This document shows, piece by piece, positions 1 to 64,000 of a stretch of 64,000 bases of DNA (position 1 is the first letter of the stretch; each line of letters opens with the position of its first letter). The notes below the pieces were generated by a model that was given only the letters and a program-made list of their open reading frames with translations, was not told the DNA's origin and did no database searches. The position numbers and the translations under genes were made by a program. Source of the DNA: Thermoproteus uzoniensis 768-20 (GTDB taxonomy: Archaea; Thermoproteota; Thermoprotei; Thermoproteales; Thermoproteaceae); NCBI RefSeq assembly GCF_000193375.1, contig NC_015315.1, positions 1-64,000 on the forward strand, given 5' to 3'.

Positions 1-598
1 GGCGCCTCTCCGCGCCTCCGCAGGCGGCCGGCGCGTCTGAGGTCCGCCGCAGAGCCCCTCCCCGGCGCCGCGTCGGCTAGTTGCGGATAGGACGCCTCGC
101 GGGGACTCTCCCCAACGGAGCCTCGGCTCGGCGCCTTGAGCGGCCCGCCGCCTAGGCCTTGGCAGACGACATTTTAAATACCCGCCTCAGAACGTATATG
201 CCAGCGCTCTGCCTCGCACGACGCGGCGGGGCCTCCGCAGAGGCCGAGAGGAGGCCAACGCCGGAGGGAGTAGGCGGAGCCGCGAGGGCGGCCGCGCGCC
301 CGGCGGAGGTCGGCGTAGGGTCGGGAGCGGCAGTCCGCAACGGCAGACAAAGCGCAGAGACGTCCGCAAGACGTCTAGGCACCGAGGTCCGCGCGGGGGA
401 GCGGCCGAGCCCAAACGGCGGTCCAGCAGTCTGGGAAGCAGGTCCGGAGGCGCCTACGCTCGCGGTCGGCGGCCTGCCCAGATCGGCCCAGCATTCGGGG
501 GACGCCGGCAGGAAGGCGGCGGAGTCTAGATATCCCGGCGCGGCTGGCTTAGGGAGAGAAGGGGCCTGCCTGCGGCGCACAAAGCCGGTCGCTGCGCC
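1..598. other. GC-rich stretch without a convincing gene
   Basis: I cannot support a protein here. Open frames exist on both strands, but they are Ala/Arg/Gly/Pro-rich translations of GC-rich DNA with no domain-like pattern. A clear archaeal TATA-like box (TTTTAAATA, about 172-180) faces right at the end of the first 180 bases. Transcription from it would start near 205 and cross about 390 bases of non-coding-looking sequence before the HEPN gene at 599. It could be a long 5' leader, a non-coding RNA or decayed coding sequence. Confidence 0.4.
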
Positions 599-1021
599 GT
601 GACGCGGCTGGAAGAGTACGAGGCGTTGGTGGAGCGGTCGAGGAGGTTCTACGAATCGGCAACAGCACAGCTGGAGAGAGGCTTCTACGACCTAGCGGCC
701 TTCAGCCTGGAGCAAAGCCTTCAGCTGTACCTAAAGGCGATGTTGCTGAAGCTCGGCGCCGACTATCCGAGGACCCACAGCGTTAGGAGACTGCTGGAAA
801 TGATACATAGACTGACAGGGGATGCAGAGCTGCAGGAGGCCGCGCTCCGGCTAAGCGTCGAGCTCAGCCTCTTGGAAGACGCCTACATAACCGCGAGATA
901 CGTCCCCAAGGAATTCACAAAGGAGGAGGTAGAAAGACTTAAAAAAGCCGTCGACGAGGTGAGGAGTGTCGTCGGACGAGCTGTTGATAGAAGAGGCCAA
1001 GAGGAGGATAGAGGCACATAA
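599..1021 (+). CDS. HEPN-domain protein of a HEPN-MNT pair
   Basis: A 140-residue all-helical protein of the HEPN superfamily. It has the usual RTHSVRRLL segment around residues 58-66 and a DAYITARY segment around residue 95, both typical of archaeal HEPN partners of minimal nucleotidyltransferases. The GTG start at 599 gives the expected family length. Its 3' end overlaps the nucleotidyltransferase gene by 56 bases in another frame, so the two are co-expressed. HEPN-MNT pairs are known as toxin-antitoxin modules in which HEPN is a ribonuclease and MNT modifies it; that role is inferred here from family and pairing. Confidence 0.85.
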   Translation: MTRLEEYEALVERSRRFYESATAQLERGFYDLAAFSLEQSLQLYLKAMLLKLGADYPRTHSVRRLLEMIHRLTGDAELQEAALRLSVELSLLEDAYITARYVPKEFTKEEVERLKKAVDEVRSVVGRAVDRRGQEEDRGT

Positions 1022-1328
1022 CAACCTGCCGCGGTATTTGGAAATAGTGCTGTCCACGGCGAGGGAAATCGACCCGGAGTCCGAGGTCTACATATTCGGC
1101 AGCGTGGCCGAAGGCAGAAGCCTCCCGTCCAGCGACATAGACATCTTGATAGTCACCGAAAAAGACGCCGCAGAGATCTTGCCAAAGCTCTGGGAAAGAG
1201 GCGTGAAGACGCCCTTCGAAATACACGTCGTCAAGAAAAACGCCCTCGAGATCTACAGAAGGAAAACAAAGCTGATAAAAGCCGAAGACTACCTCGCAAC
1301 CAGCAAAATCCCTCTCGCGCCTTCCTAA
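966..1328 (+). CDS. Minimal nucleotidyltransferase (MNT), antitoxin-type
   Basis: A 120-residue protein of the DNA polymerase beta nucleotidyltransferase superfamily. The signature GSVAEGRSLPSSDIDIL places the GS at residues 45-46 and the metal-binding aspartates at 57 and 59. It is short, as expected for MNT proteins, with no extra domain. It overlaps the upstream HEPN gene by 56 bases, the standard arrangement for HEPN-MNT toxin-antitoxin operons, in which the MNT adenylylates and silences the HEPN ribonuclease. Function is by family; the pair looks intact. Confidence 0.85.
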   Translation: MSSDELLIEEAKRRIEAHNNLPRYLEIVLSTAREIDPESEVYIFGSVAEGRSLPSSDIDILIVTEKDAAEILPKLWERGVKTPFEIHVVKKNALEIYRRKTKLIKAEDYLATSKIPLAPS

Positions 1329-1482
1329 GCTTGGCGCATACGCAGACCCCCGCGTTGCCCTACCGCGGAGCCGGACCGCCGCCCCAGCCGCCTGGACGCC
1401 GCCGAGCCGAGTCTCCGCCCCCTCACCCAAGTCGACGAACCCCATAGAAGACGCCGGGACGCGCCGCCGTGAGGCCACGCGG

Positions 1483-2040
1483 CTAAGGAATACTCGTCGG
1501 GAGAAGCCCCAAATCGGCCAAAAACTCCAACAGCCTCTTCACATTCACCCCGACGGGAACCCCCTCGTTGACGAGGACGAGGTCGGGGCTCTCCGGCTCC
1601 TCGTACGGGTCGTCGACGCCGGTGAAGTTCTTGATCTCGCCGGCCAAGGCCCTCTTGTAGAGGCCCTTCGGGTCGCGCCTCATCGCCTCCGCGAGGGATA
1701 CCTTGACGTAGATTTCGAAGAAAGGCGCCTCCTCCTCCACTATCTTCCTCACCTCGGCCCTCACGTCCCTGTAGGGAGAGACAAAAGCCGCGAAGACGAC
1801 GACGCCGTTCCTCGCCAAGAGGCGCGCCACCCACGCCGCCCGCAGAAGATGGCGGCGCCGGTCCTCCCTAGAGAAGCCCGCGTCGGTGTTTATCGTGGAG
1901 CGCACCCAGTCCCCATCCAGCACCTCCGCCCTCACCCCCGCCTCCCTCACCCGCGCCGCCGCCAGCTGGGCGATCGTCGTCTTGCCAGCCGCCGGCAGGC
2001 CAGTCAGCCAAACCACGAAGCCCCTCTCGAGACACCTCAT
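1483..2040 (-). CDS. cysC: Adenylylsulfate (APS) kinase
   Basis: Phosphorylates adenylylsulfate to 3'-phosphoadenylylsulfate (PAPS), the sulfuryl donor for sulfotransferases. The 185-residue protein has the Walker A GLPAAGKTT near residues 14-22, the DGD motif, the FVSPYRDVR segment and the family-specific RDPKGLYKRA and FTGVDDPYEEP motifs. The ATG at 2040 is chosen over an in-frame upstream start because it forms an ATGA overlap with the stop of the upstream phosphodiesterase gene and removes a non-conserved leader. No ATP sulfurylase or sulfotransferase is visible in the window. Its position beside alkaline-phosphatase-superfamily enzymes and a glycan island suggests PAPS for sulfated glycans (inference). 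Confidence 0.9.
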   Translation of the reverse strand: MRCLERGFVVWLTGLPAAGKTTIAQLAAARVREAGVRAEVLDGDWVRSTINTDAGFSREDRRRHLLRAAWVARLLARNGVVVFAAFVSPYRDVRAEVRKIVEEEAPFFEIYVKVSLAEAMRRDPKGLYKRALAGEIKNFTGVDDPYEEPESPDLVLVNEGVPVGVNVKRLLEFLADLGLLPTSIP

Positions 2041-3314
2041 AACACAGACTCGAGAAACCGCGCTACGTCCAAGGCGTGCATATCCCGCTTCCTCGCGTCC
2101 CCCCAAGTGGCGGCATAGAACCCGTTAAAGCTGTGGAGCGAGTCGTCAGGGCCCCGGTCGTTCCCCTCAAGCCACGGCGACCCGTAGCCCACAGTCTGCA
2201 CCGGCCGGACACGGACCGAGTCGAAATACACCATAAGGTCGGGGAAGTCCCCCCTCACCGACCGGTACAGCTCCCCAGGCTCGTAAACCGCGTTCAGGAT
2301 GTAACCCCACGGCGCCTTGAGAGAGCGGAGCCTCCTCCTAAGCTCCCTCTTCAGATCATCCGCCTCCTCCCTAGAGACGACGCCTTGAGGCCGGTCCACC
2401 GTGTTGAAAAACAGCCGCGCGTAGTAGCCGCCCCACGCCACCACCTTCGTCCGCCCCCAGTCGACGACGGACTCCACGTCGGCCCCCCTAGAAGGCTCCG
2501 ACTTAAAGGAGAGGAGCCCCCACTCAGCCAGAAGCTCGTTAAGAGCCAGCACGCCCCGCTGCGCCTGGTTCCCGTGATCCGAGATTACGAGAAACTCCAC
2601 GTCCCGCGGCAGGCGCTTCCTCAAACGCCCAAAAAGCTCGTCGACTAGCCTGTAGAGGCGCGGGATTTTGTCCTCGTGGGGGTTGCCCGGCGTGTAGAGC
2701 GGGTGCTCCGGATCCCAAAACTTCTGAAACAAGTGGTGAACGCGGTCAGTCCCAATCTCGTGCAAGACGAAGACATCCCACCCCACCGCCTCCACAAGCC
2801 TCTCCGCCACCGCGAAGCGGAGCTCCACCATCTCCACCAGCGCCTTGAAGGCCTCCTCCTTCCGGTCAGTGCGGTACTCCACGTCGAACACGTACCCCGG
2901 AAACATCTCCATAACCCCCGGCGGATACGCCCACGGCCGCCCCCGAGGCGTCAAGAAGTCCGAAATCCAGACCCCGTACTCCCTCGGCGGATACCCCGGC
3001 GGCAGGCCCACCACGACAGACCGGAGACCCCTCCGCTCCCAGACGTACTGCTCCCCAAGGTCGCGAGACGTCACGACGTACCCCTCGTACGACCCACGCC
3101 GCATGTGGCGGAAGCCGTAGATGCCGAGCTCCCCCGGGTCGCGCCCAGTAAACATGGAAGCCCACGCCGGCACCGTAATGGGCGGGTCCACAGCCCGCAT
3201 AACCCCCCACGAGCCCGAGTCAGCCACCTCCCCAATATTCGGAAGCTCATCCCCCAACCGCTCAAACACCTCAAACGGCATCCCATCAAGCGCCAGTATG
3301 AAAACCCTAGCCAC
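2037..3314 (-). CDS. Type I phosphodiesterase / nucleotide pyrophosphatase family protein
   Basis: A 425-residue alkaline-phosphatase-superfamily enzyme. Visible metal-site and nucleophile elements are D10 in LALDGM, T47 in PITVPAWASMFTG (the usual nucleophile position), GTDRVHH in the middle and SDHGNQ further on. The GTG start at 3314 gives a protein that begins directly with the first beta strand. It is translationally coupled to the APS kinase gene by a 4-base ATGA overlap, which suggests turnover or use of PAPS-related nucleotides, or a phosphodiester in a glycan (inference). A segment of its 5' half, around 3019-3113, recurs in damaged form at 5099-5150. Confidence 0.8.
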   Translation of the reverse strand: MARVFILALDGMPFEVFERLGDELPNIGEVADSGSWGVMRAVDPPITVPAWASMFTGRDPGELGIYGFRHMRRGSYEGYVVTSRDLGEQYVWERRGLRSVVVGLPPGYPPREYGVWISDFLTPRGRPWAYPPGVMEMFPGYVFDVEYRTDRKEEAFKALVEMVELRFAVAERLVEAVGWDVFVLHEIGTDRVHHLFQKFWDPEHPLYTPGNPHEDKIPRLYRLVDELFGRLRKRLPRDVEFLVISDHGNQAQRGVLALNELLAEWGLLSFKSEPSRGADVESVVDWGRTKVVAWGGYYARLFFNTVDRPQGVVSREEADDLKRELRRRLRSLKAPWGYILNAVYEPGELYRSVRGDFPDLMVYFDSVRVRPVQTVGYGSPWLEGNDRGPDDSLHSFNGFYAATWGDARKRDMHALDVARFLESVL

Positions 3315-3572
3315 GCCCCCAAAAACGACTAATTAAAAAACATAGACGCACTCAGGTACCCCAACGCCTCCAGCCTCCCCTAATGCGCCGAGCCCCTCCG
3401 GCGTCAGCACCGCCGACGGCGACCCCGACATCCATCCAACCGCCAAACCCCCAACACACCGCAAACTCAGACACAGCGAAACCCCCGAATCAACTCCAAC
3501 TTCCTATAAAGCTCCAGGAATAGACACAGTGTAGCGACCCACAACCAAAAACAAAACCCCAATACCTTAGTT

Positions 3573-3583
3573 AATCTATAAAA
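3573..3583 (+). promoter_or_regulatory. TATA-like box before broken small gene
   Basis: The sequence AATCTATAAAA lies about 25 bases before the GTG at 3606. This is the spacing expected of a leaderless archaeal transcript starting at that GTG. Confidence 0.5.
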
Positions 3584-3605
3584 ACACCCCAACTACACCA
3601 CGGAG

Positions 3606-3777
3606 TGCCTGCGTCGAAATAGACGACAAGCTGTACTCTGCGTTGTTAAAAGAGGCCCAGACACGCGGCGAGACCCCCCAGCAGACGCTCAAGAGAATAC
3701 TAGAGCTATACTTCGGATACGGCGAAGAAGAGGAAAAAGAGGTGCTCCGCCGCCTCAGAGACCTCGGATATGCCTAA
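3606..3777 (+). pseudogene. Small ribbon-helix-helix-like protein gene with a frameshift in its start region
   Basis: From 3607 a frame reads ACVEIDDKLYSALLKE, continues through QQTLKRILELYFGY and ends in an acidic tail at 3777. This looks like a 55-60 residue strand-helix-helix DNA-binding or antitoxin-type protein. No ATG, GTG or TTG lies in that frame before the previous stop. The GTG at 3606 is placed right for the TATA box but is one base out of frame and stops after five codons. The damaged copy at 5207 begins ATGCCCTGC where this copy has GTGCCTGC, so one C has probably been lost. It overlaps the next gene by 8 bases. Confidence 0.6.
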
Positions 3778-5020
3778 ACCAAACATCGTCCTCATCGTCC
3801 TAGACACGCTCAGAGAAGACCACGCACAGGGCCTCGAGCCACTCACCCAGCTGGGCTTCGTCAAATACGAAAACGTCTACGCACCAGCCCCCTGGACGTT
3901 GCCAAGCCACGCCTCCATGTTCACAGGTCTCTACCCCTCAGAACACGGAATACACGAAAGAAGAGGGACTTACGGCGTTGATCTAGCCGCGCTTTCGCGG
4001 ATAAGAATGGCAAAATTAGACGGAGGCATTCTAGGCGAGCTTAAGGCAGCCGGATACACCACCTATCTGATATCGGCAAACCCCATTATCTCTCAAGATT
4101 TCGGCTTCAATGCCGATGTCCAATATTTGGTAGATCCGGTTACAACAAAAACCATGACTGTTGTATATACAAAATACGACTACATGTTCGCTAAACATGG
4201 ATCCAAGCTAAAGGTAGCTTTGGAGCTCCTGAGAGAATCGAAATACGGCATGGCGCTGGAAGCCGCCAAGCTATACCTAGAAAGGAGATTACGCCTTATC
4301 TACAGATTGCCAAGATATCTCTCCGAGAGATACGTGATGAAGAAGGGAGGCGACACCATCATAAGGCTAGTCAACCACCTCAAGCCACAGGAGCCCTACT
4401 TTTTATGCATCAACGTCATGGAGGCGCACAGTCCATACACCCGTAAAGATCTCGTAGGTCGCCGACAGTTAAGCTATGTCGGCGAGTGGCTCGCTACCGG
4501 CCAGGTAAATCCCAAGGCGTTGGAGCTATGGCGGAACTACCCCCTACACGCCCAAGAGGCTACTAAGATCGCCATAGAAATCGTCCACCAGATAAAGCAG
4601 AAGGGAAACTGGGACAACACCCTCGTAATCATCACATCAGATCACGGAGAACTCCTCGGCGATGGCGGACTAGGCCACATATATTCCCTCCTCGATGGAA
4701 ACCTACGAGTACCTCTATACGTCAAATACCCCGGAAAATCCAAAAAGCAGAGAGGACTACTTTCACTAACAGAAATACCACGAATAATCGATCCAAACAT
4801 AGATGAGATAGGGCGTTCTGTAGTTTTTGCAGAAACGCACGGAATCGGCGACCCTGAGCCCTTCGGAAAATGGAAGCGCTACATAAATAGCCGCCATTAC
4901 CACCACAAGATCAGAGTAATATCAGCTAAACGAGACTTCATCTACAACAAAACGGAAGACAAAGTAGAGAAAGTGTTCAGAGAGTATACACGAGATATTG
5001 GAAAACCAGAAATACTGTAA
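3770..5020 (+). CDS. Sulfatase-fold (alkaline phosphatase superfamily) enzyme
   Basis: A 416-residue protein with the sulfatase-fold layout: NIVLIVLDTLRED at the N-terminus (D12), PWTLPSHASMFTG around residues 41-53, EPYFLCINVMEAHSPYT in the middle and ITSDHGELLGDGG near 285. At the position of the formylglycine cysteine of true sulfatases (CxPxR) it has T43 followed by LPSH. It is therefore more likely a phosphatase, phosphodiesterase or phospho-group transferase than a formylglycine sulfatase (inference). No signal peptide or membrane segment is seen, so it is probably cytoplasmic. Remnants of related genes lie at 5915-6345 and 8270-8504. Confidence 0.75.
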   Translation: MPKPNIVLIVLDTLREDHAQGLEPLTQLGFVKYENVYAPAPWTLPSHASMFTGLYPSEHGIHERRGTYGVDLAALSRIRMAKLDGGILGELKAAGYTTYLISANPIISQDFGFNADVQYLVDPVTTKTMTVVYTKYDYMFAKHGSKLKVALELLRESKYGMALEAAKLYLERRLRLIYRLPRYLSERYVMKKGGDTIIRLVNHLKPQEPYFLCINVMEAHSPYTRKDLVGRRQLSYVGEWLATGQVNPKALELWRNYPLHAQEATKIAIEIVHQIKQKGNWDNTLVIITSDHGELLGDGGLGHIYSLLDGNLRVPLYVKYPGKSKKQRGLLSLTEIPRIIDPNIDEIGRSVVFAETHGIGDPEPFGKWKRYINSRHYHHKIRVISAKRDFIYNKTEDKVEKVFREYTRDIGKPEIL

Positions 5021-5098
5021 CCAAACCCTATACCTACTATAGAATCTCTCTAGCCGATGGATAAGGTCTTTTACAAACTCCTAGCTAAAACACGATAT

Positions 5099-5358
5099 AC
5101 CGGAGGCCCCTCCGCTCCCAGACGTACTGCTTCCCAACGCCGCATGTGCCGTAAACACACAAAAGCAAATTAAACAAAAAACACCATCAACCACACCAAC
5201 CCAAATGCCCTGCATCAGACATAGACGATAAAGCTATATGATACCCTCTAACGAGAAGCGCGGCGAAACCTCCCAGCAATACCTAAAAATGATACTCTAA
5301 CTCTACTTCGGATACGGCGAAGAAGAAAAAAGGTACTCCGCAGACCCAGATAACTCGG
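5099..5358 (+). pseudogene. Decayed duplicate of the 3019-3777 region
   Basis: Bases 5099-5137 match 3019-3057, inside the phosphodiesterase gene, with about two differences. After a deletion of roughly 40 bases, 5138-5150 matches 3099-3112. From about 5170 the sequence parallels the intergenic DNA and the small ribbon-helix-helix-like gene at 3606-3777, keeping its ATGCCCTGC start at 5207 but carrying stop codons and shifts. The shared CTTCGGATACGGCGAAGAAG block is exact in both. This accounts for most of the otherwise gene-less stretch between 5021 and 5390. Confidence 0.75.
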
Positions 5359-5390
5359 AGGAGAGTCATGAGGCTTTACTGAATGCGGTC

Positions 5391-5738
5391 ATGTCCATGT
5401 CCTGCCTTTACTTTAATATGTTTGTGTATATTGGTTACTGCGATGAGCTTTTGAAGCCAGTTAATGTTCCGTGTGAGCCCATTGCGCTCACCATGGCTAG
5501 GGTTGAACCGATCAAGGGCATTCACGACCTCACAACCGCCTTCGCTAAGGTGGCCAGTAAGTATCCTCAGTGGAGGTTGAGGATTATTGATCCGGTGATC
5601 GACAGGGAGTACTTCAGCAAGTTAGTGAATTTAGTTAATGAGTTGGGCTTAGTGGTAGAGTTGAAACTTATCGGCTCCATCAACAATTCTTATCTGGCTG
5701 AGGGGTGCTCGAGGGCTTCGATCTATGCGCTTCCGTAG
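5391..5738 (+). pseudogene. Truncated GT4-type glycosyltransferase fragment
   Basis: A 115-residue open frame whose middle reads ALTMARVEPIKGIHDL followed by FAKVASKYPQWRLRIIDP, the start of the nucleotide-sugar-binding half of GT-B glycosyltransferases (usually GRLxxxKG). It stops at ASIYALP, where a full enzyme would continue into the EGFGLxxxEA motif. Both the N-terminal acceptor domain and the C-terminal third are missing. I call it a remnant, not a gene. It is followed at once by a PaREP remnant. Confidence 0.7.
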
Positions 5739-5769
5739 CACAGGGAGGTTCTAGTATAGCCATATTGAT

Positions 5770-5912
5770 GCGGATGTGGAGGTTTTGGAGAGGCCCTCCC
5801 CAAAGCCATCCGCCGAGGACTACGTGAACGCCTGACTTCTGGAGGCGTTGGTGGAGGCTGGCCTCGCCCTTGAGTACCTAAGACGAGGCCTGGTGAGGAA
5901 CGCCGCGGGGAA
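5770..5912 (+). pseudogene. PaREP-family gene remnant (5' part)
   Basis: This stretch aligns base for base with the start of the intact PaREP gene at 57374: EVLERPSPKPSAEDYV, then LEALVEAGLALEYLRRGL and VRNAAG. The start codon GTG has become GCG, and a TGA interrupts it after ...DYVNA. Similarity ends abruptly near 5912, where the inverted sulfatase-like remnant begins. Confidence 0.8.
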
Positions 5913-5914
5913 CA

Positions 5915-6345
5915 GTTTTTGCGTATTTTCTTCCTGCTGTGGATGCCCGTCCTTCTGCTAGCTGGCGTATTATCTGGGGGATCTCGGTGAGCGAGAGGAG
6001 CCCCTGTATCTTTAGTGGGAACGTGGCGGCGAGAGGTACGAGTGCCTGTTCGTCGTCTGGTGGGAATCCGTGGAATACTCCCTCTTTTAGCTACTCGCCG
6101 TGATCTGAGGTGGCTATTACGTGTGCTTCTTGGGCTAGTTTTTCGTCGAAGCTGGCGGCGGCCTCAGCGGCATAAGCGGCGTGTCGTGGGTATGCGGCGT
6201 GCCATATCTCGTGGGCCTATGTGGGGGGCTGTACTCAGCATTTGGCTTGGTCTACGATTTTGGGTATTAGGTAAGAAAACTCAATCCAGTTCTCTGCTTT
6301 GGTGTAGAGGCTGTGGGCTTCCATATGATGAGGTAGGGTTCCTCT
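5915..6345 (-). pseudogene. Sulfatase-like gene remnant, C-terminal half
   Basis: Reading leftwards with frame changes and stops gives EEPYLI, MEAHSLYTKAENW, VIATSDHGE and then LLSLTEIPQII. These are collinear with EPYFLCINVMEAHSPYT, ITSDHGE and LLSLTEIPRII of the intact gene at 3770. The SDHGE block is followed directly by TAG, and other stops interrupt the linker. The matching N-terminal part lies at 8270-8504 on the same strand, beyond an intact GT2 gene. Confidence 0.75.
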
Positions 6346-6688
6346 CTGGGTTTCTCTATTTTTCTGTGTCCTTTATCTGTTGGTGGGGCGGGGGTGGGCC
6401 TGCCGGAGATCTGCCCGGGCCGCGTCCCGACGCCTCTAGGAGGGGATCTGCTAGAGGAAATCCATGTCGGCAAGCAGCTCAGTCGCCGGCTCAAACGCCT
6501 CGCCAACGCCGTGTTTAAGGAGTATTCACACCACCAAGAGGCGAAGGCGTTATTAGACAGGTGTGTGATACATGCCAATTTAGCTTGGCCCTTAAGAAGA
6601 TGGGGGTATAGAAAGGGGGGTTGTATGTAATACTAAAGCACCGCAAGTCGGGAGTGGCAATCGACGGTAAGTCTGCCACACCCTGCAA
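6346..6688. other. Unassigned stretch between sulfatase remnant and GT2 gene
   Basis: A rightward frame from 6394 to 6630 encodes a helical-looking stretch (EEIHVGKQLSRRLKRLANAV and following). I recognise no family, see no promoter, and both ends run into compositionally odd sequence. It may be a fragment of a lost gene. Nothing else is visible. Confidence 0.3.
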
Positions 6689-7699
6689 CTACACACTCAT
6701 AGTACAGGCAGGGCCCTTCTTAACCATAACCTTTCTTCTCTTCACTATCCCAGCTGTGATCACATAAAAGAGAATACTCTTGAGCAAGATTAATATAGGT
6801 AGGCCAATTATCCCGGCTACCATTTGCTGATAAGATCCACAATTCTCTGTCAGTTTCTCCGTTAATATCACGAGAATAGCATATGTTACTAATGGGAATA
6901 ATATAGATAACCCCAGATACATTGTAAGGAACACTATCGCTATTACTGTTAAAGGTACTATCAGGAGAGCCGAAAGGTAGTCTTTATTAACCAATAGTGA
7001 ACTACAATTACTATAATACCATTTAATTCTCTTGTAAATAAACGTTACATCAAATTTCTCATACAAGTGTCGTATATCTTTGACAAGCACCTTATCTATG
7101 TGATAATGCCTTAGCAAATTTCTATGCAACGTTGCTAGGTTAGCAGGTCCTAGATTGTCTAATAGTGAGAGATCGGGTCTACGTACTTTAGCTTCCCTAA
7201 GCAGGTTATTTCTCTGCCAAATATAAAGAGTATTGACGAAACCATAAGTTCTATTAAAATGTAAACCGCCTCTGATTGTAGAGAGGAGCTGTTGACCGTA
7301 GAATAAGCTTCGACAACATCTCGATATTATACCTTTTGATAGAAAGGAGACAAAATATCCCTTGTTGAGAAGCGGTGTTACAGCCTCCATGAACTCTCTC
7401 TCCAATACATCATCCGCATCCAGGAAGAAGACATAATCTCCTCGAGCTCTTTCCAAGCCGCTTAGCATTGCAATGCCAACCCCCTTCCTAGACCCCTTCA
7501 CCCACTCCACATCTACATCTGAAGATCTCAAGACTTCAACGCATTTCTGAACAAATACTTCATACTCAGGATCACTATCATCAACTATTATTACCTCAAA
7601 AACCTCCTTGAATCTCTGTACCGAGATGCTCTTGCACACCTCTAGTATGTTGTAAGTTTCATTCCTCACAGGCAAAATTATCGAAAGCAATTTAGACAT
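6689..7699 (-). CDS. GT2-family glycosyltransferase with C-terminal membrane segments
   Basis: A 336-residue GT-A fold enzyme. LSIILPVRNE starts the fold, VIIVDDSD near residue 40 binds nucleotide, and FFLDADDV near 94 carries the metal-binding DxD-type motif. From about residue 240 there are three to four hydrophobic segments (around LIVPLTVIAIVF, LFPLVTYAILVI and IIGLPILILL), so the enzyme is membrane-anchored with a cytoplasmic catalytic domain. It would add a sugar to a lipid-linked glycan. It stands alone, with its own TATA box at 7720-7728 and ATG at 7699, between the two halves of a decayed sulfatase-like gene. Confidence 0.88.
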   Translation of the reverse strand: MSKLLSIILPVRNETYNILEVCKSISVQRFKEVFEVIIVDDSDPEYEVFVQKCVEVLRSSDVDVEWVKGSRKGVGIAMLSGLERARGDYVFFLDADDVLEREFMEAVTPLLNKGYFVSFLSKGIISRCCRSLFYGQQLLSTIRGGLHFNRTYGFVNTLYIWQRNNLLREAKVRRPDLSLLDNLGPANLATLHRNLLRHYHIDKVLVKDIRHLYEKFDVTFIYKRIKWYYSNCSSLLVNKDYLSALLIVPLTVIAIVFLTMYLGLSILFPLVTYAILVILTEKLTENCGSYQQMVAGIIGLPILILLKSILFYVITAGIVKRRKVMVKKGPACTMSV

Positions 7700-7719
7700 T
7701 ATGGATATCTGATTAAGCC

Positions 7720-7728
7720 TTATTTAAA
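7720..7728 (-). promoter_or_regulatory. TATA box of the GT2 gene
   Basis: On the minus strand this reads TTTAAATAA, centred about 24 bases before the ATG at 7699. That fits a leaderless transcript. Confidence 0.55.
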
Positions 7729-8269
7729 TTTACACATTGTGAGGCGTAGATATAAGCGGCCTGCGGAGAACCGCGGGGGTTGTTAACTACTTGAGTTTGT
7801 GAAGTCTTTCTTGAGGCCGCAGATTCTAGAAAGTTCACGTTGAGTAGAGCCGGGTTGCTAGGCGGACAGTGGGCGTGGTTGCCCGGGGATTTATGTGTAA
7901 GTTGCTCGCATGTCCCCGCCCTTGCCAACGCCGCGGTGGCTTGAATCTTATTAGTATGAGGGGTTAGGAGAGGACCGGGTTGACAGGTTGTAAGGCGTTC
8001 TCTAGCATAGACCTGACTTACTGTAGTGGTGGTTTTAGAGGATTAACAACGCCCCCGGCCGATCAGCCTTCTTTCTAAGCCCTTGTCGTAAGTGAAGGGG
8101 GACACCGAGTCTATATTATATACAGAGCTTAAAAGTCGTTGGGATCCCGGCAACTCTCCAGGGCGAGCCGGGCGCTTGAGGGTATGCGTTGCTGTGTATT
8201 TGATAGCGGCTTTGGGAGCGCCGGCGCGTGTTAGGGCGTGGTAGGTCCTGGCGGTGGCGTCATCTCTGC
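7729..8269. other. Gene-poor stretch
   Basis: No credible coding frame. The left part, to about 7930, has a leftward open frame without domain features. The right part, from about 8050, may be the diverged continuation of the sulfatase-like remnant that is recognisable from 8270 onward. Confidence 0.35.
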
Positions 8270-8504
8270 GGATGGTTAGGTAGGGGTTTGCGGTGTAAAT
8301 GTATATGCCTGGCTCTTTAGCTGGCCGAGTATTCTGTGGTTGCGTCGACTAGGTGATGTGAGGAGTAGAGGCGTGTGAACATGGATAATATGTGGCTTGG
8401 CGGTGTCCAGGTGGGGGGAGGGGGGTGACGGCGGTGACGGTGGTCAAGCCTTGTCTCTTGGCTTCGTGGTAGAGGGGCTGTGCGTGATCTGTGCGGAGGG
8501 TGTC
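8270..8504 (-). pseudogene. Sulfatase-like gene remnant, N-terminal part
   Basis: Leftward translation gives DTLRTDHAQPLYHEA, then PTWTPPSH followed by SMFTRLYSSHHLVD and, after a stop and frame change, GQLKEPGIYIYTANPYLTI. These are collinear with DTLREDHAQ, APWTLPSHASMFTGLYPSEHGI and GELKAAGYTTYLISANP of the intact enzyme at 3770. The first eleven codons and the start are missing; similarity breaks off near 8504. Together with 5915-6345 it probably derives from one ancestral leftward gene. Confidence 0.75.
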
Positions 8505-8788
8505 AGCTTACCCCTTATTCCAGTTAATAGCACTATTTACCAACACCACCTTATCGTAGCAACTATTCAACTTTGCTATTGGCTATTAAAGAAAGAAGCG
8601 ATGTGACAAAAGCTCTATAACTATAACACTTCCAACTTCAACCTTCTTATAAAAACACCGTGTACTTGCCTATATGAGCATCAATATCAGTAGCTATTCC
8701 CTTTGCCAAAGGCAAGATAACCTTGTTAACAACATTAATTGTTAACATTAAGAACATACTCCAATAAAAATAAACATAAATGTACTCT
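8505..8788. other. A+T-rich spacer at the left edge of the low-GC block
   Basis: Composition changes sharply here from GC-rich to A+T-rich. A leftward 65-codon hydrophobic frame (8647-8844) overlaps the 3' end of the membrane protein gene in another frame. It could be a tiny membrane protein or a frame-shadow; I do not call it. Confidence 0.3.
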
Positions 8789-10564
8789 TTAACGTAATAG
8801 ATATATAAGAATCCAATTATTTGTTCCATATGGTTTAATAACATTGCCCATATTAAATACTACATTTGTTAAAATATCGAATGACGCGTCTGTAGCTCTG
8901 GTTATTACATATTCTGGTATCATTTTACATAAATTATTACTATACATATGAGGACTTCTAGACTTTATTATGCCATTTAAGTATGTAAGGTTATAGAAAT
9001 TATAAAAGGGCTCCGTGAAAATTATACATTCTTTACTTATATTTAATAGTATTAATGCACTGGAGATTTCATAACCTGGCTGATTCGGAGAATCGACAAT
9101 ACCTAATGTATTCATACCCAACATACCTTTTTCAGTTAATTTACTTAAACCTGAATATATATAATTTATAGTTTCAGCTTCATGTACGTAAACTTCTGAA
9201 GACATGAGATGAATCCTATTATAAACTATTCCAAAAATACCATATAAAGTTACAGTTATAATGACTATGATGCCAATTAGCGGTCTTCTAAATTTGGAGA
9301 GTTGTTTACGTGAAAGGCTTTCGTGGCGAATCATATTATGATTATATATATAAGGATATATTGCTAAAAATGTAGCAAGAACCCAAAAGGGTCTAAAAAA
9401 TAAGTCGCTTAGTATGGATGGAATTATTAAGGGTAACAATGAGAGTGTCCCATAGGTTAATATAGTAAAGATATTTGCTAAATTTATTAATGAGTTATCC
9501 TTAAGCGATCTAATAAAATGTAAAATTAATACAGAAAATATATAAAATGAAGTGATGCTAAAACTGATAACGAGTAGAGTTGTTTCCCAAGGGGTTAAGA
9601 CAGATTGAGCCACTGATAGCTTCGTTTCAAAAGATTCCATGGAAGACTTGTATAATAGCATAAAAATGTTCTGAAGCAAATTAACTATTTCATGGGTCAC
9701 TGTAATTGCAATATATAATGAGTATGATATAAAAATCATTAAATAAACTATATAAAACTTTACATATCTATTGAACATTTCTTTATTACGATTTGATGAA
9801 AATACGAAACTATAAAAGAGGTAGATACTAAGAAGTAGGAGCATTGTAATAGGTTCTTGAGAATGCCCTACTACTATAGCGATAGAAAGAACGATAAGTA
9901 AGAAAAATGACTGAGCATCTCCCTTGTTAAGATAGATTACATATAAAACATATATCAATAAAAATATCAAGCTCCTTATCACATTGGAATACACAAAATA
10001 TAAAAAAATAACAATATTAATAAAACTCAGAGATGGTATATGCACAAAAAGGTCTAACGTCTTATCTCTATTTTTCTTCAATATCAATATTGTTATAGTT
10101 ATATTGATGAAATATGCTACGTACATAACCACGGGCACACTATATGCCAATATCTCTGGTGCTAGTGATGTAACCGTCGATAGCATTGCTTGTATAATGA
10201 ATGAAGTCGGATATAGAACATAATTAGGTCTTACAATAAGAAGTAAATTATCATTAAAAGGATAGTGTCCATTTTCAATAATCTTATTAACAACAGCATT
10301 CATGTAATTTAGATCTTCATTTGCAGCGATCCATAACGGTGAAAGTATAAAGAAATATGAGAGCCATAATGCGATACTCCAGCCAACAAAAGCAAACAGT
10401 AAAGCATTTAAATTCCTTATATATGTCATTATAGCTATTGTAAACATAAATAAGATTATAGATGAAAAAATTATTATATAATTACTAGTAATTTGACCAC
10501 TTATAAAGCCTGATAACGATAATATTATAAGTAATGCGAGAAGAATCCTTTTCTTACTGCTCAT
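8789..10564 (-). CDS. Polytopic membrane protein of the glycan island (GT-C-like)
   Basis: About 591 residues with 11-13 hydrophobic segments spread over the first 430 residues, then a soluble tail of about 150 residues. After the first segments, ANEDLNYMNAVVNKIIENGHYP resembles the first outward loop of GT-C glycosyltransferases and oligosaccharide ligases (an acidic residue followed by a GxYPF-type turn). The family is uncertain. The ATG at 10564 is preferred to an upstream TTG because it lies just after the stop of the upstream gene. Base composition is very A+T-rich, with AUA/AAU-type codons unlike the flanks, suggesting acquisition by transfer. Confidence 0.6.
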   Translation of the reverse strand: MSSKKRILLALLIILSLSGFISGQITSNYIIIFSSIILFMFTIAIMTYIRNLNALLFAFVGWSIALWLSYFFILSPLWIAANEDLNYMNAVVNKIIENGHYPFNDNLLLIVRPNYVLYPTSFIIQAMLSTVTSLAPEILAYSVPVVMYVAYFINITITILILKKNRDKTLDLFVHIPSLSFINIVIFLYFVYSNVIRSLIFLLIYVLYVIYLNKGDAQSFFLLIVLSIAIVVGHSQEPITMLLLLSIYLFYSFVFSSNRNKEMFNRYVKFYIVYLMIFISYSLYIAITVTHEIVNLLQNIFMLLYKSSMESFETKLSVAQSVLTPWETTLLVISFSITSFYIFSVLILHFIRSLKDNSLINLANIFTILTYGTLSLLPLIIPSILSDLFFRPFWVLATFLAIYPYIYNHNMIRHESLSRKQLSKFRRPLIGIIVIITVTLYGIFGIVYNRIHLMSSEVYVHEAETINYIYSGLSKLTEKGMLGMNTLGIVDSPNQPGYEISSALILLNISKECIIFTEPFYNFYNLTYLNGIIKSRSPHMYSNNLCKMIPEYVITRATDASFDILTNVVFNMGNVIKPYGTNNWILIYLLR

Positions 10565-10569
10565 ATTAG

Positions 10570-11712
10570 TTACCAATGAATAACATTATAATAATAGCTG
10601 AGCAACATGTTTATAACTTTTTCAATGCTATGATATCTCTCTATGAACTCTAAACCTGATAGATTAGCAGGTTCACTAATAATTCTATCAAAACATTTAC
10701 CTAGTTCTGATGAATCATTGATGCTACATACAGGCACTTCAGAGCTATAAACAGCCTTAGTCCTAACATTTAACCTTGACATAATGACATGATTCAATGT
10801 TGCAAGAGCTTCTAGTTCCGTTAAGCTTAATATGCCCAGCTTAAATTGTCCAATAACAACATTACTATCAAGATATAACGAAAGAAGATCATATCTATTT
10901 TGGAGTGGAAGGACTTTAAATTTAATGTTTTTATTTTTAGTTAAATGCTTATAAGTTGGCAAGACTCTATTAATGAAGGCATCAACGGTTTCTGGCCATA
11001 CTATATGAGTAATATGAATATAAAAATCGATATTTTTTACTGCTTCAGACAACATTTCATAGAATAATTGGAGATTTTTATGCTCATCAAGTCTAGTGGG
11101 TATTAATACTTTGATTAAACCTTTTTCAATATTATGTTTTTTATTATAGATAATATTCTCAATTTTATTTTTTATGAAAAGTATATAGTAAGGGTCTACT
11201 ACATTGGGAAGCCACATACATGGTAATTCCAAGGCTTCGCAATACGTTATCAAATCTGGTGTCGATACAAGAAAGGTATTATAAATATACCTTAAGAACT
11301 TTGCTTTTGAACTACTTAAATTTCTAAGATCAGTTCCATGAAACTCAAATGCTAACTTTATTTTCTTTTTATAAAGTTTTTCGAGAAACCAAAGAAATAA
11401 ATGATCCCTTAAAGCTGAACCTATATGCAAATGAGCAATAAGGAACTTTTCTCTACTAAAGTATTTAAACTTGTGAGCAAGTTTATTAATGTAAACTAGA
11501 CCTGTACCTTTAATAGGAATTAATCTAACATTAAGCGGATTTCCATTATATCTTGAGCCATAAAAGATCTTGGCAAACTTAGAATTGACTATATCCTCAG
11601 GTAATAGATTAATACTCTCAAAACCTTTGGACATTAATGCATAGGTGAGAAAATAAGGAACATTGGCTACATACCCCACCTGAGCTATTATTAAATCATC
11701 ATATCTCTTCAT
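10570..11712 (-). CDS. GT-B fold glycosyltransferase (GT4-like)
   Basis: A protein of about 380 residues resembling GT4 enzymes. The N-terminal half carries AHLHIGSALRDHLFLW and FEFHGTDLRNL, as in the acceptor domain. The C-terminal half has KVLIPTRLDEHKNLQLF (substrate-domain start) and LGILSLTELEALA, a diverged form of the donor-phosphate E-x7-E motif. The ATG at 11712 lies two bases after the stop of the upstream gene; an upstream in-frame TTG is less likely. It is part of the A+T-rich leftward run 13040-8789. Confidence 0.75.
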   Translation of the reverse strand: MKRYDDLIIAQVGYVANVPYFLTYALMSKGFESINLLPEDIVNSKFAKIFYGSRYNGNPLNVRLIPIKGTGLVYINKLAHKFKYFSREKFLIAHLHIGSALRDHLFLWFLEKLYKKKIKLAFEFHGTDLRNLSSSKAKFLRYIYNTFLVSTPDLITYCEALELPCMWLPNVVDPYYILFIKNKIENIIYNKKHNIEKGLIKVLIPTRLDEHKNLQLFYEMLSEAVKNIDFYIHITHIVWPETVDAFINRVLPTYKHLTKNKNIKFKVLPLQNRYDLLSLYLDSNVVIGQFKLGILSLTELEALATLNHVIMSRLNVRTKAVYSSEVPVCSINDSSELGKCFDRIISEPANLSGLEFIERYHSIEKVINMLLSYYYNVIHW

Positions 11713-11714
11713 AA

Positions 11715-13040
11715 TCAATCAATTAATTCTAATGCATCTTTAAGTCTTTTTCCATATGAAACTAGATTAAAAATTTTGCGCACTTGTGGATATATTTCCT
11801 TATTTGTAATATCTCGATAATGGATAATATTATCTATTATGTCCTTTAATGTCTTTACAAGGTGATTCACCTGTGGATTAAAAGTTGGTATATTGATACC
11901 TTTGGTTAATAAATCATTAATGTTTCCCCTATTACTTGCCACGGTTATTACGCCAGACATCAGTGCCTCTAAGGTATTGATCTCCAAAGAATCTAGGAGG
12001 GAAGGATTGACAAATATATCGATAATATTATATGCATAGTGAATGAAAGTGTGAGGTATTTTGTTAACGATAAATATTCGCCTAACCACATCTTCCTCTA
12101 TTCCAGATAGAAAATTAACTAAATTATCCATTTCACGTCCTATAATAATTAAAACTATATTATAATAAAACCTTGCTAGATATTGAAAGGATTTAACCAG
12201 TAATTCAACATTTTTCCATGTTGGTTTACCACTTCCTATATACCCTATAAATAGATATTCTTTTGAAAGCATAGAATATAAAGTATTTCTATCGTTGTTC
12301 ATTAAATTGTTTGATAAAAATTTAAGAAATTCCTCGGTTACCTCATCTTTGCTTCTAAACCTGAATTTGTTTTCATCTATTCCAAATCCTATATATTTGC
12401 ATTTTTCCTCTAAACCAAGTAGCTTACAACCCTCAAGGTAAACGCCCCTCGATGCAAGTATGCCGTCTATCTCCTTTCTAACTATCGATGTATAGATTGG
12501 CCATATGAAGGTATTATACAAAGTATATTTTCTAGACTTTAATATGTGCGGAAGACATTTAGTTACGAAGAAAAGGGGATCTTTGGCATGTCCGTAGGTT
12601 TCAGTATAGGAGTTTGAATAGGGGCAAATTTCTGTATGAAGAGGACACGTTAAATCGTTACCTCCAGGCTCCCAGAAGATTTTTATATTTTTATTTGTTT
12701 GATATTTATTTTTAAACTTTACAAAATAAAAAGTACTTATAGAGTCAACAGTAATTATGTAATCAGAACTCCTCATAATTCTCCCTACAACATTTAGATC
12801 TGATATTTTACCTAGAAAATTTAATGAAAATGGTCTATATACTTTTGAAGGTATATTAAGAATTTTGATATTATCAATAATGTTGTATTCAAACTGTGAA
12901 CAGTCAATACACATATTTAAAATTTCAACGTCTAACCCCGCATATTGAAGAGCCTTAGCACTATTAAAGAGAACTGTAAAATGTCCCCCAGCCCAGGAGC
13001 TTGGTCTTCCCCCAAAAATTGCTAATTTAATTGACTTCAT
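11715..13040 (-). CDS. GT4-family glycosyltransferase
   Basis: A 441-residue GT-B enzyme. KLAIFGGRPSSWAGGHF at the N-terminus matches the glycine-rich acceptor loop. YLFIGYIGSGKPTWKNVELL starts the donor domain. NPSLLDSLEINTLEALMSG is the donor-binding E-x7-E region, though the first acidic residue is D. It is A+T-rich and shares strand and codon style with its two downstream neighbours, so the three probably form one operon. It overlaps the degraded GT gene upstream by 14 bases. Confidence 0.85.
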   Translation of the reverse strand: MKSIKLAIFGGRPSSWAGGHFTVLFNSAKALQYAGLDVEILNMCIDCSQFEYNIIDNIKILNIPSKVYRPFSLNFLGKISDLNVVGRIMRSSDYIITVDSISTFYFVKFKNKYQTNKNIKIFWEPGGNDLTCPLHTEICPYSNSYTETYGHAKDPLFFVTKCLPHILKSRKYTLYNTFIWPIYTSIVRKEIDGILASRGVYLEGCKLLGLEEKCKYIGFGIDENKFRFRSKDEVTEEFLKFLSNNLMNNDRNTLYSMLSKEYLFIGYIGSGKPTWKNVELLVKSFQYLARFYYNIVLIIIGREMDNLVNFLSGIEEDVVRRIFIVNKIPHTFIHYAYNIIDIFVNPSLLDSLEINTLEALMSGVITVASNRGNINDLLTKGINIPTFNPQVNHLVKTLKDIIDNIIHYRDITNKEIYPQVRKIFNLVSYGKRLKDALELID

Positions 13041-13905
13041 TACTATTTTCCTCGCATTGGAATATTAGATAATATAATAATAAATAAGTTTTAGCGACAT
13101 TATTCCATGTAGGTATCAGGCATGTATCAATAGCATATCTTATTTTAAATATTGAAATAATCTTATCTTTCAGCTTTTTATAGAACTCATAGGAATTAAT
13201 TTTTAATAATAAACTAGTAAGACCTATTGCACTTAAATAATCAATAATCCTAATTCGCTCCAACATTTGTTGCCACCACAAGCGTTCCACATGCCAGCGT
13301 AAAGGGCCTCTTCCCGAGTATGAGGTTACCACTGTCAGGTCTGCAACGTTATAGAGTAGAGGTAATTTAACCTGCTTTACGTAGCCCAGGAACCTCACGT
13401 TGTTCTCGAGTCCAAGGCTTTTTAACTATTGCCTCAATATACTACCTGTAGCTTCTAGGGCCCAAACCTGCCGGCTACTAGGAGAGTTATATCCTCCCCA
13501 TACACCCTCTTCACTATTGCAAGTGCTTTTATAAGCATATGGGTACCTCTTCTCGGCCCATGATTTACGTAAAGCAAGGCCTTGTCATTGAGTCTAACTC
13601 TAAACACCTCCCCTACCACGGCTATAGGCCTAAACAAGTCCTTACTAATACCATTCAAGGTAGACAAAACTCTGTGGCTCGGCACACCAGCGTCTACTAG
13701 CTCCCTCTCTGTACTATGAGAACAAAGGGTCTTTAGTCCTAACATTTTAAGCTTTGTAATGCTTGGTATTTTTAAGGTCTTTAGGAGGCTTCTGCGGGGG
13801 TAGCAATATTACTTCATGGCGTAAACTTGTAAAAGCCTTTGTTAAGTCAAGGGCTACATTACCTACACCACCTCTAAAGAAAGGAGCTGTATGTGCTATT
13901 TTCAT
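13027..13905 (-). pseudogene. Frameshifted GT4-family glycosyltransferase gene
   Basis: One gene is recognisable in pieces. From ATG at 13905 comes MKIAHTAPFFRGGVGNVA, ending in a stop near 13755. From 13745 comes STERELVDAGVPSHRVLSTL and ALLYVNHGPRRGTHMLIKAL, ending near 13455. From 13398 comes FLGYVKQVKLPLLYNVADL. The donor-binding motif then survives only across frames as EAL followed by ACGTLVVATNVGAN. The last frame runs to 13027 with a GT4-like end (TWNNVAKTYLLLY). At least three shifts or stops are needed to join them. Nothing suggests a working enzyme. Confidence 0.8.
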
Positions 13906-13908
13906 AAG

Positions 13909-15135
13909 TTATTCCATCAAGTTCTCATATATGTTTTTAAAAATTAGTCCTATACGTTTTAGTGAATAATTCCTCTCAACATAATCTCTTGCTGTTTCCT
14001 TTCTTCGATATATCTCATACTTATTCTCCACAATATGCTCTAGTGTCTTTGTCAATTCATGTATATATGGCTTAACAAGAAAGCCTACATCAGATGTCAC
14101 GATTTCATTCACAGGCGGCATATCAAAAGCTACAACGGGCGTTCCGACAGCCATAGCCTCTATTAAAACTAGTCCAAAGGCTTCTACAAAACTGGGGTGT
14201 ATAAGTATATCTATTGCTGAGAGATATCTAGGCATCTCTGATTCATCTACTTGCCCTATGAATCTAACTACTGATGAAAGTTCTGACCGGGAAACAATGC
14301 TATATAAATATTTTGCGTAAAGATCCTTAGTATATTGAAAATGAAAACCAGGTTTTCTCGGACCGATTACAATTAGTTTTAATTTTTTTAGCAAACGTTT
14401 ATCCATTTTTGACAATGAATATAGCAACACATGCAAACCCTTGTGAGGAGTTAGCCTACCTACGAAACCTGCTACAACCTCGGCTCCGTCTCCTAGCTTC
14501 TCGCGCAAATCCTTTGAATAAGTTGGTTTATAGAACTCTGTATTTACAAAGTTAGGGACTTTGATTACTCGATCACATATATTGGGTATGTGGCGACAGA
14601 GTACATTTTTTTGTAGCTCACTTACAGAAGTCAGTAGTTTAGCTCTGGGCATTAATAACTTAGCAAGCTGTATTCTTAATAAGGCATCTATCTCCCACCT
14701 CAATCTGGCGTATGTTGAAATAAATGGATAATGATACATGTACTCCCTTATCCAAGGATAATGCTCAAATTCTGTAATCACTAAAGGTGTATTTCTGTAA
14801 TCTCCTTTAATAACGTTGTAGAAATAAACTGAGTGCACCACACATTCGCGCTGGCATAACTTGTTAACAAATGTGTATGCACGACTTGAAAAGATAGGCA
14901 TTTTAGTGAAATAGAATAGCGATCCGCCTGGGATAGGCGGCGTCACGTAGTGAACTATTACACCGTCAATCTCAATGAATCTGCCAATATGTTTATTGCT
15001 AGTAGTTGTTGACACTACATACGTCTCTATATTGTTTTTAGATAAAAATCTTGCCAACTCCCATGTCAATTTCTCTATGGCACCACCTTTGACCGGTGGA
15101 ATAGGCTCTCGAGGTCCTAATATTATGACTCTCAT
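13909..15135 (-). CDS. GT4-family glycosyltransferase
   Basis: A 408-residue GT-B enzyme. The N-terminal GPREPIPPVKGGAIEKLTWELA holds the glycine-rich loop. VAGFVGRLTPHKGLHVLL starts the donor domain, and SFVEAFGLVLIEAMAVGTPVVA gives the complete E-x7-E donor-phosphate motif. It overlaps the upstream GT gene by 4 bases (ATGA), so the two are translationally coupled. It transfers a sugar from an activated donor to a growing surface glycan; the sugar cannot be told from sequence. Confidence 0.9.
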   Translation of the reverse strand: MRVIILGPREPIPPVKGGAIEKLTWELARFLSKNNIETYVVSTTTSNKHIGRFIEIDGVIVHYVTPPIPGGSLFYFTKMPIFSSRAYTFVNKLCQRECVVHSVYFYNVIKGDYRNTPLVITEFEHYPWIREYMYHYPFISTYARLRWEIDALLRIQLAKLLMPRAKLLTSVSELQKNVLCRHIPNICDRVIKVPNFVNTEFYKPTYSKDLREKLGDGAEVVAGFVGRLTPHKGLHVLLYSLSKMDKRLLKKLKLIVIGPRKPGFHFQYTKDLYAKYLYSIVSRSELSSVVRFIGQVDESEMPRYLSAIDILIHPSFVEAFGLVLIEAMAVGTPVVAFDMPPVNEIVTSDVGFLVKPYIHELTKTLEHIVENKYEIYRRKETARDYVERNYSLKRIGLIFKNIYENLME

Positions 15136-16340
15136 CGGCTCAAAACCCTAAGGTACACCTTTCTAATTCTTTCTGTTATAGAATACCAACTGTATCTCCT
15201 AATAGCCATAACTCTTGCGTTTATACCCATTCTATCTCTGAGATCACCATTCTCAACAACTACCTTGAGTTTTTCAGCAAGATCTTTCCAGCTCCCTTTT
15301 TCAAATAGTAATCCATTGAAGCCGTTCTGAATCACATCAACTATGCCCCCAGCTTCAGACCCTATAACGGGTATCCCGCTTGCCATTGCCTCTAGTAAAA
15401 CTAATGGAAAAGCTTCTGCAAATGATGGTAGTACGAGGCAACAAGCGTTCGAGTATAGGATTCTAAGTGTCTCTCTGTCTACCGAACCCGTGAACAGCAC
15501 CTTTTCTCCTAGTTTTCTACGCGAGTATTCAATGAGCGTTTTGGCGTAGTCAGATACCCCGCTTGAGTTGAATCTACCAGTTAGAGGCCCAGCTATGACG
15601 AGCTTTATACCCAAATGGGAATTTTCAGAGATCATCGTTTCAAACGCCTTCAATAATATGTGAACGCCTTTGATGGGTGTAACTCTACCGACAAACAACA
15701 CATATTCTCTTTCCGTTAGTCTAAGCTTCTCCAAGACTCCACCACCTGGTAGACCCGGTTTGAAGAAATCCGTGTCAACACCGTTTGGTATCTCGTAAAC
15801 TTTTGGTCCTGGCACCCTAGCCTTCATGACAATTGCGTTGAGCATTGTCTTATTAAGTGCTATGACAGCATCAGCCTTCCTCATTGTGTAGCCCTCCGCA
15901 TATCTCACGACATACTCTCCGAAATGGACCTTGTCCTCAGGCCATAGCGGGTTATGACAAGTATATATAAGTTTTGGCTTTTTATCAAGGTTCCTCAATA
16001 TGATACTTGTCGATATTGCGAACCCAGCCCAAGCGGTATTAGCATGCACGATATCTACATCCATCATTTTAAGACTCTTAGCTGAGTATAATCCAAATAA
16101 GAACTCTTTAGCAACATTTCTTTTAGGAAAATTATGTAAGATTCGAACAGGAATTCTAGCTATCGGAACACCACTAGCGTAGTCCATGATAGAAATGTTC
16201 TTGTCTATGGAATCCACAACAAACGCCTCAACACCTAGCAGTCTAAGATGCTTAGCTAATTGGAAAACATACTCTTCAACGGCCCCTCCAGCCTTTGGGG
16301 GTACTGGTACGAGACCAGAAGAGATTAATGCCACCTTCAT
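15132..16340 (-). CDS. GT4-family glycosyltransferase
   Basis: A protein of about 402 residues with VPVPPKAGGAVEEYVFQLAKHL (acceptor loop), VLFVGRVTPIKGVHILLKAF (donor-domain start) and SFAEAFPLVLLEAMASGIPV (E-x7-E). The ATG at 16340 is chosen over an in-frame upstream start because the fold begins there (MKVALISSG) and it lies two bases from the stop of the upstream GT2 gene. It overlaps the next gene by 4 bases. It is closely related to that neighbour in architecture, probably an old tandem duplication within the operon. Confidence 0.9.
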   Translation of the reverse strand: MKVALISSGLVPVPPKAGGAVEEYVFQLAKHLRLLGVEAFVVDSIDKNISIMDYASGVPIARIPVRILHNFPKRNVAKEFLFGLYSAKSLKMMDVDIVHANTAWAGFAISTSIILRNLDKKPKLIYTCHNPLWPEDKVHFGEYVVRYAEGYTMRKADAVIALNKTMLNAIVMKARVPGPKVYEIPNGVDTDFFKPGLPGGGVLEKLRLTEREYVLFVGRVTPIKGVHILLKAFETMISENSHLGIKLVIAGPLTGRFNSSGVSDYAKTLIEYSRRKLGEKVLFTGSVDRETLRILYSNACCLVLPSFAEAFPLVLLEAMASGIPVIGSEAGGIVDVIQNGFNGLLFEKGSWKDLAEKLKVVVENGDLRDRMGINARVMAIRRYSWYSITERIRKVYLRVLSR

Positions 16341-16342
16341 CG

Positions 16343-17158
16343 TTATTTTCGTAGTAGCCTCCAATAAGAGAGCCTCATGATACTGACTTCCTGGTCGTAA
16401 CTGCTATCTTTACCACGGGATAGACTCTCCTCTCTGAACATATGTAGTATAGGGTTGTTGGGTGTATACACGCAATCCCATCCGTTAAGAATCAGTTGAA
16501 TGCCCACATATTGCTCATTGCCAGGAGCTCTTCTCAGCTTTGGATGCTCAGGGAATTCCGCATTCTCTATGGCCTCCTTCCTAAAAGCCATATTTACTCC
16601 TCTAAATGGTAGAGAGTAGCATTCTCTGCTTGGTATGCATGATCCGTGCTTGACATGGAGGTTACGATCGAGGTATACGCCGCACCAATATTTACTTAAC
16701 CACGGAATAGGTTTTTCCAAAACTGGTCTTAACAATGTTCTATACAGCCTTATATGTGGCTTATCATCTGGCGTGGGTAATAGTTTAAGTCGTTGGATAT
16801 CCAGATATATGTCCCTACTAGAAATACACCCTATTTTATCTCCATAAGATTTAAATAATACACTATATCGCTTTAGCCAGCCAGATAAGGCTATAGCGTC
16901 GTCGTCTGTGAATACAACTATGTCGCCAGTGGCCGCCCTTCGCCCCATGTTTAACGCATGTGTAAAGTAGCCAACCCTCTGTTCTAACACTATGCAATTT
17001 AGGTTAAGGACGGTACACACCTTCTCAACGCCATTAACTTCTACATTCTTTACCACTATAACCACCTCATGAGGCTTAATTGACTGGTTAGCGAGACTAC
17101 GAAGAAGAGTACCCAGCCTTCCTAGACTTGTTGACGGTACAACTACTGAAATCTTCAT
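16343..17158 (-). CDS. GT2-family glycosyltransferase
   Basis: A GT-A enzyme of about 271 residues. KISVVVPSTSLGRLGTLLRSL starts the fold, VVFTDDDAIALSGWL holds the DDD metal site, and the acceptor part has FRGVNMAFRKEAIENAEFP and GNEQYVGIQL. No membrane segments. The ATG at 17158 is preferred to an earlier one because the added 15 residues are basic and lie before the first beta strand. It is the first gene of the leftward operon continuing to 13909. Confidence 0.87.
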   Translation of the reverse strand: MKISVVVPSTSLGRLGTLLRSLANQSIKPHEVVIVVKNVEVNGVEKVCTVLNLNCIVLEQRVGYFTHALNMGRRAATGDIVVFTDDDAIALSGWLKRYSVLFKSYGDKIGCISSRDIYLDIQRLKLLPTPDDKPHIRLYRTLLRPVLEKPIPWLSKYWCGVYLDRNLHVKHGSCIPSRECYSLPFRGVNMAFRKEAIENAEFPEHPKLRRAPGNEQYVGIQLILNGWDCVYTPNNPILHMFREESLSRGKDSSYDQEVSIMRLSYWRLLRK

Positions 17159-17204
17159 AGCCAATTTCTTAACCCTCCTTAGTTTGCTTTCCAATGATTT
17201 CAAT

Positions 17205-17512
17205 ATATCTCTTAGCTATCTTAGGCTTACTGCTTAGTACTTTCATCGCTAAGCATTCCCTCGTAGAGCTTCACGTACCCCTAGCCACCAAGTCCTTCTA
17301 TGATGGGTAGACCAAAGTACATAGCCTCCCGTAAGAATTCCTCCGGTGTGAGCCTAATTAGGTTAACATTGGCTTGGTGGTTCAACCTTAACAACCCTAG
17401 TAGCCACCATAACCTCACCACTATACCTAGGCAGATACTTACTCAAGTTATCGATCACCGTCTTAAACCCACCAACCTCGTAGTAACCGAGTCTTATCAA
17501 TACCCTTATCAT
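17205..17512 (-). pseudogene. Glycosyltransferase remnant
   Basis: From ATG at 17512 a frame reads MIRVLIRLGYYEVGGFKTVI and LSKYLPRYSGEVMVATRVV, like the start of a GT4 enzyme. It is broken after VEPPSQ and resumes in another frame as NLIRLTPEEFLREAMYFGLPIIEGL, like a late GT4 segment. The middle of the gene is gone. This fills the gap between the GT2 gene and the epimerase fragment. Confidence 0.6.
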
Positions 17513-17517
17513 AGCCA

Positions 17518-17802
17518 CTAGAAATGAATAGAATCAAACTTAGTGTAGTAGCAATATATTAGTCTCTTCGTAAGAAAGTGGAAGACTGTGTTCATCTCGT
17601 TTACTGCCCTGAGTACGTTCTCTGTTTTCTTTAGGTAGCCGATCATGACCTCTTCGAGATGCCGAGGTGTTTCAGGTCTTTCAGTTCGCCACTGCTTAAG
17701 TTGTTCGATCACCCTGACCTTGAAGCCCTCGTTGACTAGCCTATCCACTATATGGCTACCTATGAACCCAGCCCCGCCAGTGACTAGGGTTATCTCGCCC
17801 AT
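17518..17802 (-). pseudogene. Truncated NDP-sugar epimerase/dehydratase
   Basis: The N-terminus is a clean Rossmann start, MGEITLVTGGAGFIGSHIVD, as in nucleotide-sugar 4-epimerases and dehydratases. After NEGFKVRVIEQL it runs through a short insert to ENVLRAVNEMNTVFHF and then ends in unrelated sequence at about 94 residues; the family is usually about 310. The SxnYxxxK catalytic region is absent. The ATG at 17802 lies just after the stop of the upstream GT gene. Confidence 0.75.
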
Positions 17803-17806
17803 TCTA

Positions 17807-18937
17807 TTACCCACATGAGTAAATGCTTAACAGTTTACTCACTATCTCGTCCCAAGTAAGCACGGACTTCCTGCCCTCAGCCCCTAACCTTCTGCCTAAT
17901 TCTCTGTCCTGCGCCAGTGTTACTATTGCCTCCGCAAGTGCCGTCGAATCTCTGGGGGGTACAAGGAGTCCATTTATCATGTGCTTCACCCTGTACGGTA
18001 TTTCGCCCACTGCTGAGGCTATTACTGGCTTCCTCCTTGCCCAAGCTTCAGTTATGGCTAGTGAGAAGACTTCAACGTAGTTACTTACGCTGGGTAGGAC
18101 TAAGGCTATTGATGTGTCAAGGGCTCCGATTTTAATGTCTTCATCTACAAATCCTGTAAATAAGACTTTATCACTAATACCAAGCTTATTTGCTAATTCT
18201 CTATATGGTCTTTGGTCGCCTGGTCCAATTATGACTGCTTTCAGGTTGGGTTCTTCCTTGGTGGCTATTGCTAGGGCCTTTATGAGTATGTCAATGCCCT
18301 TCAGCTTGTGTAGTCTTCCTACGTAGACTATGAGAGGGTCTTGTATATCGTATTTACGCCTAAATTCCTCAGCCATGTTTGGTTTTCCAAGGAGTTCTTC
18401 ATCGATACCATCGGGTATGTACTCCGTCTTTATGCTATACTTACTCCTTAATATTTCCATGTCCCTGAAGCTTTTAACAAGCCTAACGTCGCTGGCCTCA
18501 ATAGCCTTCTTGACGTTCCGCTTGCCATAGCGTGGTGCCAGTAGCCTAATTAGCCTACTTGGGTGGTCGTTAAACGCATCAACAGCCATGAAATGAACTA
18601 CGGTCCTTGCGCCAAGTCTCTTAGCCTCCTCAATCATTTTCACCGTGAATAGGCTGTTTTGGCTATGTCCATGAACAATGTCGGCATTCCTCAAAATGCC
18701 CCCAGGCACCTCTAGCGGATAGGTTAGGTCTGGGTAGCCAAATCTAGTAGACTTAACCCTATGAATGTACACGCCGTTTATCACTTCCTCCCTGGGTCTA
18801 TTCCCGGCTCCGTATTGGCTCGTTATTACGTGAGCCTCATGTCCTCGCCTAGCCATGCCCTCGGCTAAAGCCCTAACCACATTCTCCAAGCCGCCAACTA
18901 CAGGCCAATAGTGATGAGCTATATGAATTATTTTCAT
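17807..18937 (-). CDS. GT4-family glycosyltransferase
   Basis: A 376-residue GT-B enzyme. IIHIAHHYWPVVGGLENVVRAL is the acceptor loop. GHSQNSLFTVK and VYVGRLHKLKGIDILIKAL follow. NYVEVFSLAITEAWARRKPV gives the E-x7-E motif. ATG at 18937 overlaps the stop of the FkbM gene by 4 bases. It is less A+T-rich than the 8.6-13.4 kb block. It resembles the GT at 19714 in its start and layout, so the two are probably paralogues acting in the same pathway. Confidence 0.9.
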   Translation of the reverse strand: MKIIHIAHHYWPVVGGLENVVRALAEGMARRGHEAHVITSQYGAGNRPREEVINGVYIHRVKSTRFGYPDLTYPLEVPGGILRNADIVHGHSQNSLFTVKMIEEAKRLGARTVVHFMAVDAFNDHPSRLIRLLAPRYGKRNVKKAIEASDVRLVKSFRDMEILRSKYSIKTEYIPDGIDEELLGKPNMAEEFRRKYDIQDPLIVYVGRLHKLKGIDILIKALAIATKEEPNLKAVIIGPGDQRPYRELANKLGISDKVLFTGFVDEDIKIGALDTSIALVLPSVSNYVEVFSLAITEAWARRKPVIASAVGEIPYRVKHMINGLLVPPRDSTALAEAIVTLAQDRELGRRLGAEGRKSVLTWDEIVSKLLSIYSCG

Positions 18938-19665
18938 GAGTAGTTAAATTTAGAAGGGTGTATAAGTATGTACATGTCTCCCGGTTGTTTATATATCTTA
19001 TACCCCATTTTACTTAGCTTCCTAATGGCTCTTCTTTCATCATCATTATGGACTTCGAAGAAGATTATAGGTTTGAACTTTTCTATCGTTTTTACTGCTC
19101 CCGCTATGATTTTACCTCCCGCACCTTCAACATCTAGTTTAATTAGATCAACAGTATCTAATTTTAATACATTAACAAGTTCATCTAGTTTTATGAGGTA
19201 TATATTTTTATTCTCTATCATTATTCTACCGGATTGGTCCGAGAGCCCTATATTTAGGCATAAAATATTATTCTTAACATTATTTATAGTCACGTTGTAA
19301 AGTAGATACCTGTACTCGGTTGGTGATGGCTCTACTGCTACTACGAGAATCTTTCTATTAAACTTAGTGCTGAGTAATGCGTAATAACCATCACTAGCTG
19401 ATCCAACATCTATGAAAACCTTAGCCGACTTTACGGCTTCTTTGAAATAATCTCTCCATTGAGGCTCTACAAGTCCAAACATGATGGTAATGGGCCTAGC
19501 ACCAGAGGCATAGCCGTGCTTAGGTAGCACTAGTTTAAAGCCCATAATAGTTGGTATAACAATATGATCTCCCGGCACTAACCCCGTTAGCATTCTTGAT
19601 AATGCCCGTAAGAATAGGTATATGAACATTGACCCTCTATATAAGAAAACTCTTGGAAGCCTCAT
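18934..19665 (-). CDS. FkbM-family methyltransferase
   Basis: A 243-residue SAM-dependent methyltransferase of the FkbM type. VFIDVGSASDGYYALL is motif I, VVAVEPSPTEYRYLLYNV binds the SAM ribose, and DLIKLDVEGAGGKIIAGA is the FkbM signature, followed by IIFFEVHNDDERR. FkbM enzymes often O-methylate sugars, so methylation of a glycan residue is likely in this setting (inference). It sits between two GT4 genes and overlaps the downstream one by 4 bases. Confidence 0.87.
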   Translation of the reverse strand: MRLPRVFLYRGSMFIYLFLRALSRMLTGLVPGDHIVIPTIMGFKLVLPKHGYASGARPITIMFGLVEPQWRDYFKEAVKSAKVFIDVGSASDGYYALLSTKFNRKILVVAVEPSPTEYRYLLYNVTINNVKNNILCLNIGLSDQSGRIMIENKNIYLIKLDELVNVLKLDTVDLIKLDVEGAGGKIIAGAVKTIEKFKPIIFFEVHNDDERRAIRKLSKMGYKIYKQPGDMYILIHPSKFNYS

Positions 19666-19713
19666 AATAACCTATACCTCATAATTATTTATAATTCTTT
19701 ATTAATGTTCCTA

Positions 19714-20841
19714 TCATTTCACTGTAGCAATCTGTATATAAAGTTCCTCATACCTAGTCAGTATCTTATTCCACACATATCTCTGAGCCCATTCCCTAGC
19801 CTGGGCACCAAGTTTCCTCCTAAGATCATCATTGGCTAGTAGCGTAGCTATGGCCTTTCCATACTTCTCAGGTTTGGGCTCTGCCCATAGGCTCGCCACA
19901 TTTGGCGGTGCGGCCTCTGCCTGTCCTCCGTTTCCTGTTATTACTGATGGTGTTCCGTGAATTCCAGCTTCGAGTAGTGTTATTCCGAATGGTTCATATA
20001 GTGATGGTAGGGTGTAGACCGTATTTTCCATGTATAGCTTATGTTTCATTTCCTCATCTACCTTGCCCATGTACCGCGTGTCTATGCCGTGCCTCTCAGC
20101 GTAGTTTAGTATGTCGGGGATTAAGCCTTCGTCCGGACCTGCCAGGATTAACCTGGCGCTCCTCACTTCCCTAATTATGTAGTTCATTGCTCTGATGAGT
20201 AGGGTTATGTTTTTTGACTTGCTTATCCTGCCCAGGTAGAGGACTTGGTGCTCGGCCTTGGCGTCGCTATTAATATCACATTTATCTTCCTCAACGCCGT
20301 TTGGTATCACCTCGATCTTCCCCTCATCAAGACCTAGCCTCTTGGCGATGTTTGCTTCGTGTCTTGTTAGTGCTATGTACTTGTCGTAGGCCTTCAGGTA
20401 TTTCCTGCCGAACGTGTCCACTAGTCTGTGGTATGCCCAGGTGATTACGCCTAGTTGGTTGAGTTTGTGGAATGGCGCATGTCCGTGTAGTATAGCTTTG
20501 AATCCCATGTCTCTCCTTAGCTTCGCTATTTGGAATACGTGTGGGTGTCTCCAGACGTGCACGTGGACTATGTCTGGTTTTAGTGACTTTATGACTTGGG
20601 GTAGATCTGGGCTGTATGAGCCGTGGCTCCAAGTTATGGTTGGTCTGAGTCTGATTACTCTGACGCCGTTTACCACCTCCTCCCTGGGCAGTGAGCCTAT
20701 GCCGCCTATCCTAAGCCTATTGTAAGTCACCACGTAGACTTCATGGCCTCTGCCAGCCACATGTTCGGCTATGTGCTTGACAACGTCCTCAACGCCGCCG
20801 ATCACAGGGTAGTAGAAGGGCGCTACGTGGACTATCCTCAT
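19714..20841 (-). CDS. GT4-family glycosyltransferase
   Basis: A 375-residue GT-B enzyme. IVHVAPFYYPVIGGVEDVV (acceptor loop), VHVHVWRHPHVF, VLYLGRISKSKNITLLIRAM (donor-domain start) and SLYEPFGITLLEAGIHGTPSV (E-x7-E) are all present. It is followed by the FkbM gene after 48 bases and is probably the lead gene of the 20841-17807 operon. Confidence 0.9.
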   Translation of the reverse strand: MRIVHVAPFYYPVIGGVEDVVKHIAEHVAGRGHEVYVVTYNRLRIGGIGSLPREEVVNGVRVIRLRPTITWSHGSYSPDLPQVIKSLKPDIVHVHVWRHPHVFQIAKLRRDMGFKAILHGHAPFHKLNQLGVITWAYHRLVDTFGRKYLKAYDKYIALTRHEANIAKRLGLDEGKIEVIPNGVEEDKCDINSDAKAEHQVLYLGRISKSKNITLLIRAMNYIIREVRSARLILAGPDEGLIPDILNYAERHGIDTRYMGKVDEEMKHKLYMENTVYTLPSLYEPFGITLLEAGIHGTPSVITGNGGQAEAAPPNVASLWAEPKPEKYGKAIATLLANDDLRRKLGAQAREWAQRYVWNKILTRYEELYIQIATVK

Positions 20842-20940
20842 GCCATGCCGCTTGGGTTGATCACGGCGTGGTGGACGCTGACGTTGTCGCGTGGATCGAC
20901 GCGTCGGCCGTAGCGTGTTCGAGGGCGATTAGTCTCCAAT

Positions 20941-22167
20941 TCACGGTGTGATGTCTGCCTGATTAATTGCGGAGGGCCTAGGGTTGTTTGGGATTGTCGC
21001 CGGGATGGAGGCGAGCGCGTATTCTCTATCATGATAGTTTGAGCGCTGGACTGAGGTCATTGACGATGTCTCTACCTCTTCTAGATCCCGCCCGTAGGGA
21101 GTCTTGTCTTCTTTTTTCCAAGTTATTTCTTTTGTCCAGAGGTTTCTTATCGCCGCGGCAATGAGGTATATCTGCATGGCTGTCCAAGTCCTGTAGGGGG
21201 TATACGCCAGTAGGGCCAGCCCCAACGCCGCCAGCGCCCAGCCGGGGGGCCCGGCCGCTATTGCCGCCGCAAAGGCCGCCGGCAGTAGCCAGGGGTTGAC
21301 TAAGTGGAGGTAGGCCTCGGCGTAGAGCACAGGCTTGAACCGCGCCGGCGTTTTCAGCCTAAGCGAGGCGGCGAAGCTCTGTATGAGGTGTTGTGCCCTC
21401 CTCACTCTCCACCTCCAGTACCGCCTCGGCACTAGCTCGACGCAGTGGAGATCTTCTGCGGCTATGGCTCTGTACCCGAACGCCGCTATGAGGACGGCTG
21501 TGTGGCTGTCGTCTGCGCCGAGGTGGGTGGGGAAGCCGCCGATCTTCTCCAACAGCTCTTTCCTGTAGGCGGCGAGCTCGCCGTGGAATATGGGGGTGGA
21601 CCACTTCTTGCTTTCGGCGAGACGCAGTACGTTGTAGTAGTCGCGGTATGTGGCCTCTACGCCTCTGCCGCCTGCGGGCCTCTTGAGGCAGGTGACGGCT
21701 CCAACTGAGGAGTCGGCGAGCCACCTCACTGCTTTTCTCAAGGTCTGGGGGTCGGGCCAGTGGGAGTCTGCGTCGGTGATCACGACGACGTCTCCTCTGG
21801 CGTGCCTCAGAGCTAGGTTGAGGGCGTGTGCCTTTCCGTTTCTCTGGGGCTCTCTCAACACCTCCACGGGGGCCCCCTTCCGCCTGGCCCAGCGCTCTGC
21901 CTTTTCGGGGGTGCCGTCTGTGGAGGCCGAGTCGACGACTATTATCTGGAGCCTGTCTGGGGGATAGTCCTGTCTGGCAATGTCTTCTAGCTTGGCCTCG
22001 ATGAGGGGGGCCTCGTTGTATGTGGGGATGACGATGGTGATGGTGGGGGTGTGGTTTTCCCGCGGCTCGACGCCCCAAGGCCTTCTGAGCCACCTCCTGG
22101 CATATATGTAGTAGACGAGGGGGAACCCGAAGTGGGTTGCGGCGAGCGCCAGCGCAGGGCCTAACAC
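20941..22167 (-). CDS. Membrane-bound GT2-family glycosyltransferase (processive-type layout)
   Basis: A 408-residue protein with an N-terminal membrane segment, a GT-A domain and about three C-terminal hydrophobic segments (residues about 285-350). TITIVIPTYNEAPLIEAKL, VVDSASTDGTPEKA, VVVITDADSHWPDP and GADDSHTAVL cover the nucleotide, metal and catalytic aspartate sites. The acceptor motif position reads RRAQHLIQ, not the canonical QxxRW. The layout is like hyaluronan- or cellulose-synthase relatives. GTG start at 22167. The tail after about residue 350 is polar, non-conserved and possibly extended by a lost stop. Confidence 0.82.
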   Translation of the reverse strand: MLGPALALAATHFGFPLVYYIYARRWLRRPWGVEPRENHTPTITIVIPTYNEAPLIEAKLEDIARQDYPPDRLQIIVVDSASTDGTPEKAERWARRKGAPVEVLREPQRNGKAHALNLALRHARGDVVVITDADSHWPDPQTLRKAVRWLADSSVGAVTCLKRPAGGRGVEATYRDYYNVLRLAESKKWSTPIFHGELAAYRKELLEKIGGFPTHLGADDSHTAVLIAAFGYRAIAAEDLHCVELVPRRYWRWRVRRAQHLIQSFAASLRLKTPARFKPVLYAEAYLHLVNPWLLPAAFAAAIAAGPPGWALAALGLALLAYTPYRTWTAMQIYLIAAAIRNLWTKEITWKKEDKTPYGRDLEEVETSSMTSVQRSNYHDREYALASIPATIPNNPRPSAINQADITP

Positions 22168-22207
22168 GGGCCGGCCTTAGATCGCGCCTCTCGCCTTCTC
22201 CGCCGCG

Positions 22208-23224
22208 CTATGTGTCTCCTCGCCGCGCTGTAGCCTTGCCGCGGGCTGTGCGCGCGCCTCTGACAGCTCTAAGTAGCCTTATCTCCATCCTCTTGAGGTA
22301 GAGGGCGAGCACTGCGAGCGTTGCCGAGGCGGTGCCGCCGGCGATTAGGGCTATGGCGATTATGCCCCAGACGTAGTGCTTCACTCCTAGGAATATCCAC
22401 TCGTAGGCGACCCAGCTGGCTATGGAGAAGCCGGGGATCGTGAGGAGGGACGCAACGGCGAATATGAGGAAGGCCGGGTTGTATCTGAGGGAGAGGCGGA
22501 GCATGTCGAGGGCTATCAAGACGCCGTGCCTCACGCCGAGCTTCTTCCTCCCGACCCTCCTCCTGTACTCTATCGGCGTCTCGCAGATCTCGCCCCCCGT
22601 CGAGGCGATGTGGGCGGCTATCTCGGACTCTATGCCGAAGCCTCTTGACGCCTCCTCAATCCCCTCCAATGCCTCCTTCCTCACGGCGTACATGCCGCTG
22701 AGGACGTCGGTCAGCCTGGTGCCGAACACGGCGTTGAACCAAGCGGTCAACAGCCTGTTGCCTAACCTGAACACGGCTCTCTGGGCGCCCTTCTCGGGGC
22801 GGGCCCTGGCGCCTATGGCCTCGTCGCACCTATCCAGCATTGCCAGTAGCTGGGGCACGTACTTAGCCGGGTATGTATAGTCGGCGTCCATTATCACCAC
22901 GGCATCGGCGTCGACGGCCCTCAAGGCAGTCCTCACTGCGTCTGCCTTGCCCTTCCCATTCTGCTGTATGCATCTGACCCCCCTCTTCTCGGCCTCGAGG
23001 CAAGTCCCGTCGCGGGAGCCGCCGTCGACTACCAAGATCTGCCCGGGGCCTACCCCCACGGAGAACAGCTCGTCGAGGGTCTTGGCAAGCCCCTCCCTTT
23101 CGTCCAGCGTCGGCAACACCACTACGTACCGCTCCTCCTCGGCCGTCTGAGGTCCGCGCGGCCCCGCCCGGAGGGCGGTCAGCCGCCTACCGGCCTCCTC
23201 CACCACCTGGGCGTGTTCAGCCAC
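22208..23224 (-). CDS. GT2-family glycosyltransferase (dolichyl-phosphate sugar synthase-like)
   Basis: A 338-residue protein. VVVLPTLDEREGLAKTLDEL, ILVVDGGSRDGTCLEA, AVVIMDADYTYPAKYVPQL and FRLGNRLLTAWFNAVFGTRL match dolichyl-phosphate mannose/glucose synthases. TDVLSGMYAVRKEAL and GFGIESEIAAH complete the site. Two C-terminal membrane segments (around FAVASLLTIPGFSIASWVAY and YVWGIIAIALIAGG) anchor it. It probably charges polyprenyl phosphate with a sugar for surface glycosylation. GTG start at 23224, overlapping the upstream gene by 46 bases. Confidence 0.85.
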   Translation of the reverse strand: MAEHAQVVEEAGRRLTALRAGPRGPQTAEEERYVVVLPTLDEREGLAKTLDELFSVGVGPGQILVVDGGSRDGTCLEAEKRGVRCIQQNGKGKADAVRTALRAVDADAVVIMDADYTYPAKYVPQLLAMLDRCDEAIGARARPEKGAQRAVFRLGNRLLTAWFNAVFGTRLTDVLSGMYAVRKEALEGIEEASRGFGIESEIAAHIASTGGEICETPIEYRRRVGRKKLGVRHGVLIALDMLRLSLRYNPAFLIFAVASLLTIPGFSIASWVAYEWIFLGVKHYVWGIIAIALIAGGTASATLAVLALYLKRMEIRLLRAVRGARTARGKATARRGDT

Positions 23225-23535
23225 TGTATCCCCAGCGCGACTGCCCTCTCCTCGTCTACCTCGACCCCCCTGGCCCGGGCTATGGCGAGGCCTACGGCCT
23301 TGGCCAACAGCTTGAGGGGGGCTGTCAGCCTGAGCACCTCCTCGGCGGCCCTCCTTAGGGCCTCCACGAGGGCGGAGGACTTAATCCTCCCGCCCCTCCT
23401 GAGGTATAGGATGGCGGCGTCTACCAGCGCCCTGGCGGCGGGGCTCACCCTAGCCCACACGCCTCTCCGCAGCGCGCGGCTTTTCAACGCCTTAAGTGCC
23501 AGAAGCGTCGGCCTGAACCCCGCCGCCAAGAGCAT
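23179..23535 (-). CDS. Hypothetical helical protein
   Basis: A 118-residue basic, Ala/Leu/Arg-rich protein predicted to be helical, with one possible amphipathic or membrane-proximal segment around residues 75-95. No family is recognised. It begins the leftward run leading to the polyprenyl-phosphate sugar synthase gene and overlaps it by 46 bases, so co-translation is likely. It may be a small partner of that enzyme (inference). Confidence 0.5.
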   Translation of the reverse strand: MLLAAGFRPTLLALKALKSRALRRGVWARVSPAARALVDAAILYLRRGGRIKSSALVEALRRAAEEVLRLTAPLKLLAKAVGLAIARARGVEVDEERAVALGIQWLNTPRWWRRPVGG

Positions 23536-23600
23536 ACCCGACTTATTGACACGATTAATAAACTTTACTTAGTAGTATATTTAAGGGGGCCGTTTCCTCC

Positions 23601-24389
23601 ATGGATCTCCTCGAGGCATACCGCCTCTTGATCCAGGCGGCCGAGGCGGGCGCCAACGTGACGGGGCTTGCCGACATGTTCAACGAGGCGTTGGCCGGGG
23701 GCCGGCTGGGACCTGACTTCGGAGTCTTGGCGGCCAGGCTGACTGCCGAGGCGGAGCAGGCCCGCGCGGTATCGCTCGCCGTGCTGGCGGCGGCTCTGGT
23801 AGCCGCCGGGGTTCTGGCTTTCCTCCTCTACAGGTATAGGAGGACCATAGTGGGCTGGATCTGGCTGGCCGTCTGGCGTCGGGGGTTTCTGAGGCCCGGC
23901 TCGGGGAAGGCCAGGACTCTCTTGTTCGACGAGGAGGTGGCGGCTGTCGTCGTCGCGGTGGCGGTCGTCTTGCTGGCGTTCATCGCGGCGTTGGAGCTGA
24001 GGCCTGCCGTCGCCGAGCCCTTCTCCGCCATAGGCCTTCTGGGGCCTGGGGGGAAGATCGGCGGCTATCCCTCGAACGTTTCGGCGGGCCAGCCGGTCCG
24101 CCTCTACATCTTCCTCTACAACCACATGGGGCGGCCTGTCTGGTACGTGGTGGAGGTGAAGGTGGACAACGGCACGGCCCTTCCCCCTCTTCCAAACACT
24201 CCGGTGTTGACTATCCAGCGCCTTCTCCTGGAGGGGCAGAACTGGACGGCTCCGCTGACGATCTCGTTCAACTACACGGGGCGTTGGAGGCTGGTGGCGG
24301 AGCTTTGGGAGGTTTACCCGAACGGCACTACGGCCTATACGGGCCAGTACGTGCAACTCTGGCTTAACGTGACCGGGACACCCAAGTAG
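23601..24389 (+). CDS. DUF1616-type membrane protein (extracytoplasmic half)
   Basis: 262 residues with two hydrophobic segments (about 57-77 and 112-132) and a C-terminal outward domain. The passage AEPFSAIGLLGPGGKIGGYPSNV, then QPVRLYIFLYNHMGRPVWYVV, matches the C-terminal half of archaeal DUF1616 membrane proteins. Several NxT/NxS sites (NGT, NWT, NYT, NVT) suggest the domain is outside and glycosylated. ATG at 23601 follows a TATATTTAAG box. It faces, on the other strand, the MoxR/DUF58 operon whose last-listed member carries the N-terminal DUF1616 half. Confidence 0.7.
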   Translation: MDLLEAYRLLIQAAEAGANVTGLADMFNEALAGGRLGPDFGVLAARLTAEAEQARAVSLAVLAAALVAAGVLAFLLYRYRRTIVGWIWLAVWRRGFLRPGSGKARTLLFDEEVAAVVVAVAVVLLAFIAALELRPAVAEPFSAIGLLGPGGKIGGYPSNVSAGQPVRLYIFLYNHMGRPVWYVVEVKVDNGTALPPLPNTPVLTIQRLLLEGQNWTAPLTISFNYTGRWRLVAELWEVYPNGTTAYTGQYVQLWLNVTGTPK

Positions 24390-24736
24390 CGCGCTGAAGA
24401 CTGGAGAAAGGCCGCCGACCTGTGCAGTTAAAAGCGGCCTCGTTTTCTGCTTGAACGGGTCGACAGGAAACGCCGGACCTCCGATTCTTAAGGGCTACAG
24501 CTTTCGCGCCGTCAGCTCGGCCTTGGCGCTCCACGCGCCTGCGTATACAACCCGGCGACGACCGGCCAGTACCTGAATTATCTCGTGTGGAGGCCGCGGA
24601 CCGGTTTGGACGAGGCTCTGCAGACGACGCATATATCGCAATCTAGTACTGACGCCGCCTACTAATGCGGGCGAGGTCCTCCGCGGCCCCACGCCGATCG
24701 GCCCAGAGCTGTCCTGGATTGCCGAGATCGTGGGGG
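24390..24736. other. Convergent intergenic region
   Basis: Lies between the 3' ends of two converging genes. A leftward open frame (24495-24770) is Arg/Ser-rich without domain features and is rejected. No terminator stands out beyond short T runs near 24440. Confidence 0.35.
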
Positions 24737-25924
24737 CTAGACGAGTACGCAGGAGGCGTCCTGCCTGCATAAGGGGGCCGCCAACGCCCTCTCGCCTACG
24801 ATCACGTCGGCTTGCGGCAGGGCTTGTCTGGGGAGTATGCCGGCGTAGTCGCGGGCCTCGCGCGCCTCGACATTTAGGGCCTCGGCCCTCGATACGAGGT
24901 CCTCCATGGCCTCCGCGTAGCTCCGCCTGTCCACCGACAGCGAGCCGGCGCCTCTCAGCGTGATGTACTGCACCTCCACGCGCTCGGCCTTGGTGAGCGC
25001 CGCCGCGACGGCCGACGCGAGCGCCTCGAGTACTCTGTCGGAGGCCTTGGGGCTAGTGGCGTAGAGGACGGCGGCTATCCTCAGCTCGGATCCGGCTCTG
25101 CCCTCCAGCCGTTTCACGACGGGCTTGAGGATCTTCGCCATCTTCTTCCAGTGTAGAAGGCGTAGCGGATCGCCGGGCGCGTAATCCCTAACTTCTGCCA
25201 CTTGCTCCAGGGAGCCGGCCAGCGCCATTTTGCCGGCCTCGACGGCCGCGCGGGCTCGTGGATAGACCAATATGGGGGGATGCCTCACGCGCCTCTTTAG
25301 CTTGACGGTCTTGGTGGGGCTTATGTAGGCGAAGGCGAGCTGGGGAGTGTAGACGCCGGCTACGTCGAATTTGGCCTTGACATCTACCGACACTTCCCCC
25401 GACACCTGCACTAACCTGCCGTCAGGTAGCTCGACTACGGCCGGCGCCCCGCTCCTTATCTTGAGCTTGTACGTCAACGGGGTGCCTGCCACTGTCTTGA
25501 GCCTCCCTCCGGCCTCGACCACGGGCTTGTCGCGGGCGAACTTGACGTAGTAATAGAGGGCCTCGCCTGCCGAGTACAGCAGAACGGGCGCGAGGGCTGG
25601 GGCGACTAGAGTCCCCACTATTAGGGCCGAGACGTGGACGTACCAGGGGAGCGGGTTGTCGCGTTTTTTGGCCTCGTGGAGTAGGGGGACGGCGGCCGCC
25701 GCGAGGGCGATTGACCAAGGCCAGGGGAGGAGGGATATCACGGCGAGGTGGAGGAACAGGGAGGCTGTGTGTAGCCTTCTCAGCGCGGTGTTTTCCAGAG
25801 CTAGCAGGGCCAGCGAGGCCGCCGCCGGCACTAAGTGGGGCCAGGCGACGGCGAAGTAGAGGAGGGGCGCCGCCCTACGCGTCGCCTCGTATATATACGG
25901 GGGGCTCCACCTCGCGGAGGGCAT
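24737..25924 (-). CDS. DUF58-domain membrane protein
   Basis: 395 residues. Four to five hydrophobic segments occupy the first 125 residues, followed by a beta-rich region and the DUF58 core. The core signature EVRDYAPGDPLRLLHWKKMA with KPVVKRLE near residues 247-275 matches the family, and a von Willebrand-like region follows. DUF58 proteins are regularly encoded beside MoxR ATPases and are thought to act with them in assembling or regulating membrane complexes. ATG at 25924 overlaps the MoxR gene by 50 bases. It is the last gene of the leftward operon. Confidence 0.85.
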   Translation of the reverse strand: MPSARWSPPYIYEATRRAAPLLYFAVAWPHLVPAAASLALLALENTALRRLHTASLFLHLAVISLLPWPWSIALAAAAVPLLHEAKKRDNPLPWYVHVSALIVGTLVAPALAPVLLYSAGEALYYYVKFARDKPVVEAGGRLKTVAGTPLTYKLKIRSGAPAVVELPDGRLVQVSGEVSVDVKAKFDVAGVYTPQLAFAYISPTKTVKLKRRVRHPPILVYPRARAAVEAGKMALAGSLEQVAEVRDYAPGDPLRLLHWKKMAKILKPVVKRLEGRAGSELRIAAVLYATSPKASDRVLEALASAVAAALTKAERVEVQYITLRGAGSLSVDRRSYAEAMEDLVSRAEALNVEAREARDYAGILPRQALPQADVIVGERALAAPLCRQDASCVLV

Positions 25925-26798
25925 CCTCGACGATGATGGAGGGATCTACGTCGTCGTACTGGGGCTTGAGGTATATTCTGTGGACTAAGGCGGGCTTGGC
26001 GGCCTTCTTCACGTCGTCGGGCACCACGTAGCTTCTGCCGTCTAAGAGCGCGAGCGCCCTCGCCAGCCTGTAGACGGCTATGGGCGCCCTCGTGGAGAGC
26101 GGGCTTGCGACGCGTTCGTCTCTGCGTATCCTCTCCACTAGCTCTATTATGTACGCGACGATTTCCTGCGCCACGTATATCTTCCCTGTGTCAAACCTCG
26201 GCGGGTTGGCCGCCGTCGGCCTACCGTCTAGCTGGTCCAGCATGTCGGAAAGGACCACCACCTCGGCCTCCCTCGCAGGTTCGACGTAGCCGATGTGGAG
26301 GGATGCTGTGAACCTGTCTTGGACGGCCATCGGTAGCGGGGCCGTGGCGCCCGCCGCGACTTCCGTTATATTCATGGTGGCTATTATCATATGGGGGGTG
26401 GGTAGCTTGAAGGTGTTGCCCTCTATGGTGACCTGCTTCTCCTGCATCGGCTCTATTAAGGCCGAGAGGGTGCGCGGCGGGCCTCTGTTTATCTCGTCTA
26501 TGAGAACGATGTTGTTGAATATTGGGCCTTTGACTATGCGTATCTCGCCTCCGGCGTATACTCCGTATCCCAATATATCGGAGGGCAGAGTCTCGTTGGT
26601 CATCTGGATCCTTGCGAAGGTGCCGCCGATAGCTCTAGCCAAGGCCTTTGCGAGTATGGTCTTGCCGCTACCCACCGGCCCCAAGAGGAGTAGGTGGCCT
26701 CCTGAGATCAAGGTCGCAAGGGCTATCTCGACGGTCTCGGCGTCTCCTAGGAAGTACTGCGCGACTGCCCTTATAAGCTCTCTAGGCGCCAAGGCCAT
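25875..26798 (-). CDS. MoxR-family AAA+ ATPase
   Basis: 307 residues. Walker A GPVGSGKT near residues 40-47, Walker B with VLIDEINRGPPRTLSALIEPMQ, sensor IIATMNITE and the MoxR lid region are all present, and the length is typical. MoxR ATPases act as chaperone-like remodelers together with DUF58/vWA partners. The gene overlaps both neighbours (DUF4350 by 17 bases, DUF58 by 50), so the module is strongly coupled. Confidence 0.92.
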   Translation of the reverse strand: MALAPRELIRAVAQYFLGDAETVEIALATLISGGHLLLLGPVGSGKTILAKALARAIGGTFARIQMTNETLPSDILGYGVYAGGEIRIVKGPIFNNIVLIDEINRGPPRTLSALIEPMQEKQVTIEGNTFKLPTPHMIIATMNITEVAAGATAPLPMAVQDRFTASLHIGYVEPAREAEVVVLSDMLDQLDGRPTAANPPRFDTGKIYVAQEIVAYIIELVERIRRDERVASPLSTRAPIAVYRLARALALLDGRSYVVPDDVKKAAKPALVHRIYLKPQYDDVDPSIIVEDALREVEPPVYIRGDA

Positions 26799-27438
26799 GG
26801 CGGTGTCTGTATATCAGATATAAAGCTATTGTTGTGAGGAGGGCCGGGGCGGTCCACGGAGCGGCGACCTCCAAGATCTCGTGGACATAGTGGGAGGGGT
26901 CGCCGTAAGGCACCACTATTCTCACCGGCCTTGTGCAAATGGCCTTGGCCAGGCCCATATTCCACCTCAACGCAAGGTTTGTGAATAGGGCCGCGTTGTA
27001 GACGTATAGGGTCTTGTTGTCGGCCTTGACGGCCAAAGCCAGCGCGAACGGGCCGCGGTCTCCGTCGGCGAAGCTTGTGGGGCTTGTAAGTATCAACGGC
27101 GTGCCTTTGCCCAGAAGCGGGGTTGCGTTGGGGGCGGCGACGGGGCCGGAATAGGCCGAGCCGTTGGTCGGCGCGGCGTAGGCGGCGGGGATGTAGGGGC
27201 TTCCTAGATTGGCCAGGGGGTCGACGATCTCGGCTGTGGAGGCGGTGATGTTGAGGCCCTCTGCCGAGGCTCCTGGGGCGAGCACCACCACGTCGGCCGT
27301 TGGCGAGGTCCGGCACATGTGGGCAAATTGGGAGAGGCCGTAGGGGCCGGAGTTGTAGGGGCTGAATGGTGTGGTTGAGGGGGTCAGGTAGAGCACGGCC
27401 GCAACAAGGGCCAGCGCTATTATAGCCGCTCTATACAT
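26782..27438 (-). CDS. DUF4350-like membrane-anchored protein
   Basis: 218 residues with an N-terminal membrane segment (about 5-20), the passage TTPFSPYNSGPYGLSQFA typical of DUF4350, a globular outward region with NxS/NxT sites (NGS, NAT, NKT) and a C-terminal membrane segment (about 195-212) before a short basic tail. DUF4350 proteins are commonly found in MoxR-DUF58 operons. It overlaps its neighbours on both sides by 17-19 bases. Confidence 0.7.
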   Translation of the reverse strand: MYRAAIIALALVAAVLYLTPSTTPFSPYNSGPYGLSQFAHMCRTSPTADVVVLAPGASAEGLNITASTAEIVDPLANLGSPYIPAAYAAPTNGSAYSGPVAAPNATPLLGKGTPLILTSPTSFADGDRGPFALALAVKADNKTLYVYNAALFTNLALRWNMGLAKAICTRPVRIVVPYGDPSHYVHEILEVAAPWTAPALLTTIALYLIYRHRHGLGA

Positions 27439-28805
27439 GGCCTCGCCGCCTCTATCTCGGCGCGGTCAAGTGGATTAGGGGAATAGACAGCTCTCTCCGC
27501 GAGTCGTACCAGGCGCCAGAGGCAGTCTCTGTCGGCCGCATGGCGCTCCACGGCCTTGGCATATTCCCTGTAGGTCATGGTCCTTTTGTACCTAACGCCT
27601 GACCTCTCGCCCAGCTTGAAGAAGGCCTTGGCGAGCATTTCCAGAGCCTCTCCCGCCTCCGTAGCGAAGGTCCTCTGCGGAGCCGCGGCCATCTCGACGG
27701 TGGCGGCCGCCACGCCGGATCTACGGGGTAGGCGGCTCGCCATCTTGACGGCCAGAAGTACCACGGCAATTGCGGCCGATATTTGGAGCGGGTTCAACAC
27801 GAACACCTCGACGCTGGCCGACGAGGCCCAATAGGGCGGGGACGGAGGCGTGGTAACGGATACGGCGACGAATCCTGTGGGGACTTCGAGGGGGATGGCG
27901 CCGGCGTACGGCCGCCCGTCTATGGACAAGGACGCGTTTAACCTCGGCTGTACCGACAGCGCCACCTCTAGGGGGGCTCCCGCCACCGCTATGGGCGGGG
28001 CCGATATGTCTATCTTGGGCAACTCGGCAACTATTCTGACGACTATGCTGGCGGTGGCTGGGGCATAGGCGCCGGCGCCTTCCGCGCGGGCGATCACTGT
28101 GTAGTTGCCCGGCGTGAGCACCGATGTGGGCACGTCGAACGTGGCGGCGTAGACTATGTGGCGGGTCAGCACCACCTTCCACGTCCCGTTTGAGATGCTG
28201 AGAATCACGCTTCTCGGCACGGGCGGGGATTGGTATATCGTTATGTTGAGGGGGGCGCCCCAGAGGACTTCGCGCGGCGCCTCGATGACTAGCTCGGTGG
28301 CGTTGTATATCACTGGCAGTTGCACCGAGGCTGTCGACGGCCCGTAGGCAGAGCCGGGTTGCGGCAGGTAGGCTGCCGTCACGTTGACCGTAGACTTATA
28401 CGCCGCCAGCTTGAAGATTGCCAAGTATTTCCCGTCGGGGCCGGTGACCGCTAGCGCGGTCGCGACGCCGTCGACATATATGACCACTGGCTGACCTCCC
28501 AGAGGCCGTCCCCCGGAGGTGAGCGCGCCAGATGCCTCTAGATAACTGCCCGCCACGGCCTGCGACGCGTTGAGCGTCAGTGTTATGGAGGTGGTCCGGG
28601 GCCCCGCCGCCGTCGGTAGCGTCACATTGAGGTGGAGCTCTGAGATAAATCTCAAGGCCTCTGAGAGCAAATCGGGGTTCGATTTGACTAATTCAGCCAG
28701 TTGCTGGAGGCTTTGCGGCGCGGAGAGCACGGGCCCCAATGGTTTATGGAGGGCGAGTAGCAGGAGGACTACGGCCGTCGACAGGGCCAGCGCGAGCCTC
28801 CTCAT
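27420..28805 (-). CDS. Ig-like, membrane-anchored protein with C-terminal DUF4129-like domain
   Basis: 461 residues. N-terminal signal/anchor segment (about 5-22), then an outward region of beta-sandwich repeats (GRPLGGQPVVIYVDG is a typical Ig-like strand turn) rich in NxT/NxS sites. A second membrane segment lies near residue 345, and a cytoplasmic tail has MTYREYAKAVERHAAD and RLAERAVYSPNPL, as in DUF4129. DUF4129 tails are known from transglutaminase-like proteins in MoxR operons. Here the enzymatic domain is replaced by Ig-like repeats, so an adhesive or sensing role is possible (inference). Confidence 0.7.
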   Translation of the reverse strand: MRRLALALSTAVVLLLLALHKPLGPVLSAPQSLQQLAELVKSNPDLLSEALRFISELHLNVTLPTAAGPRTTSITLTLNASQAVAGSYLEASGALTSGGRPLGGQPVVIYVDGVATALAVTGPDGKYLAIFKLAAYKSTVNVTAAYLPQPGSAYGPSTASVQLPVIYNATELVIEAPREVLWGAPLNITIYQSPPVPRSVILSISNGTWKVVLTRHIVYAATFDVPTSVLTPGNYTVIARAEGAGAYAPATASIVVRIVAELPKIDISAPPIAVAGAPLEVALSVQPRLNASLSIDGRPYAGAIPLEVPTGFVAVSVTTPPSPPYWASSASVEVFVLNPLQISAAIAVVLLAVKMASRLPRRSGVAAATVEMAAAPQRTFATEAGEALEMLAKAFFKLGERSGVRYKRTMTYREYAKAVERHAADRDCLWRLVRLAERAVYSPNPLDRAEIEAARPCIERL

Positions 28806-29047
28806 ATGCCCAAAATGGCTATTATCCTCAGCGCGGCAAAGTATGCAAAGGCCGCGAGGAGGGCGAGGCCTATAGCTGTGTGGACTATCCCCAGCGGCTT
28901 GGGGAGAGGCCTTACGAAGGGCGCCACAGCCCAGTAGATAAGCGCGAATATGGAGACGACCACGTCTATGCCGTCCACACCGAGGTATATGAAGAACGCC
29001 GCGACGATGCCCGAAAGGATCACCAGCGCGATGTAGGGAGCCTTCAT
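28802..29047 (-). CDS. Small membrane protein
   Basis: 81 residues with three hydrophobic segments and almost no soluble part. Family unknown. It overlaps the downstream gene by 4 bases and the upstream gene by 4, so it is a real member of the MoxR/DUF58 operon. Probably an integral-membrane subunit of the complex (inference). Confidence 0.65.
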   Translation of the reverse strand: MKAPYIALVILSGIVAAFFIYLGVDGIDVVVSIFALIYWAVAPFVRPLPKPLGIVHTAIGLALLAAFAYFAALRIIAILGI

Positions 29048-29721
29048 CGCAATACTACCAACAGCCTTCCTCTGCCCTCGGCACGCTCCTCGACTATCTC
29101 CACCGCGCGCCCGAGCACCTCGGCCGCGATCGCCGCGGCGATGGAGGCCAAGACGCTGCCTATGGCAGGTCTAACCAGAAGCCTTCCGTATAGATCAGGC
29201 GCGGCGACTCCTCCGAACTCAACGGCAATGTTGCCGTCTCCCCGCTCGGCAACCTCCACGGAGCGGGCCAGCCCCAGGGCGTTGACCGCGCAAGCCCTCA
29301 ACGCCTCGCCTAGATCCCTCGGGAGGCCGACCCCGCAGATCTCGAGCGCCTTGGTGCCCGGCGTGGACAAGACCAGGGCCGGGCCCCCCTCGGCAGTGAA
29401 GGCGAGGGCCCTCTGCGGGATCTCTCTCGGCTGGGAACGCGCGACGACGGCCACAGGCCTGCCGGCCGCCGACGACGGCAAGTAGTAGGCCTTGGGCGGT
29501 AGCCCCGCTGCCTGTATCAAAGCCGACGTGTTCTCCCACCCGGCCTCTCCCAGCTTGGCTATTATCCTCTCCCGCGCGGCCGGCTCCCAGGTGGCGAGGA
29601 GGCCTGCGGACAGCGAGGCGAGGCCGAGGGCCAGCAACGGGGCGAGGTTGGGCTGGAGTATCCCCAGTAGAGATATCGCAATGCCCAGGACTATTAACGA
29701 GGGGCCTAGGTCGCTCTGCAT
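29044..29721 (-). CDS. Hypothetical membrane-anchored protein of the MoxR operon
   Basis: About 225 residues from ATG at 29721. Two closely spaced hydrophobic segments at the N-terminus (about 8-45), then a soluble alpha/beta domain beginning GWENTSALIQAAGLPPKAYYLP, and a final hydrophobic helix before the acidic/basic end. A much longer open frame upstream is a GC shadow of the DUF1616 gene; the chosen start overlaps that gene by only 16 bases. No family is recognised with confidence. Confidence 0.6.
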   Translation of the reverse strand: MQSDLGPSLIVLGIAISLLGILQPNLAPLLALGLASLSAGLLATWEPAARERIIAKLGEAGWENTSALIQAAGLPPKAYYLPSSAAGRPVAVVARSQPREIPQRALAFTAEGGPALVLSTPGTKALEICGVGLPRDLGEALRACAVNALGLARSVEVAERGDGNIAVEFGGVAAPDLYGRLLVRPAIGSVLASIAAAIAAEVLGRAVEIVEERAEGRGRLLVVLR

Positions 29722-30281
29722 GTCGATCCGAGCGACTCGATGCGGTATTTCCTGTAGGTCGCGTAGAGCACGACCGCGGTAGTGAACGCCGCTAAGGAGG
29801 CGGCGATGGGGCCGAGCCTTATGCCGAACGGCGTATAGTTCAGCAAGAGGCCTATGAGCGGGACCACGGCGAGGCTTAAGCCTATGGATAGGGCTAGCCG
29901 TTCCAGCGGGGACAGCTCGTCGCCTCGCGGGTATAGGGCCTCCACCAGCGAGTATCCCGGCAGAAACAGCACGAAGAAGGCGCCTAAAATATACCGCAGG
30001 TAGATCAGCGGCGGGCTCTGAGCTAGGAACACCAGGGCCACCGCGGCGGCGGTGGTCGCCGTTATTAGCCAAAGCCACGCCCCCCCGGGCCCCAGGATGT
30101 ATGCGAGGAAGTTGTCGGCCCCCGACTCCACCGCCAGCCTCCCGGCCTTTACCTGCAACATGAGTTCATACGCCGCCTCGTATCTAGACTTGCCCGTCCT
30201 CCTGGCCACCTCCTCCACAGCCTCCTCGACAGTGGAGCACTGCTTTACCAACTGTAAAACGTCCACAACGGCGCAAGACAT
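29706..30281 (-). CDS. DUF1616-type membrane protein (N-terminal half)
   Basis: 191 residues. A helical N-terminal domain (SRYEAAYELMLQVKAGRLAV, like a small DNA- or protein-binding helix bundle) is followed by four membrane segments. LRYILGAFFVLFLPGYSLVEAL, then ERLALSIGLSLAVVPLIGLL with YTPFGIRLGPI, matches the membrane half of archaeal DUF1616 proteins. The outward C-terminal half of that family is absent here and appears instead at 23601-24389. ATG at 30281 is the first gene of the leftward MoxR/DUF58 operon, back to back with the flippase gene. Confidence 0.7.
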   Translation of the reverse strand: MSCAVVDVLQLVKQCSTVEEAVEEVARRTGKSRYEAAYELMLQVKAGRLAVESGADNFLAYILGPGGAWLWLITATTAAAVALVFLAQSPPLIYLRYILGAFFVLFLPGYSLVEALYPRGDELSPLERLALSIGLSLAVVPLIGLLLNYTPFGIRLGPIAASLAAFTTAVVLYATYRKYRIESLGSTCRAT

Positions 30282-30307
30282 ATTAAAAATATAAAACTTG
30301 CCTCTCC

Positions 30308-31654
30308 GTGGCCGTATATAGAGCGGGGATGTGGCTATACGCCTCTAATCTCGTCGCGCAACTTGGGGGCTACCTCTTCTGGTTTGTCGCCGCCGCCACA
30401 GTCAAGGCAGACGTCTTGGGGGATGTGGCGTATCTAGTGGCCGTTGCCTCAATACTAGCCTTCGTACTCGGGCTGGGCGTGCCCACGGCGCTCGCCAGGC
30501 TGTATCCAGCCACCCGCGACTCCACGTATGTGTCAGGCTCGCTTGCGCTGTCCCTAATCGGCGCCGCCGCGGCGGCATTAACGGCTTTGTGGAGGCCTTC
30601 CCTAGCACTTCTGACCGTAGTGGGGACGTTATCCACCTACTACGGAGCCTACTTCCAGTCGAGGCTGGACACCTTCCCCATATTCATCGCTACGCTGGCG
30701 GGACAGGCGGCGAGGGTGGCCCTCGTCCCCCTCCTCGCTCACTATGGCCCGGACGCCCTCGCGACGACCTACGCCATACCCGGCGCCATACTGACTGTGC
30801 TGGGCGCCGCGGCCAGCCGGGCTTCTCCCTCGCTTACCAAGATAAGGGAGCTCGTCAAGGCCGGCGCCGCCGTCTGGCTCCCTGGCGTCGTGTCCGTGCT
30901 AGGCACAAACCTCGGCGTTGTGGCGGCCTACAACCTCGCCAACCCCGAGACGGCGGGGTATGTGTACATCGCCCAGGTGCTGGCAAACGCAGCAGTGGGG
31001 CCGGCCACGATAATCACAGGCGTGTTGTTGCCTTACCTCTCTTCAACAGAGAGGAGAGAGGCGGGCGCCGAGAATGCGGCGAGGCTCTCTCTAGTCGTCT
31101 CCCTTCCGCTAGCCGCAGTTTTGATCTTCGGCGGGCGCCACTTCCTAGAGCTCCTGGGCGCGCACTACGTCCAAGCCTACCCAGCCCTCGTCATCTACAC
31201 AGTGGCGAACATCCTCTCGCTCCCCGCAAGCGTTCTGAGTAGCTTAACTTACGCCCAGGGAGCCTACACGACGTCTTTAGCAGGGGGGCTCGCTACCAAC
31301 GTAACAAGGATAATCTTATACCTGCTATACGGCGCGTCGGCCGAAGGCGCAGCGGCCTCCTTCCTTGCCGGCACCATCGTGGCTCTTGCTTATTATGCCG
31401 CGATGCAGAGAAGAGTCGCCATGTCTATCTCCCGCATTTCTCCAAAAATTGCCGTGACAGCGGTGCCAGCCGCCATGGCGGCGCTTGGCATAGCCCCTGC
31501 CGTCGCCGGAGCCGTCCTGAGTTACGCCGCGGCGCTTAAGCTCCGTATCGTCACCCGGGCCGAGGTAGCGGAAATGGCAAGACAGGTGTTGCCAGATCCT
31601 ATCTACGCGAAGGCGGCCCCCTTAGCCTCTAAACTACTAGATATACTAGATTAA
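30308..31654 (+). CDS. Polysaccharide flippase-like membrane protein (MOP/Wzx type)
   Basis: 448 residues with about 12-14 hydrophobic segments and no soluble domain, the layout of Wzx-type lipid-linked oligosaccharide flippases. Segments such as VLGDVAYLVAVASILAFVLG, the charged gap at RDSTY and LVKAGAAVWLPGVVSVLG match the first and second bundles. It would move the lipid-linked glycan built by the nearby glycosyltransferases across the membrane (inference from context). GTG start at 30308; the A+T-rich 26-base gap to 30281 must hold the promoters of both divergent genes. Confidence 0.75.
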   Translation: MAVYRAGMWLYASNLVAQLGGYLFWFVAAATVKADVLGDVAYLVAVASILAFVLGLGVPTALARLYPATRDSTYVSGSLALSLIGAAAAALTALWRPSLALLTVVGTLSTYYGAYFQSRLDTFPIFIATLAGQAARVALVPLLAHYGPDALATTYAIPGAILTVLGAAASRASPSLTKIRELVKAGAAVWLPGVVSVLGTNLGVVAAYNLANPETAGYVYIAQVLANAAVGPATIITGVLLPYLSSTERREAGAENAARLSLVVSLPLAAVLIFGGRHFLELLGAHYVQAYPALVIYTVANILSLPASVLSSLTYAQGAYTTSLAGGLATNVTRIILYLLYGASAEGAAASFLAGTIVALAYYAAMQRRVAMSISRISPKIAVTAVPAAMAALGIAPAVAGAVLSYAAALKLRIVTRAEVAEMARQVLPDPIYAKAAPLASKLLDILD

Positions 31655-31710
31655 AACCCTCTGCCGTAGCTCTGCACATACCGCGATCCTACGCAGATCG
31701 GCGAAATGGA

Positions 31711-31716
31711 TATAAA
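31711..31716 (+). promoter_or_regulatory. TATA box of PaREP gene
   Basis: TATAAA about 23 bases before the GTG start at 31736, consistent with a leaderless transcript. Confidence 0.5.
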
Positions 31717-31735
31717 CGGATTCGCCGTCTAGGGC

Positions 31736-32287
31736 GTGGAGCAGGTTAGGGCATTGGAGGCTCCGTTGCCGAAACCCTCAAGCGAGAGCTACGTCTCTGC
31801 CCGCCTCCTGGAGGCCCTCGTGGAGGCCGGGCTGGCTTTGAGATTTCTGAGAGAGGGCCTTGTGAGGAACGCCGCGGGGAAGGCCTTCCAGGCGTGGAGG
31901 GCGCTTATGGCCGCCTTGCTAAGGCTTGAGTTGGACAAGTTGAAATCTCTCGCCAAGACCGAGGACGAGAGGCGTTGGCTTGAGTCTACGGCGGTGCCCC
32001 GACTACCCACCGGGAGGATGAAAACTCTCTCCCAGATGCTGGAGCAGATAGGCTATTCGGATATCTCTCTGTGGACGGCCATGGCGCTTGAGCTACACGA
32101 CTACCAGTACCACGGGCCGGATCCAGACATGGCGTGGTCGAAATATAGGAGTAGTGAGGAGGCGGCCTACGACGTGGCCAAGCTCGTGCAGGGAGTAGCC
32201 AAATACGCCGAGTTCCTCAAGCCCCGAGTCAAATGGGGCGAAGAGCTAGAGAAGGCGCTGGAGAGTCTGAGGGGCGCGGCCCAATAG
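31736..32287 (+). CDS. PaREP1/PaREP8-type repeat-family protein
   Basis: 183-residue helical protein of a multicopy crenarchaeal family first seen in Pyrobaculum aerophilum. Family features are an N-terminal PLPKPSSESYVSARLLEALV, the core [20 protein letters not shown] and the later LHDYQYHGPDPDMA. The core resembles HEPN-type helical proteins. Long stretches of its first 150 bases are identical to the copy at 57374, suggesting recent duplication or gene conversion. Function unknown. GTG start. Confidence 0.8.
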   Translation: MEQVRALEAPLPKPSSESYVSARLLEALVEAGLALRFLREGLVRNAAGKAFQAWRALMAALLRLELDKLKSLAKTEDERRWLESTAVPRLPTGRMKTLSQMLEQIGYSDISLWTAMALELHDYQYHGPDPDMAWSKYRSSEEAAYDVAKLVQGVAKYAEFLKPRVKWGEELEKALESLRGAAQ

Positions 32288-33089
32288 CTATACCGACCCG
32301 GACGTTGCCCGCCTCTGCGTCGACGATGGTCGAGCTGGAGCTATCAAGCGTCTGCGTAATGAAGACGTTACGGAGGGCCTGCTTGACCTAGGACCTGAGG
32401 AGCGAGGCGACTGATCTAGAGGCGGGGCTCGGGGGAACCGGCGTCGGAGGCGGGCGGGGCATTGTAGGCAGTCGCCGTGGTGCCGGAATACCGTGAGGTC
32501 GTGAGGGCTTCGCCTCTGCGCGGGGCTACGCAGGCGTCGGCGTGTCTAGCCTTCGACGGCCGCCGCGTTTTTTAGGAACCAGATTTAGGGCGGCTTTTCT
32601 CTGTCCTTGACGTAGGCCACCTTTATGTCGAGGAGGTGCGTCAGCTCGCCGACGGCTATCTCAGCCTCCCCATACGCTCCTCAGCCCCGTCGAGACTCAG
32701 ATAGCCGCAGGCGCCGCGCTCAAGATCGCCCTCGCCGCCTTTAAGCTCCCTCCCCTGCCCGTTCTTGCCTTCTCCTCGGCCTTGAGCTTCGCCGCGGCGC
32801 TGGCCGGCGTGGCGCCCGCGTTGGGCTGGCCCCGGCCTTCCGGCTGGGGCGACCTCTTGGTGGCAACCTCAAGCCATGTTTGCTGTATCTGGCGCCCGTC
32901 GCATGGCGGAGAGCTCAGACAGATGCGCCCATCGCTTTGTCGAAGGCAAGCGCCTCCTTGACGGAAGGGTGGTCCCTACGCGGCCGGCTCCCCGCCGATG
33001 TCTGGCCAGCTCCATGTGGTTGAGAAACAGGCTGGGCGCAGACGTCGCCTATGGAGGGAAATGTTATTACTGAGTAGTATCATAATACT
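32288..33089. other. Gene-poor stretch holding gene remnants
   Basis: Besides the nucleotidyltransferase remnant listed separately, bases about 32688-32876 read rightwards as a hydrophobic stretch (IAAGAALKIALAAFKLPPL and following). It has no start codon and could be a piece of a lost membrane-protein gene. No other gene-like signal. Confidence 0.35.
32565..32668 (-). pseudogene. C-terminal remnant of a minimal nucleotidyltransferase gene
   Basis: Leftward translation gives EAEIAVGELTHLLDIKVAYV, then KDREKPP, a stop, and IWFLKNA. This is nearly the same as the end of the intact MNT at 37743 (GELAYLLDIKVAYVKDREKPP then IWFLRDA). The catalytic N-terminal part and any HEPN partner are missing. 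Confidence 0.8.
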
Positions 33090-33983
33090 ATGAAGGTCGT
33101 GGAGGTGCTGGACGGTCTGCGCCGCGTGGATCTGGAGCCGGGCGGCTTCTCGGACCTCGTGTCGGTCTACGTCGCCGACGGGGGGAGATCCCTCGCCGTG
33201 TTCGAGGGTGGACCCGCCGTGTCTGCCTCCGACCTGGTCTCGGCGCTCCGCTCCTTCGGGAAGCCTGTCGAGGCCGTCTTTCTGACTCACGTCCACATCG
33301 ACCACTACGGGGGGGCAGGCGCCGTGGCTGGGCTGGGCGGGGGGACCCGCTTCTACGTACACCCCAGAGGCGCCAAGGTCCTGCCGAACCCAGACATAAT
33401 ATGGGCTCCGGCCCGGGCGGCCATGGGCTGGCTGGGGGAGCTCTACGGCCGCCCTCTAGAGATCCCGGCGGATAGGTCGGTGGAGACCAAGGACGGCGAC
33501 AGGATAGCGGTGGGCGACGTGTCGGTCGAGGTGATACACACGCCGGGCCACGCCAGCCACCACCAGTCCTTCCTGGTCGAGCCCTGGGGCGTTCTGTTCG
33601 TGGGGGACGCCGCCGGGATATATCTGAGAGATCTCGACTACGTGATCCCCACCACCATGGAGCCTCTGAGGCTCGACCTGTACATAGACAGCGTCAAGAA
33701 GCTTATCCGGAGGGGGCCGAGGTACATCGCCTACACCCACTACGACCTCCTCCCCGGCGCCGTCTCTATGCTGGAGCGCCACTTGTCCCAGCTGGAGGTG
33801 TGGAGCAGGAGCGCGGAGGAGGCGGCGAGGGAGGGGCTGGACGCCGGGGAGCTCGAGGCGATTCTGGCCGAGAGGGACCAAGGCTTGAGGAGGGCCTACG
33901 AGGGGCTTAAGGCCAGGAGAGCCCACTACCACCTATTCCGGATGGCCGTAGAGGGGATCTTGAACTATTTCAAAAAGGGGTAG
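33090..33983 (+). CDS. Metallo-beta-lactamase-fold hydrolase
   Basis: 297 residues. The zinc site is clear: HVHIDHYGGAG around residues 69-79, HTPGHASHH near 150, and FVGDAAGIYL for the bridging aspartate. A C-terminal helical extension of about 80 residues follows the domain. No membrane segment or signal. Substrate not predictable (hydroxyacylglutathione hydrolase-like or lactonase-like). The ATG follows an A+T-rich promoter region; the gene is single and converges on the permease gene. Confidence 0.85.
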   Translation: MKVVEVLDGLRRVDLEPGGFSDLVSVYVADGGRSLAVFEGGPAVSASDLVSALRSFGKPVEAVFLTHVHIDHYGGAGAVAGLGGGTRFYVHPRGAKVLPNPDIIWAPARAAMGWLGELYGRPLEIPADRSVETKDGDRIAVGDVSVEVIHTPGHASHHQSFLVEPWGVLFVGDAAGIYLRDLDYVIPTTMEPLRLDLYIDSVKKLIRRGPRYIAYTHYDLLPGAVSMLERHLSQLEVWSRSAEEAAREGLDAGELEAILAERDQGLRRAYEGLKARRAHYHLFRMAVEGILNYFKKG

Positions 33984-33988
33984 GTTTT

Positions 33989-35788
33989 TCACTCGACGGG
34001 GAGGCCCCTCGTCCTCACCTCCTTGAGGTCGGGCGTCTCGTAGGCCACGCTGACTCCGTAGTAGTAGATCACGAGCGTTATGGCGGCCCAGACCAGAGAG
34101 TCCCAGGGGTAGGGTATTGCGGGGCTGGAGAGTCCGCCGAGGGAGCCGAAGTAGGAGACGGCCGCAAGCGCTATGTTGAACATGGGTATCCAGCTGGCCG
34201 CCTTGACGTCGGGGTGCCTCGACTTGGACCAGAGATAGGCGAAGGCGGCTATCTGCAGGGCGGCTAGGGCCAGCCAGTAGACGATAAACGACGCGATCGG
34301 GCCCATGCCGGAGAGCCAGCCGAGGTGCCAAGCCGCGACGACCACCGCGAGCAGGGCCCAATACGCTATCGAGAAGGCCGTGGTCTCGCCCTTAGACATC
34401 CTCATGGCCTCCTTGTAGGGGCCCAGGAGCAGGAGCGGCAACCCTATCAACATGCTGACTATGGCGGCGTCGACGTAGGGCCAAGACGACCAGTATATCA
34501 AGAGGGACGACACCAGAAAGCTCAGCGGGTAGAAGATCTGCCAGGCAGGCGGGTTGAACGGCCTCTTGAGGTCGGGCGCCAGCCGCCTCAAGGCGTGGTT
34601 GGTCAAGCCGCCCATAAGGTAGCCGTAGAGGGTCACTATGACCGAGTAGGACATGACGGCGTACCACTCGGGGTGGGGGACGAGGAACACCATGGCTATG
34701 ACGCTGGCCGCTAGGAGGGCTACCCAAGGCGTCCTGAACTCGCTGTGTATCTTGGAGAAGGCGGAGGGTATGTAGCCCATCCTGGCCATGCCGTATAGGT
34801 TCCTGCCGGCCGTGCCCACGTAGACCGCCAGCGTGCCGGCGGGCGAGATCACGGCGTCGCTGAGCAACAACAACGCCAGGCCGGCCAATATCGGTATGCC
34901 CGTCGCCATGGCCTCGCTGACGAACGGATGGGCCGACCAGTCCGATTGGGCGAGGCTTTTCCAGTCGCCGGGATTGACGCCGGCTGCCTGCCAGTTGACG
35001 GCCCCTATGAAGGCTATCTGGAGCAGTACGTAGAGGGCCATGGTGACTAATATAGCCGCTATGACGCCCAGCGGGACGTCCCTCTGCGGGTTCTTGCCCT
35101 CGCCGGCGTATTCGAGGCCTTGCCTAAAGCCTTGGTAGGCCCAGACTATGCCGGACAGTATCATGCCGGAGAAGAGGGCCTCGTAGCCGTAGGGCGCGAA
35201 TCCGCCGGGCAGATTGCCCACGACGTAGTCGGGGTGGAAGTAGAGCGCTATGAGGAGCACCACGGTGGTTAGAGGCACTATGAGCTTCCAGGCGGTTATG
35301 AAGCGGTTGAACCATCCGTATATGTGGACGCCTACCACCTGTATGAAGAAGAACAGGAGGAGGAGCGCGACGGCGGCGGCGACGCCCAGCGGCGTCAAAA
35401 TGCCTAGGTCGGAGTTCCAGAGCTGGGGAGCGTAGTAGCTGGCGTACTCGACTATGGCTATGGCCTCGACGGAGAGAGTCGTTATGGCGCCCAGCGTGTA
35501 GGCCCAGGCCAGGAGGTAGTTGCTCAATATGCCGTGCGTGTAGTGGTTGTAGCGGGCGAGGGCTCCGCTGAACGGGAAGACGCCTCCGAGCTCTGCGAAG
35601 GAAAAGACCATGAATATGAACATAATGCCGGCGATTATCCACGACAGTATTGCGGCAGGCCCCATGTATCCCGCAGCGCCGAGCGCCGCGAACAGCCAGC
35701 CGGAGCCCACCATGCCGGTCAGCGAAAGCATAAAGTAGTCCAACATCGTGAGGGACCTACGCAGTTTGACCTGCTCTTCTTTCGACAT
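33989..35788 (-). CDS. APC-superfamily amino acid permease
   Basis: 599 residues with about 12-14 membrane segments. It starts with a short cytoplasmic SKEEQVKLRRSLTMLDYFML, followed by the APC signature TGMVGSGWLFA in helix 1 and the EYAGEGKNPQRDVPLGVIAA loop typical of amino acid and polyamine permeases. Longer than the usual 450-500 residues because of extra C-terminal helices. The promoter is probably in the A+T-rich stretch around 35800-35830. Confidence 0.87.
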   Translation of the reverse strand: MSKEEQVKLRRSLTMLDYFMLSLTGMVGSGWLFAALGAAGYMGPAAILSWIIAGIMFIFMVFSFAELGGVFPFSGALARYNHYTHGILSNYLLAWAYTLGAITTLSVEAIAIVEYASYYAPQLWNSDLGILTPLGVAAAVALLLLFFFIQVVGVHIYGWFNRFITAWKLIVPLTTVVLLIALYFHPDYVVGNLPGGFAPYGYEALFSGMILSGIVWAYQGFRQGLEYAGEGKNPQRDVPLGVIAAILVTMALYVLLQIAFIGAVNWQAAGVNPGDWKSLAQSDWSAHPFVSEAMATGIPILAGLALLLLSDAVISPAGTLAVYVGTAGRNLYGMARMGYIPSAFSKIHSEFRTPWVALLAASVIAMVFLVPHPEWYAVMSYSVIVTLYGYLMGGLTNHALRRLAPDLKRPFNPPAWQIFYPLSFLVSSLLIYWSSWPYVDAAIVSMLIGLPLLLLGPYKEAMRMSKGETTAFSIAYWALLAVVVAAWHLGWLSGMGPIASFIVYWLALAALQIAAFAYLWSKSRHPDVKAASWIPMFNIALAAVSYFGSLGGLSSPAIPYPWDSLVWAAITLVIYYYGVSVAYETPDLKEVRTRGLPVE

Positions 35789-35829
35789 AAGAAGAATTCA
35801 GAAGAGGATAATTATAAATATTGTTGGTA

Positions 35830-36444
35830 ATATAAGAGTATTACATTACGCGGGGTGATGACCCTCCGCGAGCCGATGTCTGACGATATTGCACGTCGCT
35901 GATCGCCGACGTAGCGCTTCCGGCGAGGCAGATCGCGGCATCCCGACGCCTCGCCCGTATAAAACGTGCCAGACGCGGGAAGGCATGCGAGATCTCGATA
36001 AATATAGAGAATAGAGGAAATAGAAATTCTCGCACTATATTTCCATGATTTCCGTCGGATTCTTTGTGTATGATATAGGTAATACAGAACTACTGTTTTA
36101 AATATGGGAAGAGATAGGGTTCGTCCCACAGCCCTCGACCGCCCTCGGCCTAAGCCTCCGCGGCCCAATCGCGGGGGCGACGCGGGGATAAACCGGCGGC
36201 GTCGGACGGGGCAACCCGCCCGACGTTGCCGGCGAAATCGGCGCCGACGGCGGGGGCTGTGGGACGCTCCTCTCGGATATCAACCTCTTAGATCCTTAGT
36301 CGCGTGTTGTCCTCGGCTCCTTCGTGTCTCAGATGCTAGGGACTTAGGGAGATTTGCCCAGCCTCTAGAGGCCAAGATATCGGGTATCGGAGAGGTTCAG
36401 GCTAGATCGACGGCGTCGTCGCGCTCTCTGTAAGCCGCCGCACG
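35830..36444. other. Long intergenic region
   Basis: No protein supported. A TGTTTTAAATATG box near 36092-36104 faces right into about 320 GC-rich bases whose open frame is Arg/Pro-rich and looks non-coding. The left part holds the permease promoter. A structured RNA or a decayed gene is possible. Confidence 0.35.
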
Positions 36445-37041
36445 CTAGTACCTATACACGAGCACTCCTTTTCCCTTTGCGTATTTCTCTACGTCGTCTC
36501 CTATCCTCACGCCGGCGAGGATAGCCACTGCCGGCTTGCCGTAGGCCCCCCGGGCGGCCTCCGCCTTCCTAGCCACGGCGTCTACATCCCTCCTCCTCGG
36601 CCTTGTCTTAACCTCCACCACGTAGACAGACTTATCCGTCTCCACAAGAAGATCGACGTCTAGGCCGTCCACGCGGGCGTTCCGCCTCCTCGCCAACACG
36701 ACCTCCCCTCTGGCCTTAACCTCCTCTCTAAGATCTTCCCACACGTAGCGGGAGAGAGTTGCCTCAGTTAGTGAGCCCACACTATCCTCAAGATTAGATA
36801 CGCGTTTTTCTAAACTAGCTGTATGTGTCTCTAATGCAGATACCCTCGTCTTCAAGTCGGCGACTTGAGTTTTCAACTCTCCAAGTTCTGCAGTGACTTG
36901 TGTAAATCCGGCCTTGGTGTAGTCTGCCAGCGCCTTTAAAGCCTCGGCGACTGCCTTCATCTCCTCGCTACGGGCCTCCGCGAGGGCCTTCCTAACGGCT
37001 CTCTCCACAACCTCCTCAAGCGTCTTGAGATCGATAGACAC
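36445..37041 (-). CDS. Coiled-coil protein with PD-(D/E)XK nuclease-like domain (DUF3782-like)
   Basis: 198 residues. Residues about 5-90 form a long coiled coil with heptad-like repeats (ADLKTRVSALETHTASLEKR). The C-terminal half has the PD-(D/E)XK core: GLDVDLLVETDKSVYVVEVKT with D, E-x-K in order, then helices and VAILAGVRIGDD. This architecture is frequent in crenarchaea and cyanobacteria; its role is unknown. GTG start at 37041 about 24 bases after a palindromic TTTTAAAA box (37061-37068), so leaderless. Confidence 0.82.
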   Translation of the reverse strand: MSIDLKTLEEVVERAVRKALAEARSEEMKAVAEALKALADYTKAGFTQVTAELGELKTQVADLKTRVSALETHTASLEKRVSNLEDSVGSLTEATLSRYVWEDLREEVKARGEVVLARRRNARVDGLDVDLLVETDKSVYVVEVKTRPRRRDVDAVARKAEAARGAYGKPAVAILAGVRIGDDVEKYAKGKGVLVYRY

Positions 37042-37365
37042 GTGTACAGGCGGGTGTGGATTTTAAAATTACAGCCGCTGGGAGGCCACTTCTGCTTAAC
37101 TTACGCGGAGGTGCGAGGGGCGCCGGGAGCCGGTGCCCCGCTCCTTTGCGGGAGTAGGAGGCCGCTATGTGGAGCACGTTCATGCGGCGGCCGCGTGTTA
37201 TCTCTTTAGACCTATTCGGCGTAGCGTTCCAAGTCTCTAGCCGAACTTGGCCTGCCTTACGGCTCGGTGGTCCAACTCGTGCAGACGGGATATCCGTCAG
37301 ACTCTACACCGCGGCGGGCAGAGGAGGGTGGATTTACTCTTATATAGCGCGGCAGTGCGTTGGAT

Positions 37366-37755
37366 ATGAGTCTTGAGGTGGCAGAGGAATATTTAAAGAG
37401 GGCCGAGGAGTACCTAAAGGCGGCCCGCACGCTGCTCGGCGAAGGTCTGTACAACGCCGCGGCTGTAAGCGCCGAGATCGCCGCCCAGCTGTCGGTCAAG
37501 GCTTTATTGATCAAGCTTGGGGTAGAGCCCCCTAGAACTCACGCCGTAAGGACGCTTCTCGGCGTAGTCGCTAAATATCTAGGCGGCGAGGCGGCAGACT
37601 TCGCGGCTCAATACCGGCGGGAGCTAATAATACTTGAAGACGCCCGGAGCCTTGGGCAGTACGGCGTGCCGGGCGTCGACCGAGAAAGGGCCGAGATAGC
37701 AGTGAAGACCGCCGAGGCGGTTGTGGACCTCGTAAAGAGGCTATGGAGCCGTTGA
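37366..37755 (+). CDS. HEPN-domain protein of a second HEPN-MNT pair
   Basis: 129-residue helical protein. EEYLKRAEEYLKAARTLLGE starts the first helices; PRTHAVRTLLGVV and LEDARSLGQYG correspond to the same places in the HEPN protein at 599. ATG at 37366 is preferred over a TTG two codons earlier. A TTATATAG box lies about 25-30 bases upstream. It overlaps the MNT gene by 13 bases. A toxin-like role in a HEPN-MNT module is inferred. Confidence 0.83.
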   Translation: MSLEVAEEYLKRAEEYLKAARTLLGEGLYNAAAVSAEIAAQLSVKALLIKLGVEPPRTHAVRTLLGVVAKYLGGEAADFAAQYRRELIILEDARSLGQYGVPGVDRERAEIAVKTAEAVVDLVKRLWSR

Positions 37756-38066
37756 GGCGGATCGAGGCCCTAAGGCGGTGGAGAGAAATCGCAGAGGCGA
37801 TACTGCCGACGCTTAGGAAGTACGGCGTCGAGTGCTACGTCTTCGGCTCGGCCGTGGCTGGGAGAGTCACGGGCTCCAGCGATTTAGACATTCTTCTATT
37901 CGTAGAGGAGGGGGATCCCCTAGACGTTAAGGCCGAGGTTCTGGCGGAGGCCGAGGCAGTCCTCGGAGAGCTGGCCTACCTCCTCGACATAAAGGTGGCC
38001 TACGTCAAGGACAGAGAAAAGCCGCCCTACATCTGGTTCCTAAGAGACGCCGTCAGGCTCTGCTGA
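37743..38066 (+). CDS. Minimal nucleotidyltransferase (MNT)
   Basis: 107 residues. CYVFGSAVAGRVTGSSDLDI carries the GS (35-36) and the two metal aspartates (47 and 49). The C-terminal GELAYLLDIKVAYVKDREKP is repeated almost exactly in a remnant at 32565-32668. It partners the HEPN gene just upstream, with a 13-base overlap, in the classic order. Confidence 0.85.
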   Translation: MEPLRRIEALRRWREIAEAILPTLRKYGVECYVFGSAVAGRVTGSSDLDILLFVEEGDPLDVKAEVLAEAEAVLGELAYLLDIKVAYVKDREKPPYIWFLRDAVRLC

Positions 38067-38184
38067 AGCAGACCGCGGCCTCCGACGAGCACGGCACCAA
38101 GCCGCGGCTAAAGCCGCCGCTTGGCTTATGGGCTTGTGCGGAGCTGTTTTCCGCCTCTCCGCCGCCTCAGTCCGCTGACCCGGC

Positions 38185-38682
38185 CTAGGCGCTCTGCCCC
38201 CGCGGCGGTTTGCCCTCCACTGCCTCAGCCGCGGCCTCCACTATCTTCTCTACGTACTCCACCTCGTCCCTAACCTGCGCCACCGTGAGCCTAGCCTCGT
38301 GGAAACCCTCCACGTGGAGAAACCACGCGCTTTTCCACCAAAGCTTAAACTCCCTCCCCCTCTTCTCCGCGATCTTGTCTACGGCAGAGAAGAGGAGGGT
38401 AGCCGTCCACCTGCCCATCTCCCCAGCCTTCTCCGCCTCGTCAAGTCCCAGGGCGACGGCCAGCGCCTTCACCGCCTCTTCGGCCGCCTTGTACAGCTTC
38501 TCGCTGGCCTGCACCGGATCCTTATCGACTAGCCCCCTCCCCTCCTCCAGATATTTAACAGCAAGCTCAAAATGCGCAGAAGCGCGCCTAGGGGGATCCA
38601 GCTCCAGCGCCCTAGACAGCAGATCCACTAAATCTACCCCCCGCCTCTCCGCCTCCTTAAGCAGATCGACGGGAGCCCCCAC
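38185..38682 (-). CDS. PaREP1-family protein
   Basis: About 165 residues with the true PaREP1 pattern: LVDLLSRALELDPPRRASAH, then LEEGRGLVDKDPVQASEKLY, then AAEEAVKALAVALGL and FLHVEGFHEARLTV. The family is a multicopy helical, HEPN-like group of unknown function in Pyrobaculum and relatives. Its start is uncertain. A GTTTTAAAAC box (38700-38709) lies so close that the GTG at 38682 is better placed than the earlier ATG (38688) or GTG (38694). Confidence 0.8.
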   Translation of the reverse strand: MGAPVDLLKEAERRGVDLVDLLSRALELDPPRRASAHFELAVKYLEEGRGLVDKDPVQASEKLYKAAEEAVKALAVALGLDEAEKAGEMGRWTATLLFSAVDKIAEKRGREFKLWWKSAWFLHVEGFHEARLTVAQVRDEVEYVEKIVEAAAEAVEGKPPRGQSA

Positions 38683-38844
38683 GTTCATAATCACGCCACA
38701 GTTTTAAAACTTGGCTACTCCAAGCGGGTAGCGACGCTCGGCACTGCGCCGAACAAAATACTGCCACCGCCGCGGGCGCCGCCGTCCCCGACCGCCAGAG
38801 GCGCCGCCTAGGTGATCTACAAGCCCGTCAAAATCGGCGAACCT

Positions 38845-39225
38845 CATGAGCAGGCCGCCGCAAAGGCTGTCATAGCAGATATAGACCCAACGGCTAGGAA
38901 GAGGTGGCCGCCCCTCACGGCGGTTGCGTAGAGAATCAGGTCTACAACGTCGCGATGCCCCTTCGCCTGGGCTCTAACGCTTTGAGAAAGACGTGGCGGT
39001 CTGCGTAGGCCCTCCGGAGGCCCAGCTCGATGCTCCTAAGCCCCCATATCTACTCTCTTAATATCGAAATTGGTCTTTGCGATCTTCCACAAAGCCTACA
39101 GTCCGAGCAATAGAGCTTCACCTCGCCTCTTCTCGACAGCGGATTAAGCCTTTTCAGCGCCGGCGCCGCCCCTCCATCTCGACCCCAATATGGGCAAGAT
39201 AAACGGGGTGTCGAGAAGTACCCTC
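38845..39225 (-). pseudogene. Decayed VapC-type PIN toxin gene
   Basis: Reading leftwards across frames gives VLLDTPFILPILG (PIN start with the first aspartate), GAAPALKRL, EVKLYCSD, WKIAKTNFDIKR, GLRSIELGLRRAYADRHVFL, and AQAKGHRDVVDLILYATAVR followed by GGHLF (PIN C-terminal acidic region). These are in PIN-domain order but need several frame changes and pass stops. It follows directly, same strand, on an AbrB-type antitoxin gene whose own end has run into it. Confidence 0.7.
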
Positions 39226-39439
39226 TCCACCCCTGCTTCTCCTCGCCCTCCCTCTCGAACTCGTCCACGGTAGTCTTGGCGAACTTAGACCCCTCGAGGG
39301 CCAGCCTAAGCGGGCTGGAGATCGGCACGGCCACCAGCGTGCCTCCCTCCACCCGGAGCTCCAGCAGAGACCCCTCCCCAATGCCCAGCGCGTCAGCTAT
39401 CTCTTTAGGAATATACACAGTGTTTTTCTTAGACACCAT
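39050..39439 (-). CDS. AbrB/VapB-type antitoxin with abnormal C-terminus
   Basis: 129-residue frame. Residues 1-40 are an AbrB-type swapped-hairpin DNA-binding domain (KKNTVYIPKEIADALGIGEG, then LLELRVEGGTLVAVPI). Residues 41-69 form the expected toxin-binding helix ending EFEREGEEKQ. From residue 70 on the sequence is an out-of-frame reading of the decayed VapC gene, so the normal stop has probably been lost. ATG at 39439 has a TTTTATAATT box about 30 bases upstream. An orphan antitoxin without a working toxin. Confidence 0.7.
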   Translation of the reverse strand: MVSKKNTVYIPKEIADALGIGEGSLLELRVEGGTLVAVPISSPLRLALEGSKFAKTTVDEFEREGEEKQGWRGYFSTPRLSCPYWGRDGGAAPALKRLNPLSRRGEVKLYCSDCRLCGRSQRPISILRE

Positions 39440-39672
39440 TACAACTCTCGTACATATCAGAATAACCCAATTATAAAATTCCCAGACGTCGAAGCCGGCG
39501 GCATTTTATTCTGCAGATATCCGCAATTCCCAACGACCGCAGTACGGCGCATCGGCACGGATCCATTAGAAATTCAGACATCTGCACGTCGCCGTTCTTG
39601 CTGGGGGTTATGCTACTCTAGGCCTCCTCTTTTCTCCGCTAAGCACCTAGCGCCTCCGCCGATGGGCCTATA

Positions 39673-40425
39673 CTAGATCCTCAGCCACATGTTGTCCTCG
39701 GCGACTATCACGTCCTTCCTGCCTGTCCTCTCGACGTCTTTGTGCACCGTAGGGTTGAACCCCTCGTCTATGTGGGTGAGGACCAGCAGGCGCGCCCCGA
39801 CGGCGTCGGCCTCCGCTATAGCTTGTAGAGTCGTGGTGTGGCCGTACTTGGAGCAGACGCCGGCGTTCTGCTCGTTGCACGTGGCCTCGTGGACCAACAC
39901 GTCGACTCCGCGGCTCAGCCGCCTCACGGGCTCGCAGTTGGGCGAGGTGTCGCCGGTGAACACCAACGACGCGCCGCTCTCTACCCTATAGGCGTAGGCC
40001 TCCTCGGCGGTGTGGTGGCACGCCTGGGCCGCCTCGACCCTTAGGCCGGAGAGCTCCAGGAGAGGGCCCGGCGCGGCTGGCCTTATCTCGAGCTGGTAGT
40101 TTATGTTCTTGAGCAGATGGGGCGAGGCGGCCTCTATGGTCCTCGCCACTATCTTCGGCGCCACGACGACGAGCCTCTTCCTTCTGCCCTCTATATGTGC
40201 CTGGAAGAGGGCCTCCGGGAGGCCGAGGAAGTGGTCCATGTGGCTGTGCGTCACAAAGACGTAGTCTATCTCGGTGAGCAGCCCTCTATCCGATAGGCGG
40301 TAGTGGCAGCCGACGCCGCAGTCGACGACTACCAAGCCTCCGTCCGTCTCGAGGAGGTTCGCCGCCCTCCACCTCTTGGAGCCGGGGCTCCCCCCGGCGC
40401 CCGACCCGATTATGTGTAGGTACAT
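39673..40425 (-). CDS. Metallo-beta-lactamase-fold hydrolase (RNase Z-like)
   Basis: 250 residues. The N-terminus HIIGSGAGGSPGSKRWRAAN and the zinc motif VFVTHSHMDHFLGLPEAL, then FTGDTSP and VLVHEATC, then VLTHIDEGF, resemble the RNase Z/arylsulfatase/PhnP branch. It has no RNase Z exosite arm, so a small-molecule phosphodiesterase (PhnP-like) is as likely as a tRNA nuclease. ATG at 40425 lies one base after the ABC ATPase stop, making it the last gene of the sugar transporter operon. Confidence 0.8.
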   Translation of the reverse strand: MYLHIIGSGAGGSPGSKRWRAANLLETDGGLVVVDCGVGCHYRLSDRGLLTEIDYVFVTHSHMDHFLGLPEALFQAHIEGRRKRLVVVAPKIVARTIEAASPHLLKNINYQLEIRPAAPGPLLELSGLRVEAAQACHHTAEEAYAYRVESGASLVFTGDTSPNCEPVRRLSRGVDVLVHEATCNEQNAGVCSKYGHTTTLQAIAEADAVGARLLVLTHIDEGFNPTVHKDVERTGRKDVIVAEDNMWLRI

Positions 40426-40426
40426 G

Positions 40427-41383
40427 TCACCCGAACCGAATTATCTTTTTGACGTCTACGCGGAACGGCACGACGTCCCCCTCCTCGAAGGCCGCGGCCG
40501 GCGGCGCTCTGGCCTTGATCCTCACGCCGTTGAAGTCCAGCTCGTACAGCTTGTAGGGGCCTAGGTACTCCACCCTCAACACCTTCGCCTTGTGGTCGCC
40601 CTCGCCGAGCGCCACGTCCTCCGGCCTGAAGCCGACGGAGAACTCGCCGTCGAGCCCCAAGAGCTTGGCGGGGACGAGATTGCTGAGGCCTAGGAACTGG
40701 AACACGAAGAGGCTCTTGGGCCTTGCGTAGAGCTCGTCCGGCGGGCCGACCTGCTCTATCCTGCCGTTGTTTATGACCACCAGCAGGTCGCCTAGGGCCA
40801 TGGCCTCCTCCTGGTCGTGGGTAACGTGGAGGACCGTCGCGCCGAGCCTCCTCTGGAGCTCCTTGAGGAAGCCGCGGACCTCCAGCCTCAGCCTGGCGTC
40901 GAGGTTGCTGAGGGGCTCGTCCAACAACAGCACCTTGGGCTCCTTCACTAGGGCTCTAGCTATGGCGACTCTCTGTTGTTGTCCTCCCGACAGCTGGTTG
41001 GGGTATTTGTGGAGCTGGTCGGCTATGTTGAGGACTGCCGCTATCTCCTCGACCCTCCTCTTTATCTCGGATTTGGGGAGCTTCTTGTTCTTGAGGGGCA
41101 TGGCTATGTTGTCGAAGACTGTGAGGTGGGGGTATAGGGCGTAGCTCTGGAACACTATCCCTACGTCCCTCTCCCACACCGGCAGATTCGTGATGTCCCT
41201 CCCGTCGAGGATAACCGAGCCTCTGTCCGGCCTCTCGAGCCCGGCAATTATGCGGAGGAGGGTCGTCTTGCCGGAGCCGGAGGGCCCTAGGACCACGACG
41301 TAGTGTCTGTCGGGTATCTCCAACGACTCGACGCGCAGGGTGAAGCCCTTGTAGGTCTTGACTACGTCCTTGAGGAGGAGCAT
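40427..41383 (-). CDS. ABC transporter ATP-binding protein (sugar type)
   Basis: About 318 residues. Walker A GPSGSGKTT, Q-loop FQSYALYPHLTVFDN, signature LSGGQQQRVAIARAL, Walker B VLLLDEPLSNLDA, H-loop VLHVTHDQEEAM, then a C-terminal TOBE-like domain with VGFRPEDVAL, as in the MalK/UgpC group. ATG at 41383 gives MLLLKDVVKTYKG; it lies one base after the permease stop (TGACATG), so an upstream in-frame start is rejected. Confidence 0.92.
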   Translation of the reverse strand: MLLLKDVVKTYKGFTLRVESLEIPDRHYVVVLGPSGSGKTTLLRIIAGLERPDRGSVILDGRDITNLPVWERDVGIVFQSYALYPHLTVFDNIAMPLKNKKLPKSEIKRRVEEIAAVLNIADQLHKYPNQLSGGQQQRVAIARALVKEPKVLLLDEPLSNLDARLRLEVRGFLKELQRRLGATVLHVTHDQEEAMALGDLLVVINNGRIEQVGPPDELYARPKSLFVFQFLGLSNLVPAKLLGLDGEFSVGFRPEDVALGEGDHKAKVLRVEYLGPYKLYELDFNGVRIKARAPPAAAFEEGDVVPFRVDVKKIIRFG

Positions 41384-41384
41384 G

Positions 41385-43076
41385 TCACCCGGCGCCCCAG
41401 ATCTTTTCAAGATTGCGCCTGACCGCGACTAGGTACACCAACGGCGGTATGGCGCTCAGAATGCCCGCGGCGGCCACCCCGCCGTAGCTCATGGCTATGG
41501 GGCTCATGAGCTCTCCTATATATATCGAGAAGGTCTGGGCTCCGCTGAAGCTCAACGGCTTGGCCAAATTGTAGGGCGTCGACGTGAAGGCGAGCGGGAA
41601 GATGAGCGCCCCCCACGAGAATAGGAACGCGTAGAGGCCGGCGACGCTCATGCCGCTTCTGCTGAGGGGCAGAATCGCCTTCGCGAAGGCCTTTATTCTG
41701 TTCATCCCGTCGGCGAGCGCCGCCTCCTCTATCCTTCTGTCGAAGCCGGAGTAGTAGTTGTAGAGTATCCAGATGCTGTAGGGGAGGGTCATTATGGGGT
41801 ACGTCAACACTAGGGCCCAGAGGGTGTTTAATATTTTCAATTCCCTAAGTATTAAGAAGAGCGGCACTATGTACACGAGGGTGGGGGTGGACATGAGGTA
41901 CAGGATATACGCCACGAGCTTCCCCCCGCCGAGTCCGTGGACCCTCATCTGGTAGGCCGTCATGGCCGCGAGGAGGACCGTGACGACGGAGTTTATCGCG
42001 GATATGTATATGCTCATCAAGAAGAAGGGCAAGCCTCCGCCCAAGGCCTGGAGGTAGTTGGACGCGTCGAGCCGGGAGGGCAATATGCTGGGCGGGATCT
42101 GTATTATCTCGCCCGGAGGCTTCACCGACATTAGGAGGAGCCACCCGAGAGGCAGAGCGACGAAGGCGAGATCCAGCGCCAGCACGGCGTAGTGCAACGC
42201 CTTGGGCAACTCCCTCCTGGGGATCCAGGCAGGGGCGGGCAATCTGACGAAGGTCCTCGCCGATAGGGCCTTCATGTACGCCAGCGACAGCCCAGTCCCT
42301 ATCGCCGTCATCACAACTATCAACATGGCGGAGTACCCGAACTCCCCTGCGGAGAAGGCCTCGTAGCTGTAGTAGGCCAGGTTGTCGAGTATGCGGGGCC
42401 CGGCCTGGGCCGTCCCGATATATATGGGATCGAAGGTGAAGAAGCCCGTAAGCGCCGTGAGTATGAAGGCTGTCAAGATCTGGGGCGATACGAGGGGCAG
42501 ATCCACCGCCAGGAACTTCCTGGGCCCCGCCAGGCCGTCGGCCAACGCCGCCTCCTCGACCGCCTTGGGTATTGCCCTGAGGCCCGAGTATATCACCAAC
42601 ACCGCGGTGGGGAGGGAGCGCCAGACGTCGACAAGCACCACGGTCCACACCGACATTATGGGGTTTGTCTTGATCAAGCCGGCCTTCATTAGGTAGTAGC
42701 CGAGCCCGTATAGGGGGTTGAGCATCAGGTACCACGCCATTGCGGCCGTGACGGGCGGTATGAAGGCGGGCACCATAAGGGGCAAAAGCCACTTTCCGCC
42801 CAGCCGCCTTACGGCTAGGGCTATGGGTATCGCCAGCGCTATAGATATGACGGGCGTGGCTACTGAGTAGAGGATCGTGTTCCAGACCACCAGAGGCCCG
42901 TAGGGGTCTTTCTGGAACAGCCAGAGGTAGTTCCCGAGGCCTACCCACTTGAACGTGCCTTCGTAGGTCCTCTCGTAGAGGCTCAAGACGGCGTTGTCGG
43001 CTATGGGGTATATGGTCAGGGCGAAAAGGTAGATGAGTGCGGGGAGGGCCAAAAAAAGGATTTGTTTATCCCTCAT
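41385..43076 (-). CDS. ABC transporter permease, two permease domains fused
   Basis: 563 residues with two MalF/MalG-like permease halves in one chain, about 12 membrane segments. Each half carries an EAA loop for the ATPase: EEAALADGLAGPRKFLAVDL near residue 175 and EEAALADGMNRIKAFAKAIL near 460. Fused permeases are better known from ferric-iron and thiamine importers (FbpB/ThiP) than from sugar importers, which normally use two genes. The ATG overlaps the substrate-binding protein stop by one base (TAATG). Confidence 0.9.
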   Translation of the reverse strand: MRDKQILFLALPALIYLFALTIYPIADNAVLSLYERTYEGTFKWVGLGNYLWLFQKDPYGPLVVWNTILYSVATPVISIALAIPIALAVRRLGGKWLLPLMVPAFIPPVTAAMAWYLMLNPLYGLGYYLMKAGLIKTNPIMSVWTVVLVDVWRSLPTAVLVIYSGLRAIPKAVEEAALADGLAGPRKFLAVDLPLVSPQILTAFILTALTGFFTFDPIYIGTAQAGPRILDNLAYYSYEAFSAGEFGYSAMLIVVMTAIGTGLSLAYMKALSARTFVRLPAPAWIPRRELPKALHYAVLALDLAFVALPLGWLLLMSVKPPGEIIQIPPSILPSRLDASNYLQALGGGLPFFLMSIYISAINSVVTVLLAAMTAYQMRVHGLGGGKLVAYILYLMSTPTLVYIVPLFLILRELKILNTLWALVLTYPIMTLPYSIWILYNYYSGFDRRIEEAALADGMNRIKAFAKAILPLSRSGMSVAGLYAFLFSWGALIFPLAFTSTPYNLAKPLSFSGAQTFSIYIGELMSPIAMSYGGVAAAGILSAIPPLVYLVAVRRNLEKIWGAG

Positions 43077-44587
43077 TACGATATCTTCATTATGCTGAGC
43101 CAGGTCTTGTAGATATTCATCTGGGTGGTCTCGGCGTCTTGTTGCCCTCTCAGGTAGTTGGCCACTTGGTTTATGAAGTAAGGCCTCATGTCTGTGAAGA
43201 AGTTGGTCACCCGGTTGACCAGCGTGAGCCTCTGTAGATCGGTCACGTTGGCGCCCGCCTTGAGCAGAGGCACGAAGGGCTGTAGCCAGCTCATGGAGGG
43301 CACCTGCGCGGCGGCCTCTATGCCGCTTATGGTCGCCGGCACGAAGCCCACCTTCTCGGCGCCTAGCTTGTACATCTGCGGCGAGATTAAGAACGCTATG
43401 AACTCGGCGGCCAGTTGCGGATCGCGGGCGTACGGGTTAATCCCTATGAAGGTGGGCGCCAGGCCGGTGCCGTACGGGTTCCTCCCGCCGGGGAGCGGCG
43501 ATATGGCTATGTCGCCCGCCACCTTAGAGACCGATGCGTTGTTGTATATCGGTATGAAGCTGGTCCAGGCGGCCACCATGGCGTAGTCGCCGGTGAGGAA
43601 GAGGTCCCTCAGCTGGTCGTACTCCATGGCCTGCACGTCGATAGGCGGCTGGAACTGCACGAGCTTCTTGTATGTCCTCAACGCCTGGATGAAGGACGGG
43701 CAGCCCACGGTTATATTCACGGCGCCGCTGGGCGTGTATCTGAAGTAGGCCCAATAGCCCTGAGTCGGCACGGCTCCCTTGGCGACGTCCGCAGGTATGC
43801 CCACGCAGGAGTCGTTGAGGGCGTAGGTGTAGAAGATTGTTATGAAGCCGTTGAATATGGCCTGCTGAAGGCCGTCGGGGAATAGCAAGGCGTATTTGGC
43901 CACGTGTTTAGACTGGAGGAACTGGGCCGCGTCTATCAACTGGTCCCAGGAGGACCACGTCAGGGGGTTGAGGTCGAAGCCGTATTCCTGCTTGAACTCC
44001 GCCTGCAACGTGGCGTTGTTGAATATAGATTTCCTGTAAACCAAGACGTAGCCGAAGACCATCTGGAAAGGCACGCCGAAGATCTTAGTTATGGTTCCGT
44101 TCTTGGACAACACAATCACCGAGACCATGGCGCTCATGGGTATGTCGGATCTGTTGAAGAGGCCGCTGTTGAAGTACGGCCTGAGGTCCATGAGGTAGGG
44201 CGCCAACGTGGAGGCTTGCGACGGGTAGAATATTATCAACGCGGGGTCCGGGTTCTTGTTCTGGAGCGCCGTGAGGGCCGTCTGGACCATCTGGCCGAAG
44301 GGGACGGGCTCTATAGTTATCTGGACGCCGGGATGGGCCTTCATGAACTCGGCCGCGGCGAGCTTTATGTAGGGCATGAGGGTCGGATCGCCTGTGGGCA
44401 CCAATATGGTGAGGGAGCCCGAGAGGCCGGTGGTGGCTTGTGATGTGGACGACGGGGATGTCTGGGGCGCGGACGCCGACGGCGCGGACGGGGCTTGTTG
44501 CTGTTGCTGGGAGAGCATCACGACGACGGCCGCTACGACGATAACAACAACTACAACCGCTATTACCAGAGTTTTGTTGATCGCCAT
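43076..44587 (-). CDS. ABC transporter substrate-binding protein, membrane-anchored
   Basis: About 503 residues. The start MAINKTLVIAVVVVVIVVAA is a membrane anchor. A Gln/Ser/Pro/Thr linker follows (residues about 27-55), then a two-lobed extracytoplasmic domain of the sugar-binding type (SGSLTILVPTGDPTLMPYIK onward, with DLRPYFNSGLF and GIPADVAKG). Several NxS/NxT sites support glycosylation. ATG at 44587, preceded by GGGGGT, is chosen over a longer frame whose extra 89 residues are a GC shadow. First gene of the operon; substrate is likely an oligosaccharide but could be another solute. Confidence 0.88.
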   Translation of the reverse strand: MAINKTLVIAVVVVVIVVAAVVVMLSQQQQQAPSAPSASAPQTSPSSTSQATTGLSGSLTILVPTGDPTLMPYIKLAAAEFMKAHPGVQITIEPVPFGQMVQTALTALQNKNPDPALIIFYPSQASTLAPYLMDLRPYFNSGLFNRSDIPMSAMVSVIVLSKNGTITKIFGVPFQMVFGYVLVYRKSIFNNATLQAEFKQEYGFDLNPLTWSSWDQLIDAAQFLQSKHVAKYALLFPDGLQQAIFNGFITIFYTYALNDSCVGIPADVAKGAVPTQGYWAYFRYTPSGAVNITVGCPSFIQALRTYKKLVQFQPPIDVQAMEYDQLRDLFLTGDYAMVAAWTSFIPIYNNASVSKVAGDIAISPLPGGRNPYGTGLAPTFIGINPYARDPQLAAEFIAFLISPQMYKLGAEKVGFVPATISGIEAAAQVPSMSWLQPFVPLLKAGANVTDLQRLTLVNRVTNFFTDMRPYFINQVANYLRGQQDAETTQMNIYKTWLSIMKIS

Positions 44588-44676
44588 GTTACCCCCATTG
44601 TTTAGTTTTTTAACAGTTGGGCTAATGATAGCTAAAGCATGTCGGCGAGACGCGCCGACGGAAAGGGGAAAAAAGG

Positions 44677-46002
44677 CTATCCCTTGGGGCTCGCCCCCTT
44701 GCCCAGCGCCGACTCGAGCATGCGCTTCGCGGTGTAGTAGCGGCGGCAGTCGGGGCACATATAGAGCCACTCGGGGTCGCCCTTGATGCCCATCCTCCGC
44801 TTGACCGTCTCTATATGCCTCAACGTGTCGAAGGGCCTTCCGCAAGACTTGCACCTAACTACGTAGTCCACCGCCTTCTCCTCAACCTCGGGCGGGAGGG
44901 AGTCGTGTCTCCCTACCGCTATGGCCTTCTCGGGGCAGACCTCCTCGCAGTAGCCGCAACCGACGCACTTCAACGGGTTTAGAGTCAGCTTTATCGCGTC
45001 GCCTGTCCTGGAGACGTCGAAGGCCCTCTGGGGGCATTTGGCGAAGCAGACGCCGCAGAGCGAGCACTTGCTCGGATCCACGTCGACCCTATACATCTTG
45101 AGCGCCTGCGTCTTCCTGCCGGTGTAGGCGTCTCTGAACTTCGAGAGGACCTCCAGATAGTCCCTCCGCCGCGAGCCCGAGTAGGAGACGGCCTTGGGCG
45201 ACGTCCTCACGACTGCTCTATCCTCCTTCGACTCGATTTTCTCGAAGCCGAAGGCCTCGGCGACCTCCTCCACTACCTCGAGCCCCGCCTTGGCCCCAGC
45301 CGCCGGGCATTTGAGGTCGGGGCAGTACGCCTCCACCTCCCCCGCCGCGGCCGCCGCCTCTAGGACCCACTCGGGGCCCAGAGCTCCTATACACGGCAGT
45401 CTGTAGACGTATCTGCCCTCGGCGCTGGCCTCCGCCGACTTGTAGCAAGTGAAGACGACGCGGGACGTGCCGTGGAGCCTCGCCTTGGCCAACGCCGCCG
45501 CGATCTCCACGTCGTCGGCGCCGGGAGCCGAGAGGGCGCCCGTCGGGCACGAGGATATGCAGAGGCCGCACTCGGTGCACTTCGAGGGGTCTACCGAGAC
45601 CGACCTGTCGGCGAGCTTGAGGGCGCCCGTCGGGCAGACGTCGACGCACTCGGAGCAGCCGAACCTCGCCATGCAGAGCTCCGGCGACAGCTGGGGGACG
45701 GCCCTCTTGACGAAGATCTCGCCCCTCAACAAATCCCTCCTGGTGACCGCCTTGCTCGCCTCTAGGTGGAACTGTGCTCTCCTCGCCCTGAGCTGGGCCG
45801 CCGCGATCTCCACGGCAGAGGAGGCCCTAGCTACGTGGACCTCGAGGGGGTGGAGGCCCTTGGGGAGCTCCGGCGGCGCCTCGGCCTCCCTCAACACCAC
45901 CACTATCTGGGCGCCCGGGTTGTCCCTCGCGACCGCCTCGAGATCCTCCTTGGAGGGATCCTCGACGACTACTACCTTCCCGTCGTTACTGAGAATCCTC
46001 AT
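44677..46002 (-). CDS. Multi-cluster Fe-S protein of the molybdoenzyme operon
   Basis: 441 residues. Four ferredoxin-type motifs occur in pairs: CSECVDVCPTGAL and CTECGLCISSCPTGAL (about 120-155), and CSLCGVCFAKCPQRAF and CVGCGYCEEVCPEKAI (about 315-365). Between them is an MvhD/HdrA-like cysteine domain (FTCYKSAEA, RLPCIGALGPEWVLEAA, YCPDLKCPAAG). At the end is a rubredoxin-like zinc ribbon (CKSCGRPF with CPDCRRYY). It probably links the reductase to cytoplasmic electron carriers. ATG at 46002 overlaps the TorD gene by 17 bases. Confidence 0.85.
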   Translation of the reverse strand: MRILSNDGKVVVVEDPSKEDLEAVARDNPGAQIVVVLREAEAPPELPKGLHPLEVHVARASSAVEIAAAQLRARRAQFHLEASKAVTRRDLLRGEIFVKRAVPQLSPELCMARFGCSECVDVCPTGALKLADRSVSVDPSKCTECGLCISSCPTGALSAPGADDVEIAAALAKARLHGTSRVVFTCYKSAEASAEGRYVYRLPCIGALGPEWVLEAAAAAGEVEAYCPDLKCPAAGAKAGLEVVEEVAEAFGFEKIESKEDRAVVRTSPKAVSYSGSRRRDYLEVLSKFRDAYTGRKTQALKMYRVDVDPSKCSLCGVCFAKCPQRAFDVSRTGDAIKLTLNPLKCVGCGYCEEVCPEKAIAVGRHDSLPPEVEEKAVDYVVRCKSCGRPFDTLRHIETVKRRMGIKGDPEWLYMCPDCRRYYTAKRMLESALGKGASPKG

Positions 46003-46639
46003 CTTCGCTCATAATGATCTCGATTATATCTCTATCTTGGTTGAGGAATTCCCTTGTGAACAGAAGCGCCTTCCTCACGTACTCGGTCGAGGCCTGCTTC
46101 AAGGCCCTCCTCACGAAGACGGGGACCCACGTCAGTAGGTGGTTGGTCAAGAACCGGCTCTCCCCCTCCAGATATTTGAAGGGGTCGTCGGCCTCCTGCT
46201 CCTTGAAGGCCAGATAGGACATGAACGCCAGCTCCACCGCTATGTGGTCGGCCCTCAAGTCTCTGAACCCCTTCTCGAAGCCCGCGCCGTACTCTGCGTA
46301 GAACTTCTTCACCGCCTCCTCCACCGATAGGTCCAGGTAGCCGGTGTGGAGATAGCCCTCGAAGGGCGGCACGGCGTAGTCTATCCTAGTGAGGTCGACC
46401 TCTATGGGCGTGAGGTCGTCGTAGTCGTCCACCTTCTTGGCCAGATCCACCAAGGCGTCTAGGTGCTTGAAGTCGTATATCCGCGCCAGGGCCTTCCTCG
46501 CCGCCTCCACCGCCTCGAGCTTCGACGCCACGAGCTCCTGGAAGTCAGACAGCCTGTAGGGGTAGATGAAAACCGACGAGAGGAAGTCGTAGAGGACGGC
46601 GCGGAAAAAAGATATTTGTTTAGATAGTTGCAGGAGCAT
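45986..46639 (-). CDS. TorD/DmsD-type molybdoenzyme chaperone
   Basis: 217-residue all-helical protein of the TorD family. LSKQISFFRAVLYDFLSSVF with PYRLSDFQEL forms the N-terminal bundle. PPFEGYLHTGYLDLSVEEAV corresponds to the YxRLF/GP-type hinge. DHIAVELAFMSYLAFKEQEA is the C-terminal family signature (E-L-x-FMxxL). These chaperones bind the Tat leader of molybdoenzymes and hold them for cofactor loading. The ATG overlaps the upstream stop by one base (TAATG). Confidence 0.85.
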   Translation of the reverse strand: MLLQLSKQISFFRAVLYDFLSSVFIYPYRLSDFQELVASKLEAVEAARKALARIYDFKHLDALVDLAKKVDDYDDLTPIEVDLTRIDYAVPPFEGYLHTGYLDLSVEEAVKKFYAEYGAGFEKGFRDLRADHIAVELAFMSYLAFKEQEADDPFKYLEGESRFLTNHLLTWVPVFVRRALKQASTEYVRKALLFTREFLNQDRDIIEIIMSEDEDSQ

Positions 46640-47439
46640 TAGGTCCCCTCTCCGGTCGGCCCTCCTACCCCTCCTCCGCAGTGGCCTCCGGTCGGCTTGA
46701 CGCCCTTGAGCTTCGACAGTATCTTCGGCACGTCCGCGGCGCCGGTCCTCACGGCGAACTCCTCTTCCTTGGTCATTGAAGGCCACTGGTAATCGCGGCC
46801 CGCCACGTTGACGGGGGTGCCCGGCATTATGTAGAGGCTCGGCGGGTCGGTGCCGTACTCCGGCCCGAGCGGGACCGCGCCCCTCCTCTTGGCTTCTCTG
46901 TATATTATGCTGTTGGGGTCGTCCATGTCGCCGAATATCCTCGCGCCGGCGGGGCAGTTCCTGACGCACGGCGGTATCCTCTCGTACTCCGGCAGAGACT
47001 CGTCGTATATGCGGTCTATGGCCAGAGTGCACTTCTTCGACACGCCCTCCACGGGGTCGAAGGTTATGTTGCCGTAGGGGCACGCGTTCTCGCAGTACCT
47101 GCAGCCGATACACACGTCGTAGTTTATGACCACAACGCCGTCCTCCTTCCTCTTGAATATGGCGCCGGTGGGGCACACGGTGGTGCACGCCGGGTTCCTG
47201 CAGTGGAAGCAGCTTATCGGGACGCTGAAGGTCTTGGTGTTGGGGAACTCGCCGACCTCCACGTGCAACACGCGCAGGAAGAACACCGACCAAGGCGCCT
47301 TGCCGGGCTCCGGGCCCCACGGGTTCAGATCCGTCATCGGCCCGTAGCAGCCGCTGGAGTGCCACTCCTTGCAGGCCAGCATGCAGGCGGCGCATCCGAA
47401 GCATTTGCTCAGGTCCGTGAGGATGGCCAGCTGGACCAT
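46639..47439 (-). CDS. NrfC/DmsB-type four-cluster ferredoxin subunit
   Basis: 266 residues with four cysteine groups in DmsB order: CFGCAACMLACKEWH, CFHCRNPACTTVCPTGAIF, CIGCRYCENACPYGNITFD, and CVRNCPAGARIFGD with a nearby C from KKCTL. It carries electrons between the NrfD membrane subunit and the catalytic subunit. It has no signal of its own and is probably exported with the Tat-targeted subunit. ATG at 47439, two bases after the catalytic subunit's stop. Confidence 0.92.
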   Translation of the reverse strand: MVQLAILTDLSKCFGCAACMLACKEWHSSGCYGPMTDLNPWGPEPGKAPWSVFFLRVLHVEVGEFPNTKTFSVPISCFHCRNPACTTVCPTGAIFKRKEDGVVVINYDVCIGCRYCENACPYGNITFDPVEGVSKKCTLAIDRIYDESLPEYERIPPCVRNCPAGARIFGDMDDPNSIIYREAKRRGAVPLGPEYGTDPPSLYIMPGTPVNVAGRDYQWPSMTKEEEFAVRTGAADVPKILSKLKGVKPTGGHCGGGVGGPTGEGT

Positions 47440-47441
47440 GG

Positions 47442-50400
47442 CTACTCACCCACGGTTTTTCCCTTCTTCTTCGGCTGTAGCGCCGATTCGAAGCTGTAGC
47501 CCATGCTTCCCTCCACCGCCTGCTGGAACTGGTACCACGCCGAGTTCACCTGGTACCAGCCTATCCCCATCTCGCTCGGCTGCTTGTACGCGTTGTAGTT
47601 GAAGACGCCGATCGACCACGCCTCCTCGCCCACTATGAGCTTCGGCGGAGTCTTGAGGATGCTGTCGGCGTTGCCCCAGGCAGACTCGGGCTTGTCGTTG
47701 GCCACCCTCACGATCTTCACGCGGAGGTCTCCCCACGCTGTCTTTCCGCTGAACGGGTCCAAGTTCAGCGTCGGGTACTTGCCCTGCTGGACAGCCGCTA
47801 TGAGGCCGTCCACGGTGTACTGCGAGTTGGGGACGCCGCCGAGGCTCTCGGCCCTCGTGTAGATATATATGTCGTTGAACATGAAGCCCTTGGTGACCTC
47901 CAGCGAGTTCGGCGGTATGCCGAAGGCGCCGGCCCTCGCGTTCCTCGACTTCCAGTAGCCCACCACGCCGGGCGCTATGGCCTCCGTCAGCTTCACCTGT
48001 CCCCTCGCCACCTCCCCTCCTCTGCTGGTGAACTCCACCCAGTCGCCGTCCTTTATGCCGTACTGGGCGGCGGTCTTGGGGTTCATCCAGACCACCGAAT
48101 ACGGTATTATCTGCCTCAGCCACGGGTGGTGGTTCTCCCAAGTGTGGTAGTACCACGGCGTCGTCTTCCTGTTTATGGTGGCTATGGGGTACTGATCCAG
48201 CGGCGATCCGTCCGGGGTCTGCCACTCGAGCGGCGGGTACCAGGCGGGTATGGGGTTGTAGGTCAACTTGATTATCTTCGCCACGTTGGTGCCCCACCAG
48301 TCGTCGGGCGGCGACGCGTTCTTCCGGGCTAGGTCGAGGTACTTGGGGTCCTTCGTCTTTTCGTACATGTAGTAGTAGTAGGCGTTGTAGCCCTTCCAGA
48401 GCTTGTAGGCCGCCAGCTTGTACTTCTGGATTATCTCGGAGTACAGCTGTATGATCACCGGCTTGGCGTACGGCATCATGCCGACGCTGACGGCCCACTC
48501 CAGATAGCCCTTGTTGACGTGGCGGAAGTACCTTATCTCCAGCGGTAGCTCGTAGTAGCCGAAGGCGTGTCCGACGGTCTGCGTGCCCGGGTTGACGCCG
48601 GGCGGGTACTTGCCGTTGGTCACCGGGATCTTCTGAGGCGGCGGGTACGTCTTCTGGCTTGAGTAGTTCCCGGCGGGTATGAAGCCAGGGTAGACGTACA
48701 TCTTTATCTGGTCGGGGTTTGGCTCGCCCTTGCAACAGGAAGTCCCTCCTTTGCCTCTCGCCATGTAGAGCACGCCGACGCCCGGCGCTATCTGGAACTT
48801 CCACAGCCAGTCGTACATCTTGTTGGGGTACATGGGGTTGCCGTTCTGGTCCAGGAAGCCCGGCAGGCCCAGCTTCTCGCCCAGTATTATCTCGCCGTCG
48901 CTCCACGGTATGACTTCCTTGAACAGCGGAGGCAAGATGGGCCACTCTATATTGTCGGCGGGGCCGTAGGTGGCGCTCGTCGGCCTGTCCAGCAGGCTGT
49001 GCTCGCCGTAGCGCTCGAAGAACGTGGTGTCGGGTATCACCAAGTCGACGCAGGGGACAGACCCGCCGTAGAACGTGTCGACTATCGCCACGAACGGTAT
49101 CCTGTACCTCCCGTCGGAGTCCCTCATCCTCAATAGGCCGAGGTCCTTGTCTATGTCGTATGCGTTGTCCCAGTAGGGGTTGGTTATGTGCCAGAGCAAG
49201 AACTCGACCCTGTACGGCCACTCGAGGCCTGCGTCTATGTTGACCGCGGTCCACACTCTGTGTAGGGCCAACGGGAACTCCCAGCTGAACGCCCTGTCTA
49301 TCAGCAACGGGTGCCCGTTGTCGTCGACGACGACGTTGTCGGGCGTGTAGTTGATGACCTTAGTCGTCACCTGTATCGCCTTGGGGTACGGCACCTTGTA
49401 GACGTGCGTGACCTGGACAGTCCCGTCGTTGAGTATCCTCTCGGTTATCATAGTGCCCCCTATGGCGCCTATCAGCTTCTCGCCGTTGGGCCCTGTGAAC
49501 AGCGACGGGTTGGCCGCGTAGTCGTCGGCCGTCACCCTCATCCTGGGATCGGGCGGCGTTATGTAGGGAGGCCAGTAGTCGCCGTCGGGTATGGGCCACG
49601 GCGCGGGCGGCTTGTACATCCAGCCGCCGGGCGCGTCCACGGCTCCGACCAGCGCCAGGAGCAGGGCGAAGGCGCGGGTTGTCTGGAAGCCGTTGGAGTG
49701 GGCCGATATGCCTCTCATTATGTAGACGGAGAACGGCGTGCCGATGAAGTAGTCGTGCTGTCTGCCCAAATAGTCGGTCCACTTAGCCGGCACCACGACC
49801 CTCCCGTTGTTAAGTAGGTCGATGATCTTCTGGGCGAGCTCCCTTATCTTGTAGGCAGGCGGGGTGCCCCACTTGGCCTCTATGTTCTCCGGCGCGTAGT
49901 CGGGCTTCATGGCCTCCTCCTCTATCAACGTAAACACAGTCCTGACGTTTACCGTCACCGTCTCCGCCGTGTCGGGCCCCTTCGGCACGGTGACGGTGCC
50001 GCGGTACTCCAGCACGGGCGACACGCCGTTCTGCCAAGGCACGTCGGTGAACGGGTATATGTTGCCGTCGGAGCCCATCACGGCGGGGACCCAGTCGCCG
50101 TTCTTGTTCTTGACTCTCAAGAACAGCCCGGTGTTGGGGGCCTGCGGCGGATCCACGGAGCCGTCGGGGTTCGTTATCACGAGCCACGGGGCATTGGTGT
50201 ACCACTTGAGGTACTCCTCGTCTATGGCCTTAACCCCGTTCTTCCACGCGCTGATGAGGAGCTGTATGACGGACCAGACCACCAGCCCGTCGGTGCCCGG
50301 CATGACGGGTATCCACTCGTCGGAGACCTGTCCGAAGTTGCCGATCCTCTCCGGCGACATGTATATGATCTCGCCTCCTCTGTCCTTCACCTTGGTGATC

Positions 50401-51155
50401 TCCCTCCTTATTATGGTCGGGAAGTGGTCTTGGGTGACTCCGGCGAGGATCAAGAGCTTTATATATCTGCTGTCCCACCCGCCGTACTCCCACCAGGTGC
50501 CGCCCAGTATGTACGAGCCTCCCGACGCAACGTTAGTGGCGCAGAACCCTCCGTGGCCTGCCTGGTTAGGCGAACCGAACATGGCGGCGAACCAGGTGTT
50601 CTCGGCCGGGTTGTACTGGTCTCTGCCGGTATAGTAGACGAACTTCTCGGGGCAACATTGGTTTATCTTCTTCATGCCGAGGAAGCCGTACTTCCAGCCC
50701 CTCTCCTTCAATATCGCCGCGTCGTCGCCGTTGACCAATATGTCCAGCATGTCGTTGTACGTGATCTCTATGAAGTTGCCCTCGCACCTCTCGCTGTTGG
50801 GCACCCTCAACAGCGGCGATCTCAGACGGGCGGGGCTGAGGTAGTGGAGCATGGTGGACGCGCCTATGGGGCACGTCCCGCCCTCGTTTCTGGTGTAGAT
50901 GGAGCCGGTTATGAACCTCGGCAACTTGTTGGGGCTTATGGTCACCTGCACGTTGCACCTGCCGAGGCAGCCGTAGCAGGTAGTGAAGGCCACCACGTCG
51001 CCGGTCGTCGCCTCCAGCTTTGCCCCCTCCTTGAAGACCTTGCCGAATATGAACTGCTCCTTGCTGACGGTCGCGGCTACGGCGACGGCAGTGCCGGTTA
51101 CTGCGGCGAGCTTGAGGAAGTCCCTCCTAGTGAGCTTGGGGCTTACGACCACCAT
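47442..51155 (-). CDS. Tat-exported molybdopterin oxidoreductase, DMSO reductase family
   Basis: About 1237 residues. A twin-arginine leader (KLTRRDFLKLAAVTG) is followed by a 4Fe-4S site (CYGCLGRCNV and later GGTCPIGA). GSPNQAGHGGFCATN around residue 200 is the region that supplies the molybdenum ligand, with cysteine likely. C-terminal blocks QIIPYSVVWMNPKTAAQYGI and DGDWVEFTSRGGEVARGQV form the molydopterin-binding cap. Length and layout fit the tetrathionate/arsenate/polysulfide/sulfite-enzyme part of the family; the substrate is not decidable. ATG at 51155 is preferred to a GTG three codons earlier. Confidence 0.9.
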   Translation of the reverse strand: MVVVSPKLTRRDFLKLAAVTGTAVAVAATVSKEQFIFGKVFKEGAKLEATTGDVVAFTTCYGCLGRCNVQVTISPNKLPRFITGSIYTRNEGGTCPIGASTMLHYLSPARLRSPLLRVPNSERCEGNFIEITYNDMLDILVNGDDAAILKERGWKYGFLGMKKINQCCPEKFVYYTGRDQYNPAENTWFAAMFGSPNQAGHGGFCATNVASGGSYILGGTWWEYGGWDSRYIKLLILAGVTQDHFPTIIRREITKVKDRGGEIIYMSPERIGNFGQVSDEWIPVMPGTDGLVVWSVIQLLISAWKNGVKAIDEEYLKWYTNAPWLVITNPDGSVDPPQAPNTGLFLRVKNKNGDWVPAVMGSDGNIYPFTDVPWQNGVSPVLEYRGTVTVPKGPDTAETVTVNVRTVFTLIEEEAMKPDYAPENIEAKWGTPPAYKIRELAQKIIDLLNNGRVVVPAKWTDYLGRQHDYFIGTPFSVYIMRGISAHSNGFQTTRAFALLLALVGAVDAPGGWMYKPPAPWPIPDGDYWPPYITPPDPRMRVTADDYAANPSLFTGPNGEKLIGAIGGTMITERILNDGTVQVTHVYKVPYPKAIQVTTKVINYTPDNVVVDDNGHPLLIDRAFSWEFPLALHRVWTAVNIDAGLEWPYRVEFLLWHITNPYWDNAYDIDKDLGLLRMRDSDGRYRIPFVAIVDTFYGGSVPCVDLVIPDTTFFERYGEHSLLDRPTSATYGPADNIEWPILPPLFKEVIPWSDGEIILGEKLGLPGFLDQNGNPMYPNKMYDWLWKFQIAPGVGVLYMARGKGGTSCCKGEPNPDQIKMYVYPGFIPAGNYSSQKTYPPPQKIPVTNGKYPPGVNPGTQTVGHAFGYYELPLEIRYFRHVNKGYLEWAVSVGMMPYAKPVIIQLYSEIIQKYKLAAYKLWKGYNAYYYYMYEKTKDPKYLDLARKNASPPDDWWGTNVAKIIKLTYNPIPAWYPPLEWQTPDGSPLDQYPIATINRKTTPWYYHTWENHHPWLRQIIPYSVVWMNPKTAAQYGIKDGDWVEFTSRGGEVARGQVKLTEAIAPGVVGYWKSRNARAGAFGIPPNSLEVTKGFMFNDIYIYTRAESLGGVPNSQYTVDGLIAAVQQGKYPTLNLDPFSGKTAWGDLRVKIVRVANDKPESAWGNADSILKTPPKLIVGEEAWSIGVFNYNAYKQPSEMGIGWYQVNSAWYQFQQAVEGSMGYSFESALQPKKKGKTVGE

Positions 51156-52147
51156 GGCCCCCACTGGCTAGTTGCTTGCAGTAGTGGGGTGAACGGGTGG
51201 TAGTAGTAGGCAGTCGCTATGACTATGTACCTGAGCGTGTAGCCGCCGATCATAACTGCTAGGAATATGACCGGTATGGCATACGCGGCGAACTTCCCCA
51301 GCGGGTCCGTCCTCATTAGGGCTATCTCGAGGAGCAGAGGTATCGCTATGCCGAGCGTCACGACGAAGCCCCAGAAGTACGGCGCGTAGTCCTGGAACAG
51401 TAGCTGGGTCAGCGGTATTTCGGCCTCGACGTGGTTGGAGAAGGCGACGCTGAGGAACAGCGCCCACGCGAAGGCCTCGAAGACCACGGCGAGGAGGTCT
51501 ATCCAGCTCAGCTCGTGGAGGAAATGCCTCAGCTTGGCTATGTCGGACCCCCTCTCCAACTTGACGAATCTGCCCAGCAACAACATGAACGCCGCGCCGT
51601 AGCCCAAGCCCGACGAGAGCCAGAGCAGGGGCAGAGAGCCGTTCCACCAATATGACTTCCCTCCGGCGGCGGCGAAGAGGTAGGCCGTGTAGACGGTGGC
51701 CAATACAGCGTTTATCATTATGAGGTAGTACAGGGCGTTCAGGAACGCGGGGCTCTGGAGAGGCTTGATGAATGTGGAGCCAAGGTAGAGCAGCCCCCAG
51801 AGGAACATGCCTCCCAGGAACATGACGCCCCAGTCCATCCAGGATTGGGCGAGCCTGCCGTTGACCCACCCTATGAAGATTATGTTGCCCGCCCTAGACG
51901 GGACTCCCAGATCTATGACGAAGAACACCAACGCGACTATTATGAAGAGCCAGCCGGCGATCATCCCGTAGCGCGTGGCTATGCCCTTTATCTTCCTCGC
52001 CTCGTAGAACGCCGACAGCAACATGGTCATGGCGCCAAGCGCAGTCATGAACACGGCGACCGCGATCCTCCACCCCCATATCATCTCGAAGTCGGGCGGC
52101 ATATAGGGGCCCCAGCCGTTCCAGCTCACAGGCCAGGGATTTGACAT
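51143..52147 (-). CDS. NrfD/PsrC-type membrane quinol subunit
   Basis: 334 residues with eight to nine membrane segments and no cofactor motifs, the NrfD family pattern. The start PWPVSWNGWGPYMPPDFEMIWGW leads to helix 1, and IDLGVPSRAGNIIFIGWVNGRL is the conserved loop after helix 2. It exchanges electrons with the quinone pool. First gene of the reductase operon; its end overlaps the catalytic subunit start by 13-22 bases. Confidence 0.9.
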   Translation of the reverse strand: MSNPWPVSWNGWGPYMPPDFEMIWGWRIAVAVFMTALGAMTMLLSAFYEARKIKGIATRYGMIAGWLFIIVALVFFVIDLGVPSRAGNIIFIGWVNGRLAQSWMDWGVMFLGGMFLWGLLYLGSTFIKPLQSPAFLNALYYLIMINAVLATVYTAYLFAAAGGKSYWWNGSLPLLWLSSGLGYGAAFMLLLGRFVKLERGSDIAKLRHFLHELSWIDLLAVVFEAFAWALFLSVAFSNHVEAEIPLTQLLFQDYAPYFWGFVVTLGIAIPLLLEIALMRTDPLGKFAAYAIPVIFLAVMIGGYTLRYIVIATAYYYHPFTPLLQATSQWGPWWS

Positions 52148-52213
52148 GAGAGGTTGACGCAGGCCCTAAGTTAAGCCTTGCTTTCAGCCGCCGAAAAAAG
52201 CCGGGGGGCCCTC

Positions 52214-52960
52214 TCAAGCGCCGCCGGCAGTTTTTTCGTCTTTTTGAAAAATTTGGCGGATGATCTGCGCCACCAGGGCTCTGCCGGCCTCGCACTTGAG
52301 GCTGAGAGTGTAGCCGTAGACCTTGCAGTGGGCGGCGAGGGCCGTCAGCCTCGCGCCGTATTCGCCGTGCGGCATCAAGACGACTCTACAGCCGTCGGGG
52401 AGCCTCACCGAGGGGAAGAACTCGAGGATGGCCCTCGCTATTACTCTCTCCGCCTTCCTCACCATCTCGGGAGGGACGGAGAGGTGTTGGGCTATGGCCG
52501 ACACCACGTCGTTGCCGAACTTGGGAGGCAACAAGACCTGGACCGTCCTGCCGAAGTCGTCGGCGCAGAACCCCAGAGGGGGCCTCCCGAGCCTCCTCAG
52601 ACCTATCAAGACGAGCCTCACGTAGGCCTCTACCTCCTCGTCTGCCAGATCGGCTACGCCCCAGTCCTCCTTCAGCCTCCTGATGGCGGCCCTCAGCACG
52701 TGGTCGGGCGCCCCCTGCTCTATAGCTACCGCCGCGACGTAGAAGGCGCCTTTGGGAGTTATGGCGTAGGCGCCTCTCCCGAGCTTCAAGACGAGGCCCA
52801 TGCGGGACATCTCGACTATCTTCCTATACGCCGTGGCTATGCTAACCCCCGTCTCCCGCGATATGTTATATAGCGATATGTGCGCGACTCTCGACCTGCT
52901 ATATAACAAGAGCAGTGAGATCAAAACCGAGAGGCTCGTGGCGTCCAGATGCAAGCCCAT
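52214..52960 (-). CDS. Winged-helix transcriptional regulator linked to the reductase operon
   Basis: 248 residues. The N-terminal HTH (ISLYNISRETGVSIATAYRKI with EMSRMGLVLKLGRGAYAIT as the wing) spans residues about 28-70. A helical/alpha-beta C-terminal domain of unknown type contains CADDFGRTVQVLLPPKFGND and cysteines at the end (HCKVYGYTLSLKCEAG) that could sense metal or redox state (inference). It lies 66 bases upstream of the NrfD gene on the same strand, so it probably controls, and may be co-transcribed with, the reductase operon. Confidence 0.75.
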   Translation of the reverse strand: MGLHLDATSLSVLISLLLLYSRSRVAHISLYNISRETGVSIATAYRKIVEMSRMGLVLKLGRGAYAITPKGAFYVAAVAIEQGAPDHVLRAAIRRLKEDWGVADLADEEVEAYVRLVLIGLRRLGRPPLGFCADDFGRTVQVLLPPKFGNDVVSAIAQHLSVPPEMVRKAERVIARAILEFFPSVRLPDGCRVVLMPHGEYGARLTALAAHCKVYGYTLSLKCEAGRALVAQIIRQIFQKDEKTAGGA

Positions 52961-53191
52961 GAAGTGGAGATGGAAGTGCTATAAATATTCCATCAGTTTA
53001 TATTTATATGCAAATTATTTATATTTTTAGAGTAGCAATGATGTTATATGTATTATAATATTCATTAAGTAGTTTTAATTTATTTATTATAATGAACAAT
53101 TATGAAGTATTATAGTTTTACTAATTATTCTCGATCGCCATGTACATAGCCGGAAGCCAGGGCCTATAAATATACGTGGTTCCCGGCCTCC
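52961..53191. promoter_or_regulatory. A+T-rich divergent promoter region
   Basis: A strongly A+T-rich tract (about 52980-53130) between the leftward regulator/reductase operon and the rightward MBL gene. Several TATA-like sites occur on both strands. The rightward one that decides a start is TATAAATA at 53165-53172, 20-27 bases before the ATG at 53192. I see no clear inverted-repeat operator. Confidence 0.55.
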
Positions 53192-54142
53192 ATGGACCGA
53201 GTCAAGGTGCCTCTTCCCGGGATGGAGCTTGGCCACGTAAACGCCTACGTGTTGAGGTGCGGCGACGGGTACGCCCTCGTCGACGTGGGGATAGCGACCT
53301 ACGACGCGGCGGTGGGGCTCTTGAGGGGTTTGAGGGAGCTCGGCGTGAGGCCTTGGGAGATAACCAGAGTCTTCGTGACTCACTTCCACGCCGACCACTC
53401 GACTCTCCTCTCCCTCCTCTCTCAGATAGCCCCGGCGGAGTACTACATAGGCGAGGCCGAGTTCAGACACGTGGCCTCGGACTTCGACAGGTTCCTGTCG
53501 GAGCTGTTCTCGGAATATCTCCGGCAGGGCGTGCCCAAGGACCTGGTGGAGGGGGCCCAGAAGGTGGCCCCCATGGTTAGGTTCAAGAAGGCGTTTGAGG
53601 AGATCTGGGGCCTTCCCTGGAGGCTGGTGAGGGACGGCGAGGGGCTTCCCTGCGGATTGAGGGCGCTCTGGACGCCGGGCCACACGCCGGGGCACATAGT
53701 CTATGTGGGGGACGGATTCGCCTTTACGGGGGACCACATACTGCCCAAGATCACGCCCAACATATCCTACTGGTACAAGATAGAGGGCTACGACCCCTTG
53801 GGGGAGTATCTGAGGAGCCTTTCTAAATCCAGGGGGCTCGGCCTGGGCTATCCCGCCCACGGGGAGCCCATAGCCGACCTCGACGGGAGGATACGGGAGA
53901 TAGAGAGGCACCACGAGGAGAGGCTGGCCGAGATAGAGGCCATACTCGCCGAGGGCCCCATGACCGCCTTCGAGGTGGCGAGGAGAGTCCGCTGGGATAT
54001 AGGCCCCTTCGACGGCCTCGACGTATACAACAAGTTCTTCGCGGTGGGCGAGGCTCTGTCCCACTTGGTCCATCTAGAGTTCGTGGGCAGGGCGGAGTCT
54101 AGGGAGGCGAACGGCGTGGTCTACTGGCGTAGGGCGGCCTAG
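53192..54142 (+). CDS. Metallo-beta-lactamase-fold hydrolase with C-terminal winged-helix-like extension
   Basis: 316 residues. Zinc motif VFVTHFHADHSTLLS (about 66-80), LWTPGHTPGHIVY and FTGDHILPKITPN, then YPAHGEPI, the layout of the LACTB2/hydroxyacyl hydrolase group. The last 75 residues (IERHHEERLAEIEAILAEGP, MTAFEVARRVRW) match the C-terminal helical domain of LACTB2-like proteins, some of which are nucleases. Leaderless start after a good TATA box. Monocistronic. Confidence 0.87.
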   Translation: MDRVKVPLPGMELGHVNAYVLRCGDGYALVDVGIATYDAAVGLLRGLRELGVRPWEITRVFVTHFHADHSTLLSLLSQIAPAEYYIGEAEFRHVASDFDRFLSELFSEYLRQGVPKDLVEGAQKVAPMVRFKKAFEEIWGLPWRLVRDGEGLPCGLRALWTPGHTPGHIVYVGDGFAFTGDHILPKITPNISYWYKIEGYDPLGEYLRSLSKSRGLGLGYPAHGEPIADLDGRIREIERHHEERLAEIEAILAEGPMTAFEVARRVRWDIGPFDGLDVYNKFFAVGEALSHLVHLEFVGRAESREANGVVYWRRAA

Positions 54143-54185
54143 CTGTAACTAGTTAGGTTTTTAAGCTACTAGAAATACAAACTAT

Positions 54186-54407
54186 ATGGCGGTGGTCAAG
54201 GTGACGCGCAACTTCCAGATAACGATCCCGGCGGATGTCAGGAAGGCGTTGGGCATCCGCGAGGGGGACCGCCTGCTGGTGGAGGTCGAGGGCGACCGGA
54301 TAGTGATAAGGAAGGCGGCGGGCGCGTTGCCGAGGATTAGGCTGGGGATGAGGCTGGCGCCGGAGGACATAGACAGAGTTATAGAACAAGGCGTAGCCGA
54401 TGGGTGA
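54186..54407 (+). CDS. vapB: AbrB-type antitoxin
   Basis: 73 residues. KVTRNFQITIPADVRKALGI with EGDRLLVEVEGDRIVIRKA is the swapped-hairpin DNA-binding domain; the rest is the toxin-binding tail (APEDIDRVIEQG). It overlaps the PIN toxin gene by 8 bases, as usual for vapBC operons, and would repress its own promoter (GTTTTTAAG box near 54157-54165). Confidence 0.9.
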   Translation: MAVVKVTRNFQITIPADVRKALGIREGDRLLVEVEGDRIVIRKAAGALPRIRLGMRLAPEDIDRVIEQGVADG

Positions 54408-54795
54408 GGCGGTCGTCGACACGAACGCGGTGATATACTACGTAGTCGAGGATTCGCCGTTTCATGGGGAGGCCGAGGCGCTCCTCGACGCCCTAGACTT
54501 CTGGCACCTCCCCACCGTCGTCGTGCACGAACTAGTGTGGTTTTTCAAGAAGGCGGCGCCGGATAGGGGGATCGAGGTCTTGAGGGCTCTCCTGGGCTAC
54601 GAGAAGGTCGTCGTGGAGTGCGAGGACTTGGCGTCGTTGAGAAAGGCGGTCGGCGCGAGTCTCGCCTACTACAACGACCTAGTAGTTATCTTGACGGCGA
54701 GGAGGCTCGGCCTTCCCCTGGCAACCTTCGACAAGAGGATGGCGAAGAGGGCCGAGGCTCTTGGGGTTCCGGTGCTCGGGCCTCGGGGCGATTAA
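54400..54795 (+). CDS. vapC: PIN-domain ribonuclease toxin
   Basis: 131 residues. The four acidic PIN residues are visible: D7 in VVDTNAVIYY, E44 in VVHELVWFFK, D93 in YYNDLVVIL and D111 in LATFDKRM. Length is typical of VapC. It would cleave RNA (often tRNA or rRNA) unless bound by the VapB encoded just before it. Intact, in contrast to the VapC remnant at 38845. Confidence 0.92.
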   Translation: MGEAVVDTNAVIYYVVEDSPFHGEAEALLDALDFWHLPTVVVHELVWFFKKAAPDRGIEVLRALLGYEKVVVECEDLASLRKAVGASLAYYNDLVVILTARRLGLPLATFDKRMAKRAEALGVPVLGPRGD

Positions 54796-55198
54796 GCGCG
54801 CCGCAATTGCGCAGGTCCGCTAGGCACTTCCCGGCGCCTCTCTCGGCAAGGCGCCTCTCGAGGGGCCGAAGCACTTCTTCGCGGGTCTCTTCGCGGCGTA
54901 TTTTTGCCGAGATGCGCAACTCTTGAGGCGCCCGTCTTCTTATCGAATACGCCGAGAGCTAGTCCGTCCCGGCCTCCACGAAGAGCCGTATTCGGCCGCC
55001 TTGGAGAGGCTGTGGAAATCCCCGGCGGCTCGTAGGCTGTGTAGGTCAAGCCGTCCCTCCGTCCGCGGCGAGCGCCGATCTGGGCCAAGTGTCCTTCCCC
55101 TTCTCCAGCTTCGGCGGTCTGTCCGTGTAGACAGTTATGGATCTCGGCCTTGCATCTGGCCGATGGCGAGGAGGCCTCCGCCGTCCGCGAAGAGGGTC
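54796..55198. other. Intergenic stretch with possible remnants
   Basis: Leftward frames give short protein-like pieces (TVYTDRPPKLEKGKDTWP, and DLHSLRAAGDFHSLSKAAEY in another frame), but none is long or identifiable. A leftward MRISAKIRREETREEVL frame near 54919 could be a small gene or a shadow. I call none of them. Confidence 0.3.
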
Positions 55199-57283
55199 CT
55201 AGACCCCGCGTAGCCTCGACAGCGCGTACCTATATGTGAAGCTCCACAGAGCGGCGCTCCCTATGTAGTGGTCCAGATACACCTCATACGGCCTCCCCTC
55301 GGGGCAGAGGAGGAGGGACGGCTGGTCCCAGACCATGCCGAGCTCCACGAGCCTCCTCCACTCCTTCTCGGCCAAGGAGAGCCACGCGGCGTCGCCGGTC
55401 AAGGCGTAGCCCAAGGCGGCCACGCTGAATATGAGGCGGGGCCACGACGCGGTCAGCTGGCGGCCCACCCGCTCAGAGATTTCGCCGTCTGCCTCAGGCC
55501 TGCCCGTCGAGGCGTTGGGCGCGCAGTTGGCCGACGCAGATCCGTTGACCCTCAGCACGGCCGAGAGGGCGGAGGCCAGCCTGTCGCGCCGCGCGGCGCC
55601 TTCCCTCGACCCGGCCAGATACAGCCACCAGTCCCCTACGGCGAGCGCCGCGAAGACGGCGCCTTCAGGCGCGCCGTCCCACGCCTTGTAGGAGACGCCG
55701 TCGAACGATCTCTCAAAGGAGTTCCTGGCCCTCTCCAGATCCGAGCCGGCCTCCTCGGCCGTCTTCGAGTCCCCCACAGCCTCGGCTAGGTCCCTCAACG
55801 CGACGAGCGCGGCTATCCAGAGGCTGGACGTGTAGGCCGAGGGCCCCCGAATCTTGGCGCAGTCGAAGCCGCTGTCGCCGGATCCCTCCAGCTCGGGCAA
55901 GCCGTCGCCGTCCCTGTCCTGGCCCCTCATCCATCTATACGCGGCGACGAGCCGCCCGTACACCGACTTCACGAAGTCGATGTCGCCGGTCCTCTTGTAG
56001 TATCTGTAGACGAGCAGTATGAAGGTCGGGTTTGTGTCCTTCCACCGAGGCGGCGCGGTCGTGCCGTCGGACGGCGCGTCGAGGCTGTGAGTGCCCAAGT
56101 CGTGAGGCACGTATCCGTCGTCCCTCATATGGCGGGCCAGTTGCTCCAGGAAGGAGCGCTCTAGCTGGGGGAACATCAACACGACTGGGAGGGAGCCGGT
56201 CTCGTAGCAGAGGCCGCCCACGGTGCCGTGCATGGGCGCCACCTCGGGGGCCTCGTAGATGGAGAACCTGCCGTCTTTCGTAAGCCAAGTGCCGGCGGAC
56301 AGAATATAGGCGCTGTTGATCACGGCGTCTCTCAGCCACTCCGGCAGAGCGGGGTCCACCAGCCCTTCTTGCCACTCCGCCGTCCTCCGCCTGAGCCTGT
56401 CGTACTCGTCCAGGAAATACCGCCCTACGTCCGCCGCGTCCTTGAAGAAGTTCTCGTAGTAGTGGCCGTAGGGGTAGAGGGCCCAAGGCTTGTCGAAGTA
56501 CCACGACAAGACGAAACGCGCCTCGCCGCCCTCGTAGGACGCCGCGACGACGCCGGCAGGCTGCTCCCCGCCGCCTGAGGCCTCTGCTACGCGAGGTCCG
56601 AAATCGGCCTTGCCCATCAAGTACAGCCAAGGCCTCTCGTCCTCGGGCCCCAACGCGCAGACCTTCGGAGCCTCAGACCGAGGCACGTCGAGGTTGAACT
56701 GGGGTATAACCGCGACTGGGTCCTTGGCGAGTAGGGCCAGCTCCCCGTTCTGGGGATCGTATTCGTGGGCCCGCGCGTTCCTCGCCTTAAACCCGCCGGG
56801 GACCGGCTCGTTTATCCTCCCCACGTTGTTGGCCCCGACCACGTTGGGTATCGACACGGCGGCTATCCCCCTTCTGCTGCCGCGCACCCTGACCGCGAGG
56901 CCGGCGGCCGGCAACGACGAGTCTTTGAGGTCGCCGGGGACTACGGCGGAGAACCCCTCGACCTCCACCTCCAAGCCGCCGCGCCTGCCTCTAAGCCAAA
57001 CGAAGGGCCAACGCCCCTCGTATTCGGCCTCCACAAAACCTGCCGACCCCAACGTGGGCAAGGTCCCCAGCACCGAGACGTCCTGGGCGAAGAGGTGCTT
57101 GTCGAGATCCTCGGCGTAGACGAATACGTGGAACCCTCTCAACTCCCTTATCGGCCTGCTCCAGTTATTGGCAAACGTGGCGTTGACCAGACGGCCCTTG
57201 TTGTCGAGCTCGACCTTGCCCGCCCCAATCCCGCCAAGAGGGACGCCGGCCCTCAAGGAATCCCGCGAGGTGTATCTAACCAT
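55199..57283 (-). CDS. GH116-type beta-glucosidase / glucosylceramidase-like glycoside hydrolase
   Basis: About 694 residues. The N-terminal beta domain begins SRDSLRAGVPLGGIGAGKVEL, a hallmark of GH116 (GBA2-like, DUF608) enzymes, with RPIRELRGFHVFVYAED. The C-terminal (alpha/alpha)6 domain has AGTWLTKDGRFSIYEAPEVA, MHGTVGGLCYETGSLPVV, and RGQDRDGDGLPELEGSGDSGF, where GH116 enzymes keep the acid aspartate. No signal peptide, so cytoplasmic. Sulfolobus homologues hydrolyse beta-glucosides. The ATG at 57283 starts at the conserved region; an upstream in-frame start adds 18 unlikely residues. Confidence 0.85.
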   Translation of the reverse strand: MVRYTSRDSLRAGVPLGGIGAGKVELDNKGRLVNATFANNWSRPIRELRGFHVFVYAEDLDKHLFAQDVSVLGTLPTLGSAGFVEAEYEGRWPFVWLRGRRGGLEVEVEGFSAVVPGDLKDSSLPAAGLAVRVRGSRRGIAAVSIPNVVGANNVGRINEPVPGGFKARNARAHEYDPQNGELALLAKDPVAVIPQFNLDVPRSEAPKVCALGPEDERPWLYLMGKADFGPRVAEASGGGEQPAGVVAASYEGGEARFVLSWYFDKPWALYPYGHYYENFFKDAADVGRYFLDEYDRLRRRTAEWQEGLVDPALPEWLRDAVINSAYILSAGTWLTKDGRFSIYEAPEVAPMHGTVGGLCYETGSLPVVLMFPQLERSFLEQLARHMRDDGYVPHDLGTHSLDAPSDGTTAPPRWKDTNPTFILLVYRYYKRTGDIDFVKSVYGRLVAAYRWMRGQDRDGDGLPELEGSGDSGFDCAKIRGPSAYTSSLWIAALVALRDLAEAVGDSKTAEEAGSDLERARNSFERSFDGVSYKAWDGAPEGAVFAALAVGDWWLYLAGSREGAARRDRLASALSAVLRVNGSASANCAPNASTGRPEADGEISERVGRQLTASWPRLIFSVAALGYALTGDAAWLSLAEKEWRRLVELGMVWDQPSLLLCPEGRPYEVYLDHYIGSAALWSFTYRYALSRLRGV

Positions 57284-57352
57284 GAGGAGTTGTACAGGTG
57301 AGATAATAGTTGCGGAGCTATACAGGCGGCGGACCAAGGCCAGACGTAGAAG

Positions 57353-57360
57353 CTTTTAAG
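57353..57360 (+). promoter_or_regulatory. TATA-like box of PaREP gene
   Basis: CTTTTAAG ending 13 bases before the GTG start at 57374, somewhat closer than the usual spacing. The first codon could therefore be a slightly later GTG (57380). Confidence 0.4.
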
Positions 57361-57373
57361 TGGCGTACGATGT

Positions 57374-57928
57374 GTGGACGTGGAGGTTCTTGAGAGGCCC
57401 CTCCCCAAGCCCTCCGCCGAGGACTACGTCTCTGCCCGCCTCCTAGAGGCCCTCGTGGAGGCCGGGCTGGCTTTGAGATTTCTGAGAGAGGGCTTTGTGA
57501 GGAACGCCGCCGGCAAGGCCTTCCAGGCGTGGAAGGCGTTTATGGCCGCCCTCCTTAGACTTGACCTAGACAAGTTGAAGGCTCTGGCGAGAAGCGAAGA
57601 CGAGAGGCGTTGGCTAGAATCCACGGCGGTGCCCCGTGTGCCCACCAGCAGAATGACCGCCCTCTCGCAGATGCTTGAAGACGCAGGCCACACAAAACTT
57701 TCCTTCGCCACAGACAAGGCACTTAAACTACACGACTACCAGTACCACGGGCCGGACCCCGACATGGCTCTGTCGAAGTATAGGGATAGGGGAGAGGCGG
57801 CGAGAGACGTAGTCCTCCTCTTGAGAGAACTCGCCGAGAGGGCAGAGGCGTTGAGGGGGAGAGTCAAGTGGAGCGAAGAGCTGGAAAAGGCGCTGGAGGA
57901 GCTGAGGAGAGGGCTTCTGGCGCGTTGA
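57374..57928 (+). CDS. PaREP1/PaREP8-type repeat-family protein
   Basis: 184 residues, the closest relative of the gene at 31736: DVEVLERPLPKPSAEDYVSA, LVEAGLALRFLREGFVRNAA, LHDYQYHGPDPDMALSKY. It is also the best parent for the remnant at 5770-5912. Helical, HEPN-like, of unknown function. A run of bases encoding VSARLLEALVEAGLALRFLR is almost the same in all copies, which points to recent copying or conversion. Confidence 0.82.
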   Translation: MDVEVLERPLPKPSAEDYVSARLLEALVEAGLALRFLREGFVRNAAGKAFQAWKAFMAALLRLDLDKLKALARSEDERRWLESTAVPRVPTSRMTALSQMLEDAGHTKLSFATDKALKLHDYQYHGPDPDMALSKYRDRGEAARDVVLLLRELAERAEALRGRVKWSEELEKALEELRRGLLAR

Positions 57929-58082
57929 CGTCGCCGGGCGGCGCCCGGAGCTCGCCCGTTACGGTTCTGTCCTTTCTGCGGGCGCGGCGGCGCGCTTGGC
58001 GTTTTGCGCTATTCATCCAGCTGTGCGCCTCGCCCCGATCTAGACTGCCTTTCTCTACGGCGTATCTCGACGGTGGGGGTAA

Positions 58083-58092
58083 GGCTTAAATA
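58083..58092 (+). promoter_or_regulatory. TATA-like box of the tRNA gene
   Basis: GGCTTAAATAA lies about 25 bases before the first base of the tRNA, the normal position for an archaeal tRNA promoter. Confidence 0.5.
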
Positions 58093-58156
58093 ACATTAGA
58101 TATATATGTAAAGGGCCCGTAGCTCAGCATGGAAGAGCGGCGGCCTTCGGAGCCGT

Positions 58157-58173
58157 AGTCCCTAGTGGGGCGG
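58157..58173 (+). other. tRNA intron 1 (variable region)
   Basis: AGTCCCTAGTGGGGCGG sits between position 43 and the AGGTC variable region. Its inner part can fold (GTCCC with GGGGC around TAGT). Exact edges are uncertain by two bases because AG repeats at both junctions. Removal would need the archaeal splicing endonuclease. Confidence 0.8.
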
Positions 58174-58186
58174 AGGTCGCGGGTTC

Positions 58187-58202
58187 GGGCACAGCCGCCT
58201 AG
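58187..58202 (+). other. tRNA intron 2 (T loop)
   Basis: GGGCACAGCCGCCTAG interrupts the T loop between TTC and AAAT. Cutting one base further right gives TTCGAAT, equally acceptable, so the edges are ambiguous by one base. Confidence 0.8.
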
Positions 58203-58321
58203 AAATCCCGCCGGGCCCGCCATCGCGGGGGCTTTGTTCGATCGGCTTAGCTGAGGATTTATCGGGCCGATCACGCCGCTGTTGAATCCAAAAGCGTAAG
58301 AAATGTAAAAAGGCAGTTATG

Positions 58322-58405
58322 TTACCACTCTTCCTCCTCTTCCCACTCCTCCTCGAACTCTTCCCACAGCTCCTCCTCTTCCTCCCACTCCTCCTCCCGA
58401 GGCAT
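58322..58405 (-). CDS. 27-residue Glu/Trp-rich acidic peptide
   Basis: From ATG at 58405 the frame reads MPREEEWEEEEELWEEF and continues as Glu/Trp-rich repeats to TAA at 58322. It contains 18 glutamates, five tryptophans and no other hydrophobics beyond single L and F, with net charge strongly negative. It starts about 24 bases beyond a TATATAAA box read leftwards, the spacing of a leaderless gene, and a longer in-frame extension would cross that box. Trp at intervals of 4-7 could line one side of a helix. It might be an acidic protein-binding peptide; no family known to me. Confidence 0.6.
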   Translation of the reverse strand: MPREEEWEEEEELWEEFEEEWEEEEEW

Positions 58406-58424
58406 AGGTCTGGCTGGGGAGGGG

Positions 58425-58432
58425 TATATAAA
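58425..58432. promoter_or_regulatory. Shared TATA box between two divergent leaderless genes
   Basis: TATATAAA, nearly palindromic. Its centre is about 24 bases from the ATG of the E/W-rich peptide (58405, minus) and about 27 bases from the GTG at 58456 (plus). Only 50 bases separate the two starts and no second box is visible, so one element probably serves both directions. Confidence 0.6.
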
Positions 58433-58455
58433 GATGCGCTCTATTGAGCCCGTTG

Positions 58456-59037
58456 GTGGAGCCGGTAGCTGTCCGGAGGGCCTACATAGAGGGGATAGCG
58501 CAACGGAGGATCCGCTACACACTGCTATATAGCGAGCCCGCTCCCCTCTCTGCGCTCCTCGACCGCGCGCGGGCTTACGCCAGAGAGATAGCGGGCGAGT
58601 GGGGCGCCTCTCTATGCCCCTCGGAGCTTCCCAGCCTCGGCGTGCTCTCGGTGGGCTGGCTCGGCGGGACCCTCCTGGCCGATCTATCCGTGTGCTTCCC
58701 GATATCTAGGCCCCTCCCGCCGGATTTGGGCCTCATCCTCGCCGCCGAGTTTAGGGAGGTGTCGATCTGCCTCGAGCCCATAGGGCCCGTGGGCCCCGTC
58801 GAGGGGTTCTCCCGGTCGAGGATGCCCGCGTTGAGGCCCAGAGGCGTGATCCTAAGGGACGGCGTCGCCGTGGTGAAGATGCGGGGTCTCTACTTCTTTG
58901 CGAGGGCCGAGGCGCGCCCCGACCCCGCAGGCGGGGTCCTGCTCGACGTGGCCAGGCTGGGGTGCGGCGGCGTGGACCCTCTGCGGGGCCTCTTGGAGGC
59001 CCGGCGTATACTCAGACGTCGGGATAGGAGAGCATGA
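58456..59037 (+). CDS. Hypothetical protein divergent from the acidic peptide
   Basis: About 193 residues beginning VEPVAVRRAYIEGIAQRRIR (first V read as Met), with an alpha/beta-looking middle (SLGVLSVGWLGGTLLADLSV, then FREVSICLEPIGPVGP) and a basic C-terminus. No family recognised. The GTG at 58456 is chosen because it is placed for a leaderless transcript from the TATA box; TTG at 58444 or 58453 is possible. Its end overlaps by 26 bases the converging TnpB-like gene. Confidence 0.6.
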   Translation: MEPVAVRRAYIEGIAQRRIRYTLLYSEPAPLSALLDRARAYAREIAGEWGASLCPSELPSLGVLSVGWLGGTLLADLSVCFPISRPLPPDLGLILAAEFREVSICLEPIGPVGPVEGFSRSRMPALRPRGVILRDGVAVVKMRGLYFFARAEARPDPAGGVLLDVARLGCGGVDPLRGLLEARRILRRRDRRA

Positions 59038-59743
59038 AGACCTCGCGCAGCTCGGCGAGTTGCTCCATCCTCCCGAGCCTCCTTATTATGTTCCTGGCCA
59101 GCGTCCACGCGGCGTTGACGTCCCTATTGAGCTGGACCTTGCAACGGGGGCAGTAGACGAGGCGTCCCTTCTTCACCATCCTCCCGCCGCAGACGGGGCA
59201 GACGTCGGAGAGCATGGTCGTGTGGAGCTCCACGAAGTGCTCCCGGCCGATGGCGAGGAGGTCTTTGAGGTGTTTTTCGTACTGCGGCATCATGGGTATG
59301 TCGGCCACGAGTACGTTGACGCCCTTCTTGGGCACGAAGGCCTCCGATATGCTCGACGCAACTCCCTTGGCTAGGAGCTCCGTGTAGCCGCCGAGCCTGA
59401 AGACTCTGTAGGCTATGCCGGCCTCGTTGACGTCCATGGCGTGCACTATGAGGGGACTGCCCTCTATCAGCTCCCTTAGCCCGAGCCTCTCGTCGTCTCT
59501 CACGAGCCTCACGACGGATCTACCGCCCTTGACGTAGACCTCGGCCTTGGATAGGCCCAGCTGGGCCAGATCGGTGTAGGTGAGGCGCCAGGACTTGTAC
59601 ATGCATATGGGCATGTCGTCGAGGTAGAGCGACACGACGGACTCGACCAGTCTGACGGGCCCTCCCAGCTCGACCACGGCGTAGTCGCCGCCGATCGCCT
59701 CCCTCGCCTTCTCGGCGTCGCATTTGAGGCTGTACGTCAGCAT
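59012..59743 (-). CDS. TnpB-like RuvC/zinc-ribbon protein, probably nuclease-dead
   Basis: 243 residues. The C-terminus is the zinc ribbon and last RuvC motif of IS605-type TnpB: CPVCGGRMVKKG (C182, C185), CPRCKVQLNRDVNAAWTLAR (C198, C201, D208). VHAMDVNEAGIAYRVF (D104) fits RuvC-I. The RuvC-II strand, normally ending in a catalytic Glu (VVEDL-type), reads NVLVADIPMM with Ala147 in that place. It is about 140 residues shorter than TnpB, and the I-II spacing is also reduced. No TnpA, terminal hairpins or guide-RNA-like end is seen. Probably an exapted, inactive relative. ATG at 59743. Confidence 0.65.
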   Translation of the reverse strand: MLTYSLKCDAEKAREAIGGDYAVVELGGPVRLVESVVSLYLDDMPICMYKSWRLTYTDLAQLGLSKAEVYVKGGRSVVRLVRDDERLGLRELIEGSPLIVHAMDVNEAGIAYRVFRLGGYTELLAKGVASSISEAFVPKKGVNVLVADIPMMPQYEKHLKDLLAIGREHFVELHTTMLSDVCPVCGGRMVKKGRLVYCPRCKVQLNRDVNAAWTLARNIIRRLGRMEQLAELREVFMLSYPDV

Positions 59744-59770
59744 ATGCCTGTCGGGAGGTGTCTTAAAAAA

Positions 59771-60526
59771 TCAGACGCCGATCCTTACCCCGAGCTCGGC
59801 CACCTTCCTGTTCAAGTCCCTCAACAACGACTTGACGTCCACCTCCACCACCCTCCCATCAACTATGTCGACGTGTATCCAGTCGTGCGGCACTTGAAGT
59901 CCCTTGGCCCTCGCGACCCTTATCCTCCTTATGAAGAGGCCCATCTGCTCCAGATCGGGGTCCATCTCCGCCTGTATTATGACGTCGGCTAGATGTTCGG
60001 CGAGGGCCAGAGTGTTCTTCACGTCTTCCACGTCTGTGTGGACTACCCCGACGACGAGCGAGCCGGTGTACTTGGCGAAGATCTTGAGGCCTCTAAACAG
60101 CTCGAAGACGTTGGAGGTCCTTAATATGATCTCGTTGAGGGAGTCTATCACCACGACGCCGCCCCTCACCTCGTCGGCGAGCTCCGCCAGCTTGTCCAAG
60201 ACGGCCTTCGTGTCGAGGACGTCGAGCTTGGCCTTGCCCCACCCCTTCATCTTGTTGAGTCTGTCGGTCGGGGCGTAAAACCCGTCCACAATGGCGACGG
60301 AGCCCGGATCTACGCCTCTCCTCCTGAGCGTCTCCGCCACGTCTTCGGGCAAGGCGTCTACGGCGAAAACGGCCGCCGGCGCCTTGGCCTTGGCCGCCGA
60401 GACGGCGAAGCAGTACGCGAAGAAGGTCTTCCCAACTCCGAGAGGCCCTTCGAGCAACACGAGGTAGCCGGGCGGAAGCCCGTCCGGCGGCAACAGATCG
60501 TCGATGGGGCCTATCCCGGTCTTCAT
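59771..60526 (-). CDS. KaiC/RadA-like RecA-fold ATPase
   Basis: 251 residues, one KaiC-type domain. TGIGPIDDLLPPDGLPPGYL starts the fold, Walker A EGPLGVGKTFF lies near 25-34, Walker B GGVVVIDSLNEIIL near 122-135, then the VVGVVHTDVED sensor strand and IIQAEMDPDLEQMGLFIRRI. Single-domain KaiC-like proteins are common in crenarchaea and linked to signalling or motility in some. 27 bases separate it from the TnpB-like gene on the same strand, so the two may be co-transcribed. A TATAAATAT at 60544-60552 is its probable promoter. Confidence 0.85.
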   Translation of the reverse strand: MKTGIGPIDDLLPPDGLPPGYLVLLEGPLGVGKTFFAYCFAVSAAKAKAPAAVFAVDALPEDVAETLRRRGVDPGSVAIVDGFYAPTDRLNKMKGWGKAKLDVLDTKAVLDKLAELADEVRGGVVVIDSLNEIILRTSNVFELFRGLKIFAKYTGSLVVGVVHTDVEDVKNTLALAEHLADVIIQAEMDPDLEQMGLFIRRIRVARAKGLQVPHDWIHVDIVDGRVVEVDVKSLLRDLNRKVAELGVRIGV

Positions 60527-60599
60527 GAATATATCACGGCGGATATAAATATCGTTCCTCCCCGCCGCTTAGCTTTTAACCGGCCGCGCGCTAGGCCAC

Positions 60600-61475
60600 G
60601 TGTCTGCGATAAGGCCGTTCGACCCCTGGAAGAACCCGCTTTGTCCCTGTCCGCCCAAATACGGGCTGAACCCCTACACCGGGTGCGGCCACTCATGCGC
60701 CTACTGCTACATATCGGGCTATATACCGAGGGCTTTCCAGCCCAGGCCCAAGGAGGACCTCCTGGAGAGGGTGAGGCGCGATGTCAAGAAGCTGCCGCCG
60801 GGCTCCGTGATCTCGCTCTCCAACTCGTCCGACCCCTACACGCCGCCGGAGGCCGAGCTCCGCCTAACGCGGAGAGCCCTCTCGTTAATACTTGAGGCGG
60901 GGCACAAGGTCTTGATAGTCACCAAGTCCCCCCTGGTCTTGAGAGATCTCGACATCTTGTCGAAATACCCTGGGAGGGCCGTGGTCCAGATCACCGTGAC
61001 GACGCTGGACGAGAGAATAGCCGAGAGGCTCGAGCCGCGGGCGCCTAGGCCCTCGGCCCGGCTGGAGGCGGCGAGGAGGATAGCCGAGGCGGGGATCCCG
61101 GTGGGCGTGAGGCTCGACCCCATAGTGCCCTACGTCAACGACTCGCCGGAGTCCCTATCGGCAGTAGTGGCCGCCGCGGCCGAAGCCGGCGCGAGGCAGT
61201 TGGTGGCCAGCACCTACAAGGCGAAGCCCGACAACTTCGCCCGGCTCGTCAAGGCCTTTCCCGAGGCGGCGGACAAGCTGAGGGAGCTCTACTGGGTCAG
61301 GGGCGTCTACATGCACGGCCAGAGGTATGCCCCGGCCGAGTACAGGAGGGCTGTCCTGGAGCGCGTCAAGCGCGAGGCGGAGGCCAGAGGGCTCCAGTTC
61401 GATATATGTAGGGAGGAGTTCTTCGACCTCAACACGCCTGGGACCTACTGCGACGGGAGCCACTTGCTCCGGTAG
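60600..61475 (+). CDS. Radical SAM protein (SplB/Rv2578c-like)
   Basis: 291 residues. The 4Fe-4S/SAM motif is GCGHSCAYCYISG with C29, C33 and C36. ISLSNSSDPYTPPEAELRLT, VLIVTKSPLVLRDLDIL and VGVRLDPIVPYVND follow the partial TIM barrel of the spore-photoproduct-lyase-like group. An extra cluster of cysteines near the N-terminus (LCPCPPKYG) and C-terminus (DICREEFF, TYCDGSH) may hold another cluster. Reaction unknown. GTG start about 24 bases after a CTTTTAAC box. Confidence 0.85.
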   Translation: MSAIRPFDPWKNPLCPCPPKYGLNPYTGCGHSCAYCYISGYIPRAFQPRPKEDLLERVRRDVKKLPPGSVISLSNSSDPYTPPEAELRLTRRALSLILEAGHKVLIVTKSPLVLRDLDILSKYPGRAVVQITVTTLDERIAERLEPRAPRPSARLEAARRIAEAGIPVGVRLDPIVPYVNDSPESLSAVVAAAAEAGARQLVASTYKAKPDNFARLVKAFPEAADKLRELYWVRGVYMHGQRYAPAEYRRAVLERVKREAEARGLQFDICREEFFDLNTPGTYCDGSHLLR

Positions 61476-61478
61476 GCG

Positions 61479-62372
61479 CTAGAGGGCGCTCCTCAGAGCC
61501 TCCCTGACCTTCGGCCCGTATTCGTCCCAACGCTCCAGCGCCTTCTTCAAGAGGGCGGAGAACTCGGCGTCGCCGGTCAACGTAGAGACGGCGTCGGAGA
61601 TGACGGCGGGGTCCAGATATATCATCTTGACCGTCATGCCGCCGTCTATGGTGAAATTGACGCCGGTTATCCACGAGGCCTCGTCGGAGGCGAGAAACGC
61701 CACGAGGCTCGCCACGTCCATGGGGTCGCCCACCCTCCCCGCCGGATGTTGTCCGTGGTCTAGCCTGTTCAGGGACGGCTCTCTGGGAGGTATCTGCCAG
61801 GCGCTGGTGTCTATCCACCCCGGCGAAACCGCCACGACCCTTATCCTGTACTTGGCCAGCGTGATCGCCAACGAGTGGGTCAAGGCGATCAGCCCGCCCT
61901 TCGAGGCTGAGTAGGGCGCCGTGTTGGGCTCGGACTGGAAGGCGCGGGTCGACGCTATGTTGACTATGACGCCTCCGCCCCTCCTCGCCATTATCCTCGC
62001 CGCGTATTTGGAGCATAGGTAGGGCCCAGTGAGGTTCGTGTCGATGACCCTATACCAGTCCTCCAGAGTCTCCTCGAAGAAGTCCTTGAAGTTGCCCACC
62101 CCCGCGTTGTTGACCAGAATATCGACGCCTCCGTACCTCCCTTCGACCGCCTCGAAGAGGCGCGCCACGTCCCGCTCCTCCGCCACGTCTCCGTGGACGA
62201 AGAGGGCGTCGACGCCCCGGTCCTTGAGCCACCTCTCCCTATACTCTCCGCCCTCCCTATCCACGTCGAAGAGGACCACCCTGGCGCCCTCCACGCCGAG
62301 CTTGTAGGCGATGGCGGCCCCGATGCCCCTCGCGCCGCCCGTGACGACGGCTATTTTCCCTCGAAGCCTCAT
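61479..62372 (-). CDS. Short-chain dehydrogenase/reductase
   Basis: About 297 residues. VVTGGARGIGAAIAYKLG is the NAD(P) loop, FDVDREGGEY the cofactor-choice position (aspartate favours NAD), LVNNAGVGNF the NNAG motif, and VNIASTRAF with APYSASKGG the catalytic Ser-Tyr-Lys. The first 250 residues are ordinary SDR; the last 45 (DAVSTLTGDAEFSALLKKAL) are a helical extension. Start: the second ATG at 62372 (MRLRGKIAV). It is divergent from the membrane protein gene at 62396. Confidence 0.87.
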   Translation of the reverse strand: MRLRGKIAVVTGGARGIGAAIAYKLGVEGARVVLFDVDREGGEYRERWLKDRGVDALFVHGDVAEERDVARLFEAVEGRYGGVDILVNNAGVGNFKDFFEETLEDWYRVIDTNLTGPYLCSKYAARIMARRGGGVIVNIASTRAFQSEPNTAPYSASKGGLIALTHSLAITLAKYRIRVVAVSPGWIDTSAWQIPPREPSLNRLDHGQHPAGRVGDPMDVASLVAFLASDEASWITGVNFTIDGGMTVKMIYLDPAVISDAVSTLTGDAEFSALLKKALERWDEYGPKVREALRSAL

Positions 62373-62395
62373 ATACAAAAACCCGTCATATAATT

Positions 62396-63074
62396 ATGAT
62401 ACCTCCGCTGTCCGTCGTAGAGCTCCTGCGGTTGCTGAGGCATACGCCCCTCTGGCTCTTCTTCGCGACGCTCGCCATACAGAGCGTGCCCTTCAACCCC
62501 ATCCCCAACCTCTTGCCCATCGCCGCCTACGTGGCGAGGAACGTCGGAGATCCGCTGGGCCTGTCCTTGTCAGTTCTGTTATCCGCCGCGGGGGCCGTGT
62601 TGGGGAAGCTCGTCGTGTTGAAGTTCGGGGATTGGCTGAAGGCCCTTATGCCGCGGAGGAGCAGAGAGGCGTTCAAGAAGTTGCTGGAGATGGTGCCCGA
62701 CGATAAGCTGGACCTAGCCGTCTTCGCAATTGCGGCATCTCCGTTGCCCGACGACGAGGTCTACCTACTCCTTAGGGCAGGCGACTACAGCGCGAGGAGG
62801 CTATTGGGCGTCCTCGTGCCTGCGAAGCTCGTGTGGGCGACGGCACACGTAGCCTACGCGCTGGCGGTGTATAGGGCCGTCAAGTTTGTGGCCGGAGACG
62901 CCGCTTTCTGGATCTACGCGCTCTCCGTATCAGCGCTGACGCTCGCCCTGACCTTGATCGCGTATCGCCTAGACTGGGCCGCCGCGCTGGACGCGTATAA
63001 GGCCGGCGGAGTCAAGCCGGCGGTCGCGGTGATCTTGCGGAGCGCCTTCCCGCTACGGCGCGCCAAGCCTAAGC

Positions 63075-63079
<5 letters not shown>
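62396..63079 (+). CDS. Membrane protein, VTT/DedA-like
   Basis: 227 residues with about five or six hydrophobic segments. SVPFNPIPNLLPIAAYVARN and LLSAAGAVLGKLVVLKFGDWL resemble the first helices and glycine-rich loop of VTT/DedA-type proteins, and AASPLPDDEVYLLLRAGDYS fits their second re-entrant loop. Family call is tentative. It has only a short promoter region shared with the SDR gene, starting ATG at 62396. Confidence 0.55.
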
Positions 63080-63556
<477 letters not shown>

Positions 63557-63648
63557 GCCCCCTGGAGGAGGCCGCGTCACGGAGGCGGACGCCGCCCCTC
63601 GGGGCCTCACGCCGGGGGCCTGAAGAGATGTGGGCCTCTCTATTTATA

Positions 63649-64000
63649 TCATTCCAGATACACCCCGGCCCTCAACGGCAACGCGGAGCGCTTCTTCCCG
63701 CCTAGATCCGGCGCCTTCTCGTCGTCGGCTCTATACACAGCTATCTCCAAGCCGGTCTCTCTGGACAGGAAAGTCCTCAGCTCGGCCAGCGCCGAGTATT
63801 CGTCGAAGTCGTCGACCTCGGCAATCAACGCCTTGAAGTCGTCGTCGAGTTGCCTAGCCACGTCGAGGAGCCTCTTGGCTACCTCGCCGGGGACACCCGC
63901 CGATATGAGCTCTCTGACGTCCCTCGCCTTGACCGCCGCCTTGACCCAGGCGAAGTTGTTGTTGACGTATATCACGGCGCGTTTGGCCCCCTTCCTCAGC
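63649..64000 (-). CDS. leuS: Leucyl-tRNA synthetase, C-terminal part (cut by window edge)
   Basis: The frame is open to the window end and continues upstream of the visible part (codons for LRKGAKRAVIYVNNNFAWVK). The end KRSALPLRAGVYLE matches the closing A-L-P-x-R/K-P-A/G-I/V-Y-V/I-E of archaeal-type leucyl-tRNA synthetases, and ISAGVPGEVAKRLLDVARQL fits their C-terminal tRNA-binding domain. A GTG at 63975 is internal, not a start. Only about 117 residues are visible. Confidence 0.7.
   Translation of the reverse strand, partial: LRKGAKRAVIYVNNNFAWVKAAVKARDVRELISAGVPGEVAKRLLDVARQLDDDFKALIAEVDDFDEYSALAELRTFLSRETGLEIAVYRADDEKAPDLGGKKRSALPLRAGVYLE

What the first reader, a model, noticed from the sequence alone, without database searches (positions are those of the whole stretch)
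59012..59743. Diverged TnpB relative with the RuvC-II glutamate replaced
Zinc ribbon and DVNAA motif identify TnpB ancestry, but the protein is only 243 residues, Ala147 occupies the expected catalytic Glu position, the N-terminal recognition part is reduced, and no transposon ends or TnpA are nearby. It lies 27 bases from a KaiC-like ATPase on the same strand. TnpB-derived, nuclease-dead regulators exist in bacteria; an archaeal chromosomal version paired with a RecA-fold ATPase would be new.
Basis: partly seen in the sequence, partly recalled or inferred. Interest (0 to 1): 0.7.

Follow-up and report, generated by a model that had tools for sequence, protein, structure and literature searches.

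The report
Domesticated minimal TnpB protein in Thermoproteaceae
A jumping-gene nuclease (TnpB) was taken over by one family of heat-loving archaea, stripped of the parts that would hold its RNA guide, and kept in essentially every member; its active-site acids seem to be kept rather than lost, so it is probably a small guide-free nucleic-acid enzyme and not a dead RNA-guided switch.

Summary
The gene (59012-59743, minus strand, 243 aa) is real and TnpB-derived. An AlphaFold model (pLDDT 91.6) finds only TnpB and Cas12 structures at the top. It is a single-copy, vertically inherited gene in 18 of 19 Thermoproteaceae genomes, under strong purifying selection (dN/dS 0.06-0.12), with no full-length orthologue in 62 other genomes of the class.

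(1) "Ala147 replaces the Glu" is probably off by one. Each step along the chain of relatives puts the canonical Glu on Asp148, which is invariant in all orthologues and in 43 related TnpB-likes. The triad is most likely D104-D148-D208, acidic and not lost. Position 147 is only a variable V/A/I. (2) The ATPase neighbour holds in Thermoproteus only. In Pyrobaculum it lies 0.6-7 kb away in other orientations, and in the third genus it is not nearby. (3) The reduction is larger than stated: the helical REC domain and the long helical insert inside RuvC are both missing. That is nearly the whole guide-binding apparatus, which argues against a TldR-like regulator.

Best reading: a domesticated, guide-free RuvC nuclease or nucleic-acid-binding protein of unknown substrate. 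It is a new variant of a known kind, of moderate interest.

The parts
59012..59743 (-). gene of the minimal TnpB-derived protein, 243 aa (stop codon 59012-59014)
   Evidence: ORF; 18 orthologues, 42-91% identity; dN/dS 0.06-0.12
59459..59743 (-). N-terminal WED-like beta domain (residues 1-95), six strands as in canonical TnpB but with the REC helices reduced to one 8-residue helix
   Evidence: secondary structure of the two AlphaFold models
59078..59458 (-). RuvC / RNase H-fold domain (residues 96-222), lacking the long helical insert between strands 3 and 4
   Evidence: RuvC-I to RuvC-II distance 44 residues, against 81-96 in canonical TnpB
59432..59434 (-). Asp104, RuvC-I acidic residue (motif DVNE)
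   Evidence: invariant in 18 of 18
59300..59302 (-). Asp148, the likely RuvC-II acidic residue (Glu to Asp), last residue of strand 4
   Evidence: invariant in 18 of 18 orthologues and in 43 relatives; register
59303..59305 (-).
59228..59230 (-). Glu172 in strand 5, invariant in the family
   Evidence: not at the Fanzor alternative-Glu spacing (PMC10711439)
59141..59200 (-). zinc ribbon C182/C185...C198/C201 (TNB domain)
   Evidence: PF07282; invariant
59120..59122 (-). Asp208, RuvC-III acidic residue (RDVNA)
   Evidence: invariant in 18 of 18
59771..60526 (-). KaiC-like single-domain ATPase, 27 bases upstream on the same strand; an operon-like partner in Thermoproteus only
58444..59037 (+). 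convergent ORF of 197 aa, overlapping the 3' end by 26 bases; conserved in Thermoproteus and the third genus
60600..61475 (+). radical SAM protein; the commonest shared neighbour found (15 loci), adjacent to the ATPase in most Thermoproteus and Pyrobaculum loci

Best explanation
A Thermoproteia lineage of TnpB whose RuvC-II glutamate had already changed to aspartate gave rise, in the ancestor of Thermoproteaceae, to an immobile single-copy host gene. The protein lost the helical REC domain and the long helical insert inside RuvC, the parts that hold guide RNA and the guide-target duplex in TnpB. It kept the WED-like beta domain, the RNase H-fold core, an acidic triad D104-D148-D208 and the zinc ribbon. 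It most likely acts without a guide RNA, as a small metal-dependent nuclease or nucleic-acid-binding protein that recognises its substrate by itself or through a partner. Shown here: ancestry, fixation, constraint, loss of both helical parts, conservation of the acids. Inferred: that the three acids form a working metal site, and that no guide RNA is used. Unknown: substrate and partner.
For: The model (pLDDT 91.6, pTM 0.89) finds ISDra2 TnpB first (E 1.6e-5, probability 1.00), and all nine PDB matches at E <= 0.001 are TnpB or Cas12. Orthologues occur in 18 of 19 Thermoproteaceae, once each; the one without is 73% complete. None is full length in the other 62 genomes of the class or in viral contigs and plasmids. 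dN/dS is 0.06-0.12. The family joins a clade of TnpB-likes that all carry Asp at RuvC-II (support 0.997; the sampled relatives come from Thermofilum-type and Thermoproteales genomes). It matches that clade by BLASTP at 4e-8 and hhalign at 98.3%. Gap-free register scores favour D148 on the Glu at each step: family to Thermofilum-type 13.6 against -5.9, Thermofilum-type to Pyrobaculum-type 12.4 against 4.3, Pyrobaculum-type to canonical 10.4 against -4.5. RuvC-I to RuvC-II is 44 residues against 81-96, and the N-terminus is 104 residues against about 184. The six WED strands correspond one to one with a canonical model, while helices 8-39, 45-58, 60-64, 67-89, 199-217 and 223-257 of that model have no counterpart beyond two short stubs.
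Against: No coordinates could be inspected, so the geometry of D104-D148-D208 is inferred. A Glu-to-Asp change can weaken or abolish catalysis. The canonical TnpB model is only fair (pLDDT 83, pTM 0.53). Support for placing the family inside the Asp clade is modest (0.81-0.91), and its branch is long. Nothing shows nuclease activity.
Confidence: 0.6

Rival explanations
1. A catalytically inactive TnpB-derived nucleic-acid-binding protein: the remodelled RuvC pocket only binds structured DNA or RNA, perhaps in translation or RNA metabolism, since the Pyrobaculum copy lies divergently beside aIF1A.
For: Direct comparison with canonical TnpB aligns A147 with the Glu. The gene is divergent from an aIF1A gene within 60-130 bases in several Pyrobaculum loci. 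The protein is basic, pI 8.5-9.4.
Against: D104, D148 and D208 are all invariant across orthologues as little as 42% identical. An inactive pocket would be expected to lose at least one, although binding alone can also conserve acids.
Confidence: 0.27
2. A TldR-like, nuclease-dead, RNA-guided regulator working with the KaiC-like ATPase.
For: TnpB-derived RNA-guided repressors exist (PMC13418256). The two genes are 27 bases apart in the window, and the ATPase is next to the gene in Thermoproteus.
Against: REC and the RuvC helical insert are gone. There is no suppression of synonymous change at the 3' end of the gene, where a TnpB guide RNA would begin. A convergent gene overlaps the 3' end in the window, and a co-directional gene begins 5-40 bases downstream (or overlaps the end) in several Pyrobaculum loci. 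No RNA family was found at the gene. The ATPase is not a partner in Pyrobaculum or in the third genus. The acid is probably retained.
Confidence: 0.06
3. A rearranged active site in which invariant Glu172 of strand 5 replaces the lost RuvC-II Glu, comparable to Fanzors and pro-Fanzor TnpBs.
For: Glu172 is invariant in 18 of 18 and lies in the strand next to the one carrying RuvC-II. Many Asp-clade relatives also carry a Glu in that strand.
Against: The Fanzor alternative Glu lies six residues before the first zinc Cys (PMC10711439), whereas nine residues separate E172 from C182 and Thr175 occupies the Fanzor position. Several canonical TnpBs already have Glu at the E172 position beside an intact RuvC-II Glu.
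Confidence: 0.05
4. A decaying or still mobile transposon remnant.
For: TnpB homology; related multi-copy TnpB-likes in other genomes of the class.
Against: One copy per genome, no other TnpB and no Y1 TnpA in the genome, no ends, vertical distribution, dN/dS about 0.1.
Confidence: 0.02

Closest known systems
TnpB of IS200/IS605 and IS607 elements (ISDra2 TnpB, PDB 8h1j)
   Same: RNase H-fold RuvC domain, WED-like N-terminal beta domain, zinc ribbon, DVNE and RDVNAA motifs
   Different: no REC helices, no RuvC helical insert, Asp for Glu at RuvC-II, no guide RNA or transposon context found, single copy and vertical
Asp-type TnpB-like clade of Thermoproteia (multi-copy in Thermofilum-type and Pyrobaculum genomes)
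   Same: Asp at RuvC-II, the VADVP/VVDLP motif, shared clade (support 0.997) and a detectable C-terminal BLASTP match
   Different: those are roughly 350-550 aa, multi-copy and keep a full RuvC I-II spacing (87-141 residues against 44)
TldR, TnpB-like nuclease-dead repressors
   Same: TnpB-derived, immobile, kept in the genome for a host or prophage role
   Different: TldRs keep guide-RNA and DNA binding with an inactivated RuvC; here the acids are kept and the guide-binding parts are lost
Fanzor / pro-Fanzor TnpB with alternative Glu
   Same: non-canonical RuvC-II region
   Different: the Glu spacing that defines them is absent; the RuvC-I motif is DVN, not DPG

Membership tests
TnpB (RNA-guided nuclease) | RuvC / RNase H fold with TNB zinc ribbon | tested here: met
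TnpB (RNA-guided nuclease) | D-E-D catalytic triad | tested here: not met
TnpB (RNA-guided nuclease) | helical REC domain | tested here: not met
   one 8-residue helix where the canonical model has about 90 residues of helices
TnpB (RNA-guided nuclease) | guide (omega) RNA encoded at the 3' end | tested here: inconclusive
   no synonymous constraint at the 3' end, no RNA family match, neighbouring genes at or over the 3' end; expression not testable
TnpB (RNA-guided nuclease) | carried by a transposon with TnpA or ends | tested here: not met
   single copy; the genome's only serine resolvase match lies about 1.4 Mb away in contig coordinates
TldR | RuvC acidic triad inactivated | tested here: not met
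   three invariant Asp residues; register rests on alignment
TldR | retained guide-RNA-binding lobe | tested here: not met
TldR | RNA-guided repression of a target promoter | not testable with these tools
   needs RIP-seq and ChIP-seq
Fanzor / alternative-Glu TnpB | Glu six residues before the first zinc Cys, with DPG at RuvC-I | tested here: not met
   T175 at that place and DVN at RuvC-I (definition from PMC10711439)

The most novel reading that the evidence does not exclude
A TnpB has been turned into a guide-free, minimal RuvC nuclease that is a core gene of a whole archaeal family: the opposite route to TldR, losing the guide and keeping the catalytic acids.
Probability: 0.4. Interest if true: 0.72.

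Novelty: new variant of a known kind. Interest (0 to 1): 0.5.

Why it matters
TnpB domestications known so far keep the guide RNA and either keep cutting (Cas12) or stop cutting (TldR). A family-wide core gene that drops the guide-binding parts and keeps the acids would be a third route. It would show that the TnpB RuvC core can work alone, and would give one of the smallest thermostable TnpB-derived scaffolds. The Asp-type TnpB clade behind it, multi-copy in several archaea, raises a testable question about Glu-to-Asp RuvC sites.

Tried and rejected
A Fanzor-like relocated Glu was considered because E172 is invariant; its spacing does not fit the published definition (PMC10711439). Replacement of a missing Hjc or RNase HII was tested: both are present in every Thermoproteaceae genome searched, 19 of 19. 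The ATPase operon was rejected from 17 orthologous regions. A hidden guide RNA was looked for by synonymous-site variation and Rfam; nothing was found. Viral and plasmid sources of the family: none found. Sequence searches of solved structures were too weak to use. Papers on this gene or on Asp-type TnpBs: none found in the library; the papers by Altae-Tran 2023 and Wiegand 2024 were not held, so prior description there cannot be excluded.

Full report
The object. The ORF at 59012-59743 (minus strand, ATG, 243 aa) is real. It is the only TnpB-zinc-ribbon match in the 1.94 Mb genome and the only match to the TnpB model NF040570 there. Pfam PF07282 scores 32.3 bits against a cut-off of 26.3. No Y1 transposase is present; the genome's single serine-resolvase match lies about 1.4 Mb away in contig coordinates. 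No transposon-like repeats flank the gene.

Distribution. Orthologues of 243-244 aa occur once each in 18 of 19 Thermoproteaceae genomes: Thermoproteus, Pyrobaculum and a third genus, by handle groups and record titles. Identity to the window protein is 42-91%. The genome without a match is 73% complete. A profile search of 81 genomes of the class finds no full-length relative outside the family, only zinc-ribbon matches to other TnpBs. Viral contigs and plasmids hold none. dN/dS between close pairs is 0.06-0.12. This is a host gene and not a mobile one.

Fold. The AlphaFold2 model on 18 orthologues has pLDDT 91.6 and pTM 0.89. Its best PDB matches are ISDra2 TnpB (8h1j, E 1.6e-5, probability 1.00), Cas12f, Cas12g and ISFba1 TnpB; all nine matches at E <= 0.001 are TnpB or Cas12. 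The viral library also returns TnpB-like transposases first.

Which parts are missing. A canonical archaeal TnpB (L142, 351 aa) was modelled for comparison (pLDDT 83, pTM 0.53). Both models have a short first strand, then six WED strands, then the RuvC core. The canonical model has helices 8-39, 45-58, 60-64 and 67-89 (REC) between the first strand and the WED strands; the family has a single helix, 10-17. The canonical model has helices 199-217 and 223-257 between RuvC strands 3 and 4; the family has one four-residue helix, 132-135. Distances agree: RuvC-I to RuvC-II is 44 residues in all 18 orthologues, 81-96 in 23 TnpBs and 87-141 in 43 Asp-type relatives; RuvC-II to the first zinc Cys is 34-35 against 48-67 and 40-55. 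Both helical parts that embrace the guide-target duplex in TnpB are gone.

The RuvC-II residue. Position 147 is V (12), A (5) or I (1), while the next residue, Asp148, is invariant. The relatives say otherwise. The nearest relatives are Thermofilum-type proteins (BLASTP 4e-8 over the C-terminal 111 positions; hhalign 98.3%) that carry VADVP or VVDVP where the family carries VADIP or VVDLP. These align in one register with Pyrobaculum-type proteins, and those align without gaps, through the preceding helix, with canonical TnpBs: KLAHKLAQKALKYRAGVII[D]D beside KLAKQIVLKALRRGHAIAL[E]D. Scores with the acid on the acid, against a shift of one, are 13.6 against -5.9, 12.4 against 4.3 and 10.4 against -4.5 along the chain. 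In the AlphaFold models strand 4 ends exactly at the catalytic Glu of the canonical protein (E264) and exactly at Asp148 here. The best reading is Glu to Asp, with a triad D104-D148-D208. Coordinates could not be inspected, so the geometry remains an inference.

Phylogeny. On 173 columns of the RuvC domain the family is monophyletic (1.0) and joins 43 TnpB-likes, all with Asp at RuvC-II, with support 0.997, apart from canonical TnpBs; its place inside that clade has support 0.81-0.91 and a long branch. Several genomes hold many diverged copies of Asp-type proteins (22 and 15 matches in two Thermofilum-type genomes; copies mostly 61-86% identical).

Neighbours. In Thermoproteus the KaiC-like ATPase is directly upstream (12-29 bases). 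In Pyrobaculum it is 0.6 to about 7 kb away, downstream or upstream and on either strand, and it is not nearby in the third genus. The ATPase sits beside the radical SAM gene more consistently than beside the TnpB-like gene. Pyrobaculum loci instead have a co-directional metallophosphoesterase gene 5-40 bases downstream (or overlapping the end) in several cases, and a divergent aIF1A gene (families 15 and 7, identified by reading the sequences and not by a profile search). No partner is common to all three genera.

Guide RNA. Synonymous variation at the 3' end of the gene is no lower than elsewhere, the 3' end is overlapped or closely followed by other genes, and Rfam reports nothing at the gene. 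This is negative evidence only.

Function. The retained acids and zinc ribbon and the lost guide-binding parts point to a guide-free, metal-dependent nuclease or nucleic-acid binder. It does not fill in for a missing Hjc or RNase HII: both are present throughout the family. Substrate and partners are open. Prior description of the family could not be ruled out, because key papers on TnpB diversity are not in the library.

Noticed in passing
L056, L058, L102-L135 and related loci (Thermofilum-type and Thermoproteales genomes): A multi-copy clade of TnpB-like proteins in Thermoproteia has Asp instead of Glu at RuvC-II throughout (43 of 43 sampled), with up to 22 matches in one genome; whether these are active RNA-guided nucleases is untested.
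   Followed up: partly
canonical TnpB set (for example L155, L156, L161): Six of 23 archaeal TnpBs have Gly at the RuvC-II position in the alignment; they may carry the alternative Glu or be inactive.
   Followed up: no
window 63552-63619 (-): Match to Rfam PyrR201, a Pyrobaculum H/ACA-like small RNA, above its gathering score (55 against 49 bits).
   Followed up: no
window 58322-58522 (-): ORF of 66 aa whose C-terminal end is almost purely acidic and Trp-rich (EEEWEEEEELWEEFEEEWEEEEEW, approximately); low-complexity DNA, coding status unclear.
   Followed up: no
window 57374-57928 and 63095-63556 (+): A PaREP1-family protein (PF05942, 94.7 bits) and, by eye, a second similar one 5 kb further on; a lineage-typical repeat family.
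   Followed up: no
window 54186-54407 and 54400-54795 (+): Overlapping small genes that by eye look like an AbrB-type antitoxin and a PIN-domain toxin (a VapBC-type pair).
   Followed up: no
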